From assembly GCA_025454405.1 (NCBI GenBank), contig JALOON010000005.1, forward strand, positions 1 through 64,000: a stretch of DNA of 64,000 nucleotides, given 5' to 3'. Positions 1 to 64,000 of this stretch are shown in pieces. The position numbers and the translations under genes are program-made. The notes under the pieces were generated by a model that was given only the letters and a program-made list of their open reading frames with translations, made no database searches and was not told the origin of the DNA. This DNA is from Oscillatoriaceae cyanobacterium Prado104. GTDB lineage: Bacteria; Cyanobacteriota; Cyanobacteriia; Cyanobacteriales; Microcoleaceae. The number at the start of each line of letters is the position of its first letter. The first letter of the stretch is position 1.

Positions 1-1
1 T

Positions 2-1033
2 GAAGAAATCGAAGCTGAGAAAAAGCAGGATGCTTTTGATTTTGCTTTGTGGAAAGGTGCGAAGCCGGGGGAACCTTTTTGGGATTCTTCTTGGGGAAAA
101 GGCCGCCCTGGATGGCACATTGAATGTTCGGCGATGGTGCGCGATTGCTTGGGCGAAACTATTGACATTCATTGCGGTGGTTCCGATCTGACTTTTCCGC
201 ATCACGAAAATGAAATCGCGCAATCGGAAGCGGTGACGGGGAAATCTCTGGCTAAGTATTGGATGCACAATGCTTTTGTGACTGTCAATGGCAAAAAGAT
301 GTCGAAATCTTTGCACAATTTTATTACGATTCGCGATTTGTTGGAGGGGAATTGGTCGGGTAATTCAGAATTTGACTCCCCACCAGCCGGGGCGGGCACG
401 GGGGCACCTCCCCTACATTCGGGGGGGAATAAAAGTGAGGCAAAGGCTGTTGAACCGATGGCGGTGCGGTTGTTTGTGTTGATGGCGCATTACCGCAGTC
501 AAATTGATTTTACCCAAGAGGCGATCGCATCTGCTGAAAATGGCTGGCATACTCTTAAGGAAGGTTTGCTTTTTGGCGATCGACACGGTGCTAAACTCGG
601 TTGGAATATTGTCGATCGAATCGCAGAAGATACCGATGTCATGCAGCAGTTTCAAACAGCTATGGATAATGATTTTAATACTCCGGCTGCTTTGGTGGTG
701 CTGTTTGAATTGGCGAAGGATTTGGGCAAGGAAGGTAATATTTTAGTGCATCAAGGTAGAACGGAAACTGCACCGGAATTGTTGCAGCAAAAGTGGGGGA
801 CTTTGGTAAATTTGGCGGGAGTTTTGGGTTTGGAAGTTGCGCCGGAAGCTGAGGAGGAAATCTCGGTGGGCGGTTTGACGGATGCGGAGATTGAGTTGAT
901 GATTCAACAGCGGAAAGATGCTAGAAAAGCGAAGAATTTTGCTGAGGGCGATCGAATTCGCAACGAACTTAAGGACAGGGGAATTACTCTCATCGACCAA
1001 AAGGATGGTACAACAATTTGGCACCGCAGTTAA
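2..1033 (+). CDS. cysS: Cysteinyl-tRNA synthetase, 3' part (partial)
   Basis: Class I synthetase that charges tRNA-Cys in the cytoplasm. The reading frame is open from the window edge (frame 2), so the N-terminus with the HIGH motif lies outside. Seen here: the zinc-site region GWHIECSAM, the metal-binding [15 protein letters not shown] segment, and the signature loop KKMSKSL. The tail has the typical anticodon-stem helical bundle and ends in [15 protein letters not shown]. Two oddities: KMSKS is followed by LHN where most homologues have LGN, and about 30 residues rich in Gly/Pro/Ala are inserted between IRDLLEG and EPMAVRLF, where the family normally runs on directly (see the repeat entry). 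The frame stays open through the insert, so the gene is probably functional. Confidence 0.95.
353..446 (+). repeat. In-frame GC-rich insert in cysS
   Basis: A G/C-rich stretch with blocks such as CAGCCGGGGCGGGCACGGGG and CTCCCCTAC sits inside cysS, just after the KMSKS loop. Its composition differs from the flanking AT-richer codons, and it encodes a [16 protein letters not shown] segment foreign to CysRS. It resembles dispersed intergenic repeats remembered from Oscillatoriales genomes; no second copy is in this window. That it is a mobile repeat is inference. Confidence 0.5.
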
Positions 1034-1067
1034 ACAAACTTGTAATGGGTAATTGGTAAGTCTTGGC

Positions 1068-1310
1068 TTAATACAGTTCAAGACAATCTAATGCTGTGTT
1101 ATCCATAAGGCGTTCTCGATCGGCAGCGAATTCTAAACACGCTATAATGTCTGCTTCAGTCAACTCTGGAAAATCGTCCAGAATCTCTGCATGAGACATT
1201 CCCGCCGTCAGCCAACCCAACACATCATACACGGTAATTCGCATTCGCCTGATGCAAGGTTTTCCACCTCGTTTATCTGGTTCGATCGTAATAATGTTGC
1301 GATAGCTCAT
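1068..1310 (-). CDS. DUF433 family antitoxin-like protein
   Basis: An 80-residue DUF433 protein. The family signature is visible: a start like IITIEPDKRGGKPCIRRMRI, then TVYDVLGWLTAGMS and ILDDFPELTEADIIACLEFA. DUF433 proteins are winged-HTH, VapB-like antitoxins that usually precede a PIN-like (DUF5615) toxin gene. No toxin frame follows: downstream on this strand lies the convergent cysS end, 34 bp away. It is therefore an orphan antitoxin or a solo regulator. The ATG start gives the usual family N-terminus. Confidence 0.8.
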   Translation of the reverse strand: MSYRNIITIEPDKRGGKPCIRRMRITVYDVLGWLTAGMSHAEILDDFPELTEADIIACLEFAADRERLMDNTALDCLELY

Positions 1311-1410
1311 AAGACCGAGTTTAATATGCTTTTCTGTAAGTTTAGCTTAGTTTGAGAAAAGTTCGATCGATATGGACCTGATGGGTTGACAACTTACTTG
1401 ACTTTAGTGT

Positions 1411-1490
1411 TTGCAACCGCAGATCTGGCAGATTGCGCTGATTTTGCAACCGCAGATCTGGCGGATTAACGCTGATTAACGCTGATTTGG
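1411..1490. repeat. Short direct repeats (TTGCAACCGCAGATCTGGC)
   Basis: Two copies of a 24-bp unit beginning TTGCAACCGCAGATCTGGC lie at 1411-1434 and 1444-1467, followed by two copies of AACGCTGATT that run into the end of the hydrolase gene. The rest of the 1311-1475 gap shows nothing else. Confidence 0.7.
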
Positions 1491-2441
1491 GTTGTTTAGT
1501 TTGTTTGCAAATTCGGCGACGGTTGTTACGAATTCTGCAGTAGATTCGTAGGGTAAAACATTCCGCCCCGGTATCAATAAACCTTCGGCGTTGGGAAAGT
1601 TGGCTAGATATTGCGCTAATCTTTCTTGGGGTTTTTCTGTTTTTCCTTCTTTGCTGATGCTTGATGCTTGTTCTCCCATAACTACGAGTGCGGGCCGATC
1701 GAACTTGTGAATCGTGCTAGTATAATCCTGCCGCCAAAACCCGGATAGAAATGAGAAAACTGCATGGCGGCTATCGGGATTTGCCGCGCCTGCTTGCAAG
1801 GCATCCAACCATTCGCTGTCTATTTTTGCCGGATCGCCAAACAGTTGTTTTGCGGAAAAGGAACGCAGAAATTCGCCGCGTCTGGCGTAGCGGTAAAAAG
1901 CATTTCCCAAGGGTGAATCTAACAGGTTCCAAATAATTCTTTGTTCTCTGTCTGTCGAATGTTTGTTCATCACCGCCCAAGCGGGAGGCCCGGCCATGAT
2001 TAGCCCGTGAATTAAGTTCGATCGACTTTCTTGCTCGATTTTTGCTAATGCTAATGCTACCGCTAATAGCGCGCCTTGCACCAGGACGATCGCGGGTTTT
2101 TTCACTACTGTTTCTAGGAAAAACTGCAACTGTTGGGCCCAATCTTCCGGGTAACAAGCAACGTGCGGCATTTCGGATTCGCCGCAGCCCAATAAATCGG
2201 GACTGTAAATCGGATTGGTATTGCCCGCCGCATACCAACTTTCGCAGAATCTCTGCCAAAAGATTCTTGACAAACCAACTCCGATTGGATGAATTAATAG
2301 TAAAGGGATGCTGTTTTCGGTTGCAGCAGTTGGATTATAAAATTCATAAGCGCAGCGGTAATTTTTCCATTCGTAAAACAGTGTCGGCGATGCGATCGAT
2401 GCAATGGTTGACAAATCTTGATTTGAAGGTGGTGATTGCAT
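1476..2441 (-). CDS. Alpha/beta-hydrolase-fold protein with atypical nucleophile motif
   Basis: About 321 residues with the alpha/beta-hydrolase layout: oxyanion-region strand SIPLLLIHPIGVGLSRIFW, YSPDLLGCGESEMP, the nucleophile-elbow region, a cap, and ALVVMGEQAS before the C-terminus. The elbow reads LVQGALLAVAL, so the usual G-x-S-x-G serine is absent at the expected position. I recall cyanobacterial paralogues with similar QGAL elbows, so this may be a conserved non-classical subgroup rather than decay. The start chosen is the internal ATG at 2441 (MQSPPSNQDL); a longer frame to 2537 would overlap the upstream HTH gene. The HTH gene lies 35 bp upstream on the same strand and may be co-transcribed. 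Substrate unknown. Confidence 0.75.
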   Translation of the reverse strand: MQSPPSNQDLSTIASIASPTLFYEWKNYRCAYEFYNPTAATENSIPLLLIHPIGVGLSRIFWQRFCESWYAAGNTNPIYSPDLLGCGESEMPHVACYPEDWAQQLQFFLETVVKKPAIVLVQGALLAVALALAKIEQESRSNLIHGLIMAGPPAWAVMNKHSTDREQRIIWNLLDSPLGNAFYRYARRGEFLRSFSAKQLFGDPAKIDSEWLDALQAGAANPDSRHAVFSFLSGFWRQDYTSTIHKFDRPALVVMGEQASSISKEGKTEKPQERLAQYLANFPNAEGLLIPGRNVLPYESTAEFVTTVAEFANKLNNPNQR

Positions 2442-2476
2442 ATTAATATTTGAGTTTGTTACTTGTATTTGTTTAC

Positions 2477-2806
2477 TTATGATGCCACGACAATGCGAGT
2501 TTGAGCTTGAACATTTGGTGGCGAGTGGGCGATCCAAATCTCTACGTTGCTGCCGAGTGCGTTGAGAAAACGAAACAGGCGTTCCGCAGAAAAATCCGAT
2601 AATTTACCGCGCATCAATGCCGAGAGTGTAGGTCGATCGATTCCTAATAGCTTTGCTGCTCGGTCCTGGGTTAGTTGGCGTTCCGAAATTAATTCACTAA
2701 TCTGATGAGCTAGTTCGGCCTTAATCAGTAATTCTTCTGGGTTGGGTAGCCCTAAGTCAGCAAAGACATTTCCACTGCTGGAATGCACTTTAATTTCTTC
2801 AGTCAT
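2477..2806 (-). CDS. XRE/HigA-type HTH protein (orphan antitoxin-like)
   Basis: A 109-residue protein with a C-terminal helix-turn-helix (about residues 45-90: LTQDRAAKLLGIDRPTLS then ALMRGKLSDFS) and a tail RFLNALGSNVEIWI typical of the COG5606-type XRE regulators that serve as antitoxins of RelE/HigB-like toxins. It should bind DNA and repress its own operon. In the family the toxin gene normally lies just upstream; here 2807-2913 is too short for one, so the partner is missing. The ATG at 2806 follows a GGAGGAAC segment (minus strand), a good ribosome binding site. Confidence 0.8.
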   Translation of the reverse strand: MTEEIKVHSSSGNVFADLGLPNPEELLIKAELAHQISELISERQLTQDRAAKLLGIDRPTLSALMRGKLSDFSAERLFRFLNALGSNVEIWIAHSPPNVQAQTRIVVAS

Positions 2807-2913
2807 TTTGTTCCTCCAATTCTTGCTGTTCTAAATATTTTTTATCGGTTATTATTAAGATCGAGAATAACGCGATCGACCGCAATATCATTCAACAATA
2901 TCATTATTCAATC

Positions 2914-4011
2914 ATGTCAGAACAGCGGATTACCATTTCTTTACCCAACTTGCTGCTAATTGTAGCATCAGGCTTGCTGCTGGTGCTGCTGTGGCAGTTG
3001 CGGAGCTTGCTAGTAATTCTGATGATATCAGTCGTGCTCGCCGCTTCGATCGTCCCGATCGTGAATTGGGCCGCTGCGATGCGCGTTCCCCGCTGGCTGG
3101 CCGTAATTTTGGTTTATTTAACTCTGATTGGCGGATTCACCGGTACAGTAGTATTAATCGGGCCGACTGTTATCGCGCAAATCGAGTTATTGATCCGGCA
3201 GTTACCTGTTTACGCTGAAACTTTGGAAACTATAGCAACTAATTTATTGAGCCGCTTGAGTGCCAATGCGCCAACGTTTGTGAGTCAGTTGGTGGACACT
3301 CAATCTTTAACGAATTGGCTGATCCGATCGAGCCAACAATTAGTCGTGCGATCGTACAGTTTAACCAGAGGCATTTTAGGGGGATTTTTTAGCTTGGTTT
3401 TGTCATTGTTTATTTCCGGTTACATGGTAGCCGACAGCCAAACTTTAATTAAAAGTTTGGTGCAGTTTTTCCCGAAACCTTGGGATGAAAGATTGGCGGC
3501 TCAAGTTACGCCTGTCGGTGAAAGAATGGGGAGTTACATTCGCGGACGGGTGTTAGTTTCCGCCATTTTAGGCATATTTATTACGACGGGTTTGAGCATT
3601 TTGGGAATGCCGGAATTTGCCTTAGGTTTGGGGGCGATCGCGGGCGTTACTAACTTGATTCCCTTCATCGGTCCGGTATTGGGTGCAGTACCCGCATTAA
3701 TCGTAGCATTAGCTAAAGGCGGTTGGGTGTTGTTGTGGGTATTGCTGTTATTTGTCATCATCCAAAACTTGGAAACCTACGTGCTCGATCCGTTGTTGGT
3801 TGGTTCTTCCGTTGGCGTGCATCCACTGTATCAGTTGCTGTCAGTCTTGGGAGGCGTTCAAGTATTGGGAATTATCGGGGCTGTCATCGTGCCGCCTTGG
3901 TTTGCAGGAGTCGCTGCTTTGATTGAAAACTTGTATTTAAAACCGAAGATTCGGGGGGAATATCGGGAAGCGATCGATCGAGCTAAGAATAATTCCGAAG
4001 TGCTCAATTAA
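2914..4011 (+). CDS. AI-2E family transporter (PerM/YdiK-like permease)
   Basis: A 365-residue polytopic membrane protein of the AI-2E transporter family. Hydrophobic segments at roughly 10-30, 33-55, 60-85, 150-175, 210-235, 240-265, 270-290 and 305-335 fit the usual eight-helix architecture. The family's central soluble stretch (QLPVYAETLETIATNLL...) and the conserved GLGAIAGVTNLIPFIGPVLG and NLETYVLDPLLVGSSVGVHP regions are recognisable. Family members export small molecules or act as Na+/H+ antiporters; the substrate here is unknown. It is a single gene, divergent from the HTH gene. Confidence 0.9.
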   Translation: MSEQRITISLPNLLLIVASGLLLVLLWQLRSLLVILMISVVLAASIVPIVNWAAAMRVPRWLAVILVYLTLIGGFTGTVVLIGPTVIAQIELLIRQLPVYAETLETIATNLLSRLSANAPTFVSQLVDTQSLTNWLIRSSQQLVVRSYSLTRGILGGFFSLVLSLFISGYMVADSQTLIKSLVQFFPKPWDERLAAQVTPVGERMGSYIRGRVLVSAILGIFITTGLSILGMPEFALGLGAIAGVTNLIPFIGPVLGAVPALIVALAKGGWVLLWVLLLFVIIQNLETYVLDPLLVGSSVGVHPLYQLLSVLGGVQVLGIIGAVIVPPWFAGVAALIENLYLKPKIRGEYREAIDRAKNNSEVLN

Positions 4012-4043
4012 TCCCAATATTTTTGGCGATCGCACTTTCTATC

Positions 4044-4067
4044 TAGGGTGCGCACCGCGCACCTTAC
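4044..4067. repeat. Palindromic repeat AGGGTGCGCA..GCGCACCTTA
   Basis: Self-complementary element (GGTGCGCA-cc-GCGCACC type) in the gap between two convergent genes. A near-identical copy lies at 59951-59973, so this is a dispersed family. It could act as a bidirectional terminator. Confidence 0.65.
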
Positions 4068-4086
4068 GGCTAAAACCAGCGCTTTT

Positions 4087-4404
4087 TCAATTTCTTTCAG
4101 TTCGATCGGACTCTAGCAATTCTTTAATTAAAGCAGGTGGGGTTGCTTCTCGGTACGCGCCGCAATAATACATGGTTAAAACGGCTTTGTATGCCCAGTG
4201 ATTTGAGGGTACGTCCCTAAAAGGATTTGGTAGGGTTTCGGCGCGATTTTGGACGCAGGCGTTGAGAATTTGTTCTCGGGTTGGCTGAACTTTTACTAAA
4301 GAATTATCTGGGGGGATTTGCTCGGTGGTTTGTGCTTTGGCAGGGGCAGCAAAGCTAGCAGTAAGTATCAAGATAGTTGCCGAAAAGATTCTGGTTGCAA
4401 GCAT
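4087..4404 (-). CDS. Small exported protein with SLH-like motif
   Basis: A 105-residue protein with a clear signal peptide (MLATRIFSATILILTASFAAPAKA then QTT). The mature part contains NPFRDVPSNHWAYKAV, the hallmark start of an S-layer-homology (SLH) motif, but only one truncated motif is present instead of the usual three. Two Cys residues (in ACVQNR and MYYCGAY) could form a disulfide. Probably periplasmic or cell-wall associated; function unknown. The start region (GCATTGAATT) is shared with the sequence upstream of the second FGE kinase, showing that this end belongs to the duplicated segment. Confidence 0.7.
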   Translation of the reverse strand: MLATRIFSATILILTASFAAPAKAQTTEQIPPDNSLVKVQPTREQILNACVQNRAETLPNPFRDVPSNHWAYKAVLTMYYCGAYREATPPALIKELLESDRTERN

Positions 4405-4460
4405 TGAATTATTTCCTGTGCGATAATAGATTATAATTTCCTCTGCATTCCCCGAACATT

Positions 4461-6218
4461 ATGCTGGGTAGTACCCTTCGCAATCGCTATCAAATTATCA
4501 AATTCTTGGTCAAAGGTGGTTTTGGTTATACATACCTTGCCAAGGATTTAGATTTACCGGGACATCCTTATTGCGTGGTGAAACACCTGCAACCGCAAGA
4601 CCGCGATCCGACTGTTTTGACTGTTGCCCGACGCTTGTTCGAGACGGAAGCTAAAATTCTGTATAAATTGGGCAAGCTGCAGAACCAAATTCCCACTCTT
4701 TCCGCTCACTTTGAGGAACGTGGGGAATTTTATTTAGTTCAAGATTTTATCGAAGGACACGATTTGACGGAAGAACTGATTCCCGGTCAAAAATTAAGCG
4801 AGTCATATACTATTAAATTATTGTACGATATTTTAGAGATTTTAGCAGTAGTTCACCAACAAAATGTTATCCATCGCGATATTAAACCTGCTAATTTAAT
4901 GCGGCGCGAAGATGGTAAAATTGTCTTAATTGATTTTGGGGCTGTTAAGGAAATTAATGCGTTGGTTGCGGGCGATCGAAACCAAAGGAGCTTAACTATT
5001 CCCATCGGTTCTCAGGGTTATATGCCGAGCGAACAAGCGAGGGGCAAACCTCAACTTGCTAGCGATATTTATGCTGTAGGTGCGATCGCGATTCAAGCAT
5101 TAACTGGCGAACATCCCGTTAATTTACCGGACGACTCGCAAACAGGAGAATTAATGTGGCGCGATCGCACTCAAATCAGCGATAATTTAGCAAATGTGTT
5201 AGATAAGATGGTGCGCGATCGATTTAGCGAGCGCTATCAAAATGCAGGGGAAGCATTGCAAGCTATTTTATCTTTTTGGTCGCCAACTGCAACGGATAAT
5301 CTAGCATTACCGATATTATCCAATCTGGCAATTTCCGATCTGTATTCGCCGCCGGATGCTCCTACACTAAAACTCCCTTCAAATACTCTAAAAACCTGTG
5401 AATTTGAGACTGTAACAGTGAATTCAAAGGGGGAAACAATCGATCGCAACCAGGGTCGATCGCAAGTCTTTTTAGAAACTAAAGTTAATGGCATTACTTT
5501 AGAGATGGTGGCAATTCCTGGGGGCAGTTTCATCATGGGTTCGCTAAGTGCTGAAGCCCAAAGAGATAATAATGAAGGGACACCGCGTACTGTGAATGTC
5601 GCGCCTTTTTTGATGGGAAAATATCAGGTAACTCAGGTTCAATGGCTTGCGGTGGCAGATTTACCGAAAATCAAGATCGATCTCAATCCTCACCCCTCTT
5701 ATTTCAAAGGTGATGATTTGCCTGTCGAGCAAGTAAGTTGGGATGATGCGATCGAATTTTGTGCGAGATTATCTCAATTTACCGGACAAAATTATCGACT
5801 GCCTAGCGAGGCCGAATGGGAATATGCTTGTCGGGCAAGTACGACAACACCTTTTTATTTTGGTGCAACTATTACTCCAGATTTAGTTAACTACAACGGG
5901 AATTATCCCTACGGTGGTGCAGAAAAAGGAATCTATCGCGAAAAAACAACTGCTGCAGGTAGTTTTCCAGCTAATAGTTTTGGACTGTACGATATGCACG
6001 GCAATGTATGGGAATGGTGTCAAGATATTTGGCACGATGATTATCGGGATGCGCCGACAGATGGTAGCGCTTGGGAGACTGATGGAGATGGTAAATATCG
6101 CTTGCTGCGCGGCGGTTCGTGGTGCTACCTCGCTAGGGATTGCCGCGCGGCGCGGCGCGAGAAAAACTCGCCGGATACTCGCAATTCTTATGTTGGTTTT
6201 CGGGTTGCCTGCAGGTAG
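4461..6218 (+). CDS. Serine/threonine protein kinase with FGE-sulfatase domain (copy 1)
   Basis: A 585-residue fusion. The N-terminal Hanks-type kinase (about 8-270) has a Gly-rich loop KGGFGYTYLA, ATP lysine K41 (VVKHL), catalytic HRDIKPAN (D140), LIDFGAVKE (D158) and GYMPSEQARG in the activation segment, so it should be active. A linker of about 80 residues leads to a C-terminal formylglycine-generating-enzyme-like domain (about 350-585: EMVAIPGGSFIMGS, YRLPSEAEWEYACRA, MHGNVWEWCQD, RLLRGGSW, GFRVACR). In the family this domain is usually a binding module; true FGE oxidase activity needs two active-site Cys that I cannot confirm here. It was probably duplicated with its neighbour at 6450. 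Cytoplasmic; target unknown. Confidence 0.92.
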   Translation: MLGSTLRNRYQIIKFLVKGGFGYTYLAKDLDLPGHPYCVVKHLQPQDRDPTVLTVARRLFETEAKILYKLGKLQNQIPTLSAHFEERGEFYLVQDFIEGHDLTEELIPGQKLSESYTIKLLYDILEILAVVHQQNVIHRDIKPANLMRREDGKIVLIDFGAVKEINALVAGDRNQRSLTIPIGSQGYMPSEQARGKPQLASDIYAVGAIAIQALTGEHPVNLPDDSQTGELMWRDRTQISDNLANVLDKMVRDRFSERYQNAGEALQAILSFWSPTATDNLALPILSNLAISDLYSPPDAPTLKLPSNTLKTCEFETVTVNSKGETIDRNQGRSQVFLETKVNGITLEMVAIPGGSFIMGSLSAEAQRDNNEGTPRTVNVAPFLMGKYQVTQVQWLAVADLPKIKIDLNPHPSYFKGDDLPVEQVSWDDAIEFCARLSQFTGQNYRLPSEAEWEYACRASTTTPFYFGATITPDLVNYNGNYPYGGAEKGIYREKTTAAGSFPANSFGLYDMHGNVWEWCQDIWHDDYRDAPTDGSAWETDGDGKYRLLRGGSWCYLARDCRAARREKNSPDTRNSYVGFRVACR

Positions 6219-6298
6219 GCAAAAATTCTTTTGCTTTTTTGCCTGTTTTGAATCTAGGCTTCTGCAAATACAGTAGTTTTCAGGTAAGTGAGGTATAG

Positions 6299-6331
6299 AG
6301 AAACCCGGTTTCTTTAAGAAACCGGGTTTCT
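6299..6331. terminator. AGAAACCCGGTTTCTT hairpin (repeat family, putative terminator)
   Basis: A perfect 15-16 bp inverted repeat, AGAAACCCGGTTTCTT and its complement, with almost no loop, lies 80 bp after the first kinase. Other copies are at 24861, 27933, 32324, 34980 and 61159. It may end transcription of copy 1; that role is inferred. Confidence 0.55.
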
Positions 6332-6449
6332 GGGGCGTAGTTCATAAACTCGAAAAAAGCTGTAACTTTAGGAAAGAGTTCGATCGCCCGCATTGAATTC
6401 TCGATCGTGCGATAATAGATCCCAACTTCCACTGCATTCTCAAAAAACT

Positions 6450-8273
6450 ATGCTGGGTTGTACTCTTCGCGATCGCTATCAAATTATTAAATTTTTAGGA
6501 TCGGGCGCTTTCGGCGATACTTACCTCGCCCGAGATTTAGATTTACCCGGACATCCCCAATGCGTTGTCAAACATTTTAAACCGAAAGACTCCTCTCCCG
6601 ACGTTTTACCAATTGCCAAACGCTTGTTCGACTCGGAAGCCGAAATCCTTTACAAGTTGGGCAAGCTGCACGACGGAATCCCCAGCCTTTGGGCTCACTT
6701 TGAGGAACATGGAGAATTTTATTTAGTACAAGATTTTATCGAAGGACATGACTTGACAAAAGAACTGATTCCCGGTCAAAAATTCAGCGAATCTTATACG
6801 ATCGCATTATTGCGCGATATTTTAGAAATTCTAGCAGTCGTTCACCAGCAAAATGTAATTCATCGCGATATTAAACCTGCTAATATCATCCGCCGCAACG
6901 ATGGTAAAATTGTCTTAATTGACTTTGGTGCTGTCAAGCAAATTAGCACAATAGTTGTTAATGATGATGGGCAAAGTAGCTCAACTGTGGCAATTGGTTC
7001 TTCTGGTTATATGCCCAGCGAACAGGCAAACCGCAGGCCGAAACTTGCTAGCGATATTCATGCTGTGGGGATGATGGGTATTCAAGCACTGACAGGTCAA
7101 CCTCCTTTTAAATTACCAGAAGATTTGCAGACAGGAGAGGTAATTTGGCGCGATCGAGCTACGGTTAGCGATAAGTTAGCTAATATTTTAGATAAAATGG
7201 TGCGCGACCATTTTAGCCATCGCTATCAAAATGCAGGGGAAGCATTGCAAGCTATTTTATCTTTGTCGCAGCCTGCCCCGCCACCACCTTTATCGCCGCC
7301 TGATGCTGCTACTTTAATTTCAACCGATCCGACAAGAATCGATCTGTTACAAGCAGCTCGATCGAAGGATTTTTTTGGTTTAGAAACGAAAGCACCACCA
7401 CCAAAAAAAACAGCGAAAAAAGTACCGTCAACTCCCCAAAAAATAGTTCAATTTGAAACCGTGATAGTGAATTCAAGGGGGCAAATCATCAAGCGCAGCC
7501 AAGGGAGATCGCAGGTGTTTGCAGAAACAATCGCCCCAGGTATTATTTTAGAGATGGTAGCAATTCCTGAGGGTAGTTTTGTGATGGGTTCCCCGAATGC
7601 GGAAGCCGAACGAGATAGCAATGAGGGGCCGCAGCGTACTGTGAATATCGCCCATTTTTTTATGGGCAAATATCAGGTAACTCAGCTTCAATGGTGTGCT
7701 GTGGCAAATTTACCGAAAGTTAAGATCGACCTCAAGGCTTATCCTGCTTATTTTAAAGGTACTAATTTGCCTGTCGAGCAAGTATCTTGGCAGGATGTTA
7801 CAGAGTTTTGTGCGAGGTTATCTCAACTTACCGGACGCAATTACAGATTGCCTAGCGAGGCCGAATGGGAGTATGCTTGTCGGGCGGGAACAATGACACC
7901 TTTTTATTTTGGAAACACTATTACTCCAGAATTAGTTAATTATAACGGAAATTTTCCTTACGCTCGCGCGCCCCAGGGAATCAACCGTCAAAAAACAACT
8001 GCTGTTGGTAGTTTTCCTCCTAATAGTTTTGGACTGTACGATATGCACGGCAATGTTTGGGAATGGTGTCAAGATATTTGGCACGATAATTATCAAGGCG
8101 CGCCGACTGATGGTAGTGCTTGGGAAACCGGCAGATACAATAAAAAACGGCTGCTTCGCGGGGGATTTTGGAATGGAATTTCCCGGAATTGCCGTTCTGC
8201 TTATCGTGGCATCCACGTACCAGATTTCGACGGCAATTTCAACGGTTTTCGGGTTGCCTGTACTGCAACATGA
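6450..8273 (+). CDS. Serine/threonine protein kinase with FGE-sulfatase domain (copy 2)
   Basis: A 607-residue tandem paralogue of the preceding gene, similar along its whole length. The kinase motifs are intact: GSGAFGDTYLA (a full Gly loop, better than copy 1), VVKHFKPK, HRDIKPANII, LIDFGAVKQ and GYMPSEQANR. The linker is longer and contains Pro-rich and Lys-rich parts (PAPPPPLSPP, PPPKKTAKKV). The FGE domain repeats EMVAIPEGSFVMGS, YRLPSEAEWEYACRAG, MHGNVWEWCQD and GFRVACTA. The start at 6450 (MLGCTLRDRY) is chosen because it aligns with copy 1; the 60 bp upstream also align (GCGATAATAGAT...TGCATT), so that segment is noncoding duplicated leader. Confidence 0.92.
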   Translation: MLGCTLRDRYQIIKFLGSGAFGDTYLARDLDLPGHPQCVVKHFKPKDSSPDVLPIAKRLFDSEAEILYKLGKLHDGIPSLWAHFEEHGEFYLVQDFIEGHDLTKELIPGQKFSESYTIALLRDILEILAVVHQQNVIHRDIKPANIIRRNDGKIVLIDFGAVKQISTIVVNDDGQSSSTVAIGSSGYMPSEQANRRPKLASDIHAVGMMGIQALTGQPPFKLPEDLQTGEVIWRDRATVSDKLANILDKMVRDHFSHRYQNAGEALQAILSLSQPAPPPPLSPPDAATLISTDPTRIDLLQAARSKDFFGLETKAPPPKKTAKKVPSTPQKIVQFETVIVNSRGQIIKRSQGRSQVFAETIAPGIILEMVAIPEGSFVMGSPNAEAERDSNEGPQRTVNIAHFFMGKYQVTQLQWCAVANLPKVKIDLKAYPAYFKGTNLPVEQVSWQDVTEFCARLSQLTGRNYRLPSEAEWEYACRAGTMTPFYFGNTITPELVNYNGNFPYARAPQGINRQKTTAVGSFPPNSFGLYDMHGNVWEWCQDIWHDNYQGAPTDGSAWETGRYNKKRLLRGGFWNGISRNCRSAYRGIHVPDFDGNFNGFRVACTAT

Positions 8274-8337
8274 AATTCTGCGTCTTTTGCTTTTTTGCTC
8301 TCGATCGACCGTCATTGTGCCAATATTGTTATGATAT

Positions 8338-8490
8338 TGACCTCAATCCCAATCCATCTAATTTGCAAGTTAATGACTAGCCTCTCGATCGAGTAAATTG
8401 GGATGATGCGACAGAATTTTGTGCGAGGTTATCTTGGCTTACCGGACACAATTATCGACTGCCCAGCGAGGCCCAATTGGAAACGGTTTA
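8338..8490 (+). pseudogene. Remnant of a third FGE-kinase copy
   Basis: This stretch aligns with the middle of the FGE domain of both upstream genes. Read in frame it gives DLNPNPSNLQVND, a stop (TAG), PLDRVNWDDATEFCARLSWL, then TGHNYRLPSEAQLETV and a stop. No kinase part or C-terminal half is present. It is a decayed fragment left by a further tandem duplication. The rest of the 8274-8577 gap shows no gene. Confidence 0.85.
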
Positions 8491-8577
8491 ACCCAACCTA
8501 AAAATCTACAAATCGGGAAAATCTACCAATCGGGATTTTACAATAATTATTTATCTGGTAGCGGGATTGTCTGCAGT

Positions 8578-10413
8578 TTATTTGACCGTGTATCCTACAC
8601 CAAAATACAAGCTTTTTTCTTGCAAGTTGTTACCTCGATCGCCCAAATTAGTTAATGGCATTCCCCAATCTACTCTAACACTCAAACCGTCAATTCCCAA
8701 AAACGGTTGCCACACAACTCCCAAACCAGTACTGATTAAAAATGTCTGTCTCGGTAATTGATTGGGATTGTTGGCTGCATTCCAAACTGTTCCCAATTCA
8801 ACAAACGGTGCAAGCTGAATTGTGGGATTTCCCGCTGCATTCCGCCGCACGGCAATTCTGTTTTCTGCTGACAAGCGCAATCCGTTATCTCCCGCCCGCG
8901 CGTTTTGTCGGTAGCCCCGCACTGATTGAACGCCACCTATTACAAATTGCTGCGATGGTAACAGGCTGTGTGGAGTTAGTTGCAAGTCGGTTTGCAAGAT
9001 TAATAAATGATTTCTGTTGAGTTGCTGCACTCGCTGTGCTTGACCGTTCCATTTAAAAAAATGTCCGTCGGGTATGGGAGAATCGTTAGTTGTAGCATCG
9101 AACAAACCAGTACCGAAACTAAATTGCGATCGCGCCGACCAAGAACCGCTGGCACTCCTGTTAATATAGTCTTGTCCGAACAGAATTACACTGGTGCGGC
9201 TGACTCCATTTTCATCCGGGCCAATGCCAAACGGAACGGGTGTTTGCTCGAAAATAAATGTTTGACCGTTTTGATGGGTAAAACCGCCAATGACAGCCAA
9301 TTCTCGATCGGTAGATCGGACGATTGGCTGGCGGTAAATAACTTGATATAATTCAGTATCTCCCCGAATTCCCAAATCTGCAAAATCTGATTGAGTAACT
9401 TTATTTTGATTGAAAGCTACTCTTGCCTGCAAAGTTCCATTGTTAGGATTCAGCGGCAATCGGTAGCTTAAATCGACAACCTCTGCACCTCCCGATGTGG
9501 TTCGGAAATAAGCACCTGCAATCTCGTCTCCAATTCCCGTTAAATTTTGATATCGGAGATTGATGCCAATTCGTTCCGAACCCACGCTAGGAGGAAAATA
9601 GTTGTCAAAACTAACACTAGCTGCGAAGGGTTTTGTTTCTTTGACGGTGACAGTCAAAGCTTTGTTGTTGTCACTCCCGACTTGCAAACTTGCCTCTACG
9701 CTTTCTAAAAACGGATCTAAACGCAGCAATCTTAATGTTTCTTCGAGTTTTACCGTGCTGAAAGGAGAACCTGTACCGCTCTCTATTCTACTGCAAATAT
9801 AAGAAAGATTCAACCTCTGTCTGCCTTGAATGATAATTTCTGAAACACTGCCTTCATTTACGTTAATCTCTACAAAACCGCCATCGGTAACGATCGTACT
9901 TACTGGTTGAGCTTCCGCATAGATATAACCTTGATTGCGGTAGATTTGAGTGACTAGATCGGCTGCTGCTTTCAAAAAAATGATAAATTCATCGTTGGTA
10001 AATTCCCGCCCGATAAACTGCTGGGCGATCGCACTTATTTCCTTTTCTATTCTACCCTGACTGAAGGCGGTAACTCCGGTAATTTTTAGGGCGATCGTAC
10101 TTCCCGATACTTGCAATTGAACAGGCAGAACATACTCTGTCAATGCTGCTGTTTTTTGTGGTGGTTGGGGACAATTGTTTGAGTGGTTGGCTGCTATTTT
10201 ATCGCTAGATTCTGGGATTGGTTCGCTAGGAAGTATTTGTGATGTTTCAGGAATAACTAATTCGCTAATTTTGAGTTTGTTATGAGTTTTGGCATCAGCA
10301 AGTTTATCTAATTGAAGCAGCATAAAATTGGGAGATTTGGCTGTTGCTTGAGGTGCAAATTGAACAAGCATAGCAGTGCTGCAAGCGATTAAAAAAATAT
10401 ACTTTAAATCCAT
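8578..10413 (-). CDS. ShlB/FhaC-family two-partner secretion transporter (TpsB)
   Basis: A 611-residue outer-membrane beta-barrel of the Omp85/TpsB superfamily. A signal peptide (MDLKYIFLIACSTAMLVQFA...ATA) is followed by a POTRA_2-type region (about 90-190, with TDGGFVEINVNEGSVSEIII), a second POTRA-like segment (about 190-260) and a barrel rich in alternating strands. The barrel ends VDWGMPLTNL...LYFGVGYTVK; FVIGGVQSVRGYRQN matches the conserved VRGY/F motif of loop 6. TpsB proteins export TpsA partners carrying an N-terminal haemagglutination-activity domain. The only TpsA-type protein in the window is the CHAT fusion at 20737-24189, a plausible client. Confidence 0.92.
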   Translation of the reverse strand: MDLKYIFLIACSTAMLVQFAPQATAKSPNFMLLQLDKLADAKTHNKLKISELVIPETSQILPSEPIPESSDKIAANHSNNCPQPPQKTAALTEYVLPVQLQVSGSTIALKITGVTAFSQGRIEKEISAIAQQFIGREFTNDEFIIFLKAAADLVTQIYRNQGYIYAEAQPVSTIVTDGGFVEINVNEGSVSEIIIQGRQRLNLSYICSRIESGTGSPFSTVKLEETLRLLRLDPFLESVEASLQVGSDNNKALTVTVKETKPFAASVSFDNYFPPSVGSERIGINLRYQNLTGIGDEIAGAYFRTTSGGAEVVDLSYRLPLNPNNGTLQARVAFNQNKVTQSDFADLGIRGDTELYQVIYRQPIVRSTDRELAVIGGFTHQNGQTFIFEQTPVPFGIGPDENGVSRTSVILFGQDYINRSASGSWSARSQFSFGTGLFDATTNDSPIPDGHFFKWNGQAQRVQQLNRNHLLILQTDLQLTPHSLLPSQQFVIGGVQSVRGYRQNARAGDNGLRLSAENRIAVRRNAAGNPTIQLAPFVELGTVWNAANNPNQLPRQTFLISTGLGVVWQPFLGIDGLSVRVDWGMPLTNLGDRGNNLQEKSLYFGVGYTVK

Positions 10414-10492
10414 TTTTTGTATATAAATTTTGCTTAACTGTAGCGATAAAAATTAACAAGCTATCGAGATGTATATTGTCAATTAAGTGCTG

Positions 10493-10548
10493 GTTTGTAG
10501 TGGGGACTTTAGTCCTCGGCGTTCGGGACTTCAGTCCCCACTACAAAC
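10493..10548. repeat. 16-bp inverted repeat GTTTGTAGTGGGGACT
   Basis: Perfect arms at 10493-10508 and 10533-10548, with a second nested GGACTT/AGTCC pairing in the loop. It lies between two minus-strand genes, just after the membrane-protein stop, so it may terminate that gene. The type (GTAGTG...GGAC...) recurs in variant form at 29901. Confidence 0.6.
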
Positions 10549-10549
10549 T

Positions 10550-11332
10550 TTACGGCGCTTTTCGGTTGGCCGGTTCGCCAACGGCAGCTATTGCCAGAGG
10601 TTGGCTATCGATAAATTGTTTGTTGGTTCCTAAAGAAATATTCCAACTTACACCCCCTAGATATTTCTTGATATATGACATCAAGGCGTGAATGAATACC
10701 ACGATTCCCAGCATTTCTAACAACTCCTCAACTGTCACTGTTATCAAGTGAGGGAGATTATGAGACGTTCCCCATTTCTCAGCTTGATATCCTCCAATCA
10801 GTTCCATCCCCAGCGCTCCCCCAATATAAAGCACGCTCGCTAACACAAACAACTTTCTAGTAGTCAAAGGAAGGTGGAACAGAAACTTAGTGTATGATAA
10901 CAGGAATATTACCACTAGCAAACCGATCGGCACAACCCAAGTGTAGTAAAGAAATCCCGTGGCATTTAGCAGGCTGCGCATCGGGTAAATCAACTTTTCG
11001 TGAAATTGACCGGCTTCATCTAAAGATAGATACACAAATATGAAAGATAAAACTTTCCAGTGATACTTGTAACGATCGCTATCCTGATTTTTTGCATAGG
11101 CAATCGCGCCTAACAATATCGAACTAAACAGCAATGCTAAAACTGAGTATACAGTGGGAACGTTCCGTTCGGCATCAACGCTGAATGCCCTTGCCAAGTA
11201 GTCTCTAGATGGATAATCAGGCAAGAAGTACGCTGTCATCTGACTCAAAAAAGATATTACCACTAGACAACCCACCACTCGGAGCAAGAATTGGGTTACA
11301 GTCGCAGGAGTTAGAGCAAATTGAAGTTTCAT
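10550..11332 (-). CDS. Polytopic membrane protein of unknown function
   Basis: A 260-residue protein with about six hydrophobic segments (near 13-33, 60-78, 92-106, 125-147, 156-176 and 203-220). Conserved-looking polar motifs are YLSLDEAGQFHEKL, in the middle, and GMELIGGYQAEKWG before the last helix; acidic and His residues next to membrane segments suggest metal binding or catalysis at the membrane. The C-terminus (SQPLAIAAVGEPANRKAP) resembles read-through into repeat-like sequence. I recall uncharacterised cyanobacterial homologues but no name. The tpsB gene is downstream on the same strand. Confidence 0.65.
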   Translation of the reverse strand: MKLQFALTPATVTQFLLRVVGCLVVISFLSQMTAYFLPDYPSRDYLARAFSVDAERNVPTVYSVLALLFSSILLGAIAYAKNQDSDRYKYHWKVLSFIFVYLSLDEAGQFHEKLIYPMRSLLNATGFLYYTWVVPIGLLVVIFLLSYTKFLFHLPLTTRKLFVLASVLYIGGALGMELIGGYQAEKWGTSHNLPHLITVTVEELLEMLGIVVFIHALMSYIKKYLGGVSWNISLGTNKQFIDSQPLAIAAVGEPANRKAP

Positions 11333-11619
11333 GTTCTTTTAACCTTGGTTTAAAGCTGTGCGATCCAAAACAATCGGTTTTAGATACTTTCTCGGTACTT
11401 TTGCCGGCAGCAACAACCCATCCTTATGACAGTCAGACATTTTTAACACCCTATTATCGTAAGATTATCGCAAAGTTAAGCTTGTTGGCAGACATCGATC
11501 GCTTTTTTTAGAAAAAAAATATTCAGATTTTTGTACGCAGAGGTATATTAGAATACTCCAAAAATTTATCTGAAATCCTGACTCGGGTTGAACCGATATC
11601 TAAATTCGATGATGAAACT

Positions 11620-11775
11620 TAGATCCCCCTAAATCCCCCTTCTTAAGGGGGACTTTGAACTTCTTGCTCCCCCCTTTTTAAGGGGGGCTGGGGGGGATCT
11701 CAACCTTTTTAAAAGGGACTTTGAACTTCTTGCTCCCCCCTTTTTAAGGGGGGCTGGGCGGGATCTCAACCTTTG
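11620..11775. repeat. Tandem CCCCTTTTTAAGGGG intergenic repeat
   Basis: Two near-identical units of about 70 bp (GACTTTGAACTTCTTGCTCC, CCCCTTTTTAAGGGGGGCTG, then GGATCTCAACCTTT) in the 11333-11785 gap. Related arrays lie at 14440-14590 and 16915-17125. The AT-rich part of the gap (11333-11619) shows no gene. Confidence 0.75.
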
Positions 11776-11785
11776 AAAACACACG

Positions 11786-14113
11786 CTAGAAAGTATTAGG
11801 CAATACTGCGAGATTGCCTAAAAACCGATCGTCCGCGAGCATTAAAACATCGTCCGTGCTAGGAATCATGCTGGGTCGATCGAAAGTCAATCCATTGCTT
11901 AAACCGACAGGTTCGACACCGTTGAGGAAATTAGAAATGATGTCAATACCGCTGTCATTTCCCAAGATAAATGCATCCGGGCGTTGAGGATTAATCAAAG
12001 GATCGTTGGCTGAGTTGCTAACAAGTAAATCGTTACCTCCGTTTAAGAGAACATCATTTACTCGATCGCCGGAAATACTGCTGCTGCTGCGATCGCCACT
12101 GATTCGATCGCTATTAGAATTGCCTGTCAAAAAATCAGTATCATCACCGAAATCATTGCTGTCATCGCCGCTGTCATTCTGGAAATTGCGAGCAAAATCT
12201 TTAGCAGCTTCGATCGCATCGCTGTAATCTAAATCGCCATTATCATCATCATCATCGTCGTTGTCATCATTATTGTCATCGCTGTCGTCATCATCATTGT
12301 CATCATCATCATCATCGCCATCTAAACCACCAGAAACATCATCGGGTTTATCGACATTGCAATCATCATCGTCGTCATCGTCATCATCGTCATCATTGTC
12401 ATCATTGTCATCATCGTCATCATTGTTATCATTGTCATCATTTACATCATCATTTTCGTCATCATCATTGTCATCATTTACATCATCATCATCATCGTCA
12501 TCATCATTGTCATCATTTACATCATCGTCATCATCATCGTCATCATCATTTACATCATCGTCATCATCATTGTCATCATTGTCATCATTTACATCATCAT
12601 CGTCATCATCATTGTCATCATTTACATCATCATTGTCATCATCATTGTCATCATTTACATCATCATCGTCATCATCGCCATCTAAACCACCAGAAACATC
12701 ATCGGGTTTATCGACATTGCAATCATCATCGTCATCACCGTCATCATTGTCGTCATCATCGCCATCTAAACCACCAGAAACATCATCGGGTTTATCGACA
12801 TTGCAATCATCATCGTCGTCATCATCGTTATCATCGTCGTCATCATCATCGCTTAAATCATCAAGAAAATCTCTCACATTCTCAAGATATTCACCGCAAT
12901 CAAAATCGTCACCAAATGGTCCACCATCATCGCCGTATTTTTTCTTGAAATTGTCACTAAACTCCTCTATTCGATCGACAGAATCGCTGAAATCTAAACC
13001 ATCAGTAACAGAATCGGGTCGATCGACATTACCATCAGCATCATCGCCATCATCGTCATCATCGCCATCATCATCGGTGTCTGTATTTCCACTAACAGGC
13101 TGAGGTGGCTGTGCGCTATCCTCAACATCATCAGCATCATCGTCATCGTCATCGTCATCATCAAAATCAATATCCTTGTTGAGTTCACGAATGTAATCCC
13201 TAGTTGCCTCAACAAAATCGTCAGAATTGAAATTGTTAAAAACAGGTTGAGGTGGCTGTGCAGCGCCATCATCAATATCATCCAAATCATCAGCATTATC
13301 ATCCGTGTCAGTGTTAGGATTGCTGACAGGTGGAGTCATAGTTTGAGGCGGTTGTGCGCTGCCATCATCCATATCATCAACACCATCATCATCAGTATCA
13401 GTGTTGGGATTGCTAACAGGTGGAGTCACAGGTTGAGGTGGTTGTGTGCTGTCATCATCCACATCATCATCTAAATCGTATTCCGGCCAAGGTTTGATTC
13501 CTTCTGCCAAGCCTTTACCTGTGGCAAATTCAAATACTTGCTCAAAGGTAATTTGTTCGATACTGATTCCGTAGAAAGTAGCGATCGCTTGGTTGTTTGT
13601 ACTAATGTAGGTAGTGATGTTAAACTGCGGCGAAAAAGACAAACCTTGTTTCAAACCTACATTTTTCAGGTGTTCAAACAACTCAACACCTTCTAAATCA
13701 TCCAAGTCACCGTCAGCATCGCCGTTGGCTTGTTGGTAATATTCGAGGTCAACAAATGGAGAGAATTTGCGACCTTCTTTCAAACCAAATTTGTTGAGGT
13801 GTTCCACCAACTCTTCACCATCTAAGTCGTCTATGTCGTCGTAAACCTCTTGATAATATTCGAGGTCGATCAGCGGAGAAAATTTGCGACCTTCTTTCAG
13901 TCCGGTGTTTTTTAAGTGCTGGTAAGACTCTTTATCGTCTAAATCATCTAAATCTGGGTTGAGTCTGCGATATTCTTCTAAGTCGATTAAAGGATTGAAT
14001 TGGCGACCTTCTTCTAGACCAAACTTCAGCAAGTGTTCTTCTAGCAGATCGTCGTCAACATCTGCTAAATCATCGTACTGGTTGCGGTAAAAATCTTTGT
14101 CAAGCAAGCTCAT
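11786..14113 (-). CDS. Giant Asp-rich low-complexity protein with N-terminal EGR repeats
   Basis: About 775 residues from the ATG at 14113 (MSLLDKDFYRNQYDDL). N-terminal part (1-200): four to five repeats of about 43 residues with the pattern DLEYYQ...DDLDGEELVEHL...FGLKEGRKFSP, related to the F-x-x-x-Y-L-x-x-Y-x-D-V...H-Y-x-x-x-G-x-x-E-G-R repeats of bacterial exoproteins. The middle (about 215-640) is almost only Asp with Asn, Val and Gly, with runs of about eleven Asp, interrupted by three exact copies of CNVDKPDDVSGGLDG. The C-terminal part has degenerate RTX-like motifs (LNGGNDLLVSNSAND). There is no signal peptide; type I export is possible. The extreme negative charge suggests Ca2+ binding. 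Function unknown. Confidence 0.8.
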   Translation of the reverse strand: MSLLDKDFYRNQYDDLADVDDDLLEEHLLKFGLEEGRQFNPLIDLEEYRRLNPDLDDLDDKESYQHLKNTGLKEGRKFSPLIDLEYYQEVYDDIDDLDGEELVEHLNKFGLKEGRKFSPFVDLEYYQQANGDADGDLDDLEGVELFEHLKNVGLKQGLSFSPQFNITTYISTNNQAIATFYGISIEQITFEQVFEFATGKGLAEGIKPWPEYDLDDDVDDDSTQPPQPVTPPVSNPNTDTDDDGVDDMDDGSAQPPQTMTPPVSNPNTDTDDNADDLDDIDDGAAQPPQPVFNNFNSDDFVEATRDYIRELNKDIDFDDDDDDDDDADDVEDSAQPPQPVSGNTDTDDDGDDDDDGDDADGNVDRPDSVTDGLDFSDSVDRIEEFSDNFKKKYGDDGGPFGDDFDCGEYLENVRDFLDDLSDDDDDDDNDDDDDDDCNVDKPDDVSGGLDGDDDDNDDGDDDDDCNVDKPDDVSGGLDGDDDDDDVNDDNDDDNDDVNDDNDDDDDDVNDDNDDNDDDDDVNDDDDDDDDDVNDDNDDDDDDDDVNDDNDDDENDDVNDDNDNNDDDDDNDDNDDDDDDDDDDDCNVDKPDDVSGGLDGDDDDDDNDDDDSDDNNDDNDDDDDDNGDLDYSDAIEAAKDFARNFQNDSGDDSNDFGDDTDFLTGNSNSDRISGDRSSSSISGDRVNDVLLNGGNDLLVSNSANDPLINPQRPDAFILGNDSGIDIISNFLNGVEPVGLSNGLTFDRPSMIPSTDDVLMLADDRFLGNLAVLPNTF
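12316..12808. repeat. Three identical 49-bp blocks within the Asp-rich gene
   Basis: Blocks starting GCCATCTAAACCACCAGAAA lie at 12316-12364, 12676-12724 and 12760-12808, embedded in CATCAT/CATCGT trinucleotide tracts. They encode CNVDKPDDVSGGLDG and mark recent unequal exchange or slippage. Confidence 0.85.
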
Positions 14114-14334
14114 TTGAGTAATCCTCTGATAATTTTTGTGAGTAAATCGCTGCAAGCTGATTTGGAAAGTTACTTGCCAGCGCGCATACCTTTAATACGG
14201 TTCTCAATCCGTGTTTTCGCAGAGAAGTTTACGAAATATTCAAAAAAAAATTTTTTTTGTACTGAAATTGCGAAAAGTGTTTCGGTCGATCGTATAACTA
14301 GAAATTTGCTGTCAACTCCACGTTATACCCGCAT

Positions 14335-14380
14335 TCCGGCGGGGGTTTAAACCCCCGTCTCATAGGGAAAGTCCTCTAAA
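14335..14380 (-). repeat. GGGGGTTTAAACCCCC palindromic repeat
   Basis: Reverse-orientation copy of a family with consensus AGAGGACTTTCGCTATGAG followed by a GGGGTTTAAACCCC palindrome. Other copies start near 14741 (plus) and 35126 (plus). Confidence 0.7.
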
Positions 14381-14439
14381 ATAGGACTGAAATTTCCACA
14401 AAAATCTCGTGAAAAATCTCATTTTTACCTGAGGTGAGA

Positions 14440-14590
14440 TCCCCCTAAATCCCCCTTAAAAAGGGGAACTTTGACTGCTTGAAGTCTCCCCCTTCCTGAA
14501 GAGACTTTGACTGTTTGAAGTCCCCCTCTTCCTGAAGAGACTTTGACTGCTTCCAGTCCCCCCCTTTTTAAGGGAGGCTAGGGAATCTGG
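14440..14590. repeat. CCCCTTAAAAAGGGG-type intergenic repeat array
   Basis: Three to four degenerate units with CTTTGACTG(C/T)TTGAAGT, CCCCTCTTCCTGAAGAGA and CCCCTTTTTAAGGG; same family as 11620-11775 and 16915-17125. The whole 14114-15039 gap consists of such repeats and shows no credible gene. Confidence 0.7.
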
Positions 14591-14740
14591 ATTTCTAGAG
14601 ATGTATATCTAATGAATATTCAGCCCTCTTTCAGAGCGTCCCACGGACGCTACACACCCGTTATGAATCAAAGAAACTCTCCCCCCTCTCCCCCTCCCCC
14701 CCTCTTTTGAGAGTTTTTAACTAGGATTTGGCATGAGTTT

Positions 14741-14792
14741 CACTCTTGAGGACTTTCGCTATTAGCCAGGGGTTTAAACCCCTGGCGGACTC
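14741..14792 (+). repeat. GGGGTTTAAACCCC palindromic repeat
   Basis: Forward copy: GAGGACTTTCGCTATTAG followed by CCAGGGGTTTAAACCCCTGG and CGGACT. Confidence 0.7.
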
Positions 14793-15039
14793 GGGCACAA
14801 GCGCCTTAATCTGACAGCCCGACGCACCCTATTTGAGTTGCAGGCCGATCGAACAATCTTCAAGCAAATAATAATACTTGTGCGAAAAATACCTTTGAGA
14901 CTCGTACAGCTAGACAAGTGCGTTATAAATGTTAGGTGGCGGCACGACACCATTTTCAAGCTGTTTTCACCTTCTGACTTCTAAACTTTCCCCGTAACGG
15001 GTTAATGCTAACGGATGATACGCACGATTTTGTTTGTTT

Positions 15040-15714
15040 ATGGATGACTTAAATGATGTACTCCGTCAATTGGTTGCTGAAGCTCGTACTTTTCCTTTTG
15101 AAAGTGTTGAGAGGCGGCAAAGACTCAATCAGATTATTCGGTTAGTAACAAAATCTGGCAAATTGTGGAAAGAATACACTGATTATTATAGCGATGCTCT
15201 ACAGCAAATGTGGGAATATTGCTGTCAAAATTTAGAAGATTACGATCCAGAACTTGCTAGTGTTATTACTTGGCTCGATAACTATCTAAAAAAACGATTG
15301 CGCAATTTTCGCGATCGCCAGTTTCGAGAACTCAACCGCCAAGCTTCTCCCCTGCAAACAGACGAGCAAATTTCCGATCCTTTGGATCGCGTTCCTGCGA
15401 GTCCCGATATCAATCCTATTCTAGAAATTTGGCACAAAACTCTGGAATGGGTGCAGGCAGATTCTAGCGGAGAATTGCAAAAAACTTGCTTTAGAAACCG
15501 CCCAGAAATTAATTGCCAAGTGTTATTTTTAAAGCGGTTTCCCGCAGAAACTCCTTGGAACGAAATTGCTGCGGAATTTTCCCTCACTCCCGCCGAAACC
15601 AAGGATTTACCGAAGTTTTACAACCGTCGCTGCTTGCCTTTGGTAAGAAAATTCGGCATCGCCCAAGGATACATAGAAGAAACAGATACACCGAAAAAGA
15701 GAAAACAACCATGA
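15040..15714 (+). CDS. Divergent sigma-70-like factor heading the CHAT gene cluster
   Basis: About 224 residues from the ATG at 15040. The region SDALQQMWEYCCQNLEDY, then LASVITWLDNYLKKRLRNFRDRQ (about 45-95), matches sigma region 2 as found in a cyanobacterial sigma-70-like group: the aromatic/Leu pattern and the VITWLNxYLKxRL motif. The C-terminal part (RFPAETPWNEIAAEFSLTPAETKDLPKFYNRRCLPLVRKF) is a plausible region-4-like HTH. It ends in ATGA overlapping the start of the DUF1822 gene, so the two are translationally coupled. I infer that it drives transcription of this cluster or of related CHAT/TPS genes. Less likely it is a non-sigma DNA-binding protein. Confidence 0.7.
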   Translation: MDDLNDVLRQLVAEARTFPFESVERRQRLNQIIRLVTKSGKLWKEYTDYYSDALQQMWEYCCQNLEDYDPELASVITWLDNYLKKRLRNFRDRQFRELNRQASPLQTDEQISDPLDRVPASPDINPILEIWHKTLEWVQADSSGELQKTCFRNRPEINCQVLFLKRFPAETPWNEIAAEFSLTPAETKDLPKFYNRRCLPLVRKFGIAQGYIEETDTPKKRKQP

Positions 15715-16877
15715 TTTATGAATCTGAAACTGATTTGTGGGTTCCCCTGCCGATTACTGGAGATGCAAAAAGATTAGCTAGGCAGTTTGCAAATGACATT
15801 CCCAACCCTCAAAAAGCCGAGCAAGTTTATTTGAATACTCTGGCGGTTTGTACGGTAAATAATTACCTGCGAATTGTGGGAATTCCGACAAATTTGAGTG
15901 CTGGCGATAGCTGGAATCCGGCGGCGCGCTTGCTGGCAAATGTTGCAGATTTAGAAGTTACGGGTTTGGGTTTTTTGGAATGCCGTCCGATGCAAAAATC
16001 TGCTAGTTTTTGCTACGTACCGCCCGAGGTGCAAGATGAGAGAATTGGTTATGTTGTAGTGCAAATTGATGAGGAAGCAGGGGAAGCAATTTTGTTAGGT
16101 TTTGCCGCGACGGTGGAAAGCGAGGAATTGTTGGTTAAAGATTTGGGTTCGATCGACGATTTGCTCGAATATTTAACAGTACCGACGCCGCAAATTGCCA
16201 AACAGCCGATCGATTTAAATCGATGGTTGCAAAATATTTTTGATGCGGGTTGGGAAACAGTAGAAATGCTATTAAATCCGCCGCAGTTGGGTTACGTGCG
16301 GGGCGCTGCGGTAGCAGAACCGACGACTCAAGAGGCGATCGACTCTATAATTAGTTTAACCAAGCCCGATCGAACTGAAGAAACTCGCACTCAAGCAGCA
16401 GGGGTATTAGGAGAAATTGGAGCGGGCAATGCCAATGCTGTAAATGCTTTGGTAGAATTGCTGCAAACAGCCCAAGAACGGGAAACACGCTGGCAAGCTG
16501 CTTTAAGTTTGGGAAAAATCGCTCCCAACCACCCGCTGGCGGGCATCAGGAGGGCAAGGGCGATCGATTTAGGGCTGGAATTAGATGGTTATACTGTTGC
16601 TTTAATTCTGGCAATTATGCCGCAAGCTGACGGCAGGATCGGCGTATTTCTCCAAGTCGAACCAACGGGAAATCTTGAGGTTTTGCCCCCAAATCTCAGG
16701 CTGAAAGTTCTGTCAGATTCCGGCGAAAATCGCTTGGAGGTGGCGGCCAGAAGTGATGAGTTAGGTCGCGGTAAAGATATGTCTATAGGTAGACGTTTTA
16801 CTCCCCCTGCTGGTGCTTGCTTCCAAGTGCAGTTAGAATTAAATGATGTTATTTTTACAGAGGTTTTTGCTGTTTAA
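15711..16877 (+). CDS. DUF1822 family protein with HEAT-like region
   Basis: 388 residues. The N-terminal 160 (DLWVPLPITGDAKRLARQFA... FLECRPMQKSASFCYVPPEV... GYVVVQID...AILLGFAATVE) match DUF1822, known almost only from cyanobacteria and usually beside CHAT-domain genes. A HEAT-repeat-like part (about 200-285: TQAAGVLGEIGAGNANAVNA, RWQAALSLGKIAPNHP) and a C-terminal beta-rich domain follow. No signal peptide, so probably cytoplasmic; a scaffold role is only a guess. The start ATG overlaps the sigma gene stop. The downstream partner is separated by a 499-bp repeat-filled gap. Confidence 0.85.
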   Translation: MIYESETDLWVPLPITGDAKRLARQFANDIPNPQKAEQVYLNTLAVCTVNNYLRIVGIPTNLSAGDSWNPAARLLANVADLEVTGLGFLECRPMQKSASFCYVPPEVQDERIGYVVVQIDEEAGEAILLGFAATVESEELLVKDLGSIDDLLEYLTVPTPQIAKQPIDLNRWLQNIFDAGWETVEMLLNPPQLGYVRGAAVAEPTTQEAIDSIISLTKPDRTEETRTQAAGVLGEIGAGNANAVNALVELLQTAQERETRWQAALSLGKIAPNHPLAGIRRARAIDLGLELDGYTVALILAIMPQADGRIGVFLQVEPTGNLEVLPPNLRLKVLSDSGENRLEVAARSDELGRGKDMSIGRRFTPPAGACFQVQLELNDVIFTEVFAV

Positions 16878-16914
16878 ATTTAGGTCAGAGACTGCTGTTT
16901 TAGCGTTAGACTCA

Positions 16915-17125
16915 GATCCCCCCTAGCCCCCCTTAAGAAGGGGGGGACCGGAAGTGTCAAAGTCCCCAGCCAACTTAAAAAAAAGGGGGGACTGGAAGTG
17001 TCAAAGTCCCCAGCCAACTTTAAGAAGGGGGGGACTAAAAGTGTCAAAGTCCCTAGCCCTGATTAAGAAGATGGGGACCGGAAGTGTCAAAGTCCCCCTT
17101 TTTAAGGGGGATTTAGGGGGATCGA
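16915..17125. repeat. Array of CCCCTTAAGAAGGGG / AAGTGTCAAAGTCCCC units
   Basis: Four to five units of about 45 bp (GGGGGGACTGGAAGTGTCAA, AGTCCCCAGCCAACTT) in the gap between DUF1822 and the CHAT-CHASE2 gene. It can fold into strong GC hairpins and might attenuate read-through. Confidence 0.75.
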
Positions 17126-17185
17126 AACTCAGGCAAAAGCGACATTTATTAATGGATTTCAACTTGAGTTAATACCAAGATAATT

Positions 17186-17230
17186 CCTGCCTTCTGCCTT
17201 CTGCCTTCTGCTTTCTGCCTTCTGCCTTCA
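17186..17230. repeat. Heptanucleotide tandem repeat (CTGCCTT)n
   Basis: About six copies of a 7-bp unit, of the STRR type known in heterocystous and other filamentous cyanobacteria. Confidence 0.8.
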
Positions 17231-17285
17231 AGGTTGGGGTAACACATCGATATTTCATCCGTGTATCCGTGTTATCCGTGTAGTG

Positions 17286-17376
17286 CCTTCCTTCTTCCTT
17301 CTTCCTTCTTCCTTCTTCCCTCTTCCTTCTTCCCTCTTCCTTCTTCCTTCTTCCTTCTTCCTTCTTCCTTCTTCTT
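17286..17376. repeat. Heptanucleotide tandem repeat (CCTTCTT)n abutting a start codon
   Basis: About thirteen copies of CCTTCTT/CCCTCTT run right up to the ATG of the CHAT-CHASE2 gene, leaving no Shine-Dalgarno sequence. Similar pyrimidine heptads precede aspS (34284-34342, on its sense strand) and the gene at 44860. Confidence 0.85.
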
Positions 17377-19899
17377 ATGGGTCGAATAGCAGTTTTAAAA
17401 ATCGGTCAGGGAAACTTCCAGCAAGGATTTGAAGTCTTGCTGCGAATTACTACAGATGACGGTCGCTTGCTGACAGAAATTGAAGGAAATTTACTGCCAA
17501 ATCCAGGAATTGAAGGATTTTATAACAGTTGGCAAACTTTGTTTCGCCGCTTGAAAATGCCCGATCGACAGCATACTCCTACTCAGCCTCAAACTCAACG
17601 CAACATCGAGGATGGTTGGGAAATTGATGACAGTTTGCCGACCAATCGTGCTATTAGCGACGATGTGGAAGTTTGCCGCCATTTGGTGCGAGATTTGGAA
17701 AGCCGGATGAGAAAATGGCTGCAACCATCGGCTGATGAAAATTGGCAAAAAATTCGCGAACGTTTGGGGGCTGAATTTGCCAACAATTCCGACGAAATCC
17801 GCTTGGTAATTCAAGCGAGAAATCCTTTACTTTGGAAATTGCCCTGGCACGTTTGGGATTTATTAGAACAGTACGATGTTGGGATTGGTTGCGCGCTGCC
17901 GGAATTTACCGCAAATTCTTTAAAAACTTATCCTCAAAAAGCAGATAACAAAGTTCAAATTTTAGCAGTTTTTGGGGACGATCGCAATATTAACTTGCAG
18001 CCCGATCGCGAAGCAATTCAAAATTTGCAAGGCGCGCATTCTTTGTTTTTGCAGCAGCCAAATTCTAAAGAGTTTATTAGAACTTTGCGCCAACAGCAAG
18101 GTTGGGATATTTTCTTTTTTGCCGGACACAGCCAAACGGAAAGCGAAACGGGGAGAATTTATCTCAGCGAGAAAGAGAGTTTGAGACTGGATGAATTTAA
18201 AAATGGTTTGAAAGAAGCGATTAATAACGGTTTGAAAATTGGAATTTTTAACTCTTGCGACGGTTTGGGATTGGCACAGGAATTAGTCGGATTGCGCATC
18301 CCCGTTGCGGTGGTAATGCAAGAATCCGTACCGGATGAAGTAGCGCAATCTTTTTTAAAGGAATTTCTGACGGAATATGCAGCGGGCAAGTCTTTATTTG
18401 CTGCAGTTTGGCAAGCCCAGAAAAGGTTAGAAGATTTTCAGAACTTACCGGGTGCAACTTGGTTGCCGATGATTTTCCAAAGCTTGACGGATGTGCCTCC
18501 AACTTGGCAGTTACTGCAAGGTGGGAATCAGGAATTTTCCGAGGTTTCAGCTAAGAAATTCCCCGCGGATTTTAGCGGCTTAATTCCCAATTCGATCGCG
18601 GCGAGACGGGGCATTAAAACAGTGTTTGTAGCGCTGTCAGTCAGTTTAATTACTGCTTTTTTAGTAATAATTCTTCGAGATGTGGGATTTCTCGAACCTT
18701 TTCAGTTGAAAGTATTTGATAGTTTGATGCGATCGCGACCTGCCGAACCTCCAGATCCGCGCATCTTAATTATTGAAGTTACTCCTAAAGATGTCAGCGC
18801 TCAAATTCGCCCGCTAGAAGAGGGGAAAAGCAAGTCACTTTACGACCGTTATCTTGCCAGAGTTTTAGAGAAATTAGCAACTCTAGAACCGCGCGCGATC
18901 GGGTTGGATATCTACCGCGATTACAAGATCGATCGCAAGTATCAAAGTTTAATAAATCGCTTGCAAAATGACGATCGGTTAATTACAATATGTCAAGTAG
19001 GAGAAAATGCCAGCAATACGGGGCGCGCACCTTCTCCCGATGTTCTGCAAAATAATGTTTTGCAAAATAATGTTTTGCAAAATAGCAATAAGAGCGATCG
19101 AGTAGGATTTAGCGATATTGTAGTCGATCGCGATGGAGTAATCCGCCGCCATTTGTTAAGCTTGACTCCTCCCAATGACCTCAAAATATCTCCCTGTCAA
19201 AGTCACTTAGCTTTCAGTTTTTTAGTAGCTTTGCGCTATCTTTACGATGACGGAATATCTGCTACCGAAACATCAGAAGACAGACCGCAGTTTAAAATTA
19301 ATAATATAGTTTTGCAGCGAATCAAACCCAATGCTGGCAGCTATCACAATGTCGATGCAGCGGGGAGTCAGTTGTTACTCAACTATCGCAGCAACGGGAA
19401 TAATGTTGCTCGAAGGATTTCCTTGCTAGAGTTTTTAAATAATTCGATCGCACCCAATTTAGTTAAGGATAAAATAGTTTTGATCGGCACCAGCGATGAA
19501 GCCTACGGCGACTTTCACTCTACTCCCTACGGCAAAATGTCGGGTGTCGTCCTCCAAGCACACAAAATCAGTCAAATTCTCAGCGCTGTCAGTGAAGAAA
19601 ATCGACGACCTTTATTAAAAGGATGGCCGCAGTGGCAAGAAGATGTTTGGATCGTAACTTGGTCTTTGGTAGGAGGATTGTTAGCTTGGCAATTTCGTGC
19701 TTTAATCGCGATCGTGCTGACTTTTCCTACCCTCGGAATTCTCTATTACTGTTGCTACATACTGTTAATTCGCGGCTGGTGGGTGCCGATACTTTCGCCA
19801 TCTTTAGCCCTCTTACTTGCTGTCGGTTTGACAGCATTAACCTACAAAATTCAACACAAAAGAATTGCCAAACTTTTAGCTGAGGTCCAACATGAATAA
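17377..19899 (+). CDS. CHAT protease-CHASE2 sensor fusion membrane protein
   Basis: 840 residues. The N-terminal cytoplasmic part contains a CHAT (caspase HetF-associated with TPRs) domain at about 140-370 with the catalytic dyad His251 (FFFAGHSQTE) and Cys294 (GIFNSCDGLGLA). It continues VAVVMQESVPDEVAQSFLKE, as in CHAT proteases. A transmembrane helix (about 414-434) follows, then a CHASE2 domain (about 440-740: FDSLMRSRPAEPPDPRILII, ...IGLDIYRD..., ...KIVLIGTSDEAYGDFHSTPY). Two or three C-terminal helices (about 757-825) follow. CHASE2 senses extracytoplasmic signals in kinases and cyclases; here the output is a predicted caspase-like peptidase. The gene overlaps the next by 8 bp. Confidence 0.9.
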   Translation: MGRIAVLKIGQGNFQQGFEVLLRITTDDGRLLTEIEGNLLPNPGIEGFYNSWQTLFRRLKMPDRQHTPTQPQTQRNIEDGWEIDDSLPTNRAISDDVEVCRHLVRDLESRMRKWLQPSADENWQKIRERLGAEFANNSDEIRLVIQARNPLLWKLPWHVWDLLEQYDVGIGCALPEFTANSLKTYPQKADNKVQILAVFGDDRNINLQPDREAIQNLQGAHSLFLQQPNSKEFIRTLRQQQGWDIFFFAGHSQTESETGRIYLSEKESLRLDEFKNGLKEAINNGLKIGIFNSCDGLGLAQELVGLRIPVAVVMQESVPDEVAQSFLKEFLTEYAAGKSLFAAVWQAQKRLEDFQNLPGATWLPMIFQSLTDVPPTWQLLQGGNQEFSEVSAKKFPADFSGLIPNSIAARRGIKTVFVALSVSLITAFLVIILRDVGFLEPFQLKVFDSLMRSRPAEPPDPRILIIEVTPKDVSAQIRPLEEGKSKSLYDRYLARVLEKLATLEPRAIGLDIYRDYKIDRKYQSLINRLQNDDRLITICQVGENASNTGRAPSPDVLQNNVLQNNVLQNSNKSDRVGFSDIVVDRDGVIRRHLLSLTPPNDLKISPCQSHLAFSFLVALRYLYDDGISATETSEDRPQFKINNIVLQRIKPNAGSYHNVDAAGSQLLLNYRSNGNNVARRISLLEFLNNSIAPNLVKDKIVLIGTSDEAYGDFHSTPYGKMSGVVLQAHKISQILSAVSEENRRPLLKGWPQWQEDVWIVTWSLVGGLLAWQFRALIAIVLTFPTLGILYYCCYILLIRGWWVPILSPSLALLLAVGLTALTYKIQHKRIAKLLAEVQHE

Positions 19900-20740
19900 T
19901 TTACGCCAGTATTGTCAAAAAAATAGTTATCGCAAAAATAGTTATCAAAACAAGACGATCGCCTTAATCTTAGCATTAGTTTTTGCCGGCGCGATCGAAT
20001 TTCCCGCGCAAGGTCGATCGTCCATTCCCGAAAAATTCCCTAACATTTTCGCTACCAGAAAAACTCACCGACAAAACAAAAGCGGCAACCGATTTCAAGC
20101 ACCTCCGCCCCCATCGGGAACGCAAGAAAGACCTGCAAAACGTCGCGATGCGGGCAGCAGCGGTTCCTGCGAACGGCAAAATTCAGCCGCAACAGAATTT
20201 CTCACAGCTTTAGTTCCCAAACAAAACCATCAAGCACTAACCGCAGACAGCCATCCTACTTTTTGGTTTTACATTCCTTTCCCCAGCAGTAACTTTCACT
20301 CCCTGAAATTTCGCCTAGAAACAGAAAGTGGGTATCAAGTAGTAGTCAAACCAAAAAACGACAAACCCGGTATAGTCAGTTTCACCATTCCCCCCACAGA
20401 AAAACCGCTAGAAATTGGAAAAGATTACAAGTGGGCTTTGTTTTTATACTGCCAAGATCCCGAAACAACATCTAGCAAGCCGGTAACATTTTTTGTCAGC
20501 AGTTCTATCCGGCGCATTGCCCCGATTAACGACATGGAAAACCAGCTAAAAATCGCAACGACAGCATCAGAAAAATCAGCAATTTACGCTCGCTACGGTA
20601 TTTGGCACGATGCTTTAACGCTAATAGGAAACAGCCACCGCGCCGATCTAACAAATGAGGAACTAGCCAGAGATTGGGTGAACTTGCTGTCAGCCGTCGA
20701 ACTTGAAGATATTGCTAAAAAACCCTTTGCCGACTTATGA
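19892..20740 (+). CDS. DUF928 family exported protein
   Basis: 282 residues with an N-terminal signal sequence or anchor (TIALILALVFAGAIEFPAQG). Typical DUF928 features are GNRFQAPPPPSGTQERPAKR, then RRDAGSSGSC, LTALVPKQNHQALTADSHPT, FWFYIPFPSS, YKWALFLYCQDPE, and the C-terminal helical part AIYARYGIWHDALTLI. DUF928 is a cyanobacterial family recurrently encoded beside CHASE2 and haemagglutinin-CHAT genes; molecular role unknown, probably periplasmic. The gene starts inside the CHAT-CHASE2 gene and its stop overlaps the ATG of the TPS-CHAT gene, so the three are one transcriptional unit. Confidence 0.85.
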   Translation: MNNLRQYCQKNSYRKNSYQNKTIALILALVFAGAIEFPAQGRSSIPEKFPNIFATRKTHRQNKSGNRFQAPPPPSGTQERPAKRRDAGSSGSCERQNSAATEFLTALVPKQNHQALTADSHPTFWFYIPFPSSNFHSLKFRLETESGYQVVVKPKNDKPGIVSFTIPPTEKPLEIGKDYKWALFLYCQDPETTSSKPVTFFVSSSIRRIAPINDMENQLKIATTASEKSAIYARYGIWHDALTLIGNSHRADLTNEELARDWVNLLSAVELEDIAKKPFADL

Positions 20741-23700
20741 ACAAGGTAGTTTTTAATGTTTTTCAAGCTGTTGCTGTTGCTTGCACGATCGCAATTACCA
20801 TCGAAAAAGTGCAAGCGCAACCAATAATTCCCGCCAGCGACGGTACGGGAACAAGTGTCATTCAAGAAGGCAATATTTATCAAGTTCGCGACGGCAGTCT
20901 ATCCGGCGATTCTGTCAATCTTTTTCACAGCTTTCAACAGTTTGGCTTGCAGCAAGGTCAAATTGCTAACTTTCTTTCTTACCCGCAGGTGCAAAACATT
21001 TTCGGTCGAGTTGTCGGTGGCGATGCTTCGGCAATCAACGGAATTATTCAAGTTACAGGCGGTAATTCCAACCTGTTTTTGATGAATCCCGCCGGAATTG
21101 TTTTCGGACCAAACGCTCAACTCAACATTCCGGCGAATTTTACAGCAACAACAGCCAACGCGATTCAATTTGGGGACGCTTGGTTTAATGCTTCTGGTGT
21201 CAATAATTATCCAATTTTACTCGGAAATCCTACAGCTTTTGCTTTTACGATGCCGCAACCGGGTGCTATTTTAAATGCGGGCAATTTGCAAGTTCGATCG
21301 AGCCATAATTTAACTTTAATTGGCGGTACAATTGCCAGTACGGCGGAACTATCCGCACCGGGCGGGAAAATCACCCTTTTTGCAGTTCCCGGCAGAAATA
21401 CTGTGCGCATTTCCCAAGAAGGACATTTGCTGAGTTTGGAAGTTCAACTGCCCCAAACAGCGGGAAGTCAACCTCTAGATTGGCAGAACCGCATTGCTAC
21501 AATTCAAGAGTTACTGATAGCAAACCGCAACAATTACGAACTGGGAATGGGCGTGGACGATCGCGGTCAAGCCTTCCTGAGAGTAACAAATTTGCCTGTA
21601 GAAAATGGAGATGTCGCGACGGCAAATCTCAATACATCTCCTGCTGGAAATCCGGCGGTTGGTGGCGCAGTAAATATCCAAGCTGCGGGCAATATTTCAG
21701 TCATAGGAAATATTAATACTTCGGCTAATTCTAACAGCGGTGAAGTGACAGGTGGTGCTGTTAATTTGCTGGCTGGCAGGAATATTGCTGTTTCAGGTAA
21801 TATTAATACTTCAGCAGTTGCGGCTAGCGACAATAACAGTACGGGCGGCGATGTTAGTTTGCAAGCTGTGGGAAATATTGCGGTTTCAGGTGATATTAAT
21901 ACTTCAGCAAGTTCGGGGGGCGATCGAACTGCTAGCGGTCGTGTTAATTTATTACCTGAACGCACAGCCAGACAGTTAGATGATGATGATGATGATGGCG
22001 ATGATGATGATGACGATGATGATGGCGTAGCAGCGCCCGCACCAGCGCCCGCACCAGCACCCGCACCAGCGCCCGCACCAGCGCCCGCGCCCGCACCAGC
22101 GCCCGCACCAGCGCCCGCGCCCGCGCCCGCACCCTCGCCCGCACCAGCGCCTTCTCCCACGCCTTCTCCCGCACCAGCGCCTGCTGAAAGTCCCGCAGAA
22201 ACTCCGGATGAAAACACTCAAAATCCTCCGTCAGAAACTCCAGAAACTCCGGATGAAAACACTCAGAATCCTCCGTCAGAAACTCCAGAAACTCCGGATG
22301 AAAACACTCAGAATCCTCCGCCAGAAACTCCAGAAACTCCGGATGAAAACACTCAGAATCCTCCGCCAGAAACTCCAGCAGTTAATGAAGTTCCAACTAA
22401 TGCTAGAGGCGGTGCAATTAGGTTGCAAGCTGGAGGAACAATCGCTACCGGACAAATTAATGCAGCCGGTGCTGGTTCCGAAAACAATGCAATCGGTACA
22501 ATTGCAGTAACTCCCAACAACAATCCAGCCAACAGTTTACCAAATAACAATTCGATCGATTCGCCAACACCTAATTTATTTCCGCCGCCCGCAATTCAGA
22601 ATAACAATTCATCGATACCTGAAAATACACAGTCGATCGACTCTTCTTTAACACCAAATCCTTTAGTTACTTCCGACAATCCAGTTAGTCAAAATTCCGA
22701 TTTTACCGCAGCAGATAACTTGTCAAATGTCAACCAGCAAACCAATATTAATCCTCAAATTAACGATCGAATTAACAATGAGTTTTTGACGGGCGATCGA
22801 CCGGAAATCTCCACTAATATTAACACGATCGCGCTGCCACCAAATTCTTCAGGAGAAAGCTCGATCGAACTCAGTCGCACCATCGATTGCGTCCCGACAA
22901 ACGTCAGCCTTCCCGCAGTCGAAGCAGGCTATACAGAAGAATTTGAAGAATATTTAGGTAGCAGCGCCAACAAGCCCGCAGCCACGCTATCAGATACCTG
23001 CGAAACTCTCGGCAGAATCGCCGCCCTTACCGACAGCAAACCAGCAGTAATTTACGCGAAATTTGCCGCCACAAAAGCGAAGTCTAAATCTACCGATCGA
23101 TTAGAAATAATACTGGTTACGGCGCGGGGTCAATTTATCACCAGGCGTCCTTTCGGAGCAACGCGCGGCAATGTTGAAGCAGCAGTTAAAAAATTCACCG
23201 ACGGCATTGAAGATATCGAAAAAGTAGAGTTTGAAAGTTTGAGTTACTTGCCAGCAGCTCAAAAACTCTATCAATGGTTGATCGAACCATTAGCAGCAGA
23301 ATTGCAAGCAGGAGACATCGACAATATATCTTTTATTTTAGATGAAAAATTGCGATCGATTCCTATAGCAGCTCTCCACAGCGGGAAAGAGGGAAACAAT
23401 CCCCAAAGCGGACAGTTTTTAGTAGAAAAATATGCTGTCGGTTTGATGCCCAGTCTCACTTTAACCGATATCCGATATACCGACATTCGGAACGCCAAAG
23501 TTTTAGCAATGGGAGCATCGGAATTTGCACCGGATCAGCGTCAAACTCCTTTACCATTTGTACCGCTTGAACTGTCAGCAATTCCCAGGGAACCTTGGCA
23601 GCCCGCAGCTTTTTTGAATGAAAATTTTACTTTAAAAAACTTGGAAATGCAGAGGCGATCGCAACCTTTCGGCATCATTCATTTAGCAACTCACGCTCAA

Positions 23701-24189
23701 TTTCAATCTGGTTCTCTAGCTAACTCTTTCATTCAATTGTGGAATGATAAATTACCACTCACAGAAGTGTCAAATTTAAGTTGGAACAATCCGCCAGTAA
23801 CGCTATTGGTACTGAGTGCTTGCCAAACAGCAAGGGGCGATCGAGAGGCAGAATTGGGATTTGCTGGATTGGCATTTAAAGCGGGAGTAAAATCTGTTTT
23901 GGGGAGTTTGTGGTACGTTAGGGGAGAGGGAACGCTGCCGTTGATGGCAGAGTTTTACCACCAGTTAACTCAAGGTAAAATTAAAGTAGAAGCACTGCGA
24001 TCGGCACAAATGGCAATGCTGCAAGGAAGAGTAGAAATCGATCGCGAAGGTTTAATCTCGATCGACAATGAATCTCGAATGTTATCGAGCGGACAACCCC
24101 TCAAGATAGATTTAGAATTAAGCGGGAATATCAATTTATCCCATCCCTATTATTGGTCGGGTTTTACAATGATTGGCAGTCCTTGGTAA
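20737..24189 (+). CDS. Secreted TPS-domain/CHAT protease fusion
   Basis: 1150 residues. A signal peptide (to about residue 27, EKVQAQP) leads into a TpsA-type haemagglutination-activity domain (about 30-200: SLSGDSVNLFHSFQQFGLQ, NLFLMNPAGIVFGPNAQL, then TATTANAIQFG). Beta-helix-like repeats (VSGNINTSA) lead to about residue 410. Next come an acidic tract, an (AP)n linker and four ETPDENTQNPPSETP repeats (to about 547). A C-terminal CHAT domain (about 830-1150) has the dyad His986 (HLATHAQF) and Cys1029 (LVLSACQTARGD) and ends HPYYWSGFTMIGSPW. Inferred: two-partner secretion displays a caspase-like protease outside the cell, with the TpsB at 8578-10413 a candidate exporter. Last gene of the cluster. 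Confidence 0.92.
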   Translation: MNKVVFNVFQAVAVACTIAITIEKVQAQPIIPASDGTGTSVIQEGNIYQVRDGSLSGDSVNLFHSFQQFGLQQGQIANFLSYPQVQNIFGRVVGGDASAINGIIQVTGGNSNLFLMNPAGIVFGPNAQLNIPANFTATTANAIQFGDAWFNASGVNNYPILLGNPTAFAFTMPQPGAILNAGNLQVRSSHNLTLIGGTIASTAELSAPGGKITLFAVPGRNTVRISQEGHLLSLEVQLPQTAGSQPLDWQNRIATIQELLIANRNNYELGMGVDDRGQAFLRVTNLPVENGDVATANLNTSPAGNPAVGGAVNIQAAGNISVIGNINTSANSNSGEVTGGAVNLLAGRNIAVSGNINTSAVAASDNNSTGGDVSLQAVGNIAVSGDINTSASSGGDRTASGRVNLLPERTARQLDDDDDDGDDDDDDDDGVAAPAPAPAPAPAPAPAPAPAPAPAPAPAPAPAPAPSPAPAPSPTPSPAPAPAESPAETPDENTQNPPSETPETPDENTQNPPSETPETPDENTQNPPPETPETPDENTQNPPPETPAVNEVPTNARGGAIRLQAGGTIATGQINAAGAGSENNAIGTIAVTPNNNPANSLPNNNSIDSPTPNLFPPPAIQNNNSSIPENTQSIDSSLTPNPLVTSDNPVSQNSDFTAADNLSNVNQQTNINPQINDRINNEFLTGDRPEISTNINTIALPPNSSGESSIELSRTIDCVPTNVSLPAVEAGYTEEFEEYLGSSANKPAATLSDTCETLGRIAALTDSKPAVIYAKFAATKAKSKSTDRLEIILVTARGQFITRRPFGATRGNVEAAVKKFTDGIEDIEKVEFESLSYLPAAQKLYQWLIEPLAAELQAGDIDNISFILDEKLRSIPIAALHSGKEGNNPQSGQFLVEKYAVGLMPSLTLTDIRYTDIRNAKVLAMGASEFAPDQRQTPLPFVPLELSAIPREPWQPAAFLNENFTLKNLEMQRRSQPFGIIHLATHAQFQSGSLANSFIQLWNDKLPLTEVSNLSWNNPPVTLLVLSACQTARGDREAELGFAGLAFKAGVKSVLGSLWYVRGEGTLPLMAEFYHQLTQGKIKVEALRSAQMAMLQGRVEIDREGLISIDNESRMLSSGQPLKIDLELSGNINLSHPYYWSGFTMIGSPW
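22026..22377 (+). repeat. Ala-Pro tract and four 45-bp repeats in the TPS-CHAT gene
   Basis: GCGCCCGCACCA-type repeats (about 22026-22160) encode an (AP)n rod. Four 45-bp units at 22198-22377 (starting GAAACTCCGGATGAAAACAC) encode ETPDENTQNPPSETP. All units are in frame. Confidence 0.9.
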
Positions 24190-24263
24190 GGGGAGAGGGG
24201 GAGATTTTAGATTTTAGATTGGGAATTGGGCGGACTGTAGCGGAGGGATTGAACATACTGCAT

Positions 24264-24776
24264 TTAACGCCCAGTTATTACTCGAAATAGCCACCCAAAA
24301 AGCATCACGCTCAAGAAAATCATACCTCCAATAATTAGGGTCAAACCTAACAGCAAAGCTGCCACAAATAACCAGTCAGCTTTTTTACCGACTTCGGAAG
24401 AGCCTAAATGAGCGTCCAGCAATTCGATATTTTTAACATTAGCTTTCCAAGCAACATCAATTAAGTCTCCGGCAACAGGTACAGTACCGACTACTGTATC
24501 GAGTACGATGTTAGTCGCCATTTTTACTAAAGTCTCTCGCGGCACTCCCATTTGAGCGGATTTGAAAACTATATAACCTGCAAAAATCGAGCCGATTAAA
24601 TCGCCGCCCCCCGGTAAAAGTCCCAATATCGGATCGAGTCCGATGCGGTACTTCGTGCCGGGAATCGGAATTGCATTATCTAGTAAATTGCTGATGCGGC
24701 GGAGGCGGCGCAAGGATGCAACATGGGATTTATTGGGAGTATTGGCGGCGGAATTTTGTACGGAAGAACGCGACAT
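24264..24776 (-). CDS. DUF4112 domain membrane protein
   Basis: 170 residues. DUF4112 signature: LRRISNLLDNAIPIPGTKYR, GLDPILGLLPGGGDLIGSI and VGTVPVAGDLIDVAWKANV, then NIELLDAHL. Hydrophobic stretches in the middle and at the C-terminus (LFVAALLLGLTLIIGGMIFL) make it an inner-membrane protein. Function unknown; widespread in bacteria. Single gene, convergent with the CHAT cluster across a 74-bp gap with short TTTTAGA heptads. Confidence 0.85.
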   Translation of the reverse strand: MSRSSVQNSAANTPNKSHVASLRRLRRISNLLDNAIPIPGTKYRIGLDPILGLLPGGGDLIGSIFAGYIVFKSAQMGVPRETLVKMATNIVLDTVVGTVPVAGDLIDVAWKANVKNIELLDAHLGSSEVGKKADWLFVAALLLGLTLIIGGMIFLSVMLFGWLFRVITGR

Positions 24777-24781
24777 TTAAA

Positions 24782-24817
24782 TTACTGGGAATTGGGAATT
24801 GGGAATTGGGAATTGGT
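24782..24817. repeat. Heptanucleotide tandem repeat (GGGAATT)n
   Basis: About four to five units directly upstream (minus strand sense) of the DUF4112 gene start. Confidence 0.75.
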
Positions 24818-24860
24818 AATGGGTAATCGATCGCCCTTTTTAAGTGGTTTTTATAAACAT

Positions 24861-24885
24861 AAACCCGGTTGGCAAAACCGGGTTT
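24861..24885. terminator. AAACCCGGTT hairpin downstream of dnaK
   Basis: AAACCCGGTT-ggcaa-AACCGGGTTT stem, 55 bp past the dnaK stop on its strand; member of the AGAAACCCGG palindrome family, placed as a terminator would be. Confidence 0.5.
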
Positions 24886-24939
24886 CTTACTATTAGCTGC
24901 GCGATTTCAGTTTAACTCGAAAAGCCCGATCGCGCTTGC

Positions 24940-26844
24940 TTATTTACCTTCCGTGAAGTCAGCGTCAATCACGTCATCGCCGCCGCCAGCCGGGCCGGCA
25001 CCAGGGCCGCCAGTCGGGCCGCCAGGGCCGTCAGTCGGGCCGCCTGCTTGCTGGTACAGGTTGCTGCTAACTGTATAGAAAGCTTGCTGCAACTCGGTTG
25101 TCAACCGCTTGATAGCTTCGTCGTCTTCTTTGGCGATCGCATCGCGCAAGTCTTTAATCAAGCCTTCAACCTTAGTCTTGTCAGCATCGGGAACTTTATC
25201 GCCCAATTCTGCCAACTGCTTCTCGATTTGATAGGCCAAAGAATCGGCTTGGTTTTTGCGATCGATCCGTTCGCGGCGTTCTTTATCAGCAGCAGCATTT
25301 GCTTCCGCTTCTTTTACCATCTTCTCAACTTCATTGCTGGGCAATGTAGAAGCGCCAGTAATGCTGATCGATTGTTCCTTGCCAGTACCTTTATCCTTGG
25401 CAGCTACATTCAAAATACCGTTAGCGTCGATATCAAATGTAACTTCAATTTGCGGTACGCCGCGCGGTGCTGGAGGAATGCCATCCAAGCGGAAAGTACC
25501 CAAACTCTTGTTGTCATTGGACATTTCCCGTTCGCCTTGCAAAACGTGAATTTCCACGTTAGTTTGACCGTCTACAGCAGTCGAGAAAGTTTCTGACTTC
25601 TTAGTAGGAATAGTCGTGTTGCGGGGAATGATTTTGGTCATCACGCCGCCCAAGGTTTCAACACCGAGAGACAGCGGAGTAACGTCAAGCAACAGGATGT
25701 CCTTAACTTCACCTGCCAGCACGCCAGCTTGAATTGCTGCGCCGACTGCTACCACTTCATCAGGGTTTACCGTTTGGTTGGGTTCTTTGCCCAGGATTTT
25801 TTTGACCAGTTCTTGCACCGCCGGAATCCGCGTCGAACCGCCAACTAACACAACTTCATTGATGGCAGTTTTGTCTAATTTGGCATCGCGAATTGCATTT
25901 TCTACTGGAATGCGGCAGCGATCGATCAAATCCGAGCAAAGTTCTTCAAATTTGCCCCGCGTCAAAGTCGTATCCAAGTGTTTCGGACCGTCTTGAGTCG
26001 CGGTAATAAACGGCAAATTGATTTCTGCTTGAGTAACGCTAGACAGTTCAATTTTGGCTTTTTCTGCTGCTTCTGTCAGGCGTTGCAGTGCTTGTTTGTC
26101 TTTGCGGAGGTCGATTCCTTCGGCTCGTTGGAATTCATTAGCAATGAAATCAACGATTTTTTTATCGAAGTCGTCACCGCCGAGGTGAGTGTCACCACTG
26201 GTTGCGAGCACTTCAAATACGCCGTCGCCCACTTCTAGAATAGATACGTCAAACGTACCGCCACCTAAGTCAAATACCAGGATGGTTTCGTTGCTTTTTT
26301 TATCTAATCCGTAGGCTAAAGCTGCGGCTGTAGGTTCGTTAATAATCCGCAGCACTTCGATACCGGCAATTTTGCCCGCGTCTTTAGTAGCTTGGCGCTG
26401 GGAGTCGTTGAAGTAGGCGGGAACGGTAATTACCGCTTGGGTAACAGTTTCGTTGAGGTACTTGCTGGCGTCTTCTACGAGTTTGCGCAGGACTTGCGCA
26501 GAAATTTCTTCGGGAGCAAATTGCTTGCTGCGGGCGGGAGAGTCGAGTTTAACGTTGCCGCTAACGTTGAGGACTTTATAAGAAACTTCAGTGGTTTCGT
26601 GGGTTACTTCGTCAAACCTGCGTCCGATAAACCGCTTTACTGAGTAAAAGGTGTTTTCGGGGTTCATCACGGCTTGACGCTTGGCGATTTGTCCGACGAG
26701 TTGGTCGCCATTTTTCGCGAAGGCGACGACGGAAGGTGTGGTGCGACCCCCTTCGGCGTTGGCGATGACGGTGGGTTTGCCGCCTTCCATAACTGCGACG
26801 CAGGAGTTTGTCGTACCAAGGTCAATTCCAACTACTTTTCCCAT
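24940..26844 (-). CDS. dnaK: Molecular chaperone DnaK (Hsp70)
   Basis: 634 residues, typical length for cyanobacterial DnaK2. The nucleotide-binding domain starts [18 protein letters not shown], with the phosphate motif [15 protein letters not shown] and [12 protein letters not shown]. The substrate-binding domain is [14 protein letters not shown]...; the lid ends in a Gly/Pro-rich tail and [12 protein letters not shown], close to the EEVD-like terminus of bacterial DnaK. It folds client proteins in the cytoplasm with DnaJ and GrpE, whose genes are not adjacent. I see no CIRCE inverted repeat in the 580 bp upstream, so HrcA control is not supported by eye. Confidence 0.97.
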
Positions 26845-27426
26845 AGGGGTGTTCCGGCTCCAATGTGTACAAAATTTTGGTTTTCTATCTGTGCGATAGT
26901 CTGTTTATTCAGGACTGCGCTCTCACCTGTATGGTGTGCGGGCAGTGAGTCCAGCTTTAATACAGTCTTCGATAGGGTGTCATCTCTATACTGCGGGCGT
27001 TGAGACCTGGCGATGAAGGGGTGTTTACCGTACCTGTGGGGGGACGGTTGCGACATCGGGCTTGCAGCACGGCAGTTTGCGACTGCTTTTCTTTACTCTT
27101 CCTAATTTACGGGTGCGATCGCGCTTTGGTATTGTGGCAAACCGTATCTGTTGGGTTGTATTTGCCGTCTGGGTTGTAGAATTTTGGTTTGGGTAGCTCG
27201 GGGATCGATCGAGCTTTTTCCTGTTCTGTCAGTGATTGCTGCAAACTTAACTAACAAAACTGACTCAAAGGCTTATTTACGATCGATGTAAGTAATGCCA
27301 TTGCGATCGGTCTGCGACTGTTTAAATTATTGAATAATCCGCCACCAACCCACCAACAAATGATGTAAATCCCACCATCACCCAGAACCCAAAAAAGCTT
27401 ACAATGAAAGCTGGTGATTTTCAGGA
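26845..27426. other. Gene-free region upstream of dnaK
   Basis: 582 bp without a credible frame on either strand. It must carry the dnaK promoter (minus strand) and the promoter of the DUF6888 gene. HIP1-like CGATCG sites are frequent. No tRNA-like or repeat element was seen. Confidence 0.5.
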
Positions 27427-27609
27427 GTGCAAGCTATTCCCACAACAGCGCAGATCTGGCAAACCTTCGTCCTTTGTTGCCAAGCAACAAAATTGTATCG
27501 AAGTGTTAACTTAGTTCGGATAGATGAACGGACAGGTAATGTATTCATCTTAGTTGGCGAAGAAATTGAAATAGAAATAAAACCCAACGGAGAGGCGACA
27601 TTTGTATGA
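27427..27609 (+). CDS. DUF6888-like small protein
   Basis: 60 residues beginning at a GTG (27427): IPTTAQIWQTFVLCCQATKL then YRSVNLVRIDERTGNVFILV, GEEIEIEI. The pattern LVR-x-D-x-RTGN-x-FIL-G-E-x-IEIEI matches a small cyanobacterial family I recall as DUF6888. It overlaps the next gene by ATGA, a pair organisation like that of toxin-antitoxin modules, but function is unknown. The start is uncertain; no ATG exists in the frame and AGGAG lies too close to the GTG. Confidence 0.65.
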   Translation: MQAIPTTAQIWQTFVLCCQATKLYRSVNLVRIDERTGNVFILVGEEIEIEIKPNGEATFV

Positions 27610-27827
27610 AACCTAACTTCAAGGAAATGAGTAAGAAAGAGTTACGCACCTATGTCCTCGCTCATCGAGATGATGATGATGCGTTCTATGCCTTAGCAGA
27701 CAAAATCTCTGCTGAAGCCGCCAATAAAGTTCCTATTCCACCTCTAAAGTCATTAGACGATATCGAAAATTATCCAGAGTTTCTGGAGAAACTTCGCGGC
27801 AATCCGAAGTCGCAAGAACAAGGATAA
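27606..27827 (+). CDS. DUF6887-like small protein
   Basis: 73 residues: MKPNFKEMSKKELRTYVLAH, RDDDDAFYALADKI, then IPPLKSLDDIENYPEFLEKL. It matches the small cyanobacterial family I recall as DUF6887 (MSxxELRxYVLxHRDDxEAF). Translationally coupled to the preceding DUF6888 gene through ATGA. The composition is acidic and charged with no membrane segment. The pair may work together; an antitoxin-like role is inference from layout only. Confidence 0.7.
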   Translation: MKPNFKEMSKKELRTYVLAHRDDDDAFYALADKISAEAANKVPIPPLKSLDDIENYPEFLEKLRGNPKSQEQG

Positions 27828-28385
27828 TATTGAAGCTATCGGGCGATCGACCGCAATTCACAAACAGGTTTTTGCAGGCAATAATTACGCAAAATAACTT
27901 CAGAAACTGGGTCGATCGCATCCTTAACTCATAGAAACCCGGTTTCTTGAACAAACCGAGTTTCTGGGTGTACGGCCAAAAAACTCGGTTGATAATTGAC
28001 TCGTAGGGGTAGCGCCCCGTGTCTAAAGCGCCCGATCGCACTTATCTTTTCGCTTTCCACTGCTTAACATCTTCATCGGAAACATAGTACCGATAAAAGT
28101 CCAACCTTTGCATCTTCCGATACAAACCTCATAACTTTATTACTTCCTAAATTCCAGCCCTTACAGATATTTAGGAAAAAACCTCCTATTTTTACGCAAT
28201 ATCCCAGATTTTGTAACATCGCATACACGATCGCCCCTGCATCGCAGATACTTGGGTACAGTAGGTGCGATCGTCTCCAGCAACAAATACCGCTCGCATC
28301 CAAACTATTCAATGGCGCGTTAATAATGCGCCGATCCCCCTTACACTTGATCTAGACTGAATTTCTTAAGGAACGTTAAACAATA
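27828..28385. other. Gene-free region with AGAAACCCGG hairpin
   Basis: 558 bp. An imperfect palindrome of the AGAAACCCGGTTTCTT family is at 27933-27965. On the minus strand, 28035-28110 encodes a short LDFYRYYVSDEDVKQWKAKR tail preceded by a stop in frame, possibly a gene remnant. The glgA leader occupies the 3' end with AAGGAA 15 bp before its ATG. Confidence 0.45.
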
Positions 28386-29807
28386 ATGCGAATTTTATTT
28401 GTATCCGCCGAAGCAGCACCCCTGGCAAAAGTAGGTGGTATGGGCGATGTCGTCGGCGCATTACCTAAATTCCTGCGACGCATGGGTCACGATGTCCGCA
28501 TCTTCATGCCTTACTACGGCTTCCTCCCGGACAAAATCGACATTCCCAAAGAACCCGTGTGGAAAGGGGCGGCGATGTTCCAAGAGTTCTCCGTTTATGA
28601 AACTGTGCTGCCAGGAACCGACGTTCCGTTATACTTATTCGGACATCCCGCTTTTATGCCCCGCCGCATTTACGGAGGCCCTGATGAAGACTGGCGGTTC
28701 ACTTTTTTTGCTAACGGCGCTGCTGAATTTGCCTGGAATTACTGGAAACCGCAAATTATCCACTGTCACGATTGGCATACGGGAATGATACCGGTTTGGA
28801 TGCACCAAGACCCCGATATCAGCACGGTTTTTACCATTCACAATTTAGCCTATCAAGGGCCGTGGCGCTGGAAATTAGAGCAGATGACTTGGTGTCCTTG
28901 GTACATGCAAGGTCACAATACAATGGCGGCGGCGGTGCAGTATGCCGATCGAGTAAATACTGTTTCGCCGACTTATGCGGAGCAAATTAAAACTGCTGCT
29001 TACGGGGAAACTTTAGAAGGTTTGCTGTCTTTTATTAGCGGCAAAATGTCGGGAATTTTGAACGGAATTGATGCAGAATCTTACAACCCCGGCACTGACA
29101 AGTACCTCGCGCAAAACTTCACTGTTGAAACTATTGACAAGCGCCCTGCAAATAAGGTAGCCCTGCAAGAAGAAGTCGGTTTGGAAGTAAATAAAAATGC
29201 TTTCTTAATCGGTATGGTGTCCCGCTTGGTCGAACAGAAAGGATTGGATTTAATCATTCAAATTCTCGATCGATTTATGGCCTATACCGATTCTCAATTT
29301 ATTGTATTGGGAACGGGCGATCGCTACTACGAAACTCAACTCTGGCAAATGACTGCGCGCTATCCCGGCAGAATGTCCACTCAGTTGCTGTACAACGATG
29401 CGCTTTCCCGCCGCATTTACGCAGGCTGCGACGCCTTCATGATGCCCAGCCGCTTCGAGCCCTGCGGTATCAGCCAAATGCTGGCCTTGCGCTACGGTTG
29501 CGTGCCAATTGTCCGCAAGACAGGCGGTTTAGTCGATACGGTTTCGCACCACGATCCAGTAAATCTTGCAGGTACGGGTTATTGTTTCGATCGATACGAA
29601 CCGCTGGATTTGTTCACTTGTACGATTCGAGCTTCTGAAGGTTTCCGCTACAAAGATAAGTGGAAAGAATTGCAAATGCGCGGCATGAAAGAAAACTTTG
29701 GCTGGGATCTTTCTGCTGGGGAATACATCAAGTTGTACCGGAGTGTTTTGGGGCTGCCGCCGGAAGAACCCGCACTGGAACCAGAGCCAGAATTGATTGT
29801 AGGTTAA
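28386..29807 (+). CDS. glgA: Glycogen synthase (ADP-glucose), GT5
   Basis: 473 residues, the normal length for bacterial GlgA. It transfers glucose from ADP-glucose to alpha-1,4-glucan ends. The N-terminus has the [13 protein letters not shown] motif (Lys15, ADP-glucose binding) and the [10 protein letters not shown] strand. Middle: [23 protein letters not shown] and [12 protein letters not shown]-terminal Rossmann domain: [16 protein letters not shown] and the [19 protein letters not shown] catalytic loop, then [10 protein letters not shown]. Single gene; a perfect hairpin follows at 29901. Confidence 0.97.
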
Positions 29808-29900
29808 TTTAAATTGTAGGGTGCGTCAGTCTTGGGTTAGTAGTAGGAAACATTGGGGTTCGATCGACTGATATTTTGCAGGCGCGATCGACCCCAATTG

Positions 29901-29934
29901 GTTCGTAGTGCGGACGAAAGTCCGCACTACGAAC
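29901..29934. terminator. 15-bp hairpin with GAAA tetraloop
   Basis: GTTCGTAGTGCGGAC and its exact complement around GAAA, 93 bp after glgA, followed by GTTTTTG. A strong candidate terminator, and a relative of the element at 10493. Between here and 30439 I see one weak 37-codon frame (30134-30247, minus) and the inverted repeat below. Confidence 0.6.
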
Positions 29935-30289
29935 TGTTTTTGTTATTTGAGCTAATGACTGTTATCTCGATCGAAAGTACCGACATGAATATTTGCTTGA
30001 GGATTGCCTGCGATACAAAATCCGGGTTAAATATTCAGTTTATCTCCCTCGATGACGGCTGCGGTTGAAACAGGTACTAAACAAACTTTCCTCCGCCTGG
30101 GCGCGATCGCGATCGTGCAGCCAGTTTCTTCTGTCAGCCTTGAGGGTTCTTTAGGGTTCGTTTGACGATCGATAGCGGTTTCAGCTTTACTTCCGCATAA
30201 GGATAAGAATCTGAATAGACATCAACTAATGTTAAAACTGCTTTCATAGCCTCCCGGTTCGGTAGTACATCTGATAAAATTGATATGTA

Positions 30290-30393
30290 ATACCAAATCC
30301 GGGTTTCTTACCCCCTTTATGAAAGAGCAAAAAAATTTCTCCCCCTCTCCCCCTCTCCCACAATAAAGGGGATGAATAACCCGGATTTGGTAT
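30290..30393. repeat. 104-bp MITE-like inverted repeat
   Basis: Perfect 16-bp terminal arms ATACCAAATCCGGGTT (30290-30305) and complement (30378-30393), with an inner 9-bp pair CCCCTTTAT (30312-30320) / ATAAAGGGG (30363-30371). It has no coding capacity and sits 46 bp before the RTX gene start. Confidence 0.6.
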
Positions 30394-30439
30394 AAGTGAT
30401 TTGCTTTTCTTTCCAACCTTAAAAAAGGAGGGAAAAAAT

Positions 30440-32260
30440 ATGGCAACACCAGAAATCAATGTAATCTATGGTACGGACGGCGACGATCCCCTCACAGGCA
30501 CGGCCGGTAAAGACGAAATCTATGGTCGCAAGGGCAATGACACCCTCGTTGGCCTTGAGGGCGACGACGCTTTGTATGGCGAGACAGGAAACAACAGCCT
30601 TAGTGGGGGTGGGGGCAATGACACCCTGGATGCCGCCGGCGGTGGCAGGGGCATCCTGGATGGGGGTTCTGGCAATGACAGCCTCAGTGGAGTTTTCGGT
30701 GACAATTTCAGTCTCGCTGGTGGCGATGGCGAAGACACACTGCAAGGTGGCGACAATCAAACTTTGGATGGCGGTACGGGCAATGACAGCCTCAGCTCTG
30801 GTGGTGCTAACACCTTAGAAGGGGGTGCTGGCGATGATACGCTCAATGACAAATATGGCGGCAACCAATATCGTGACGCGGTGCTGCGAGGCGGTGCAGG
30901 TAACGATCGCTATCTAATCTATACTGAGCGGGCGACTCAACTTCAAATTCAGGATACTGGTGGGATCGATCGCTTAGACTTTACTGATTTTACAGGCTAC
31001 AGAATCACTACCAGCCCTGCCCTGTCCCTGTCGTTATCACAGGAAAATACAGGCTTGGCCCGACAAGGCACGAGTTTAGTGATTGACACTAACAAAGACG
31101 GGATCGCGCTGGCTGCGGATGTTGAAAAAGAAGTTGTAATTTTAGACTTTTTCGGTACTTCCCCAACGATCGCGGGTGCGGGCTTCATCGAAACTGTGGG
31201 TAATCTCTCTGGCAGTCAGATTCTGACTGCTAATTTAGCTGATACATCGATCTCGCCCACACCGACACCGACACCCGCGCCCGCCCCAACCCCCGCGACG
31301 ACACCAACACCCGCGCCGACGCCTACGCCAACAACGGGCACGCCGACACCCACGCCAATAGGTACAACCACCCCTACGCCTGCGCCAACAACGGGAACAA
31401 CCGCACCTGCACCCGTTTTTACACCCGCGCCGGCTCAAACGATCGCATCCCCGATCGCACCGATATTCACCAACGTACCCGCACCGACAATCTCGCCGCA
31501 GCCGATCGGCAGCAGCGACGGTGACGTTATAGTTGCGATCGACTCTACTCCTTTGTACGGCAACCGAGGCAACGATACCTTAATCGGCAATAGCGAAAAT
31601 AACTTGTTCTTCGGAGGCAAAAATGATGACCTCTTATTTGGCGATGAAGGCAACGATTTGCTATTTGGAAATCAAGGAAATGACACCGCGTTAGGAGGCG
31701 ACGGTAACGATACCGCGTTAGGAGGAAAAGGTGACGATCTCTTATTTGGCGGCGACGGTAACGATGCCCTCAGCGGCGATCGAGGCAACAATACTTTAGC
31801 CGGCGAGGCGGGTAACGACAGCCTTTACGGCGGCCAAAATAATGATGTTTTGCTCGGCGGTAGCGGCAGCGATTTCCTGTTTGCTAAAGAAGGTAATGAC
31901 ATTCTCAGCGGCGTTGACGGATCTGCTGCCAATCCTGGACGCGGCGAAGTTGATACGCTGATTGGTGCTGAAGGTAATGATACTTTCTTGTTGGGAGATG
32001 CCACTAAGTTCTACTACAATGACGGCATCGATAGCGCTACTGGCAGCAACGATTATGCTTTGATTATCGGTTTCAACCCAACTGAAGATATCATTCAACT
32101 TCAAGGTGCTCGCAGTACCTATCAGTTAGGTGCTTCTCCTGCAGGATTGCCCGTTGGAGTCGGTATTTTCAAGAAGACTGCAAGTGCTGATGAATTAATC
32201 GCGATCGTGCAACCGTTTTCTACTTTTAGTCTAGAAAGCAATTCCGTGCGATTCGTTTAA
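30440..32260 (+). CDS. RTX/hemolysin-type calcium-binding protein
   Basis: About 606 residues from the ATG at 30440, which has a strong AAAGGAGGG 8 bp upstream. Two clusters of RTX nonapeptides (GGxGxDxLx): about 10-165 (YGTDGDDPLTGTAGKDEIYG...) and about 370-520 (YGNRGNDTLIGNSENNLFFG, LLFGGDGNDALSGDRGNNTL). They are separated by a Thr/Pro/Ala-rich linker (about 268-350, TPTPTPAPAPTP). The C-terminal domain (DTLIGAEGNDTFLLGDATKF, then YALIIGFNPTEDIIQLQGA, VRFV) is typical of cyanobacterial RTX proteins. There is no signal peptide; type I secretion is expected and Ca2+ folds the protein outside. Surface or matrix role unknown. Confidence 0.9.
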   Translation: MATPEINVIYGTDGDDPLTGTAGKDEIYGRKGNDTLVGLEGDDALYGETGNNSLSGGGGNDTLDAAGGGRGILDGGSGNDSLSGVFGDNFSLAGGDGEDTLQGGDNQTLDGGTGNDSLSSGGANTLEGGAGDDTLNDKYGGNQYRDAVLRGGAGNDRYLIYTERATQLQIQDTGGIDRLDFTDFTGYRITTSPALSLSLSQENTGLARQGTSLVIDTNKDGIALAADVEKEVVILDFFGTSPTIAGAGFIETVGNLSGSQILTANLADTSISPTPTPTPAPAPTPATTPTPAPTPTPTTGTPTPTPIGTTTPTPAPTTGTTAPAPVFTPAPAQTIASPIAPIFTNVPAPTISPQPIGSSDGDVIVAIDSTPLYGNRGNDTLIGNSENNLFFGGKNDDLLFGDEGNDLLFGNQGNDTALGGDGNDTALGGKGDDLLFGGDGNDALSGDRGNNTLAGEAGNDSLYGGQNNDVLLGGSGSDFLFAKEGNDILSGVDGSAANPGRGEVDTLIGAEGNDTFLLGDATKFYYNDGIDSATGSNDYALIIGFNPTEDIIQLQGARSTYQLGASPAGLPVGVGIFKKTASADELIAIVQPFSTFSLESNSVRFV

Positions 32261-32323
32261 GAGACTTGTATCGCGTCCGAAATTGTTCGATCGGGCGCGA
32301 TCGGAACTTGCGCACCAGCAACT

Positions 32324-32389
32324 AGAAACCGGGTTTTTTATGACTGTAGTTAGCCTAGACCCGCGGATTCGGTAAAAAACCCGGTTTCT
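32324..32389. terminator. 17-bp inverted repeat between convergent RTX and aspS genes
   Basis: AGAAACCGGGTTTTTTA (32324-32340) and its exact complement (32373-32389). Because the arms carry T-runs on both strands, it fits a bidirectional terminator. Member of the AGAAACCCGG family. Confidence 0.65.
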
Positions 32390-32456
32390 CAGGTCAAATG
32401 TCAAAATATGAGTTGACTAACTATCAATGGTTAATTGTTAATTATCAACAATTACA

Positions 32457-34241
32457 TTATGACTTCGGAATGTAGGTCGATCGCACTTGCAATTCCTTCA
32501 ACTGTTTCTCATCCACACTCGACGGCGCACTGGTTAACAAACACCCGGCTTGTTGCGTCTTCGGAAAAGCCATAACATCCCGAATCGACTCTTCGCCAGC
32601 TAACAGCATCACCAACCGATCCAAGCCGTAAGCAATTCCGCCGTGGGGAGGAGTTCCGTATTCAAACGCCTCCAACAAAAAGCCGAATTTATTGTAAGCT
32701 TGTTCGGTAGATAATCCGATCGCCTCAAACACTTGTTCCTGAATTTCCCGCTGGTAAATCCGCCGCGAACCGCCGCCAACTTCCGTACCGTTTAACACCA
32801 AATCGTAAGCTTGAGCTCTTGCTGTTTTCAAATCGCCCAAATCGTCGGGATGCGGTGCGGTAAACGGGTGGTGCAAAGCTTCCAAACGCTTCTCATCGGC
32901 ATTCCATTCAAACATCGGAAAATCCGTCACCCACAGCAGATTAATTTTATCTTTATCAATTAATCCCAAGTCGTTGCCAACGTACAAACGCAATCTATCC
33001 AAAATCTTATTGACGGTTGGCGCGTCGGCTGCTGCAAATAACAGTAAATGACCGGCTTTTGCGCCCGTGCGATCGAGCAATTCCTGTTTCTGTTCCTCAG
33101 TCAAATTATCCTTAATTGCACCGATAGTATCGATTTCGCCATTCTCCCTGACGCGAATGAAAGCCAATCCTTTCGCACCGGCTTCGGTGGCTTCTTTAAA
33201 CACATCGCCTTTTTTGATCCGCTCGTTAGAAAAAGCCTCATTCCCGCCGGGAATTGGCAAAACTTTGACAATTCCGCCCGCAGCAACTGCGCCGGAAAAC
33301 ACTTTAAATCCCGAATCTTTCATCAAATCAGAAACATCGACTAATTCCAAACCGAAGCGAGTATCCGGTTTGTCGCTGCCGTACCGATCCATCGCTTCCG
33401 CGTAAGTCAAGCGCGGGAAAGGACGCGGCAATTCAATGCCTCTAACTGTTTGGAAAATGTGGCAAACCAAACCTTCATTTAATTCGATGATTTCTTCCAC
33501 CGACATGAAACTCATTTCCATGTCCAACTGCGTGAATTCCGGTTGCCTGTCGGCGCGCAAATCTTCATCGCGGAAACAGCGGGCAATTTGATAATATCTG
33601 TCAAAACCCGACACCATCAACAACTGTTTGAACAACTGCGGCGACTGCGGCAAAGCAAACCATTCCCCCGGATTCACGCGGCTGGGAACTAGATAATCCC
33701 TCGCACCTTCGGGAGTCGCGCGAGTCAAAATCGGCGTTTCAATTTCCATGAAACCGGCCGCATCTTCGAGATAGCGGCGCATGGCTTTGACAACTTGATG
33801 GCGAAGCTGCAAATTGCGACTCATGCGATCGCGCCGCAAGTCCAAATATCGATATTTCAAGCGCAAATCTTCCCGCACGTTTTCTGTTTCCGCCGTCGCA
33901 ACTTGAAACGGCAACTGCTTGCGCACCGCATTTAACAACTCAATCTCGTCAGCGTAAATTTCCACTTCACCGGTGGGCAATTTCGGGTTGAGAGAATCTT
34001 CAGGGCGATTGGTTACTCTACCTGTAATTCTGACCACGTATTCGTTGCGCAAAGCATTTGCTGCCTCATAAGAATCCGGCGTGCGCTGCGGATCGCTGAC
34101 GATTTGCACGATACCCGATCGATCGCGCAAATCCACAAAAATTACCCCGCCATGATCGCGGCGGCGATCGACCCATCCGTAAAGGGTGACAGTCTCTGAG
34201 ATGTGTTCGCTTCGCAGTTCGCCGCAGTAGTAGGTTCTCAT
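32457..34241 (-). CDS. aspS: Aspartyl-tRNA synthetase
   Basis: 594 residues, bacterial type. N-terminal OB-fold anticodon-binding domain ([20 protein letters not shown]). Class II motif 2, [20 protein letters not shown]; the bacterial GAD insertion domain in the middle (about 290-420); motif 3, [19 protein letters not shown]. It charges tRNA-Asp in the cytoplasm. Single gene; a CCTTCTT heptad tract lies on its sense strand 45-100 bp upstream of the ATG. Confidence 0.97.
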
Positions 34242-34283
34242 GATTTGGGGTGATGGACTAAAAATTCAGCTTTTCAATTATGC

Positions 34284-34342
34284 CGTAAGGAGAAGGAAGA
34301 AGGAAGAAGGAAGAAGGAAGAAGGATGGAGGAAGAAGGAACA
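34284..34342. repeat. Heptanucleotide tandem repeat (AAGAAGG)n upstream of aspS
   Basis: Complement of the CCTTCTT heptad; on the aspS sense strand it is a pyrimidine tract, as at 17286 and 44755. Confidence 0.8.
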
Positions 34343-34382
34343 ATGACCATCCGGCAAGCTTTTCGTTAAGTGCGATCGGCGG

Positions 34383-34559
34383 CTAATCCTTACTTGGTTG
34401 ATTTTCGACTATTGGTGTCGTTTTGCGTTTTTCCAGCCAATCTTGAACCAATTCGCAGACAATCTGACTCATGTTTACGCCTTCGAGGACACAAGCAGAT
34501 TTGAACTCTCTTTTCAAATCGAGAGGGATAACAACGTGCATAGTAGTTTCTTTCGCCAT
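34383..34559 (-). CDS. Ribbon-helix-helix (ParG/CopG-like) small protein
   Basis: 58 residues from the ATG at 34559: MAKETTMHVVIPLDLKREFK then SACVLEGVNMSQIVCELVQD, WLEKRK. A beta strand followed by two helices with SQIV/LVxDWL is the ribbon-helix-helix DNA-binding fold, as in ParG and many antitoxins. No partner gene is adjacent. Longer starts (34616, 34608) lack the family N-terminus. Chromosomal orphan regulator or antitoxin. Confidence 0.7.
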   Translation of the reverse strand: MAKETTMHVVIPLDLKREFKSACVLEGVNMSQIVCELVQDWLEKRKTTPIVENQPSKD

Positions 34560-34709
34560 GTTTAAAATTTTGACATAAAAACATGGTGGCACTTGTTGCT
34601 GTTTCCATATTTCCATGTTACCATGAACTCAGCAAAACCAAACCCCCACCGCTTATGACACCAATCAAGACACGGCAGGGGTTTGGACTCCAATGTTTAG
34701 GAGATCTAT

Positions 34710-34943
34710 ATGATACCAACACCAAAATCAGTTCCGGAACTACTGCGGGCAGAAGTTCCCAACGCGCCCTCCGACAGAAAACCCGTCCGCTTGTTGCTGT
34801 GCGGCACTCCCAAAGGCGTTAACCGCATCATCGATATCCTCCATGTCTTGGGTTTTGCCGAAATTGTAGAATGGAGCCCGCCTCTGCCATCGCCGATTAG
34901 CGGTGAAATTATGCGGATTTTGACTCGCTATTTTGCTGAGTAG
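34710..34943 (+). CDS. Conserved hypothetical cyanobacterial protein
   Basis: 77 residues: VPELLRAEVPNAPSDRKPVR, LLLCGTPKGVNRIIDILHVL, then GFAEIVEWSPPLPSPISGEI and MRILTRYFAE. The LLLxGTPxGVNxIIxxLHxLGFAE...WSPPxPxP pattern is familiar from cyanobacterial genomes but carries no named domain. AGGAG lies 11-12 bp upstream of the ATG (TTAGGAGATCTATATG). No membrane segment or signal. Function unknown. Confidence 0.7.
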   Translation: MIPTPKSVPELLRAEVPNAPSDRKPVRLLLCGTPKGVNRIIDILHVLGFAEIVEWSPPLPSPISGEIMRILTRYFAE

Positions 34944-34979
34944 AAATTAAGGTCGATCTGAAGATTTTGCACCAATCCC

Positions 34980-35045
34980 AGAAACCGGGTTTTTGGCAAG
35001 AATTCTGCATCAAAGCGAATATTGTTTGTCAAAAACCCGGTTTCT
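34980..35045. terminator. 16-bp inverted repeat AGAAACCGGGTTTTTG
   Basis: Arms at 34980-34995 and 35030-35045, 36 bp after the preceding stop; same AGAAACCCGG family, placed as a terminator. Confidence 0.55.
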
Positions 35046-35125
35046 TGCTGGCTTGTTGATAATGATGCCTGATGTAAGTTAAAACCGACTGCACGGTGCG
35101 ATCGAAAATCTGATAAATTTTAGTC

Positions 35126-35175
35126 CTCTTCCAGAGGACTTTCGCTATGAGACAGGGGTTTGCAACCCCTATCGG
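35126..35175 (+). repeat. AGAGGACTTTCGCTATGAG / GGGGTTTGCAACCCC repeat
   Basis: Third copy of the family at 14335 and 14741, ending just before the cyclo-ligase start and excluding use of the more upstream ATG at 35147. Confidence 0.7.
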
Positions 35176-35203
35176 ACTGGAAGTAAAACGACAAATATGC
35201 AAG

Positions 35204-35785
35204 ATGAACAATTCCGAAACTTCCTTAACTAAAACAGAATTAAGAAAATCGCTCCTCAAAACCCGCAAATCTCTCCCAGAAAAAGAATGGAGAGAAAAAA
35301 GCGATCGACTCTGCAACAACCTGCAAAAATCCCCCCTATTTACACAAGCAAAAACTATCCTCGCCTACTTCAGTTTTCGCCAAGAACCGGATTTAAGTCC
35401 CCTATTTACAATTCCTCGCAAATGGGGTTTTCCGCGCTGTATCGGTAAAGACTTATCCTGGCACCTCTGGCAGCCCTCAGATGCTTTACATACTGGAGCT
35501 TACGGCATCCTAGAACCGCTGCCCGACGCTCCTAAAATCGATGCTTCAGAAGTAGATTTAATCCTCGTACCAGCAGTCGGTTGCGATGTTCGCGGCTATC
35601 GCTTGGGCTACGGTGGCGGCTATTACGATCGAATGCTAACTTTACCAGAGTGGCGGTCGAAAATCGCGATCGGCACAATCTTTGATTTTGCCTTGCTCGC
35701 CCAACTACCAGTTGACTCCTGGGACAAACCGCTGCACGGAATTTGCACCGAAAGCCGTTTAGAACTCATACAGGAAAAATCTTAA
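35204..35785 (+). CDS. 5-formyltetrahydrofolate cyclo-ligase
   Basis: About 193 residues; converts 5-formyl-THF to 5,10-methenyl-THF with ATP. N-terminal helix TKTELRKSLLKTRKSLPEKE, middle ILAYFSFRQEPDLSPLF, GAYGILEPLP, and the C-terminal signature VDLILVPAVGCDVRGYRLGY then GGGYYDRML. The start at 35204 (MNNSETSLTK) is preferred because the region before it is an intergenic repeat. It links to the glyA one-carbon pathway at 37891 but is not in an operon with it. Confidence 0.93.
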   Translation: MNNSETSLTKTELRKSLLKTRKSLPEKEWREKSDRLCNNLQKSPLFTQAKTILAYFSFRQEPDLSPLFTIPRKWGFPRCIGKDLSWHLWQPSDALHTGAYGILEPLPDAPKIDASEVDLILVPAVGCDVRGYRLGYGGGYYDRMLTLPEWRSKIAIGTIFDFALLAQLPVDSWDKPLHGICTESRLELIQEKS

Positions 35786-35868
35786 AAGTCGAGCGATCGA
35801 TTTTCACTAATTCTGCTGAGATCCGCATTTATATGTATCCTACTAAAAGTCCTATTTAACATAGGATC

Positions 35869-35896
35869 TAAAATCTAAAATCTAAAATCTAAAATA
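35869..35896. repeat. Heptanucleotide tandem repeat (AAAATCT)n
   Basis: Four copies ending 3 bp before the ATG of the FAH gene, again leaving no Shine-Dalgarno sequence. The same unit occurs at 42282-42297 just before cinA. Confidence 0.75.
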
Positions 35897-35898
35897 GT

Positions 35899-36675
35899 AT
35901 GGCACAACGTTACGTTCGAGTTAAAACAACGCGAGGACAAATCCATTACGGCTTGCTGCAACTGAGCCGCAGCGTTCAAGTATTTGATGCACCTCCCTGG
36001 TTGCAAGGACAGCCCACAGATTTGGAACTTGCGCCAGATACCTATCAAATTCTCGCTCCCTGCTCTCCCTCAAAAATTGTAGCTGTCGGCAAAAATTATG
36101 TCGATCACGCCGCCGAAATGGGAACCCCCGTACCCGACGAACCGCTGCTGTTTTTCAAACCTCCGAGTGCTGTCATCCCCGCAGGTGCAGCGATCCGCTA
36201 CCCGCAACAGTCAGAAAGGGTAGACTATGAAGGAGAATTAGCCTTAGTAATTGGCGAACATTGCGCTAACTGCACTCCCGAACAAGCACACAGCAAAATA
36301 TGGGGTTACACCATTGCTAACGACGTAACAGCAAGAGACTTGCAAAAACGAGACAATCAGTGGGCGAGGGCGAAAGGTTTCGATACATTTTGTCCCCTGG
36401 GACCTTGGATTGTCCGCGAATTAAGTCCGGCCGCACAATTGCAGACTTTTATGAATGAGAGCGATCGACCGGTACAATCATCTCAGATCGATCGCATGGT
36501 ATTTTCCCCAGACTTTCTCGTCTCTTACATCAGTCAAATCATGACCTTAATTCCCGGCGATGTAATACTGACAGGAACGCCGCAAGGTGTCGGACCAATG
36601 CAAATAGGCGATCGGGTCAGAATAGAAATAGAAGGAATCGGCAGTCTAGAGAATACCGTAGTTGTTAGTCATTAG
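35899..36675 (+). CDS. Fumarylacetoacetate hydrolase family protein
   Basis: 258 residues. The N-terminal small domain (YVRVKTTRGQIHYGLLQLS) is followed by the FAH catalytic domain from KIVAVGKNYVDHAAEMGTPV, with metal ligands in DYEGELALVIGEH (the conserved E-x-E-like site) and DVTARDLQKRD, and the ending ILTGTPQGVGPMQIGD. Members are acylpyruvate hydrolases, oxaloacetate decarboxylases or isomerases; the exact substrate cannot be read from the sequence. Preceded directly by AAAATCT heptads. Confidence 0.9.
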   Translation: MAQRYVRVKTTRGQIHYGLLQLSRSVQVFDAPPWLQGQPTDLELAPDTYQILAPCSPSKIVAVGKNYVDHAAEMGTPVPDEPLLFFKPPSAVIPAGAAIRYPQQSERVDYEGELALVIGEHCANCTPEQAHSKIWGYTIANDVTARDLQKRDNQWARAKGFDTFCPLGPWIVRELSPAAQLQTFMNESDRPVQSSQIDRMVFSPDFLVSYISQIMTLIPGDVILTGTPQGVGPMQIGDRVRIEIEGIGSLENTVVVSH

Positions 36676-36823
36676 TCATTAGTCATCAGTCATCAGTTAT
36701 TACTCATTAGTTATGAGACATCTTCTAAAAAGAATCTCTTGCTTTGCGATAAATGTAGGGGTGAAGCATTTGGGCGACAATTTATGCCTCAAATTTTTTA
36801 ATTTATTTCCAAATGCTTCACCC
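36666..36823. repeat. TTAGTCA heptads and 15-bp inverted repeat between convergent genes
   Basis: (TTAGTCA)n-like units at 36666-36712 begin at the FAH stop. A perfect pair GGGTGAAGCATTTGG (36759-36773) and complement (36809-36823) follows. It sits between the convergent FAH and Tic20 genes, so it may terminate both. Confidence 0.65.
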
Positions 36824-36898
36824 TGCACTGCATGCTGCGATCGAGTCGGGAGGGTATAATTTCTTTTTAGGAGATGACTGATGACTGCTGACTAATGA

Positions 36899-37375
36899 CT
36901 ACCGCACCTGCATGTAAACCGCATCCGAAAGTGGCGGAATTTCTGCATAGCGTCCCAAAAGCGACTGAGCAACTGCATAAATAAATGCAGCTACAACTCC
37001 TAAAAACACCATGTTAGACAGAGTTTCCACGATAAATTGCACCTGGATTCCCTGAAATAAAATCGGCAAGATTAAACCGCACAAAATCAACACAATGTCT
37101 AAAAGAATCGCCTGCATTGCATTGAAGCGAATGAAATGATTGATTCTTTCATTTCTCACAACACCCAAATACAGGGCGAAGAAAATAATCATTCCAGCAA
37201 AAGGCACCGTCGAGTAAATTTGCACCACAGGAGCCAGCGGTACAAAAAACAATCCGAGGACTGGAAACTGTGAAAACAGATACCTGCCAAACATCAGCCC
37301 GTCAACCAGGGGCAACAAATAAGGCAAACAAGCAAAAATCCGGTCCGGAACAGTCGTAGACCCGCGCCAAGTCAT
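36899..37375 (-). CDS. Tic20 family membrane protein
   Basis: 158 residues from the ATG at 37375 (MTWRGSTTVPDRIFACLPYL), supported by AGGAG 8-9 bp upstream. Four hydrophobic segments and the Tic20 signature RIFACLPYLLPLVDGLMFG, NHFIRFNAMQAILLDIVLIL. In chloroplasts Tic20 is part of the inner-envelope protein channel; cyanobacterial homologues are inner-membrane proteins of unknown role. Convergent with the FAH gene. Confidence 0.88.
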   Translation of the reverse strand: MTWRGSTTVPDRIFACLPYLLPLVDGLMFGRYLFSQFPVLGLFFVPLAPVVQIYSTVPFAGMIIFFALYLGVVRNERINHFIRFNAMQAILLDIVLILCGLILPILFQGIQVQFIVETLSNMVFLGVVAAFIYAVAQSLLGRYAEIPPLSDAVYMQVR

Positions 37376-37523
37376 AATTAACTCTCCTGAGTCGATCGGT
37401 GAACTATTAATTCTTATTACAACCAGCATAACGCAGCAGGCTCATTTCCGACGCGCCCGGAAGCGGCCCGCACTCAGGAGGTAGGTTAACAGTAACAGCC
37501 TCCAACACCAGAGGCAGGCTTTC

Positions 37524-37721
37524 TCATTTTATATTGGCAATCACAAAGCCCATTTGGCACTCGTACCGATCGGGCAAATTTTCCGTAGGCTTGCTCACGG
37601 GATGGCCGCAGCGCAACTCTCCACCACTCCAGCGCGGTTGGCCGGTTCGATCGGCCAGCAGGCAACCTTGACAAACGCACTGAGGGGGAAGCATCTGATT
37701 TTCCATTAAAATGACTAACAT
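37524..37721 (-). CDS. Small Cys-rich conserved protein (zinc-ribbon-like)
   Basis: 65 residues with five Cys (positions 15, 17, 20, 38, 55): PPQCVCQGCLLADRTGQPRW, LRCGHPVS, then DRYECQMGFV. The pattern C-x-C-x2-C...C...C suggests a zinc or iron-sulfur site. The start at 37721 is fixed by GGAGG 6 bp upstream (minus strand). An overlapping longer frame (37486-37758) has no family likeness and is rejected. I recall cyanobacterial homologues but no function. Confidence 0.7.
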   Translation of the reverse strand: MLVILMENQMLPPQCVCQGCLLADRTGQPRWSGGELRCGHPVSKPTENLPDRYECQMGFVIANIK

Positions 37722-37890
37722 TGTGCACCTCCGGCAGGTTCCACACCAGTAATTTCATTCTAAGGCAGGACTCCGGGAGAAAGAGCTTAACTCGAACAGA
37801 ATGTAATATTTATCTAAATTTTTGCGAAATTAGTAGTAAGGTAAAAGATCCCTTATTGCCCATCCCCAATTTGTCAAGAGGTTGACGATC

Positions 37891-39174
37891 GTGCCAGATA
37901 CTAACTTAGAATTCCTGACCAAAACCGATCCGGTAATTGCCGATTTAATCGGGCAAGAACTCCAGCGCCAGCGAGACCACCTAGAACTCATCGCTAGCGA
38001 AAACTTTACCTCCGCCGCCGTTTTAGCGGCTCAAGGTTCCGTGCTGACGAATAAATACGCTGAAGGACTGCCAGCGAAGCGCTACTACGGCGGCTGCGAA
38101 TTTATCGACGGCATCGAGCAAATCGCGATCGATCGCGCCAAACAGCTATTTGGAGCCGCTCACGCCAACGTGCAGCCCCACTCCGGCGCTCAAGCTAACT
38201 TTGCAGTATTTTTGAGCTTGCTGGAACCCGGTGACGGCATTATGGGCATGGATTTGTCCCACGGCGGACACTTGACCCACGGTTCCCCCGTTAACGTATC
38301 CGGCAAATGGTTCCAAGCTTTTCACTACGGCGTTAACAAAGAAACCGAACAGCTCGACTTTGACGAAATTTTGGCAATTGCTAAAGAAAAGCGGCCGAAA
38401 TTGCTGATTTGCGGCTATTCAGCATATTCGCGCACGATCGACTTTGAAAAGTTTAGAGCCGTCGCCGACGAAATCGGAGCTTACCTGCTGGCCGACATCG
38501 CCCACATCGCTGGGTTAGTCGCCACGGGCCACCACCCCAACCCCCTGCCCTACTGTCACGCTGTCACTACCACGACTCACAAAACCCTGCGCGGCCCCCG
38601 CGGCGGCTTGATTTTGACCAACGATCCGGAATTGGGCAAAAAACTCGACAAAGCTGTTTTCCCCGGCACTCAAGGCGGCCCCTTGGAACATGTGATTGCG
38701 GGCAAAGCTGTAGCTTTTGGCGAAGCATTAAAACCCGAATTTAAAACTTATTCCGGTCAAGTAATTGCTAATGCTGCCGCTTTAGCCCAACAGTTGCAGC
38801 AGCGGGGTTTAAAACTGGTTTCCGGCGGCACCGACAATCATTTAATGCTAGTGGATTTGCGCTCGATCGACATGACAGGAAAACGAGCTGACCAATTAGT
38901 TAGCGGCGTGAATATTACAGCTAATAAAAATACCGTACCTTTCGATCCGGCATCGCCCTTTGTTACCAGCGGTTTGAGACTCGGTTCACCGGCGATGACT
39001 ACCAGAGGCATGGGAACTGCAGAGTTTGCAGAGATTGGCAACATTATTGCCGATCGACTCTTAAATCCCGAAGATGAAAGCGTTGCAGCCGGTTGCCGGC
39101 AGCGCGTCGCAGCATTGTGCGATCGTTTCCCCTTATATCCGCACCTTTACTCAAAAGTACCGGCCTTGGCCTAA
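37891..39174 (+). CDS. glyA: Serine hydroxymethyltransferase
   Basis: 427 residues from the GTG at 37891, which has AGAGG 9 bp upstream; an in-frame TTG at 37882 has no room for a ribosome site. PLP enzyme that interconverts serine and glycine with THF. Motifs: [53 protein letters not shown], and the PLP lysine K231 in [12 protein letters not shown]. Length matches cyanobacterial GlyA. A small CTAATC-TTCCC-GATTAG hairpin overlaps the stop. Confidence 0.96.
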
Positions 39175-39620
39175 TCTTCCCGATTAGTGATGGGGAATTG
39201 GTAGTTAGGAGTGTACGGGTAAAAGGGTCAAACAGCAGGAGAAAATTGAGAGTTGCTGGCGATCGACCCTGGTTTTTAGGTGCAGATCGGGTGCATCAAT
39301 CGATCGCGAGGCTGATTTTACTAGAGATATCTATCCGTAGCGAAAGATATTGATAAACTCGCTTCTGGCGATGGATAAATTCAGCCCGATCGCACCACAG
39401 ATCGACTGAATTCGATCGCTAGATCTCGATCGACTCACCCTTAATTCCAGAATTATGAGTTACAAAACCTCAAAATTCACCGGTCGCAACTAGCAACCGA
39501 CAAACTTCCTGCTGCCCAACCCCCAGTCACTATTCCTGATGTTTGTTTGTCACAAGCCATCTGAAATGTAGTAGACTCTGCCTGACACGTTAATTGCCCC
39601 GCACCCTTTACTGATTTCAG
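39175..39620. other. Gene-free region after glyA
   Basis: 446 bp with many CGATCG sites and no credible frame. The promoter of the WecA/MraY-like gene is expected in the last 100 bp; I could not define it. Confidence 0.45.
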
Positions 39621-40682
39621 ATGCCCCACCATCTGTACCACCTACTAGCATTTCTGGTTTCCGCGATCGTCGTCCTCTGGAGTACGCCAATAGTCAAAAA
39701 AATTGGCCTCAAAAGCGGGCGAGTCGATCGACCGGGCGATCGTAAAGTCCACCAGCGCCCGATGGTTCGCTTGGGAGGAGTGTCTATCTTTCTCGGCACC
39801 CTCATTGCCCTGATTGTTGTCTGGCTTTCAGGAGGTTTCATCGATGCTAGCGGACAAGTTCTCAATCCCAAAGATGAATATGAAATCTGGGGAGTTACTC
39901 TCGGTGGCATCGGATTCTTTCTGATCGGTTTGGCAGACGACTTGTTTTCGCTTTCGGCATTCAAACGCTTGCTCATGCAAACTGGAGTGTCCGGTATTGC
40001 TTGGATGGCAGGCGTCAAAATTGAGTTTCTCACAGTTCCTTCCGTCGGACTGACCGATCTTGGCTGGCTGAGCCTGCCGATTACCGTAATCTGGCTCGTC
40101 GGCATGGCCAACGCCATCAACTGGATCGATGGTTTGGACGGTTTGGCTGCTGGAGTTTCGGGGATTGCAGCGGTTGTCATGCTGATTGTCAGCCTGTTCA
40201 TGCACCAACCGGCGGCCGCCCTGATTGTGGCGGCCTTAGCTGGGGCTACCTTGGGATTTCTGCGCTATAACTTCAATCCGGCTCAAATCTTTATGGGAGA
40301 TGGCGGAGCCTATTTCATAGGATTTACTTTAGCTGGAGTGGGAGTAATTGGATTAGTTAAAACTACGGCTGTGACTTCTGTGGTGCTGCCATATTTAATT
40401 TTAGCTGTACCGATTTTAGATATGTCGGCGGTGATTCTCGATCGCCTCCGCAGCGGCAAATCACCGTTTATTGCTGACAAGCGCCACCTCCACCACCGAC
40501 TGCTGAACGCGGGACTATCGCATCGATTTGCGGTGTTGTTTATTTACTCGCTGACGCTTTGGGTGGGCAGTTTGGCTCTGGCTTTTTCGGGAATTCCCAG
40601 CGGCATAATTTATGCTATGGGGGCAACCGGTTTGCTGGGTTATGCTAGCTGGAAAGTGTCAAGAACTCGCCGCCAACCCTAG
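39621..40682 (+). CDS. WecA/MraY-family undecaprenyl-phosphate sugar-1-phosphate transferase
   Basis: 353 residues, about ten transmembrane helices. Family motifs: RPGDRKVHQRPMVRLGG, GLADDLFSLSAF (the DDxx Mg site), NAINWIDGLDGLAAGVSGIA, FNPAQIFMGDGGAYFIGF, and the cytoplasmic loop DKRHLHHRLLNAGLSHR characteristic of the WecA branch rather than of MraY itself. It transfers a HexNAc-1-phosphate from a UDP-sugar to the lipid carrier, starting polysaccharide or O-antigen synthesis. Its stop is directly followed by the candidate IscB omega-RNA segment. Confidence 0.92.
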   Translation: MPHHLYHLLAFLVSAIVVLWSTPIVKKIGLKSGRVDRPGDRKVHQRPMVRLGGVSIFLGTLIALIVVWLSGGFIDASGQVLNPKDEYEIWGVTLGGIGFFLIGLADDLFSLSAFKRLLMQTGVSGIAWMAGVKIEFLTVPSVGLTDLGWLSLPITVIWLVGMANAINWIDGLDGLAAGVSGIAAVVMLIVSLFMHQPAAALIVAALAGATLGFLRYNFNPAQIFMGDGGAYFIGFTLAGVGVIGLVKTTAVTSVVLPYLILAVPILDMSAVILDRLRSGKSPFIADKRHLHHRLLNAGLSHRFAVLFIYSLTLWVGSLALAFSGIPSGIIYAMGATGLLGYASWKVSRTRRQP

Positions 40683-40900
40683 GTATGGCGGAAGCTTGTC
40701 ACAAGCTTTAACTTGACCAGACTAAGGTTCTCGAAACCTACGTTATTTGAATCATGAAACCTACAGATACGTGCCAGTCTGTAGCTCTTTCGTACAGCTT
40801 TAAACAGGCGTAACGAGTTAAACCAGTGAGTTGTACTGTCACAAGTTCAAATAACATTGTCGAGGCAAACTTTACCAACGCAAGTTGAGAGTCGTAAGTA
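40683..40900 (+). ncRNA. Candidate omega RNA of the IscB locus
   Basis: 218 bp between the transferase stop and the iscB ATG, with no frame but dense pairing. Elements: AAGCTTG-tca-CAAGCTT (40692-40708); AGGTT-ctcga-AACCT (40725-40739); a long-range perfect 10-bp stem GTTATTTGAA (40742-40751) with TTCAAATAAC (40846-40855); inside it CTACAGA-10 nt-TCTGTAG (40761-40784) and GTACA/TGTAC; and a 3' AACTT/AAGTT hairpin. In known IscB loci the omega RNA lies upstream and on the same strand, with its guide at the 5' end. Boundaries are not exact; transcription is not shown. Confidence 0.65.
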
Positions 40901-42190
40901 ATGCGAATTTTCGTACTCGACAAAAACTTAAAACCTCTTGACCCCTGCCACCCTGCCAGAGCAAGAGAACTCCTCAAAAAGAGAAGAGCAAAGGTTTTTA
41001 AACGGTATCCTTTTACGATCGTATTACAGGAGAGAACTGTTGAAAAATCAGTAACTCATTCTCACCGCATTAAAATCGATCCGGGGAGCAAAACAACTGG
41101 TGTTGCTGTTGTCGTTGAAGAAACAGGTCGCGTAACCAATGCACTCTTAATCTCTCACAGAGGACAACAGATTAAACACTCGCTATACGCTCGTAAAGCA
41201 TTAAGAAGAGGAAGGCGGAACAGGAAAACTCGTTACCGTCAACCTCGATTCTTAAATAGGAATCGTAAAACTGGATGGTTGCCGCCCTCTCTAGAAACTC
41301 GGATTGCCAATATCGAGACTTGGGTGAGACGCATCAGGAAAATCTGTCCGGTGACAGCAATCTCTCAGGAGCTTGTCAGTTTTGATACGCAAGCCCTTCA
41401 AAATCCTGAAGTTAGTGGCATTGAATACCAACAGGGAGAGCTTTTCGGGTGGGAAGTTAAAGAGTATTTGCTCGCAAAATGGGGGAGAAAATGTGCTTAC
41501 TGCAGAGCAGAAAATATCCCGTTAGAAATTGAACACATTATCGCAAAATCGAAAGGAGGTAGCAATCGCGTTAGCAATTTAACACTAGCTTGTCGCAAGT
41601 GCAATGAAGCTAAGGGAAATCAGCCGATCGAGCAGTTCCTCAAGCAAAAGCCGGATGTTTTGAAGCAAATCCTAGCTAGAGCTAAAGCACCATTAAAAGA
41701 TGCTGCCGCAGTCAACGCTACTCGATGGGAGTTGTACAGAAGGCTTCAATCCACTGGTTTGCCAGTAGAAGTAGGGTCTGGCGGGCTAACAAAATTCAAT
41801 CGTCAAACCAGAGGAATCATCAAAGCTCACTGGACTGATGCCGCTTGTGTGGGTTCATCCACTCCAGAACGATTGCTGCTGCGAGGAATAAAACCCCTCT
41901 TGGTAACAGCAAAAGGACATGGAACCAGACAGCGCTGCCGTCCCGATAAATACGGTTTCCCTGTTTGCCATGCTCCAAAAGCTAAATTCTTCAAGGGATT
42001 TGCTACTGGAGACATAGTTAAAGCTGATATTCCTGCTGGCAAATATGCTGGAAAATATATCGGGCAAATCGCTATCAGATTTAGACCCAGCTTCCTGTTG
42101 CTACTGCCTGACAAGCGTTTTGATGTTCATCCTAAATATCTCACAACTATTCACAAAGCTGATGGCTATGAATACCACATCTCAAAATAA
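40901..42190 (+). CDS. iscB: IscB RNA-guided nuclease (RuvC-HNH)
   Basis: 429 residues with the full IscB layout. PLMP-type domain (1-45: KPLDPCHPARARELLKKRRA, RYPFTIVL); RuvC-I IKIDPGSKTTGVAVV (D60); Arg-rich bridge helix ALRRGRRNRKTRYRQPRF (100-117); RuvC-II ISQELVSFDTQALQNPEVSG (E157); HNH domain with zinc Cys198, 201, 231 and 234 and the catalytic IEHIIAKSKGG (H212) and N226. RuvC-III is KAHWTDAACVG (H310, D313). A C-terminal TAM/omega-RNA-interacting region follows. All catalytic residues are present. IscB is the IS200/IS605-associated ancestor of Cas9. No TnpA transposase is nearby, so the element would need help in trans. Confidence 0.9.
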   Translation: MRIFVLDKNLKPLDPCHPARARELLKKRRAKVFKRYPFTIVLQERTVEKSVTHSHRIKIDPGSKTTGVAVVVEETGRVTNALLISHRGQQIKHSLYARKALRRGRRNRKTRYRQPRFLNRNRKTGWLPPSLETRIANIETWVRRIRKICPVTAISQELVSFDTQALQNPEVSGIEYQQGELFGWEVKEYLLAKWGRKCAYCRAENIPLEIEHIIAKSKGGSNRVSNLTLACRKCNEAKGNQPIEQFLKQKPDVLKQILARAKAPLKDAAAVNATRWELYRRLQSTGLPVEVGSGGLTKFNRQTRGIIKAHWTDAACVGSSTPERLLLRGIKPLLVTAKGHGTRQRCRPDKYGFPVCHAPKAKFFKGFATGDIVKADIPAGKYAGKYIGQIAIRFRPSFLLLLPDKRFDVHPKYLTTIHKADGYEYHISK

Positions 42191-42302
42191 TTAGGGCATG
42201 GGTAATAAGTAATGGGTAACGAGTAATAGCCAATAAAAATCTCCTGCCCTATGTTTCGATGCTCTGCGGCTAATGCCCCAATCTAAAATCTAAAATTGTT
42301 CT

Positions 42303-43559
42303 ATGGTTGCTGAAATTATTTGTGTCGGTACGGAACTGCTGTTAGGCGATATTCTTAATAGCAATTCCCAGTTTTTAGCTAAAGAATTAGCGAGTTTGGG
42401 AATTGCTCACTACTATCAAACCGTAGTGGGTGACAATCCAGAACGCATCAAAAAAGTATTAGAAATAGCTATCGGGCGATCGCAGCTTTTGCTGTTCACG
42501 GGAGGTCTCGGCCCGACACCGGACGACCTCACTGTCCAAACCATCGCCGATTTTTTTGGCGTTCCTTTAATCGAAAATCCGGAAATTATTGCCGATATCG
42601 AACAAAAATTTGCCCAACGGGGACGCACCATGACGCCCAGCAACCGCAAGCAAGCTTTGATTCCCGAAGGTGCGGATATTTTGCCCAACCGCACCGGTTC
42701 GGCACCGGGCATTATTTGGCAGCCTGTTGCTAACGTGACGGTGATGACTTTTCCCGGAGTACCGGCGGAAATGCACTTGATGTGGCAGGAAGTTGCTGTT
42801 CCTTACCTGCGAAATGCGGGGTGGTGCAGCGCAACTATTTACAGCCGCACTCTAAAATTTTGGGGTATTACTGAGTCGGCACTCGCAGAAAAGGTCGATA
42901 GTTTTCTGAATTTAACTAATCCGACTGTTGCGCCCTACGCCAATCACGGTGAGGTGAAATTGCGGATTTCGGCCCGCGCTGAGTCGGAAGCTGCTGCTAA
43001 AAATTTAATCGGTCCGATCGAACAACAGTTGCTGCAGATTGCTGGCCTAGACTGTTACGGTGCCGATACCGATACCCTCGCCTCGACTGTGGGTAAATTG
43101 CTACTGTTGGCTGGCGAAACTCTTAGCGTGGCTGAATCTTGCACCGGAGGCGGGTTGGGAGCGATGCTGACTGGCGTTGCCGGGAGTTCGAGGTACTTTT
43201 TGGGCGGGATTATTTCTTACGACGATCGAGTTAAGGAAGCATTATTAAATGTTAGTCCCCAAGATTTAGCCGAATTCGGTGCGGTCAGCCACCAGGTAGC
43301 AAAACAAATGGCTGCGGGAGTGCGCGATCGCCTGAATACGGATTGGGGATTGAGCATTACGGGCATCGCCGGCCCCGGAGGCGGTACGGATGCGAAACCT
43401 GTCGGACTGGTTTACATCGGTTTGGCGGGACCTAGCGGTGAGCTAGAAAGCTGGGAATGCCGTTTTGGCGAAGGTCGCGGTCGCGATTGGATTCGCAATC
43501 TAAGTATTTGTACTGCGCTCGATCGGCTCCGCCGAAATTTATTGTTAAAAAATACGTAA
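42303..43559 (+). CDS. cinA: CinA-family protein (competence/damage-inducible)
   Basis: 418 residues with both usual domains. The N-terminal MoeA/molybdopterin-binding-like COG1058 domain is AEIICVGTELLLGDILNSNS, LFTGGLGPTPDDLTVQ, ...TMTPSNRKQALIPEGADIL. The C-terminal nicotinamide-nucleotide amidohydrolase domain is VAESCTGGGLGAMLTGVAGS, FLGGIISYDDRVKEALLNV and SITGIAGPGGGTDAKPVGLV. Role in NAD recycling by NMN deamidation, and named for co-expression with competence genes. Preceded by AAAATCT heptads. Confidence 0.95.
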   Translation: MVAEIICVGTELLLGDILNSNSQFLAKELASLGIAHYYQTVVGDNPERIKKVLEIAIGRSQLLLFTGGLGPTPDDLTVQTIADFFGVPLIENPEIIADIEQKFAQRGRTMTPSNRKQALIPEGADILPNRTGSAPGIIWQPVANVTVMTFPGVPAEMHLMWQEVAVPYLRNAGWCSATIYSRTLKFWGITESALAEKVDSFLNLTNPTVAPYANHGEVKLRISARAESEAAAKNLIGPIEQQLLQIAGLDCYGADTDTLASTVGKLLLLAGETLSVAESCTGGGLGAMLTGVAGSSRYFLGGIISYDDRVKEALLNVSPQDLAEFGAVSHQVAKQMAAGVRDRLNTDWGLSITGIAGPGGGTDAKPVGLVYIGLAGPSGELESWECRFGEGRGRDWIRNLSICTALDRLRRNLLLKNT

Positions 43560-43659
43560 TTATACTAAAATCAAGCAAATCTGTCAAGACCCAGGAGCAA
43601 TCTTAATTTTAATTTAAGATTATCCAATGTAAACAATTGAAGAATTTCTGTCTTTACCC

Positions 43660-43687
43660 TTGATTATCTGTAAAGATTCGTTATGAT
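43660..43687 (+). promoter_or_regulatory. Candidate sigma-70 promoter
   Basis: TTGATT and TATGAT separated by 16 bp, about 180 bp before the small 45-residue gene. In the 43560-43868 gap this is the best -35/-10 pair seen; it could drive the small gene and aroQ. Confidence 0.35.
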
Positions 43688-43868
43688 AATAGAATAAGAC
43701 CGATCGACAAATACACTGACTCTTCCCGTTACTCAAAAGTTGCTCAAAACAACCAGCGATCGAGAAAGCAAGTGTGACAGTTGGTTTCAAAGTCGTGCTT
43801 GCTTGTTGTTCAGAGATTTCGCCGTCGGTTCAGCCATCAAGACTATAAAAAAAGGAGCTATCCGTTCA

Positions 43869-44006
43869 ATGGAAGACATTGAAAAGGTGCTGGAGCAAAT
43901 TAAAGAATGGCTTCGCAAGCTGATAGAAGGACTGCTGAATCCGGAAGCTCAACCAGAGCTCGAACCGATTCCTATTCCAGTAAACGAACCGAGGCGTCGC
44001 AGGTAG
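43869..44006 (+). CDS. 45-residue amphipathic small protein
   Basis: MEDIEKVLEQIKEWLRKLIE then GLLNPEAQPELEPIPIPVNE and PRRRR. An N-terminal amphipathic helix, a Pro/Glu linker and an Arg tail. AGGAG lies 11 bp before the ATG (43853-43857), which favours this start over the longer frame from 43740. No family recognised; 107 bp upstream of aroQ in the same direction. Confidence 0.55.
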   Translation: MEDIEKVLEQIKEWLRKLIEGLLNPEAQPELEPIPIPVNEPRRRR

Positions 44007-44112
44007 TCGGGACTGGATTTGAGGTTTGAGACATTTGAGGTTTGGACCTCGATCGAGGTCGTAGACCCCAAATCAAAATTCTCAACAATTTGTTGCGCTG
44101 GAATTTTAAAAA

Positions 44113-44553
44113 TTGTTAAATATCCTGGTACTGCACGGTCCCAATCTCAATCTTTTGGGCAAGCGAGAACCTGGAGTTTACGGCTCTATGACTTTAAATG
44201 AGATTGACAAGTTGCTAGAGCAAGAAGCCCGATCGCTCCAGGTGAAAGTCTCGATCCAGCAGTCGAATCACGAAGGAGTCTTGGTGGATGCAATTCATGC
44301 AATGTTAGGGCAGCATCAGGGCTTGTTGATTAATGCTGGAGCCTACACTCACACGAGTGTAGCAATTAGAGACGCGATCGCAGCCGTTAACCTACCTGCT
44401 GTAGAGGTTCATCTGAGCAACATTTATCGGCGGGAAGAATTTCGGCACCACTCGTTTATCGCACCAGTGGCGATCGGACAAATCAGCGGTTTTGGCTCGG
44501 AAAGTTATCGGCTGGGGCTGCAAGCTCTAGTTAATTACTTGAATAAAAATTAA
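44113..44553 (+). CDS. aroQ: Type II 3-dehydroquinate dehydratase
   Basis: 146 residues. Converts 3-dehydroquinate to 3-dehydroshikimate in the shikimate pathway. Motifs: [20 protein letters not shown] then [10 protein letters not shown] (catalytic Tyr), [48 protein letters not shown] (catalytic His) and the ending [15 protein letters not shown]. The start is a TTG at 44113, required because the family begins right at this strand and no ATG or GTG is available; no Shine-Dalgarno is visible. Confidence 0.94.
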
Positions 44554-44641
44554 ACATTTACCGATCGCGATCGGATGGGGGCAGGTTTTTGAGAGAAGGC
44601 CAGCCCTTATATGCTGGAATTAATTTTGGGGCATGAGGCAT

Positions 44642-44673
44642 TTTTAGATTTTAGATTTTAGATTTTAGATTTG
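44642..44673. repeat. Heptanucleotide tandem repeat (TTTTAGA)n
   Basis: Four copies, complement of the AAAATCT heptads at 35869 and 42282. Confidence 0.75.
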
Positions 44674-44754
44674 CGATTGGGGAAGGGAGGAGGGGAGAGA
44701 AGGAGAGTGGGGGATGGGGAGAGTGGGAGAGTGGGAGAATGCTCAATTCCCAAT

Positions 44755-44843
44755 TATCAACTCTTCCTTCCTCCTTCTTCCTTTTTCTCTCTTCCTTCTT
44801 CCTTCTTCCTTTTTCCTTCTTCCTTCTTCCTTTTTCCTTCGTA
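44755..44843. repeat. Heptanucleotide tandem repeat (CCTTCTT)n
   Basis: About eleven CCTTCTT/CCTTTTT units on the sense strand ending 17 bp before the ATG at 44860; same unit as at 17286 and 34284. Preceded by GGGAGAGT-like purine repeats. Confidence 0.8.
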
Positions 44844-44859
44844 AAAACTGTCAACTAAT

Positions 44860-46008
44860 ATGCGGCATTCCCTGTTGAGCAAGTTTCGAGGAGCCTTACT
44901 AGGCGCGGCTGTAGGAGACTGTTTGGGAGTTCAATATCAAAACCAACTCCTAGGTATGCAAGTACAAACAGACAACTGGCAACCGATTTTAAAACTCACC
45001 AAACACCAACAATTATCGCTGGCCGGGGCGATGTTTGGATTGAACTCTGCCAACGGCAAACACTCAACCAACAAAACCCCATCCGAGTGCGGGAGACTTG
45101 CCGTTGCTGGCGCTCAAAGTTTAATTCGGCGCGGCAGTTTAGATTTACAAGATTGGCGCAACACCTGGGAATCATTTATTAAATCGGAATTTTGCAATTC
45201 GCAAAGCAAAGATTTTTCGACAATACTGAACCCCAGTGAATGTGCTATTGCTGCTTTGCCTGCGGTCATTTTTTTTCACGAAAACAGAGCAAAACTGCGA
45301 GAAAAACTGCTGCTGGCAACAGAAGTAGGAGAGAATTTAAATACCTCTGAATGCCAAACAGGAGCTTTAGCTGTAGGATATCCGATCGCGCGCGCTATCA
45401 AAGAAAGACTCAACCCCGCGACAGCAATTTCGCAAACCATTACCTATCTAAAGACAGAGAATGCTTTAACAGAATTGCTGTCGCACGTACAAGTATTATT
45501 AGAACGGGGAGCCGATTTAGAAACAGTCGCAACTCAACTGTACAAAACTGCAAAAATTCTAGGAGAAAACTCAGACGATCGCGCCACAAAAGCGCAAGCA
45601 AATGCAATGGTTAACCCGGCAAACTTCATGCCGATCGCCCTAGCTTTTTATTGTTTTCTCAGTACCCCGGAAGACTGGCGTTTGTCAGTTGTCCGGGCGG
45701 CGCGGTGCGGCATCGCCGGACAACTAACCTGCGCTCTGACGGGAGCTTTATCCGGTGCTTATAACGGAATCGCCGCGATTCCTGTAGAATGGCGGCAGGC
45801 ACTTTCGGTTGCTGGTGTGGGAGCGCGATCGACCGAGGGCCGAGAGTCCTCGTTCTGGGGTGCAGATCGCGATGGCAAAATCGTAGAGCTAGCAACTCAA
45901 CTTTTTGCAGTTTGGGCTGGTGTTTGCAGTTCCGACAAAGGCTCGGAACCCTCAGCCCAAACTCCAGTGGTGACCGCACCTTATGTAATTAGGCCCCATA
46001 AAATATAA
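44860..46008 (+). CDS. ADP-ribosylglycohydrolase-fold protein, probably inactive
   Basis: 382 residues. The N-terminus FRGALLGAAVGDCLGVQYQN and later NPSECAIAALPAVIFFHENR, GALAVGYPIARAIKERLNPA and CALTGALSGAYNGIAAIPVE follow the all-helical ADP-ribosylglycohydrolase (DraG/ARH) fold. The DDT motif and paired Asp residues that bind two Mg2+ in active enzymes are not seen: after the first helix the sequence reads FGLNSANGKHSTNKTPSECG, and the C-terminal GAxxGDxD-like site reads ALTGALSGAYNG. It is therefore likely a non-catalytic relative. Single gene with a heptad-repeat leader. Confidence 0.7.
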   Translation: MRHSLLSKFRGALLGAAVGDCLGVQYQNQLLGMQVQTDNWQPILKLTKHQQLSLAGAMFGLNSANGKHSTNKTPSECGRLAVAGAQSLIRRGSLDLQDWRNTWESFIKSEFCNSQSKDFSTILNPSECAIAALPAVIFFHENRAKLREKLLLATEVGENLNTSECQTGALAVGYPIARAIKERLNPATAISQTITYLKTENALTELLSHVQVLLERGADLETVATQLYKTAKILGENSDDRATKAQANAMVNPANFMPIALAFYCFLSTPEDWRLSVVRAARCGIAGQLTCALTGALSGAYNGIAAIPVEWRQALSVAGVGARSTEGRESSFWGADRDGKIVELATQLFAVWAGVCSSDKGSEPSAQTPVVTAPYVIRPHKI

Positions 46009-46406
46009 AATTGTGAGACGGCAACAGGGAGGTAAAACAGAAATTAAAAACTACAAAAAAAACCGAAGGTAAGTGAAAATTTAAAAGGGGCTTACCTAAC
46101 TTCCACACTGTAGGGTACTGAGCGGGGCGATCGTAGCTCGACGATCGGAGGTTTTAGCCTCAGATGCGCTCGCCTAAGTTCTGTTAGACCTCTCCACTGA
46201 AAATCGAGAAGGAAAGAAAAGACGTTCTTAATTGCACTTTTGCCATGCGGTCGATTGCTGAAAAATTATCTCTTAAATCAAACTTTATGACTTCTTTTGC
46301 CAGCAAGCAAGAATCGCCGTACAGCAGTAAATACAACCGCAGAATAAAAATTCAAACCTTTCTCTAAATCCTGTCTGAATAACAGTGATATACATTTTCA
46401 ACATAA
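46009..46406 (+). other. Leader region with stable hairpins upstream of the HD phosphohydrolase
   Basis: 398 bp without a frame. Contiguous stems: CGATCGT-agctcg-ACGATCG (46128-46147), GAGG-ttttag-CCTC (46148-46161), CTAA/TTAG at about 46173-46186. It may be a structured 5' leader or small RNA; no known family was recognised. Confidence 0.4.
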
Positions 46407-48956
46407 ATGAATACGCTCTCCTCATTGATGCGGCAGATTGAGCAGCTAGGGGCTGCGCGCTCGTTGCGCCAGCGCATTGCTACAGTGCAAAAGGGTGATA
46501 GCAAAGCAGAGCCAGATCGCCCTAGCGGTCATTTACCGCTGCATTTGCCGTGCTGGAAATTAGACAAGCCCGATAATTTGACAGCTTTTAAAAACGAAAT
46601 CCCTAAACCCTGCCTCAAAAATCACAATCGTTCCCCCGTGTTGCTGTTCGTAGCAGTAGTTTCCCTCACAGGCACGATGGGACACCGCTTCTACAACCAG
46701 CCAAAACTGGACGTAGGAACAAAAGCTCCTCAAACAATTAAGGCTCCTGCTAGTGCCAGCGTTCCGGATTACAAAACGACGGAAGAACAGCGGAAAGCAG
46801 CGCGCAACGGGGCAGTGCAGATATTGAGGCTTGACGCTGGAGTAAATACTCAAGTCGATCGAGAATTGACAGAATTTTTGCAACGGGGCAGCGAACTGCG
46901 GCAGGTAGCAGGCGAGTGGCCGCTAGCAGGGGCTGCAGGGTTCTCAAATGCTGCTCAACTTTACCTCCGAAGCTGTCCGGAGTGGGAATGGCGGTCGGTT
47001 TTAGCCCAAGTGGGAGACGGCGGGAAAAATTCCGGGCGGTTGAGTTTGCCATCGCCTGCAACGCCCCAGCAGGAGGCGAACAAATCCCGGCAGGATGCTG
47101 TTGCTCAGCTACAAGCTTACAGCCGATCGATCTCTGCTGCAGATTTCAAGAGCCTGACAGACAGTATTTCCGAAGCCCGCCAGCGCTATCTCAAAGCTTT
47201 AGCAGCCCTCGAAAAACAATCGGCTGCAGGCTTTGAGGAAATTTATGACTTGTCGCTGTTCGATTTGTCCGATGCCGATTGGCAGGCAACTCAAACGGGA
47301 ATGAGCCGGATCGCGAAAAGAATGATGGCTCAAGGTATCCCGCAGGGGCTGCCGAAAGAGGTTTTGCAGGAAGCGACGAGGCTGCAAGCGAGCGATGAGG
47401 TGCCGGAGGCGGCGCAAACTTTTGCAGTAGAAGGGTTAACGGCGATTTTGCAGCCCAACTTGGCTAGAGATCTGGAGGGAACTAAACAGCTAGCTGAACT
47501 GGCGGCGCAAAAAGTAAAGCCGGTGACGATCGAAGTACAGCAAGGCGAGACAATTGTTGCGGAAGGACAAGAGATTGCGCCGTCAGAGTTTGTGCTGCTG
47601 GACTATTTTGGTTTGAGCCGGCGGGGGGTGAATTGGCTGGGGCTGGCGGGGTTTGTGTGCTTAATTGGCGGGGCAATTGCGATCGTGCTGCTGGTGGAGA
47701 AGCACTACCGCTTGCGGCGGCGAGATCATTTGCTGCTGCTGCTGCTGGCTTTGAGCGCCCCTGTGCTAGTGAGTTTGGGGCTGCCTTGGACGAGTTTGCC
47801 CGCGATCGGGATTTTAGCTGGCAGTTTCTACGGTTCGGCAGTGGGAGTAACTTCGGTGGGGCTGCTGTCGGCGCTGCTGCCGGTGGGTTTGGATGTGGAT
47901 TTGATTCATTTGGCAGCCAGCGCGGCAGGGGGATTGCTGGGCGCTTTTATGGCAAAAAGGCTGCGATCGCGCGAAGAATTGGCTCTGTTGGGCGCGGCTG
48001 TCGGCTTGACTCAAGGCATGGTTTATTTGTTGGGAACTCTGGTTGCCAGTGCTGCTTCGGGTTCGATTTGGTACATTTTCCTGGGTACGGTGGGCGCGCA
48101 AGGCTTGGCCGGTTTGGCTTGGAGCGTGGTAGCTTTGGGAATTAGCCCTTATTTGGAGCACGTGTTCGATTTGATTACGCCGACGCGGCTGGCGGAACTG
48201 GCAAACCCCAACCGCCCGTTGTTGAAGAGGTTGGCTGCGGAGGCTCCGGGGACTTTTCAGCACACGCTGTTTGTAGCGAGTTTGGCAGAGGCGGCGGCGC
48301 GGGAATTGGGTTGCAACGTGGAACTGGTCAGGACTGGCACATTATACCACGATATTGGTAAAATGCACGACCCGATCGGCTTTTGCGAAAATCAAATGGG
48401 CGGGCCTAACAAACACGATGAAATTAACGATCCTTGGGCGAGTGCCGAGATTATTAAAAAGCACGTTACTGAAGGGTTGGTGATGGCGCGCAAGCATCGA
48501 TTGCCGAAGGCGATTCAGGCGTTTATTCCGGAACATCAAGGTACGATGTCGATCGCTTATTTTTACCATCAAGCGCTGCAACTTGCTGCCCAAGAATCGG
48601 AAGATTTAAAGATTGTGTTGGCAGATGGCGATCGTCCTAAATTTAAAAGAGAAAGCAGGCAAGTCAGGGAAGAGGATTTTCGCTACAGCGGGCCGATTCC
48701 GCAGTCGCGGGAAACCGGTATTGTGATGTTGGCTGATTCTTGCGAGGCGGCACTGCGATCGCTCAAAGATGCCACTCACGAGGAAGCTTTGAGTATGGTT
48801 AACAAGATTTTGCGCGCTCGGTGGCAGGACAATCAGTTACTTGATTCGGGTTTGACGCGGGAGGATATGTCTGTAATTGCGGAGGTTTTTGTGCGAGTTT
48901 GGGAACAGTTCAATCACAAGCGGATTGCTTATCCGAAAGCGGTTTTTGTTGCTTAG
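46407..48956 (+). CDS. 7TM-HD family phosphohydrolase (PgpH-like)
   Basis: 849 residues. A first transmembrane helix (about 77-95: PVLLFVAVVSLTGTMGHRF) is followed by a large extracytoplasmic 7TMR-HDED domain (about 100-405). Seven transmembrane helices (about 410-610) follow. The cytoplasmic HD domain (about 625-800) has FQHTLFVASLAEAAARELGC, YHDIGKMHDP (the HD metal pair), PEHQGTMSIAYFYHQAL and MLADSCEAALRSL. PgpH members hydrolyse cyclic di-AMP to pApA, so a role in c-di-AMP turnover is expected. Single gene. Confidence 0.92.
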   Translation: MNTLSSLMRQIEQLGAARSLRQRIATVQKGDSKAEPDRPSGHLPLHLPCWKLDKPDNLTAFKNEIPKPCLKNHNRSPVLLFVAVVSLTGTMGHRFYNQPKLDVGTKAPQTIKAPASASVPDYKTTEEQRKAARNGAVQILRLDAGVNTQVDRELTEFLQRGSELRQVAGEWPLAGAAGFSNAAQLYLRSCPEWEWRSVLAQVGDGGKNSGRLSLPSPATPQQEANKSRQDAVAQLQAYSRSISAADFKSLTDSISEARQRYLKALAALEKQSAAGFEEIYDLSLFDLSDADWQATQTGMSRIAKRMMAQGIPQGLPKEVLQEATRLQASDEVPEAAQTFAVEGLTAILQPNLARDLEGTKQLAELAAQKVKPVTIEVQQGETIVAEGQEIAPSEFVLLDYFGLSRRGVNWLGLAGFVCLIGGAIAIVLLVEKHYRLRRRDHLLLLLLALSAPVLVSLGLPWTSLPAIGILAGSFYGSAVGVTSVGLLSALLPVGLDVDLIHLAASAAGGLLGAFMAKRLRSREELALLGAAVGLTQGMVYLLGTLVASAASGSIWYIFLGTVGAQGLAGLAWSVVALGISPYLEHVFDLITPTRLAELANPNRPLLKRLAAEAPGTFQHTLFVASLAEAAARELGCNVELVRTGTLYHDIGKMHDPIGFCENQMGGPNKHDEINDPWASAEIIKKHVTEGLVMARKHRLPKAIQAFIPEHQGTMSIAYFYHQALQLAAQESEDLKIVLADGDRPKFKRESRQVREEDFRYSGPIPQSRETGIVMLADSCEAALRSLKDATHEEALSMVNKILRARWQDNQLLDSGLTREDMSVIAEVFVRVWEQFNHKRIAYPKAVFVA

Positions 48957-49080
48957 TTATTAGTTATTAGTTATTAGTGCGAGCGTATCCGCGGGCGATC
49001 GAGCCTGTAAGGGAGTAGCGCAGTGCGAGTGTCCTCGCTCGCGAATCTGGTGCTCGATCGCATTTAGTGCAAAATGTCAG

Positions 49081-49422
49081 TTAGACTTCCATGCGGATTT
49101 TGACGGTAGTACCAAAAGCTTTTCTGAAGGCTGATTCAATGTCTGGTAGTTTTTCAATTGCCATTAGTAAAACAGGTGTTGATGAGACTTTAATTCTTGC
49201 TTCATCATCATTGAGAGCTATCAGTTTACTATGTTGCTGCATAAGTTCTTTAGTGCTGCGTGGCGATATGTGAAGTAGCACAGTTTTCCAGGTTAAGTCT
49301 AGCATTCCTTTCATTGCTTCTTCCATTTGCTTGAGGGTGTCGTTTTTTTTGGGTAAAACGCCTGGTAGTTCGAGTTGTCTTGGGTAAGCCTGATGTTTCA
49401 AAGTCATGATTGTTCTACTCAT
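49081..49422 (-). CDS. Small protein resembling the cyanobacterial DnaX C-terminal domain
   Basis: 113 residues: LKQMEEAMKGMLDLTWKTVL, LHISPRSTKELMQQHSKLIA then SSTPVLLMAIEKLPDIESAF and FRKAFGTTVKIRMEV. The order W-x2-VL-x-x-I-x-P-x-ST-x-x-L-x-x-QH...IExAFxKxFG-x-x-V resembles the C-terminal domain found after the ATPase core in cyanobacterial DNA polymerase III tau subunits; this is from memory. It stands alone without an ATPase and is divergent from the STAND gene at 49618. Whether the two work together is unknown. Confidence 0.5.
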   Translation of the reverse strand: MSRTIMTLKHQAYPRQLELPGVLPKKNDTLKQMEEAMKGMLDLTWKTVLLHISPRSTKELMQQHSKLIALNDDEARIKVSSTPVLLMAIEKLPDIESAFRKAFGTTVKIRMEV

Positions 49423-49516
49423 CTAGGGTAAGTGATTGACTGCGGGACAAGTAAGTTAGTTAACTTTTTGCTATCCCCATCTTCAGAATGCCAGATGTGT
49501 AGGGGTTTCAACGCTT

Positions 49517-49558
49517 GACTTTTTGACTGACTTTTTGACTGACTTTTGACTGACTTCT
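49517..49558. repeat. TTTTTGACTGAC direct repeats
   Basis: Three to four units of about 12 bp about 60-100 bp upstream of the STAND ATPase gene; possible operator or slippage tract. Confidence 0.5.
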
Positions 49559-49617
49559 GCTACTGCTGCAAAAATGAGTCAAAATTGAAGCTAATAGGAG
49601 CTAGTTAGAGGGCAAGC

Positions 49618-51012
49618 ATGGTGGCTACAATCAAAGCATCGAAAGAAGGACGGGAAAAATTTAAGGAGGCAAGAGAAAACAAGAGATGGAATCAATATGC
49701 TGATGCTTTGCTTACTCAAAGTGGTGTTCACCGCTCAACCGTGCAGGCACTAGAGCAAGGGAGAAACATTAGGCAGGAAAACTTTGTCGCACTTTTCAAG
49801 GCTGTCGGGATAGAAAACTGGGAGACATACGTTGATAACAGTGCAACTCAGGCTTCATACATGGAGTTTTTGGTCTGTGATGATGGCTGGGTAGGTCGGG
49901 AGACACTAATTGATGAATCGATCGAGAAGGTGTGCGGATCTTGTCGAGTCTTACTTATAGTTGGCATTACTGGTATCGGTAAAACTGCTTTGGCGGAACG
50001 TGTAGTTCAGGAATTGCGAGGAGATTGGAGGGAACACAGGGATAATTTTGAAGATGAGAAAAAAGTTTCAGATTTTGCCAGCGTCGCGCTGCAATGGTTG
50101 GAGAAGTGGGGAGAATCTGTCCTAAAAGACGATCGCAAACCAGAACAATTATTACGGCGGTTAGTCAAACACCTGCGCGAAAATCGGTATTTAATCCTGA
50201 TGGATTCTCTTGAGTACCTATTGACAGGGAATGCAGAGGATGGCTGGGGTGATTTTGCTGATGAGTGGTGGGGTAAGTTTTTTGTAAGTTTTTTGGCAGA
50301 ATCAGATTGTCAAAGTCGATTTATTCTGACTTCTCAGGATTTGCCAACTAAGTTTGAGACAGCGGAGTGCGATCGCTACAAAAATCTCTGGTATTGCCAA
50401 CTTTTGAAAGGATTAGAAATACCCGAACAAGTAAAGTTATTTCAAAAAGCTGAACTAGATGGCGATTTGGAACTAGCGCACAGTCCCCTGCGAATCATTG
50501 GAGAAGTTTATGACGGGCATCCTTTGGCTTTGCGGACGATCGCGGGAGAAATCAAGCAGTCTTATGGTGGGAGGGTCAGGGCTTACTGGAAAGAGAACAG
50601 TCGTTACATTGAAGAGGTAAAAGAGGCTATTGATGAAGCGCGCAACCAAGGAATAGTTAAAGGAGATGAGGATAGGTGGCAGTTAGCATCATACACGAAA
50701 GTCTTGCGAAACAAAGTTCAGGAACGAATTGATAAGACATTTGAGCGGTTGCAAAATGATGTGTATGATGCCTATTTATTGCTTTGTATGGCTTCGATTT
50801 ATCGATGCGAAGTCAAGGAAAGTTGGTGGCTGATTAATTTAGAAGACGAGGGTTACAGTGAGGAACAGAAAAAGGCAGCAATGCAAACTCTGCGCGATCG
50901 CTATTTAGTTGAATATGGAGGAATTGATGATGAAGATAATCGGCTGGTGGGACAACATAATTTGATCCGCAATGTGGCGATCGAACGCCGATTGATGCTA
51001 CCAAACAACTGA
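49618..51012 (+). CDS. STAND ATPase (HTH-like N-terminus plus NB-ARC)
   Basis: 464 residues. N-terminal about 75 residues (WNQYADALLTQSGVHRSTVQ, ALEQGRNIRQENFVALFKAV) look like an HTH or effector-recruiting module common before cyanobacterial NB-ARC domains. Then NB-ARC: Walker A VGITGIGKT (G116-T123), Walker B YLILMD (D196), sensor-like SRFILTSQD, GHPLALRTIAGEIK as the GLPL-like motif, and a winged-helix part to the end. Unlike fused NLR-type proteins it has no C-terminal repeats; the next gene, 20 bp on, supplies TPRs. STAND ATPases oligomerise on ligand sensing and act in signalling or phage defence; the role here is inferred. Confidence 0.82.
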   Translation: MVATIKASKEGREKFKEARENKRWNQYADALLTQSGVHRSTVQALEQGRNIRQENFVALFKAVGIENWETYVDNSATQASYMEFLVCDDGWVGRETLIDESIEKVCGSCRVLLIVGITGIGKTALAERVVQELRGDWREHRDNFEDEKKVSDFASVALQWLEKWGESVLKDDRKPEQLLRRLVKHLRENRYLILMDSLEYLLTGNAEDGWGDFADEWWGKFFVSFLAESDCQSRFILTSQDLPTKFETAECDRYKNLWYCQLLKGLEIPEQVKLFQKAELDGDLELAHSPLRIIGEVYDGHPLALRTIAGEIKQSYGGRVRAYWKENSRYIEEVKEAIDEARNQGIVKGDEDRWQLASYTKVLRNKVQERIDKTFERLQNDVYDAYLLLCMASIYRCEVKESWWLINLEDEGYSEEQKKAAMQTLRDRYLVEYGGIDDEDNRLVGQHNLIRNVAIERRLMLPNN

Positions 51013-51032
51013 ACAAATTGGAGAAATTCACC

Positions 51033-52928
51033 ATGACAAATAACCTGACACCATCGGGAGATAAGGTTTTGGAACAGTTAGGTATCAATCCTCATAATCT
51101 CCGTGCCGATTTTCCAAATCGCGAGCAGCGGCTTCAGTACAGAGCAGTTGTACAGTGGCTAACTGATTATAAATCGAAGCCGGGTGCTTCCAATTTAGAG
51201 AAAGTAAAGGGATACTTGGAAGCGTTTCGCCATCTTTGCGAAGTCGAAGATTGGGAAAGAGCAAATCAAATCCTTTTTACTTCTTTAAAAACACCAACCA
51301 ATCCAACTTTACACACTCAACTGGGTAATTGGGGATACTATTTAGAACAAATTGAAATTTATAGCCGGATTTTACATAAATTGGTCTCGCCAATAGTTAA
51401 TGCTGGTTTTCTAAATAGTTTAGCCAATGCGTATCAAGCTTTGAGAAACTATGAAAAAGCTATTGAATACCACCAGCAAGCCTTGATTATTGCACGGGAA
51501 ATTCAAGATCGCTGCTTAGAAGGTAGATTTTTAGGAAATCTAGGAAATACTTATTTGGCTCAAAAAAAATTTGCCAAAACCATGAATTGCTATCAGGAAA
51601 GTTTAGCAATTGCACGGCAAATCCAAGACCTTCGTATGGAAGGATCTGCCCTAATAAATTTAGGCAGTTTTTACCAGATCCAGGGTAACTCTACTCAAGC
51701 AATACAGTATTTAAAGCAAGGTCTAATCATAGGACAAGAGATTGGCGATCGCCAACTTGAAGGAGCAGCCTTAGGAGGTTTAGGTGTGGTTTATCGCCGT
51801 TGTAAAGAATATGCTAAAGCTATGCAATACCAGCAGTATAGCTTAAATATTATGCAAGAAATTCAAGACACTAAAGGAGTAGAAAAATCTTTTATGAATG
51901 TTGGTGCCGTTTACCGCCATCTCAAAGATTATACCCATGCACTTGAGTGTCACGAGCAGCATTTATTGATAGCAAAAGAAATACAAGATCCGTTGGGTCA
52001 GAGACGAGCACTAGAAGATTTGGGATTTATTTATTACCTACAAGAAAATTACGAGCGGGCTATTGAATTTTACCAGCAAAGTTTAACCATTGCACGGCAA
52101 ATAAAAAGCGACATTGAAGGAGAGTTTTTAGCATTGTTTGGTCTAGGAACAACTTATATAGGTTCAAAAGATTATGTCAAATCAATTGAGTGTTATCAGC
52201 AGGCTTTACCAATGGTGCGACAAATTGGCAACCAAAGAGAGAAAGGAGAAATAGGTGTATTATTGGGTATTGCAGAAGCTTATAAGGAACTAAAAAACTA
52301 TCCTAAGGCTATAGAGTATTATCAACTAATATTAATTCTTCTAAGTGAGTTCAATAACAATGAGGCTGAAATCTTGGCTCTGGTTGGTGTGGGGGGTATT
52401 TACTCCAATCAAAAAGAGTACGTAAAGGCAAACCATTGTTACGAGCAGATGTTGTCAGTTGCACAACAGACTGGCGATCGCGACATAGAAACAATAGCAT
52501 TAGCTCGTTTGGGTTCTAACCATAAAAAACTTCAGGACAAAACCAAAGCTATTGAGTTTTATCAGCAAGCTTTACCACTAGCAAAAGAATTAGGACAACG
52601 CGAAAAGCAGATAGCAATATTGATTAATTTAGTATTGATGCATGGCGAGCAAGAAAACTATGGTCAGCTATGGGATGCTTTAGTTAAACTTATTTTTACA
52701 CACTGGTTAGTTATACCTTCGATAATTTTATTGTTAATAATCCTGATGTTTTGGGGCGCGATATATGCTGTCATATCAATAATAATATTTATAGGAATTG
52801 CCATCGGAGTTAGCATTGTTTTTGCCATGTTACTGCTTTCACCATTTTTATTAAATAAAGTTGTTCGCTATGCTATTTTTCAAAACAAAAAATTAAAATT
52901 TTTAAATCTTAAAAATAAATCTGGCTGA
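51033..52928 (+). CDS. TPR protein with C-terminal membrane helices
   Basis: 631 residues from the ATG at 51033, with GGAGA 9-10 bp upstream. An N-terminal 100 residues (GDKVLEQLGINPHNLRADFP) carry a helical domain. About ten TPR units of 40 residues follow (YEKAIEYHQQALIIAREIQD and variants, about 125-530). The last 90 residues are very hydrophobic (HWLVIPSIILLLIILMFWGA, IIIFIGIAIGVSIVFAMLLL), predicting two to three transmembrane segments. TPRs likely sense a ligand or bind the STAND ATPase; the membrane end could be an effector or an anchor. Short spacing to the ATPase gene supports an operon. Confidence 0.85.
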   Translation: MTNNLTPSGDKVLEQLGINPHNLRADFPNREQRLQYRAVVQWLTDYKSKPGASNLEKVKGYLEAFRHLCEVEDWERANQILFTSLKTPTNPTLHTQLGNWGYYLEQIEIYSRILHKLVSPIVNAGFLNSLANAYQALRNYEKAIEYHQQALIIAREIQDRCLEGRFLGNLGNTYLAQKKFAKTMNCYQESLAIARQIQDLRMEGSALINLGSFYQIQGNSTQAIQYLKQGLIIGQEIGDRQLEGAALGGLGVVYRRCKEYAKAMQYQQYSLNIMQEIQDTKGVEKSFMNVGAVYRHLKDYTHALECHEQHLLIAKEIQDPLGQRRALEDLGFIYYLQENYERAIEFYQQSLTIARQIKSDIEGEFLALFGLGTTYIGSKDYVKSIECYQQALPMVRQIGNQREKGEIGVLLGIAEAYKELKNYPKAIEYYQLILILLSEFNNNEAEILALVGVGGIYSNQKEYVKANHCYEQMLSVAQQTGDRDIETIALARLGSNHKKLQDKTKAIEFYQQALPLAKELGQREKQIAILINLVLMHGEQENYGQLWDALVKLIFTHWLVIPSIILLLIILMFWGAIYAVISIIIFIGIAIGVSIVFAMLLLSPFLLNKVVRYAIFQNKKLKFLNLKNKSG

Positions 52929-52951
52929 ACTCAAAGCAGGAATTCAGCCAG
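52921..52951. terminator. Hairpin terminator after the TPR gene
   Basis: CTGGCTGAA and complement TTCAGCCAG, 13-nt loop, overlapping the stop codon, between convergent genes; suits the TPR gene and the flavodoxin gene. Confidence 0.6.
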
Positions 52952-52985
52952 CATCAAAATCTATTATACATCCCGCTATAACTCA

Positions 52986-53513
52986 TTATTCAAGGGGAAA
53001 GTCTGCTTTTAGCACCTCTAACCAATCAGCAATCCTTTCCTCTGTCTTATCGCTTTCATTCACTTCATCAAGGGGCAAACCAACAAATTTACCATCCCGA
53101 ACTGCGTTAGAATTTTCAAAGGAATATCCTTCCGTGGAAACAGCCCCTACCATCTTCGCACCTAAAGAATTGAACCGATCGTAGAGTGTTCCCAAGGCGC
53201 TGACAAAATTCTTGCCGTGGCAGGTACAATCTCCCGAACCAAAAACAGCAATAGTTTTGCCAGAGAAATCGGGCTTTTCGATGTCGATATCAAACAGGGG
53301 TTCCCGCCAATAATTCTGTACTTCTCCAGCCCCCCAAGTCGAACAACCAAGAAGTAAGTAGTCGTACTTCAACAAGTCGTTATAGTCGTCAAAGTCCTCT
53401 TCCATGTTGTAGATATCTGCGATATCTTCTCCTATTGAACCATGGATTTTCTCTGCGATTTCTTGCGTGACACCAGATGTACTGCCGTAAAAAATTCCGA
53501 TTTTGTTTGTCAT
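52986..53513 (-). CDS. Flavodoxin
   Basis: 175 residues. FMN-binding electron carrier that replaces ferredoxin under iron limitation. The phosphate loop is IGIFYGSTSGVTQEIAEKIH (a serine-rich variant of the GTxTGxTE loop), the 50s-loop LLGCSTWGAGEVQNYW, and the 90s loop VFGSGDCTCHGKNFVSALGT. The C-terminal part ESDKTEERIADWLEVLKADF is typical of long-chain flavodoxins. No Fur box was identified by eye in the 257-bp upstream gap. Confidence 0.9.
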   Translation of the reverse strand: MTNKIGIFYGSTSGVTQEIAEKIHGSIGEDIADIYNMEEDFDDYNDLLKYDYLLLGCSTWGAGEVQNYWREPLFDIDIEKPDFSGKTIAVFGSGDCTCHGKNFVSALGTLYDRFNSLGAKMVGAVSTEGYSFENSNAVRDGKFVGLPLDEVNESDKTEERIADWLEVLKADFPLE

Positions 53514-53770
53514 TGCCCTGACTCCTAGAATTATAAGGTTGTCATGCGATCGAACAGAAATCGATCTTGCTATTTAAACCAGTATTTCACGCCCTTTCTG
53601 GCCCAAAATGTTCAAGATGAGCATTTTAGATTTGTTTGAGCTAGATTCAAGGTTTTTTTAATATTGTTTAAAAATGAAAGTTCGATCGAATGAAATGAAT
53701 CCTCTCCGCTGCTTGCGGGGTATCCTGTTGAGTGAGATAGGGAAAATCATCTGCGATCGCCCGCATCCCT

Positions 53771-54100
53771 TCAACTAGCAGCAAACTCCGTAAATTTCCG
53801 TTTGTATGGGGCTTTAAAACCCAAAACTATGTCTTGTTTGGGAACTCCCAGTTCAACTAATTCATTAGCTACTCCGATTTCCGTTCCATCACGTTCGATC
53901 CAAATTTTACCATCTTTAATTTCCACGTATATGATGCAGCCAAATACTCTGCTTAGATCTTGCCAACCAATATTCAGAACTTGATACCGATCGCGTTCCG
54001 TATCAAATATCAATTGTACTTCTGTCTGACTGTTCGATCGGTTTTTTACAAGATTTTTCAGAATTGTTTGTACCGCTTCTCGATAATTCAAACTCTCCAT
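53771..54100 (-). CDS. XisI-family protein
   Basis: 109 residues: LNYREAVQTILKNLVKNRSN, LIFDTERDRYQVLNIGWQDL, IYVEIKDGKIWIERDGTEIG, then ANELVELGVPKQDIVLGFKA and PYKRKFTEFA. This is the XisI (fdxN element excision controlling factor) family, first known from Anabaena, where XisI and XisH are required with XisF for excision. XisH is usually the gene upstream; here the upstream neighbour is the 54153 DUF2786 gene and no XisH is seen, so it is a solo copy, as often in non-heterocystous cyanobacteria. Function outside excision is unknown. Confidence 0.88.
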   Translation of the reverse strand: MESLNYREAVQTILKNLVKNRSNSQTEVQLIFDTERDRYQVLNIGWQDLSRVFGCIIYVEIKDGKIWIERDGTEIGVANELVELGVPKQDIVLGFKAPYKRKFTEFAAS

Positions 54101-54152
54101 TGCATAATCTCCTCTCTATCGGGGCTAAAAATTATTAATTGACGCATTCCAC

Positions 54153-54872
54153 TCAAAGACTTTCATTAAGTTGTTTCATTTCCCCTTCAGACTGCACTTG
54201 TTTGTTTAAACTAATTCGATCGCCCACTTCATACCCCGAATTATAACCAGCTTCGCTGCTAATTTGAGCGCCGCTTCTCGTTCTAACTTTCGCACCTTTA
54301 CTCTCCAAATAATCAAAGATTGCCTGTTGGTTTCTCTCAAACATCGATCGCACTACAATTCCCGGAGTAGCTGCCGCATTTCCCTCTCCCGGAATGCCCG
54401 ATCTTTCCATTTCCTGTTTTTGTTCGAGCAATCTTTGTCTCAATCTTGTCGCGCATCCCACTCGAAAAGCGTTCAAATATGCCAATCCCCTGCCGTTCCC
54501 TTTGCGGTATTTTGCCCTGCGTTCGATCGCGGAATTCAAGTATTCGTAAAGGTGTTTGCAAACAATTAAATTTGTCGAAGTTCCTACCAAAAACATACTG
54601 CCAGTATAGCTGTTGCGCATGGCATTGCAGCAGTTAGCTTCGGCAATTCCCGACAGCAGGATCATTTTCCAAGTGACAAATTTGGATGTTGTTTCAACGT
54701 CGGTTTCGTCAATCTCTTCTTGGTGATTCGGTCCCAAATCGGCGAGGCTGAGATTATATTGGGCTAGCAGGAGGGAAGCTTTTTCGGCCGCTGCTGTTGA
54801 TTCGTTTTCGTTGGATGATGTGGCGAGGGCTAATAGCTTTTTGATTTTTTCGACGATGTTTTTGTCTGCCAT
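54153..54872 (-). CDS. DUF2786 domain protein
   Basis: 239 residues from the ATG at 54872. N-terminal DUF2786 (ADKNIVEKIKKLLALATSSN, NESTAAAEKASLLLAQYNLS). Middle part NCCNAMRNSYTGSMFLVGTS and LNAFRVGCATRLRQRLLEQK, as in the phage- and host-encoded family members. The longer frame (to 55052) reads through the purine-rich repeat and is rejected. Function unknown; DUF2786 is often near DNA-processing genes, and here Bax1/XPB genes are upstream on the same strand. Confidence 0.8.
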   Translation of the reverse strand: MADKNIVEKIKKLLALATSSNENESTAAAEKASLLLAQYNLSLADLGPNHQEEIDETDVETTSKFVTWKMILLSGIAEANCCNAMRNSYTGSMFLVGTSTNLIVCKHLYEYLNSAIERRAKYRKGNGRGLAYLNAFRVGCATRLRQRLLEQKQEMERSGIPGEGNAAATPGIVVRSMFERNQQAIFDYLESKGAKVRTRSGAQISSEAGYNSGYEVGDRISLNKQVQSEGEMKQLNESL

Positions 54873-54945
54873 TGTTCTAGGGGTTTTAGGGTGAGAGGGC
54901 GGGCGATCGAGATTGATGACTTTACTATTATACTTCTGGAATTGT

Positions 54946-55183
54946 CTGCTTTTTGAATTGATTTTTTTTACCGCAGAGGGCGCAGAGGGAAGGGAGAAGG
55001 GGGAGAGAAGAGGGAAGGGGCTGTTTGCAAATTTGGTGGGATTTTTAATCAAGATAATGCCAGTTTGCTTAAAATCATGTAACTGCTTTTTGAATTGATG
55101 TTTTTACCGCAGAGGGCGCTGAGGGAGGGGAGAAAGGGGAGAGAAGAGGGAGAGGGCTGTTTGCAAATTGGTTGGGAGTTTTT
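54946..55183. repeat. Direct duplication of a purine-rich segment
   Basis: Two copies of about 100 bp (54946-55046 and 55083-55183), each CTGCTTTTTGAATTGAT, then TTTACCGCAGAGGGCG, a GGGAGA-rich part and GGCTGTTTGCAAATT. They fill the gap between Bax1 and the DUF2786 gene. Confidence 0.8.
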
Positions 55184-55188
55184 TCTTG

Positions 55189-56406
55189 TTAATCGAGAAT
55201 TTCTAGGACTGCTTTTGGTAGCAATTTGTCTTTGAACCAGACTACTTTTGCCGGTACGTCTTTGGTACTGACTCCGGCTTTTTCTAAATTCAGGCGTTCG
55301 GAAATAGCTAAAATTAAATTGTCGCATTCGGATTTGCGAACTTGGGCGAATTTCTTTTGCAAATACTCGGGCCGCCAATAGCCGACTATTTCTAATAAAT
55401 ACACTCGTCCGTCGGGATGCACTAACCGAAAGTCGGGAATCATGACGCTTCCGGGAATTGGTATTAAGTCTACTTCTCGTTCGAGTTTCCATTCTGTTTT
55501 TTTTAAGTTGTCCCACCTCTCTGCAAATGCTGCTTCTAACATACTGTCGTAAGGTTTTCCTGGGGGGTAGTGGCTGACTAAACCGCATTCGGAATTGAGG
55601 GTGAATTTACCTGTTTTTAAAACTCCTGTATAAGGGTCTTTGGTTTGCAGGATGGAGTGCATGCTCCACTTAGTAACGTGCAGCAATGCGGGTAGCATTT
55701 TGGCGAGGGCTAAGCCGTAGCGGGTGCTGGGTTTGAACAGGCTTGTCGGGCCGTCGATTGTGAGGGTAAATCCGTGTTCTGCATCGCCTTCGATATAGGT
55801 CATTAATTGGAAGAGTTTGAGATAGCGAAAGAGGAGTTTGTATTCTCCCGGATCGTTGCGGTGGGCGTTTAATTGGATTTGGCTGGCGCGGTACAAGATG
55901 CCTTGGACTTGGGAAAGATTGTATCGGTGCAGCAAGGCTTCTGCTGTTGGTGCGTCGAATTGGGTAAAGATTTTGTTTTCGTTTAAATCTGCGTACAAAC
56001 CTTTACTAATTTCGTCGGGCAATACTTCTCTATTTAAGCTTTCGCTGAGTTCGGCTGCTAGTTTTTCTAATGTTAATTGGGTGGATTGATGGCTGGGAAC
56101 ATCTTGTGCTGCTAAAGCAAATACTCGCTGTCTTAAAGCAGGTGGTTCTAAGGGACTGACGATTTCAAAGGTGCAGAAACCGCCTTTTAACAGGTGGGCA
56201 AATCCGCGTTTGAGTCGGTAGTCGGGACTGTCGCCTTCTAATTCTAGCAAGCGCCGATCGAGCTCGCCTTGGGTGGTGCCGATCGACTCTTGGAAACAGT
56301 TTATCATTTCCGTTGCTGCGGCTAAGTTTTTGGCATCTATCTTGAGGCGCAACGGAATTATTGATTCGCCGTTTTGGCGGTGACTTAATAAATCGGTGGG
56401 TAGCAT
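55189..56406 (-). CDS. DUF790 protein (Bax1-like nuclease, XPB partner)
   Basis: 405 residues of DUF790, the family of archaeal Bax1, an endonuclease that binds and stimulates XPB helicase. N-terminus MLPTDLLSHRQNGESIIPLR, middle EYKLLFRYLKLFQLMTYIEG. The C-terminal nuclease core MIPDFRLVHPDGRVYLLEIV then GYWRPEYLQKK has PD...E spacing of a PD-(D/E)XK-like active site. An XPB gene lies upstream at 57363-58901, but a DUF3598 gene and a duplicated stub of this gene's own 5' end are between them. It should act in nucleotide excision-type repair with XPB. Confidence 0.88.
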   Translation of the reverse strand: MLPTDLLSHRQNGESIIPLRLKIDAKNLAAATEMINCFQESIGTTQGELDRRLLELEGDSPDYRLKRGFAHLLKGGFCTFEIVSPLEPPALRQRVFALAAQDVPSHQSTQLTLEKLAAELSESLNREVLPDEISKGLYADLNENKIFTQFDAPTAEALLHRYNLSQVQGILYRASQIQLNAHRNDPGEYKLLFRYLKLFQLMTYIEGDAEHGFTLTIDGPTSLFKPSTRYGLALAKMLPALLHVTKWSMHSILQTKDPYTGVLKTGKFTLNSECGLVSHYPPGKPYDSMLEAAFAERWDNLKKTEWKLEREVDLIPIPGSVMIPDFRLVHPDGRVYLLEIVGYWRPEYLQKKFAQVRKSECDNLILAISERLNLEKAGVSTKDVPAKVVWFKDKLLPKAVLEILD

Positions 56407-56586
56407 AAATCGTGAAAAATTTTACCAAATATCAAAGATTATTATCCCCCATCCTCGATCGGGCGGATTGTTTTGAGAAACCGATCGAAATTTCTGTTTT
56501 AAAAACCTCATGCTTGGGAATTAAACTATCAACTCTCAACAATCGGAAAGCGAGCTGATTAGGCTCGCATTCTCAACTATTAACCC

Positions 56587-57057
56587 TCAGCTATCGAATC
56601 GATTTTTTTGTTCTAAAATTACCATGACTCCCCTGAGTTTTCCCTCTTCTGTCAAGCTTTGGGTAGTCCTAATTCGCCGATTTTCACTGACTAGATTGAT
56701 GGTTTCAACTGCCCTGAGAATGCCCGTTGCTTTCTCCCATACTTGAAAAACTATCAAATTATCTCCAACTTCTGTCGCCAGTGTTTTGTAGTTAGAAAAG
56801 GGAAAGTCTGAACTTTCAACTTGCACTTGCCCTTCACCGACAACGTGACCTACAAAATTTTGAGCTTCACTCTTGCCATTGGCATAAGTTTGCAGGTTGG
56901 TTTGCTTCCACTGGTTGTCTTCTATTTTTTGGGTTAAAACGGCTGTAAAACGCTGGGTTTCTTGGAAATCGGCATTGAGGATCGTCCAAGATCCTTCCCA
57001 AACTCCTGTATGTTTGGGAAATACTTTAAAGTTACTTAGTTGTGGAATTTCGTTCAT
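56587..57057 (-). CDS. DUF3598-like lipocalin-fold protein
   Basis: 156 residues: FPKHTGVWEGSWTILNADFQ, TAVLTQKIEDNQWKQTNLQT, SSDFPFSNYKTLATEVGDNL, then ETINLVSENRRIRTTQSLTE. The HTGVWEGxW start and beta-rich pattern match DUF3598, a cyanobacterial calycin/lipocalin-like family. A ligand-binding role is possible, unproven. The gene lies between XPB and its partner Bax1 and looks inserted there. Confidence 0.75.
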   Translation of the reverse strand: MNEIPQLSNFKVFPKHTGVWEGSWTILNADFQETQRFTAVLTQKIEDNQWKQTNLQTYANGKSEAQNFVGHVVGEGQVQVESSDFPFSNYKTLATEVGDNLIVFQVWEKATGILRAVETINLVSENRRIRTTQSLTEEGKLRGVMVILEQKNRFDS

Positions 57058-57095
57058 TTTTAGGGAATGTGAATGGTGGTTGATGAAATTTTATT

Positions 57096-57254
57096 TCAGC
57101 TTTCTCTAATTTTAAGCCAGCCAGTGCCGATCGACTCTTGGAAACAGTTTATCAATTCGGTTGCTGTTGCTATGTTTTTAGCATCTATCTTGAGGCGCAA
57201 CGGAATAATTGATTCGCCGTTTTGGCGGTAGCTTAATAATTCGGTTGGTAGCAT
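57096..57254 (-). pseudogene. Duplicated 5' fragment of the Bax1 gene
   Basis: Read from the ATG at 57254 it gives MLPTELLSYRQNGESIIPLR, LKIDAKNIATATELINCFQE then SIGT, close to residues 1-44 of the full Bax1 gene (56406), followed by eight unrelated residues and a stop. Nucleotide similarity spans about 135 bp. It sits where Bax1 would be expected directly after XPB. Confidence 0.9.
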
Positions 57255-57362
57255 CGATCGATTTTATTAACGAACCGCGTTGGCGCAGCTTGCGCGTAGC
57301 GCTTAGGCGCGAAGGACGCGAAGATAGAGATAAAGAGAGCTTTTGTAAATAGTTTTGGCTGA

Positions 57363-58901
57363 CTAATAGGGAATTTCATCAGTTTCTTCTCCCCATTTTA
57401 CAGGAGATTCTGCTGCTTTTTTAGTAGTCTCTCGGTTGCTTCCGTAAATGAGAGTTGGTGAAAAGATTTCTAGTTGTTTGTGTTCTGGCGGCACTTCTTC
57501 TATTATAGTTTTTGGTTTGGGTTTTTGACCTTTAATTCCACCTCTTCGCCGCTCGGATGTTCTTTCTTCGCTGGTGTCTTCGGTGACGACTTCGTAGAGA
57601 ATTGCTAACTTATTAACATCGCTGCTTTTGCGCAAAACTCGACCCAATCTTTGGATATATTCGCGTTCGCTACCGGTGCCGGAAAGGACGATCGCAATTC
57701 TGGCATCGGGTACGTCTACTCCTTCATTGAGCACGTGGGAGGCAACTAAGGTTTTGTATTCGCCGCTGCGGAATCGATCGAGGATTTCGTGCCGTTCTTT
57801 TACTGGTGTTTGGTGCGTGATTGTGGGAATCAAAAATTCTTGGGAAATACGATAAACCGTGGCGTTGTCGGCAGTAAAAATTAAGGTGCGCTGCGGGTAA
57901 TGTTTTTCTAGCAATTCGGCTAAAATTCGCAGTTTTCCTGCGGTGCAAAGGGCGATTTCTTTGGCTTGGCGGTGGGCAATCATGGCGCGCCTTCCCAAGG
58001 GCGATCGCGCGCTGGCCATGATAAATTGTTTCCAACCTTCTAAGGTTGATATTTTGATTTTTGACTGTTTCAAAAAGTCGTTGCGAACTTTCATTAATTC
58101 ATTGTAGCGAGTTCCCTCTTCTTCGGATAATTTTACCATAATTTTTACTATTTTATGGTCGGCTAAAGCATCGCCTGCTAAATCTTCCGGTCTTTTGCTA
58201 TATACTGTCGGACCGATGAGAAAATGCAAATCGCTGTGACGGCCGTCCGTGCGATCGGGCGTTGCTGTCAATCCGAGTCGAAAAGGTGCGATCGCAAATT
58301 CGGCAATTGCGCGATAAAAGTCGGTGGGTAAGTGATGGCATTCATCAAAAACTAACAAGCCGTATTTATTGCCTAAAGTTTCGGCATGAATAGTTGCACT
58401 GTCGTAAGTTGCTACTAAAATCGGTGTTTTGTCCCGCGCGCCACCGCCCAGCAATCCGATTTCTATTTTGGGAAAAGCTGCTGTTAAATTAGCGTACCAC
58501 TGGTGCATTAAATCGAGAGTTGGTACTACAATTAACGTGCTGCGGCCGGTAGCTTGCATCGCTAATTGTGCGAGGTAAGTTTTGCCGGAAGCTGTGGGGA
58601 GCACGACAACTCCTTGGTTCCCTGCTTGCTGCCACGCACTCAAAGCTTGTTCTTGATGCGGGTATGGCTGCATTGTCGCGCTGGATGCGAGTTCGAGTTG
58701 TTCGTATGCTTTGGCTTCGTCGCTGAAGTTTTGACCCTCGGCTTGGAGGCATTCTACCAGGGGGCGGTAGTGAATTGCTCGAATGCGGAATTTTTCGACG
58801 CGATCGTCCCACGTGGCAAAGTCCACCCAGTCTCGGCCTCTGGGCGGCGGGTGCAGCAAGAGCGTTCCCCGATCGAATGTTAAGGTAGGTGTACGTGGCA
58901 T
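57363..58901 (-). CDS. XPB-type DNA helicase (superfamily 2)
   Basis: 512 residues. N-terminal damage-recognition-like domain (1-75: LTFDRGTLLLHPPPRGRDWV). Helicase domain 1: Q-like PYPHQEQALSAW, Walker A LPTASGKTYLA (102-108), DEAH-type box FDECHHLPTDFY and motif III LGLTATPDRTDGRH. Domain 2: TLIFTADNATVYRISQEFL, ASHVLNEGVDVPDARIAI and the arginine-finger region IQRLGRVLRKS. ATP-dependent duplex opening in nucleotide excision repair with Bax1 (DUF790). Divergent from the methyltransferase gene. Confidence 0.92.
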   Translation of the reverse strand: MPRTPTLTFDRGTLLLHPPPRGRDWVDFATWDDRVEKFRIRAIHYRPLVECLQAEGQNFSDEAKAYEQLELASSATMQPYPHQEQALSAWQQAGNQGVVVLPTASGKTYLAQLAMQATGRSTLIVVPTLDLMHQWYANLTAAFPKIEIGLLGGGARDKTPILVATYDSATIHAETLGNKYGLLVFDECHHLPTDFYRAIAEFAIAPFRLGLTATPDRTDGRHSDLHFLIGPTVYSKRPEDLAGDALADHKIVKIMVKLSEEEGTRYNELMKVRNDFLKQSKIKISTLEGWKQFIMASARSPLGRRAMIAHRQAKEIALCTAGKLRILAELLEKHYPQRTLIFTADNATVYRISQEFLIPTITHQTPVKERHEILDRFRSGEYKTLVASHVLNEGVDVPDARIAIVLSGTGSEREYIQRLGRVLRKSSDVNKLAILYEVVTEDTSEERTSERRRGGIKGQKPKPKTIIEEVPPEHKQLEIFSPTLIYGSNRETTKKAAESPVKWGEETDEIPY

Positions 58902-58997
58902 TATTTTTTACAGACGCGGTGAATCACGCCTGTTAAATTATAGAATAGGACGCTCAGTCCTTACTACCAACAACAGTTCATTTATTTGGGAGATCGC

Positions 58998-59846
58998 ATG
59001 CTTGACTTTCTGCAATACAAACAAAATTTTTTAGCAACTACCAAAAATTGGGATAACGAGAAATGGAATAATTTTAAGGACAATCCATTTATAGTTGTTG
59101 CCCCGCTGCTGCAAGAGTGCCATGTCAAAAATTGTCGCTTGGTAGAAAACCGGGTCAAAATGTTGGAATTTTTACCTAAAAATGCTGTAGTTGGTGAGGT
59201 AGGAACTCAATATGGGGAATTTGCCGAGCAAATCCTTGCTATTACAAAACCTCAAAAGCTGCATTTGATCGATGGCAATTTTGAACCCTTGAAAGCCGAG
59301 ATAGAACGCAATCAAAAACCTCTAATCGCGGCAGCGATAGAAAATGGAACCGTCGAGCTTCATGAAGGCGATTCCTCGACTATTTTAAGCAAATTTGCCG
59401 ATGAGTATTTTGATTGGATTTACATCGATGCCGATCATGCCTACGAAGGTGTTTGCAAAGATATCGATCGAGGTCACAGTAAAGTAAAGTCAGAGGGTCT
59501 GATGGTTTTTAACGACTATACGAATTGGTCGGTTTGCGAGATTATGCCTTACGGTGTTGCCAAAGCGGTCAATGAGTTTTGTATCGCTAACAATTGGGAA
59601 ATAGTATTTCTGGCGCTGCATGCTTTAGGGTATCACGATGTTGCTATTAAGAAAAACAGCGGCGGAAAGAACTGGCGGATGCAGTTGGATGAGGTCAAGT
59701 CGGAATTGGATAGTTCGCAACTTCAGATCGTCGAGCAACTGATGTCAGAATTGGAGTCAGCTAAACAGAAGATCGACTGTATGGAAAATGACAAATTTTG
59801 GAAATTGCGATCGCAGTGGCTGAAATTTAAAAAAATCTTTTCCTAA
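58998..59846 (+). CDS. Class I SAM-dependent methyltransferase
   Basis: 282 residues from the ATG at 58998 (MLDFLQYKQNFLATTKNWDN), with GGGAG 5 bp upstream. SAM-binding motif I VVGEVGTQYGEFAEQIL, motif II HLIDGNFEPLKAEI, and YFDWIYIDADHAYEGVCKDI, the Methyltransf_24-type signature. The tail (ELDSSQLQIVEQLMSELESA) is a coiled coil. Such enzymes often act on glycans or small metabolites; substrate unknown. It has no operon partner here. Confidence 0.85.
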   Translation: MLDFLQYKQNFLATTKNWDNEKWNNFKDNPFIVVAPLLQECHVKNCRLVENRVKMLEFLPKNAVVGEVGTQYGEFAEQILAITKPQKLHLIDGNFEPLKAEIERNQKPLIAAAIENGTVELHEGDSSTILSKFADEYFDWIYIDADHAYEGVCKDIDRGHSKVKSEGLMVFNDYTNWSVCEIMPYGVAKAVNEFCIANNWEIVFLALHALGYHDVAIKKNSGGKNWRMQLDEVKSELDSSQLQIVEQLMSELESAKQKIDCMENDKFWKLRSQWLKFKKIFS

Positions 59847-59950
59847 AAATCTTTTCCTGGGTTGGGTGAATTTCCGAATCTCAAACATACAATGTAATTA
59901 TACCCTAGGAAATTTTTTCTAGCAGTCATGGACGCACGCACTCTATCTGT

Positions 59951-59973
59951 AGGGTGCGCACTGCGCACCTTAC
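59951..59973. repeat. Palindromic repeat AGGGTGCGCACTGCGCACCT
   Basis: Second copy of the element at 4044-4067, here 19 bp upstream of ald, where it could instead influence its transcription. Confidence 0.65.
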
Positions 59974-59991
59974 TTTAATTTGAGGTATTAA

Positions 59992-61080
59992 ATGGAAATA
60001 GGCGTTCCCAAGGAAATTAAAGATTTGGAGTTTCGAGTTGGCCTGAGTCCGACAAGTGTTAGGGCCTGTTCGGACAGAGGTCATGCAGTTTTTGTCGAAA
60101 CTAATGCCGGTATTGGGGCCGGTTTCAGTGACGAAGATTACATTCAAGCAGGGGCTAAGATTGTCTTAAAACCTGAGGATGCCTGGAGTCGCGAGCTAAT
60201 TGTTAAAGTTAAAGAACCTCTGCCTCCTGAATATTCGCTGTTGCAGAAACAGCAGTTGCTATTTACATATTTGCATTTAGCGGCCGATCGAACTTTGACC
60301 GAGAACTTAATTAACAGCGGCATCCAAGCCATCGCCTACGAAACTGTCGAACTTCCCGACAAAAAATTGCCCCTGCTGACGCCGATGAGCATCATTGCAG
60401 GGCGTTTGTCAGTGCAGTTCGGAGCTCGGTTTTTAGAAAGGCAGCAAGGGGGCCGGGGCGTACTTTTAGGCGGCGTTCCGGGTGTCGGGCCGGGCAAAGT
60501 TGTAATTTTAGGTGGCGGCATCGTCGGCACGGAAGCAGCGCGAATTGCGATAGGAATGGGCGCTAGAGTACAAATTTTGGATGTGAACGTAGAGCGTTTG
60601 GCTTATTTGGAAACTCTGTTCGGTTCCCGAGTGGAATATCTCTACAGCAGCCCCTTGCAAATTGAAGCGGTTGTTCCCGATGCCGATTTGTTAATCGGTG
60701 CTGTTTTAGTGTTAGGTAAAAAAGCTCCTATGCTGGTTTCTCGCGAATTTGTGGCTAAAATGCACCCGGGTTCTGTAATTGTTGATGTTGCCGTCGATCA
60801 AGGCGGCTGCATCGAAACTGTGCGGGCAACTTCTCACACAAATCCTACCTATATTAAGGAAGGAGTCGTGCATTACGGTGTGCCGAATATGCCCGGTGCT
60901 GTGCCTTGGACGGCGACTCAAGCTTTGAATAACAGCACTTTGCCTTACGTAATTCAGTTAGCTAATAGCGGGATTAAAGCTTTGGAACATAACCTGAGTT
61001 TGGCTAAGGGATTGAACGTACAGAATCACCGATTGGTGCATCCGGCGGTGTGCGAAGTTTTTCCCGATTTAGCTGATTGA
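59992..61080 (+). CDS. ald: Alanine dehydrogenase
   Basis: 362 residues. NAD-dependent interconversion of alanine with pyruvate and ammonia. Motifs: MEIGVPKEIKDLEFRVGLSP, IVKVKEPLPPEY (catalytic Lys region), LFTYLHLAADRTLT (catalytic His), the Rossmann Gly loop VVILGGGIVGTEAARIA, VDVAVDQGGCIETVRATSHT and the ending NMPGAVPWTATQALNNSTLP. Length fits the family. Convergent with the Uma2 gene across a repeat-rich gap. Confidence 0.96.
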   Translation: MEIGVPKEIKDLEFRVGLSPTSVRACSDRGHAVFVETNAGIGAGFSDEDYIQAGAKIVLKPEDAWSRELIVKVKEPLPPEYSLLQKQQLLFTYLHLAADRTLTENLINSGIQAIAYETVELPDKKLPLLTPMSIIAGRLSVQFGARFLERQQGGRGVLLGGVPGVGPGKVVILGGGIVGTEAARIAIGMGARVQILDVNVERLAYLETLFGSRVEYLYSSPLQIEAVVPDADLLIGAVLVLGKKAPMLVSREFVAKMHPGSVIVDVAVDQGGCIETVRATSHTNPTYIKEGVVHYGVPNMPGAVPWTATQALNNSTLPYVIQLANSGIKALEHNLSLAKGLNVQNHRLVHPAVCEVFPDLAD

Positions 61081-61094
61081 AATTAAATCCTTTT

Positions 61095-61191
61095 GTACGC
61101 CCAGAAACCCGGTTGCTTCGTTGTACGCCCAGAAACCCGGTTTCTTCATTGTACGCCCAGAAACCCGGTTTCTTGAAGAAACCGGGTTTCT
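61095..61191. repeat. Three 28-bp direct repeats ending in the AGAAACCCGG palindrome
   Basis: GTACGCCCAGAAACCCGGTT starts at 61095, 61123 and 61151 (period 28). The last copy extends into AGAAACCCGGTTTCTT-g-AAGAAACCGGGTTTCT (61159-61191). It lies between convergent genes and is a likely bidirectional terminator. Confidence 0.75.
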
Positions 61192-61255
61192 CTGAGTTTC
61201 TATCAACTTTTTGCTCTCAATTTTTGCACGATTGGCAGTTCGATCGCAAATTATT

Positions 61256-62149
61256 TTATCGATAGATTTGGCGGATTTCATCTAGATTGTTAGCTGCGGG
61301 TAAAATTGAGGCGATTTCCTGCAACTTACTCACCTCAGAAATTGCTGAAATTTCCTCAAACAAAGCCGTACCTGCATCGCCAAATTTAAGTTTTAATCCA
61401 AGTTCGATCGCCAGCAAAAATGCTTGTTTGGTGCGGTTCTGTTCTTCTGTTAGCTGCGCCTGAGTTTGAGATAATTGAGCATCTTTTGCAGATAATTGAG
61501 CATCTTTTGCAGATAATTGAGCATCTTTTTGTAATGACAATTCGTCTCCTGTGGGAATGGGATTGCCACTAGGATAACACCAGCGCAGCCAAGTAGCATT
61601 GATATTTTCAAATTCGCCCTGCCATAAAGTTAATCCCAAGCCGACTTCGGGAAACCAAGCGTCAGTTTTTGGGGCGTAAGCTTGACCGTTTAACTCAAAG
61701 ACTCGCAGTACTTCACCTCCTAATTCTTGCAAAGGATCGTAAACCACATAATACATAATCCGCATCCGAGCGTAATCTATTAACTTGCTGCCCAATTCAT
61801 TACCGGGAGTTGGGGAAACAATTTCGATTACGACTTCTGGGGGTTTGCCAAACTCCCAAAATAAATAAGAACGTACTTTTTTTGCCCACCAGTCCTCCGC
61901 GCCGCTAATATTGAGGCTGAGAAAGACATCGGGGGCGATTCCCGGTTGGCGGATGCTGCTAAATAAGCCAACATTAGCAGCGGCAATAAAGGGTTCTGTG
62001 ATGCCTGTATCGGCACCGCTGTAGAAAACTGTTGTTAGCAGTCGCTGCTGTTTTTCGTTGATGAAGCTGTCCAAAGGGGTATTGTCTTCTAATACTAAGT
62101 TGCTAATATCTGGCAACTGGCTCGGATCGAGGGTTAATGGCTCAGACAT
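61256..62149 (-). CDS. Uma2 family endonuclease (DUF820)
   Basis: 297 residues. The Uma2 nuclease core (restriction-endonuclease-like fold, about 70-205) has VVIEIVSPTPGNELGSKLID then YARMRIMYYVVYDPL, with the conserved E-I-x-SP, K and Y of the family. The C-terminal helical tail contains three 7-residue repeats KDAQLSA (coiled-coil heptads, 21-bp DNA repeats at about 61462-61525) and ends in a conserved LxxLAxxxxxAxxLDEIR region. Uma2 genes are amplified in cyanobacteria; the biological role is unknown. Confidence 0.88.
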   Translation of the reverse strand: MSEPLTLDPSQLPDISNLVLEDNTPLDSFINEKQQRLLTTVFYSGADTGITEPFIAAANVGLFSSIRQPGIAPDVFLSLNISGAEDWWAKKVRSYLFWEFGKPPEVVIEIVSPTPGNELGSKLIDYARMRIMYYVVYDPLQELGGEVLRVFELNGQAYAPKTDAWFPEVGLGLTLWQGEFENINATWLRWCYPSGNPIPTGDELSLQKDAQLSAKDAQLSAKDAQLSQTQAQLTEEQNRTKQAFLLAIELGLKLKFGDAGTALFEEISAISEVSKLQEIASILPAANNLDEIRQIYR

Positions 62150-62192
62150 AAGTAGCGGAGACTGGGATTAGCTGCTATTATAACATCGATAC

Positions 62193-64000
62193 TCAACTTT
62201 TTACTCTCAATTTTTGCGAAATTGGCAGTTCGATCGCAAATTCTGTTCCCTTGCTAATTTCTGAATAGCATTTCAACTCGCCGCCGTGTTTGTCTTTGAC
62301 AATTTGGTAGCTAATCGATAACCCTAACCCCGTGCCGCTGCCCACTTCTTTGGTAGTAAAAAATGGGTCAAATATCTTTGGCATAATTGTGGGGCAAATC
62401 CCCGGTCCGCTGTCAGCAATGCGAATGCAAACTCGATTTTTGTTAATAAATTCAGTAGCAATCCGAATCTCGATCGGTTTGTCATTGCTGCTGGTTGATG
62501 GCTCTTCCAAAGCATCGATCGCATTTGACAGTACGTTCATAAATACTTGATTTAATTGCGCCGGATAGCACTCAATTCGCGGCAATTGACCGTACTCTTT
62601 AATTACTTGAATTTCTCCGTAGATTCGCTGTTCCTTCAAGCGGTGCTGCAACATCACTAAAGCGCTTTCTATCCCTTCGTGAATGTCTACTATTTTGCGA
62701 TCTTTTTCGTCGAGACGGGAGAAGTTGCGCAGCGAGAGCACGATTTGTTTGATGCGGTTAGCACCTTCTTTCATCGAAGCCAGGATTTTTGGAAAGTCTT
62801 CGGCGATAAAATCGGCATCAATTTCTTCTAGCAAATCAGCAATTTCTGGGGTCGGTTTTGGATAGTGTTTTTGGTATAGCTGGATCGATTTTACCAAGTC
62901 CCTAGCGTACTGGCTGGCGGGGGTAATGTTGCCGTAAATGAAACTGATCGGATTGTTAATTTCGTGGGCAACTCCTGCTACCATTTGTCCGATACTTGAC
63001 ATTTTTTCGGCTTGAATGAGCTGTGCTTGAGCGCGTTTTAATTCTTGCAAAGTTTGTTCTAATTGTTGTGCTTTTTCTCGTTCCCGCTGTTCGCTCAATT
63101 CCAAAGCAACGGCTGCTTTTTTGCGATCGCTAATATCGGTGTGCGTGCCTGTCATCCGCAGGGGATTTCCCAGATCGTCGCGTTCCATCACCCTACCTTG
63201 GGCTAAAATCCACTTCCATTCGCCGGATTTGGCGAGCATCCGAAATTCTACTTCATATAGCAATGTTTGCATTTGAAAATGAGTGTCGATCGCTGCTATA
63301 GCCCTTGGCAAATCCTCAGAATACACGAGTTTTTCCCAGGAAGCAAAACAATTTTCTATCTCTTCTGCTTCATATCCCAGCATCGTTTTCCACCGCGTGT
63401 TGAAATAAACTTCTCCTGTTTTCACGTTCCAATCCCACAGTCCCGTAGAACTCCCTTCAAATGCTAGATAAAAACGCTGTTCGCTGTGAAATAAATCTAA
63501 TTCTGCTTGTTTGCGATCGGTGATATCCATTACTGTTCCCAGCATTTGAATTACTTCTCCTGCTTCGTTGAAAATAGCTTCACCTCGGGTTTCTAAGTAG
63601 CGGATATTACCGCTAGCATGCAAAATTCTGAACTCTTTTTTGTAGGGTTTTCCTGTTAAGATAGTGTGGTTGACAGTTTGTTCCAGAAGCTCTCTGTCGT
63701 CGGGATGAAACATCTCCAAAAGCTCGGAATATGTCGGTTCGGGTGCGTCGCGATCGAGACCAAAAATGCGAAATACTTCTTCTGACCAAATAAATCTTTC
63801 CGATCGCGCGTCGTATTTCCAACTGCCGATCCGAGCAATTTTTTGGGCTGCTGACAGGCTGGCTTCGCTTTCTTGCATTTTGATTCTTTGCTGTTTTTCT
63901 TGTTCGAGCAAGTTAGCTTGAGCGATCGCAATTCCCATTTGCGCTGCTACTGCTTCTAATAATTCTATCTCGGCTTGCGTCCACTTGCGGTAGCGATCGA
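62193..64000 (-). CDS. PAS-domain sensor histidine kinase (5' part outside window)
   Basis: The frame is open to the window end; residues encoded at 63939-64000 ([20 protein letters not shown]) are the last helix of a GAF domain, so GAF lies upstream. Then two PAS/PAC units ([20 protein letters not shown]...; [20 protein letters not shown]...), a coiled coil, and an HisKA-like segment with the phospho-acceptor His in [16 protein letters not shown]. The HATPase domain has [34 protein letters not shown] and [13 protein letters not shown]. No receiver or TM segment is visible in this part. Light or redox sensing is possible through GAF/PAS; the partner regulator is not in the window. Confidence 0.93.

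Follow-up and report, generated by a model that had tools for sequence, protein, structure and literature searches.

An IscB/HEARO element in the last codons of a cyanobacterial wecA gene, without a detectable right end

A candidate gene for the nuclease IscB with a structured segment in front of it raises the question of whether protein and RNA belong together as a pair, and, if so, which DNA such a pair would address. The window in which the candidate lies (the whole stretch of DNA analysed, 64 kb on contig C13 of a genome of 8.5 Mb) carries on its + strand, in this order, a glyA-like gene, a wecA-like gene, HEARO, iscB, and cinA (Table 1); the upstream neighbour is what we take, from its sequence, to be glyA-like. 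NCBIfam WecA/MraY models matched the wecA-like protein only below their cut-offs. Among named genomes, this protein was 93% identical to its counterparts in a Microcoleaceae MAG and in Tychonema bourrellyi, and about 91% identical to those of many Microcoleus, which makes a cyanobacterium of this group the likely host.

Table 1. Positions of the features of the wecA-iscB region in the window
Feature	Coordinates	Strand	Basis
wecA-like glycosyl transferase family 4 gene, 353 aa; host gene interrupted by the insertion	39621..40682	+	PF00953, 128.6 bits
Predicted 16-nt guide ATGCTAGCTGGAAAGT, still wecA-coding; equals the pre-insertion target	40642..40657	+	Last 16 nt before the scaffold
Omega RNA scaffold HEARO, RF02033; first base is the element's left end	40658..40875	+	cmscan; wecA homology break
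Stretch with two roles: first bases of the omega RNA scaffold, and replaced wecA C-terminal codons plus stop (SRTRRQP, stop)	40658..40682	+	Translation versus relatives ending WRHAR
10-bp long-range stem, 5' arm	40742..40751	+	Overlaps covarying helices 2 and 3
10-bp long-range stem, 3' arm	40846..40855	+	Pairs perfectly with 40742-40751
iscB, 429 aa, with the active-site residues of RuvC and HNH	40901..42190	+	NF040563, PF14239 RRXRR, PF01844 HNH
RuvC-I D60 codon	41078..41080	+	Aligns with IDPG motif of solved IscBs; 121/121
RuvC-II E157 codon	41369..41371	+	Alignment to homologues and solved IscBs
HNH core, C198 to C234, including H212	41492..41602	+	PF01844 at residues 198-241
RuvC-III D313 codon; H310 three residues earlier	41837..41839	+	Homologue alignment
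Stretch of 81 bp without alignment to the sister genome or to related right ends	42191..42271	+	Alignments
Host intergenic sequence; homology with the empty-site sister genome restarts	42272..42302	+	Comparison with G014
cinA, right neighbour	42303..43559	+	NF001813, 539.4 bits

The protein was examined against curated models and solved structures. The 429-aa ORF scored 461.1 bits against the NCBIfam model guided_IscB (cut-off 175), and its reading frame is open throughout, in agreement with the original prediction of a complete IscB gene. Solved IscBs matched it with a best E of 1.5e-39, the best-scoring stretches stopping near residue 320. The catalytic residues that had been proposed (D60, E157, and D313 of RuvC and H212 of HNH) were placed correctly; an alignment to solved IscBs puts them at the active-site residues, and they are invariant in all 121 aligned sequences, namely the window protein and 120 listed homologues. 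The four expected zinc cysteines are present as well (C201, C231, and C234 in 121/121 sequences, C198 in 120/121). Likewise, the proposed bridge helix corresponds to the arginine-rich stretch R98-R122, and the PLMP-type domain is covered by the RRXRR model at residues 3-179 with 237 bits, its motif reading PLDP. The notion that 429 residues is notably short was not borne out. All of at least 7998 scored candidates passed the homologue search, and of the best 120, which are 76-96% identical, 113 are 426-432 aa long; the window IscB is thus of ordinary length within a very large family. Alignment A2 comprises 37 of these 120 listed homologues. An AlphaFold2 model of the protein, with an alignment of close homologues as input, had a mean pLDDT of 46.4.

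The upstream RNA was assessed against family models. When the whole window was scanned with cmscan, a single Rfam match was obtained, HEARO, at 132.7 bits (cut-off 83; E 2.5e-27); it is full-length (model positions 1-211), with both model ends reached. An omega RNA had indeed been predicted upstream of iscB, and that location stands, whereas the proposed start at 40683 does not: the scaffold begins 25 nt further left. The perfect 10-bp stem that had been noted was found as described and forms part of the HEARO fold. HEARO also scored above cut-off upstream of IscB in 29/29 relatives (L025-L053). Covariation was measured on alignment A1, whose 25 rows are the window, 23 of these 29 IscB loci, and L070 (L030, L037, L038, L043, L048, and L049 stand outside it). 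Changes on both sides were seen in 27 of 34 predicted pairs, so that the stems, as the original note had proposed to check, are conserved upstream of homologues. The covariation score was 0.651, compared with 0.212 in shuffles, and was reached by none of 500 shuffles, while sliding the partner gave at most 0.140; paired cells made up 95.8% in the predicted structure versus 73.2% in shuffles, a large margin, even allowing for the advantage that the predicted structure gains from being built on the alignment it is scored against. By these sequence comparisons, the window IscB and its omega RNA are a real, correctly recognised pair of known families.

To what site does this pair belong? Across 30 wecA loci (L054-L083), the alignment with the window's wecA ended at 40657 in 25 and at 40656 in two, the other three ending at 40659, 40662, and 40652, one locus each. 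For the Microcoleus/Tychonema-group loci (L054-L077), the homology break was at 40657 in 23 of 24; the break at 40659 in L055 reflects two bases agreeing by chance. In the sister genome G014, which shows 92% DNA identity on both sides, homology likewise breaks at 40657 and resumes at 42272. The alignments place the insertion within a codon for valine that lies five codons ahead of the wecA stop; a new wecA end and stop are encoded by the initial 25 nt of the omega RNA gene. Accordingly, wecA of the window ends ...SWKVSRTRRQP before its stop, where relatives end ...SWKVWRHAR or in close variants. All 26 same-genus wecA loci compared (L135-L160) end ...SWKVW(R/M)HAR, none with the window's tail; the genome sets behind L054-L083 and L135-L160 probably overlap, and their counts are not independent. 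HEARO was not found in the 20 wecA loci searched for it (L135-L154). The set of 26 empty wecA sites used below consists of L054-L078 and L080, that is, 26 of the 80 fetched, with L079 and L081-L133 left out. As a separate observation, the wecA locus of another cyanobacterial MAG (L097) has HEARO-like motifs, recognised by two short patterns, within 1500 bp downstream.

The other end of the element was sought by comparison with related copies. After the iscB stop, 83 nt in L025 and 90 nt in L026 precede the resumption of the flank, and this right-end stretch contains an inverted repeat between GCAATTCCCC and CCCCTTGCC. In the window, no significant match to the L025/L026 right end was obtained (best E 0.06), and the original wecA tail was absent (best match with 5 mismatches of 12). 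The 81 bp that follow iscB contain short tandem repeats at 42198-42227, and no TAM was found in them. The simplest reading would be that one deletion removed right end, TAM, and wecA tail; the loss is judged from lack of similarity, and a very diverged short right end is possible. No TnpA gene was found on the window's contig, and the four Y1_Tnp matches in the genome all lie on other contigs. TnpA is unable to excise an element without a right end. With no right end detectable, the window element is probably immobile. Its predicted guide equals the left-end flank and an empty site exists, both IS605-type features, and the element is likely of IS605 type.

Several further elements were seen in the same genome and genus. 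Two short HEARO elements, L016 (G000:C141:145218-145437) and L020 (G000:C107:30070-30334), have omega RNAs of 160 and 124.5 bits with no iscB match alongside, and the right end is readable in L020; such elements may be non-autonomous, or they may supply omega RNA in trans. The two scaffolds share only about 61% identity with that of the window. Immediately beyond the right end of L020, ATGA opens an ORF, such that TAM and gene start coincide; the ORF is presumably a cobyric acid synthase gene, judging by the look of its sequence. In L017 (G000:C28) and L018 (G000:C143), a HEARO above cut-off is followed by a truncated or internally deleted iscB. Open frames of 344-348 aa that match IscB in its N-terminal part only occur in L007 (C77), L009 (C126), and L010 (C58) of G000; they have the length of IsrB nickases, and weak HEARO matches precede two of them. 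In the pairs L029/L030 and L033/L038, each from different genomes, matching sequence after iscB is followed by different right flanks, which suggests that such elements moved recently within the genus.

The TAM was read from natural insertion sites. The bases after the wecA site are NTGG in 26/26 relatives examined. Empty sites corresponding to L025, which has a clean insertion junction, read TTGG in four of six and TGGG in two, and those of L027 read GTGG in both of the two that align across the site (four compared). For L026, ATGG follows the left flank in 5/5 empty sites; the insertion is not a clean one, since the sequence matching its right flank starts only 339 nt beyond the left junction, in a second repeat copy, with GTGG in 5/5. 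The L026 target gene holds the site twice (CATTT-ATGG and CATTT-GTGG), both NTGG. In L026 and L197-L201, the gene that was hit has two similar units, and the left and right flanks derive from different units, so that the insertion would have been accompanied by loss of the intervening 339 nt. Given the 26/26 relatives and the mostly agreeing empty sites of L025, L026, and L027, the TAM of the window's IscB subgroup is likely to be NTGG, a prediction from genomic sites. When 388 sampled genomes of the class were searched for this subgroup (E ≤1e-190, at most four candidates scored per genome), only L220 was found besides the window; its IscB is 67% identical to that of the window, and, by analogy only, its right end would be followed by ATGG.

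Among the 26 other cyanobacterial IscB elements in L025-L053, 18 end before ATGA or GTGA, an NTGA motif read by eye from element ends only. HEARO elements are reportedly inserted before ATGA or GTGA (Weinberg, 2009). The five elements read as NTGG are set apart from the 18 read as NTGA by several alignment columns, and in the printed alignment R345, within RQRC, was found in 5/5 of the former versus 0/18 of the latter. R345 was not adopted as a TAM-setting residue: L033 also has RQRC, and its element end, by eye, is not NTGG. RQRC occurs in L049 too, whose element end was not placed. In view of these two loci, no residue is claimed as the TAM determinant. Neither an IscB at wecA nor an NTGG IscB was found among the literature matches listed (titles and abstract starts, open literature only), and NTGG is absent from the main text of PMC13180657, the part of that source consulted.

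The guide of OgeuIscB is 16-17 nt long according to the available sections of PMC9640706, and the predicted guide of the window was compared over 16 nt. It is identical to the corresponding sequence in 9 of the 26 relatives; in 15, only guide position 2 (15 from the TAM) differs, and the remaining two differ at one other base and at two bases, respectively. OgeuIscB tolerates mismatches at positions 15-16 and not at 1-14, as described in the accessible text of PMC9640706. By analogy with this rule, the sites of 24 of the 26 relatives would be cut, and that of the sister genome would not. The sister site (G014, L135), which is followed by TTGG, differs at 3 of 16 guide positions (15, 12, and 3); thus, not every relative would be a target. 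It is of note that L135, the closest relative, carries three mismatches, while 24 of the 26 named relatives, most of which are more distant, match the guide at 15 or 16 positions; the L135 mismatches could represent either escape or chance. In its own genome, the guide is perfectly matched by the element itself only. A second genomic target was considered and rejected, since matches with up to three mismatches numbered 108, fewer than the 419 of a reversed control pattern. Where the element itself sits, the guide copy runs into GTCA of the scaffold, which is not the TAM, and self-cutting is not expected for that reason.

Taken together, the point of insertion, the chimeric end of wecA, the omega RNA family match, the catalytic residues, and the absence of a detectable right end, all read from sequence, suggest an IscB/HEARO element that sits in the last wecA codons without a detectable right end and whose guide would target insertion-free wecA; we put the probability of this reading at roughly 0.8. 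The guide-scaffold RNA would be derived from a wecA read-through transcript. A scan for one promoter type found no promoter-like site just upstream of the guide; the two sites in the region both lie on the opposite strand, versus a mean of 4.6 in shuffles. IscB would bind the RNA, and the complex would cut unoccupied wecA beside an NTGG TAM, sparing its own locus, where the guide copy adjoins GTCA. In an intact element, such cutting would favour retention of the element at its site. Without the right end, the activity left would be the cutting of empty alleles that derive from recombination or reside on other chromosome copies.

The alternative that survives best, and which we regard as a serious though minority possibility, is that the element is a decaying transposon copy that is no longer active, whose intact ORF only reflects a recent insertion while the protein starts to drift. 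It would account for the lack of a detectable right end and for two departures from near-invariant columns: position 389 (codon 42065-42067), located in the C-terminal part, is Q in the window IscB and R in the other 120 aligned sequences, including the 96% identical P0001, and position 184 is W where 119 of 121 aligned sequences have F. Q389 and W184 could represent early decay. It also fits the company of the window copy, which is the only full-length IscB match in its genome, the other 14 covering the protein only in part, and the two internal stops in L025, the closest relative in the genomes searched. Against decay speak the full set of catalytic residues and zinc cysteines and the full-length HEARO match. 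The low pairwise dN/dS between the window iscB and L025 (0.15 over 2.4) points the same way, although the value is saturated and reflects the family rather than the window copy; over five pairs, dN/dS was saturated or undefined in most and has no bearing on the window copy.

A stronger claim than our main reading, of a targeting IscB/HEARO element in wecA, would be that the immobilised IscB clears NTGG-flanked insertion-free wecA alleles and thereby drives the chimeric allele to fixation. Here the omega RNA would double as the wecA end, the guide would be unable to drift because it is wecA coding sequence, and the drive would act among chromosome copies and against incoming DNA of relatives. 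We consider this unlikely, though worth stating. Much less probable still is a domesticated regulator, in which IscB with its wecA guide would act on wecA or on partly matching sites. Nuclease-dead TnpB relatives act as regulators, and such a role would suit an element that is probably immobile, whose protein is intact and whose guide is presumably fixed by the wecA coding constraint; however, unlike a dead regulator, the window IscB has its nuclease residues intact, the guide matches perfectly nowhere in the genome but at the element, and near matches are fewer than in the reversed control. Finally, a chance ORF beside an unstructured spacer, with no functional pair, is refuted by the guided_IscB match, the HEARO match, and the covariation, and its likelihood is negligible.

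For the targeting element that we favour, the many close relatives with empty sites allow guide, target, and likely TAM of a natural IscB-omega RNA pair to be read from genome sequence ahead of experimental work. The predicted NTGG, set against the ATGA or GTGA of the 18 of 26 other cyanobacterial IscB elements, would widen the range of TAMs. Because the element overlaps a conserved host gene, it offers a case for asking whether an IscB lacking one element end goes on acting as an allele-specific drive. With its wecA overlap, a target and TAM that can be read from genomes, and no right end detectable, the locus goes slightly beyond the routine.

These features can be compared with known systems. 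IscB-family proteins cut dsDNA where a match to the guide of the omega RNA adjoins a TAM (available text of PMC9640706). Like the window protein, OgeuIscB (PDB 7UTN, 7XHT, 8CSZ) has a PLMP-type N-terminus, a RuvC domain split by an arginine-rich bridge helix, and an HNH insertion, together with an upstream omega RNA of about 200 nt bearing the guide at its 5' end; the motif reads PLDP in the window IscB versus PLMP in OgeuIscB-type systems. Residues D61, E193, H247, H340, and D343 of OgeuIscB, as given in the accessible part of PMC9640706, correspond to D60, E157, H212, H310, and D313 of the window. The TAM of OgeuIscB is NNRR in the same part of that source, whereas that of the window is predicted, from natural insertion sites, to be NTGG. 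In TnpB systems, the site of insertion is preserved in the guide, and copies without the element are cut by the nuclease; the available portion of PMC11870625 reports such drive on plasmids, whereas for the window it would concern a chromosomal IscB with one element end not detectable. The NTGG and NTGA classes seen among cyanobacterial IscB elements have counterparts in the IsrB nickases, NTGG being the TAM of BbIsrB and NTGA that of DtIsrB in the accessible text of PMC9581776; IsrB lacks the HNH domain, which the window protein has. The window copy matches the HEARO family (RF02033) over the full model, but its first 25 nt also encode the end of wecA.
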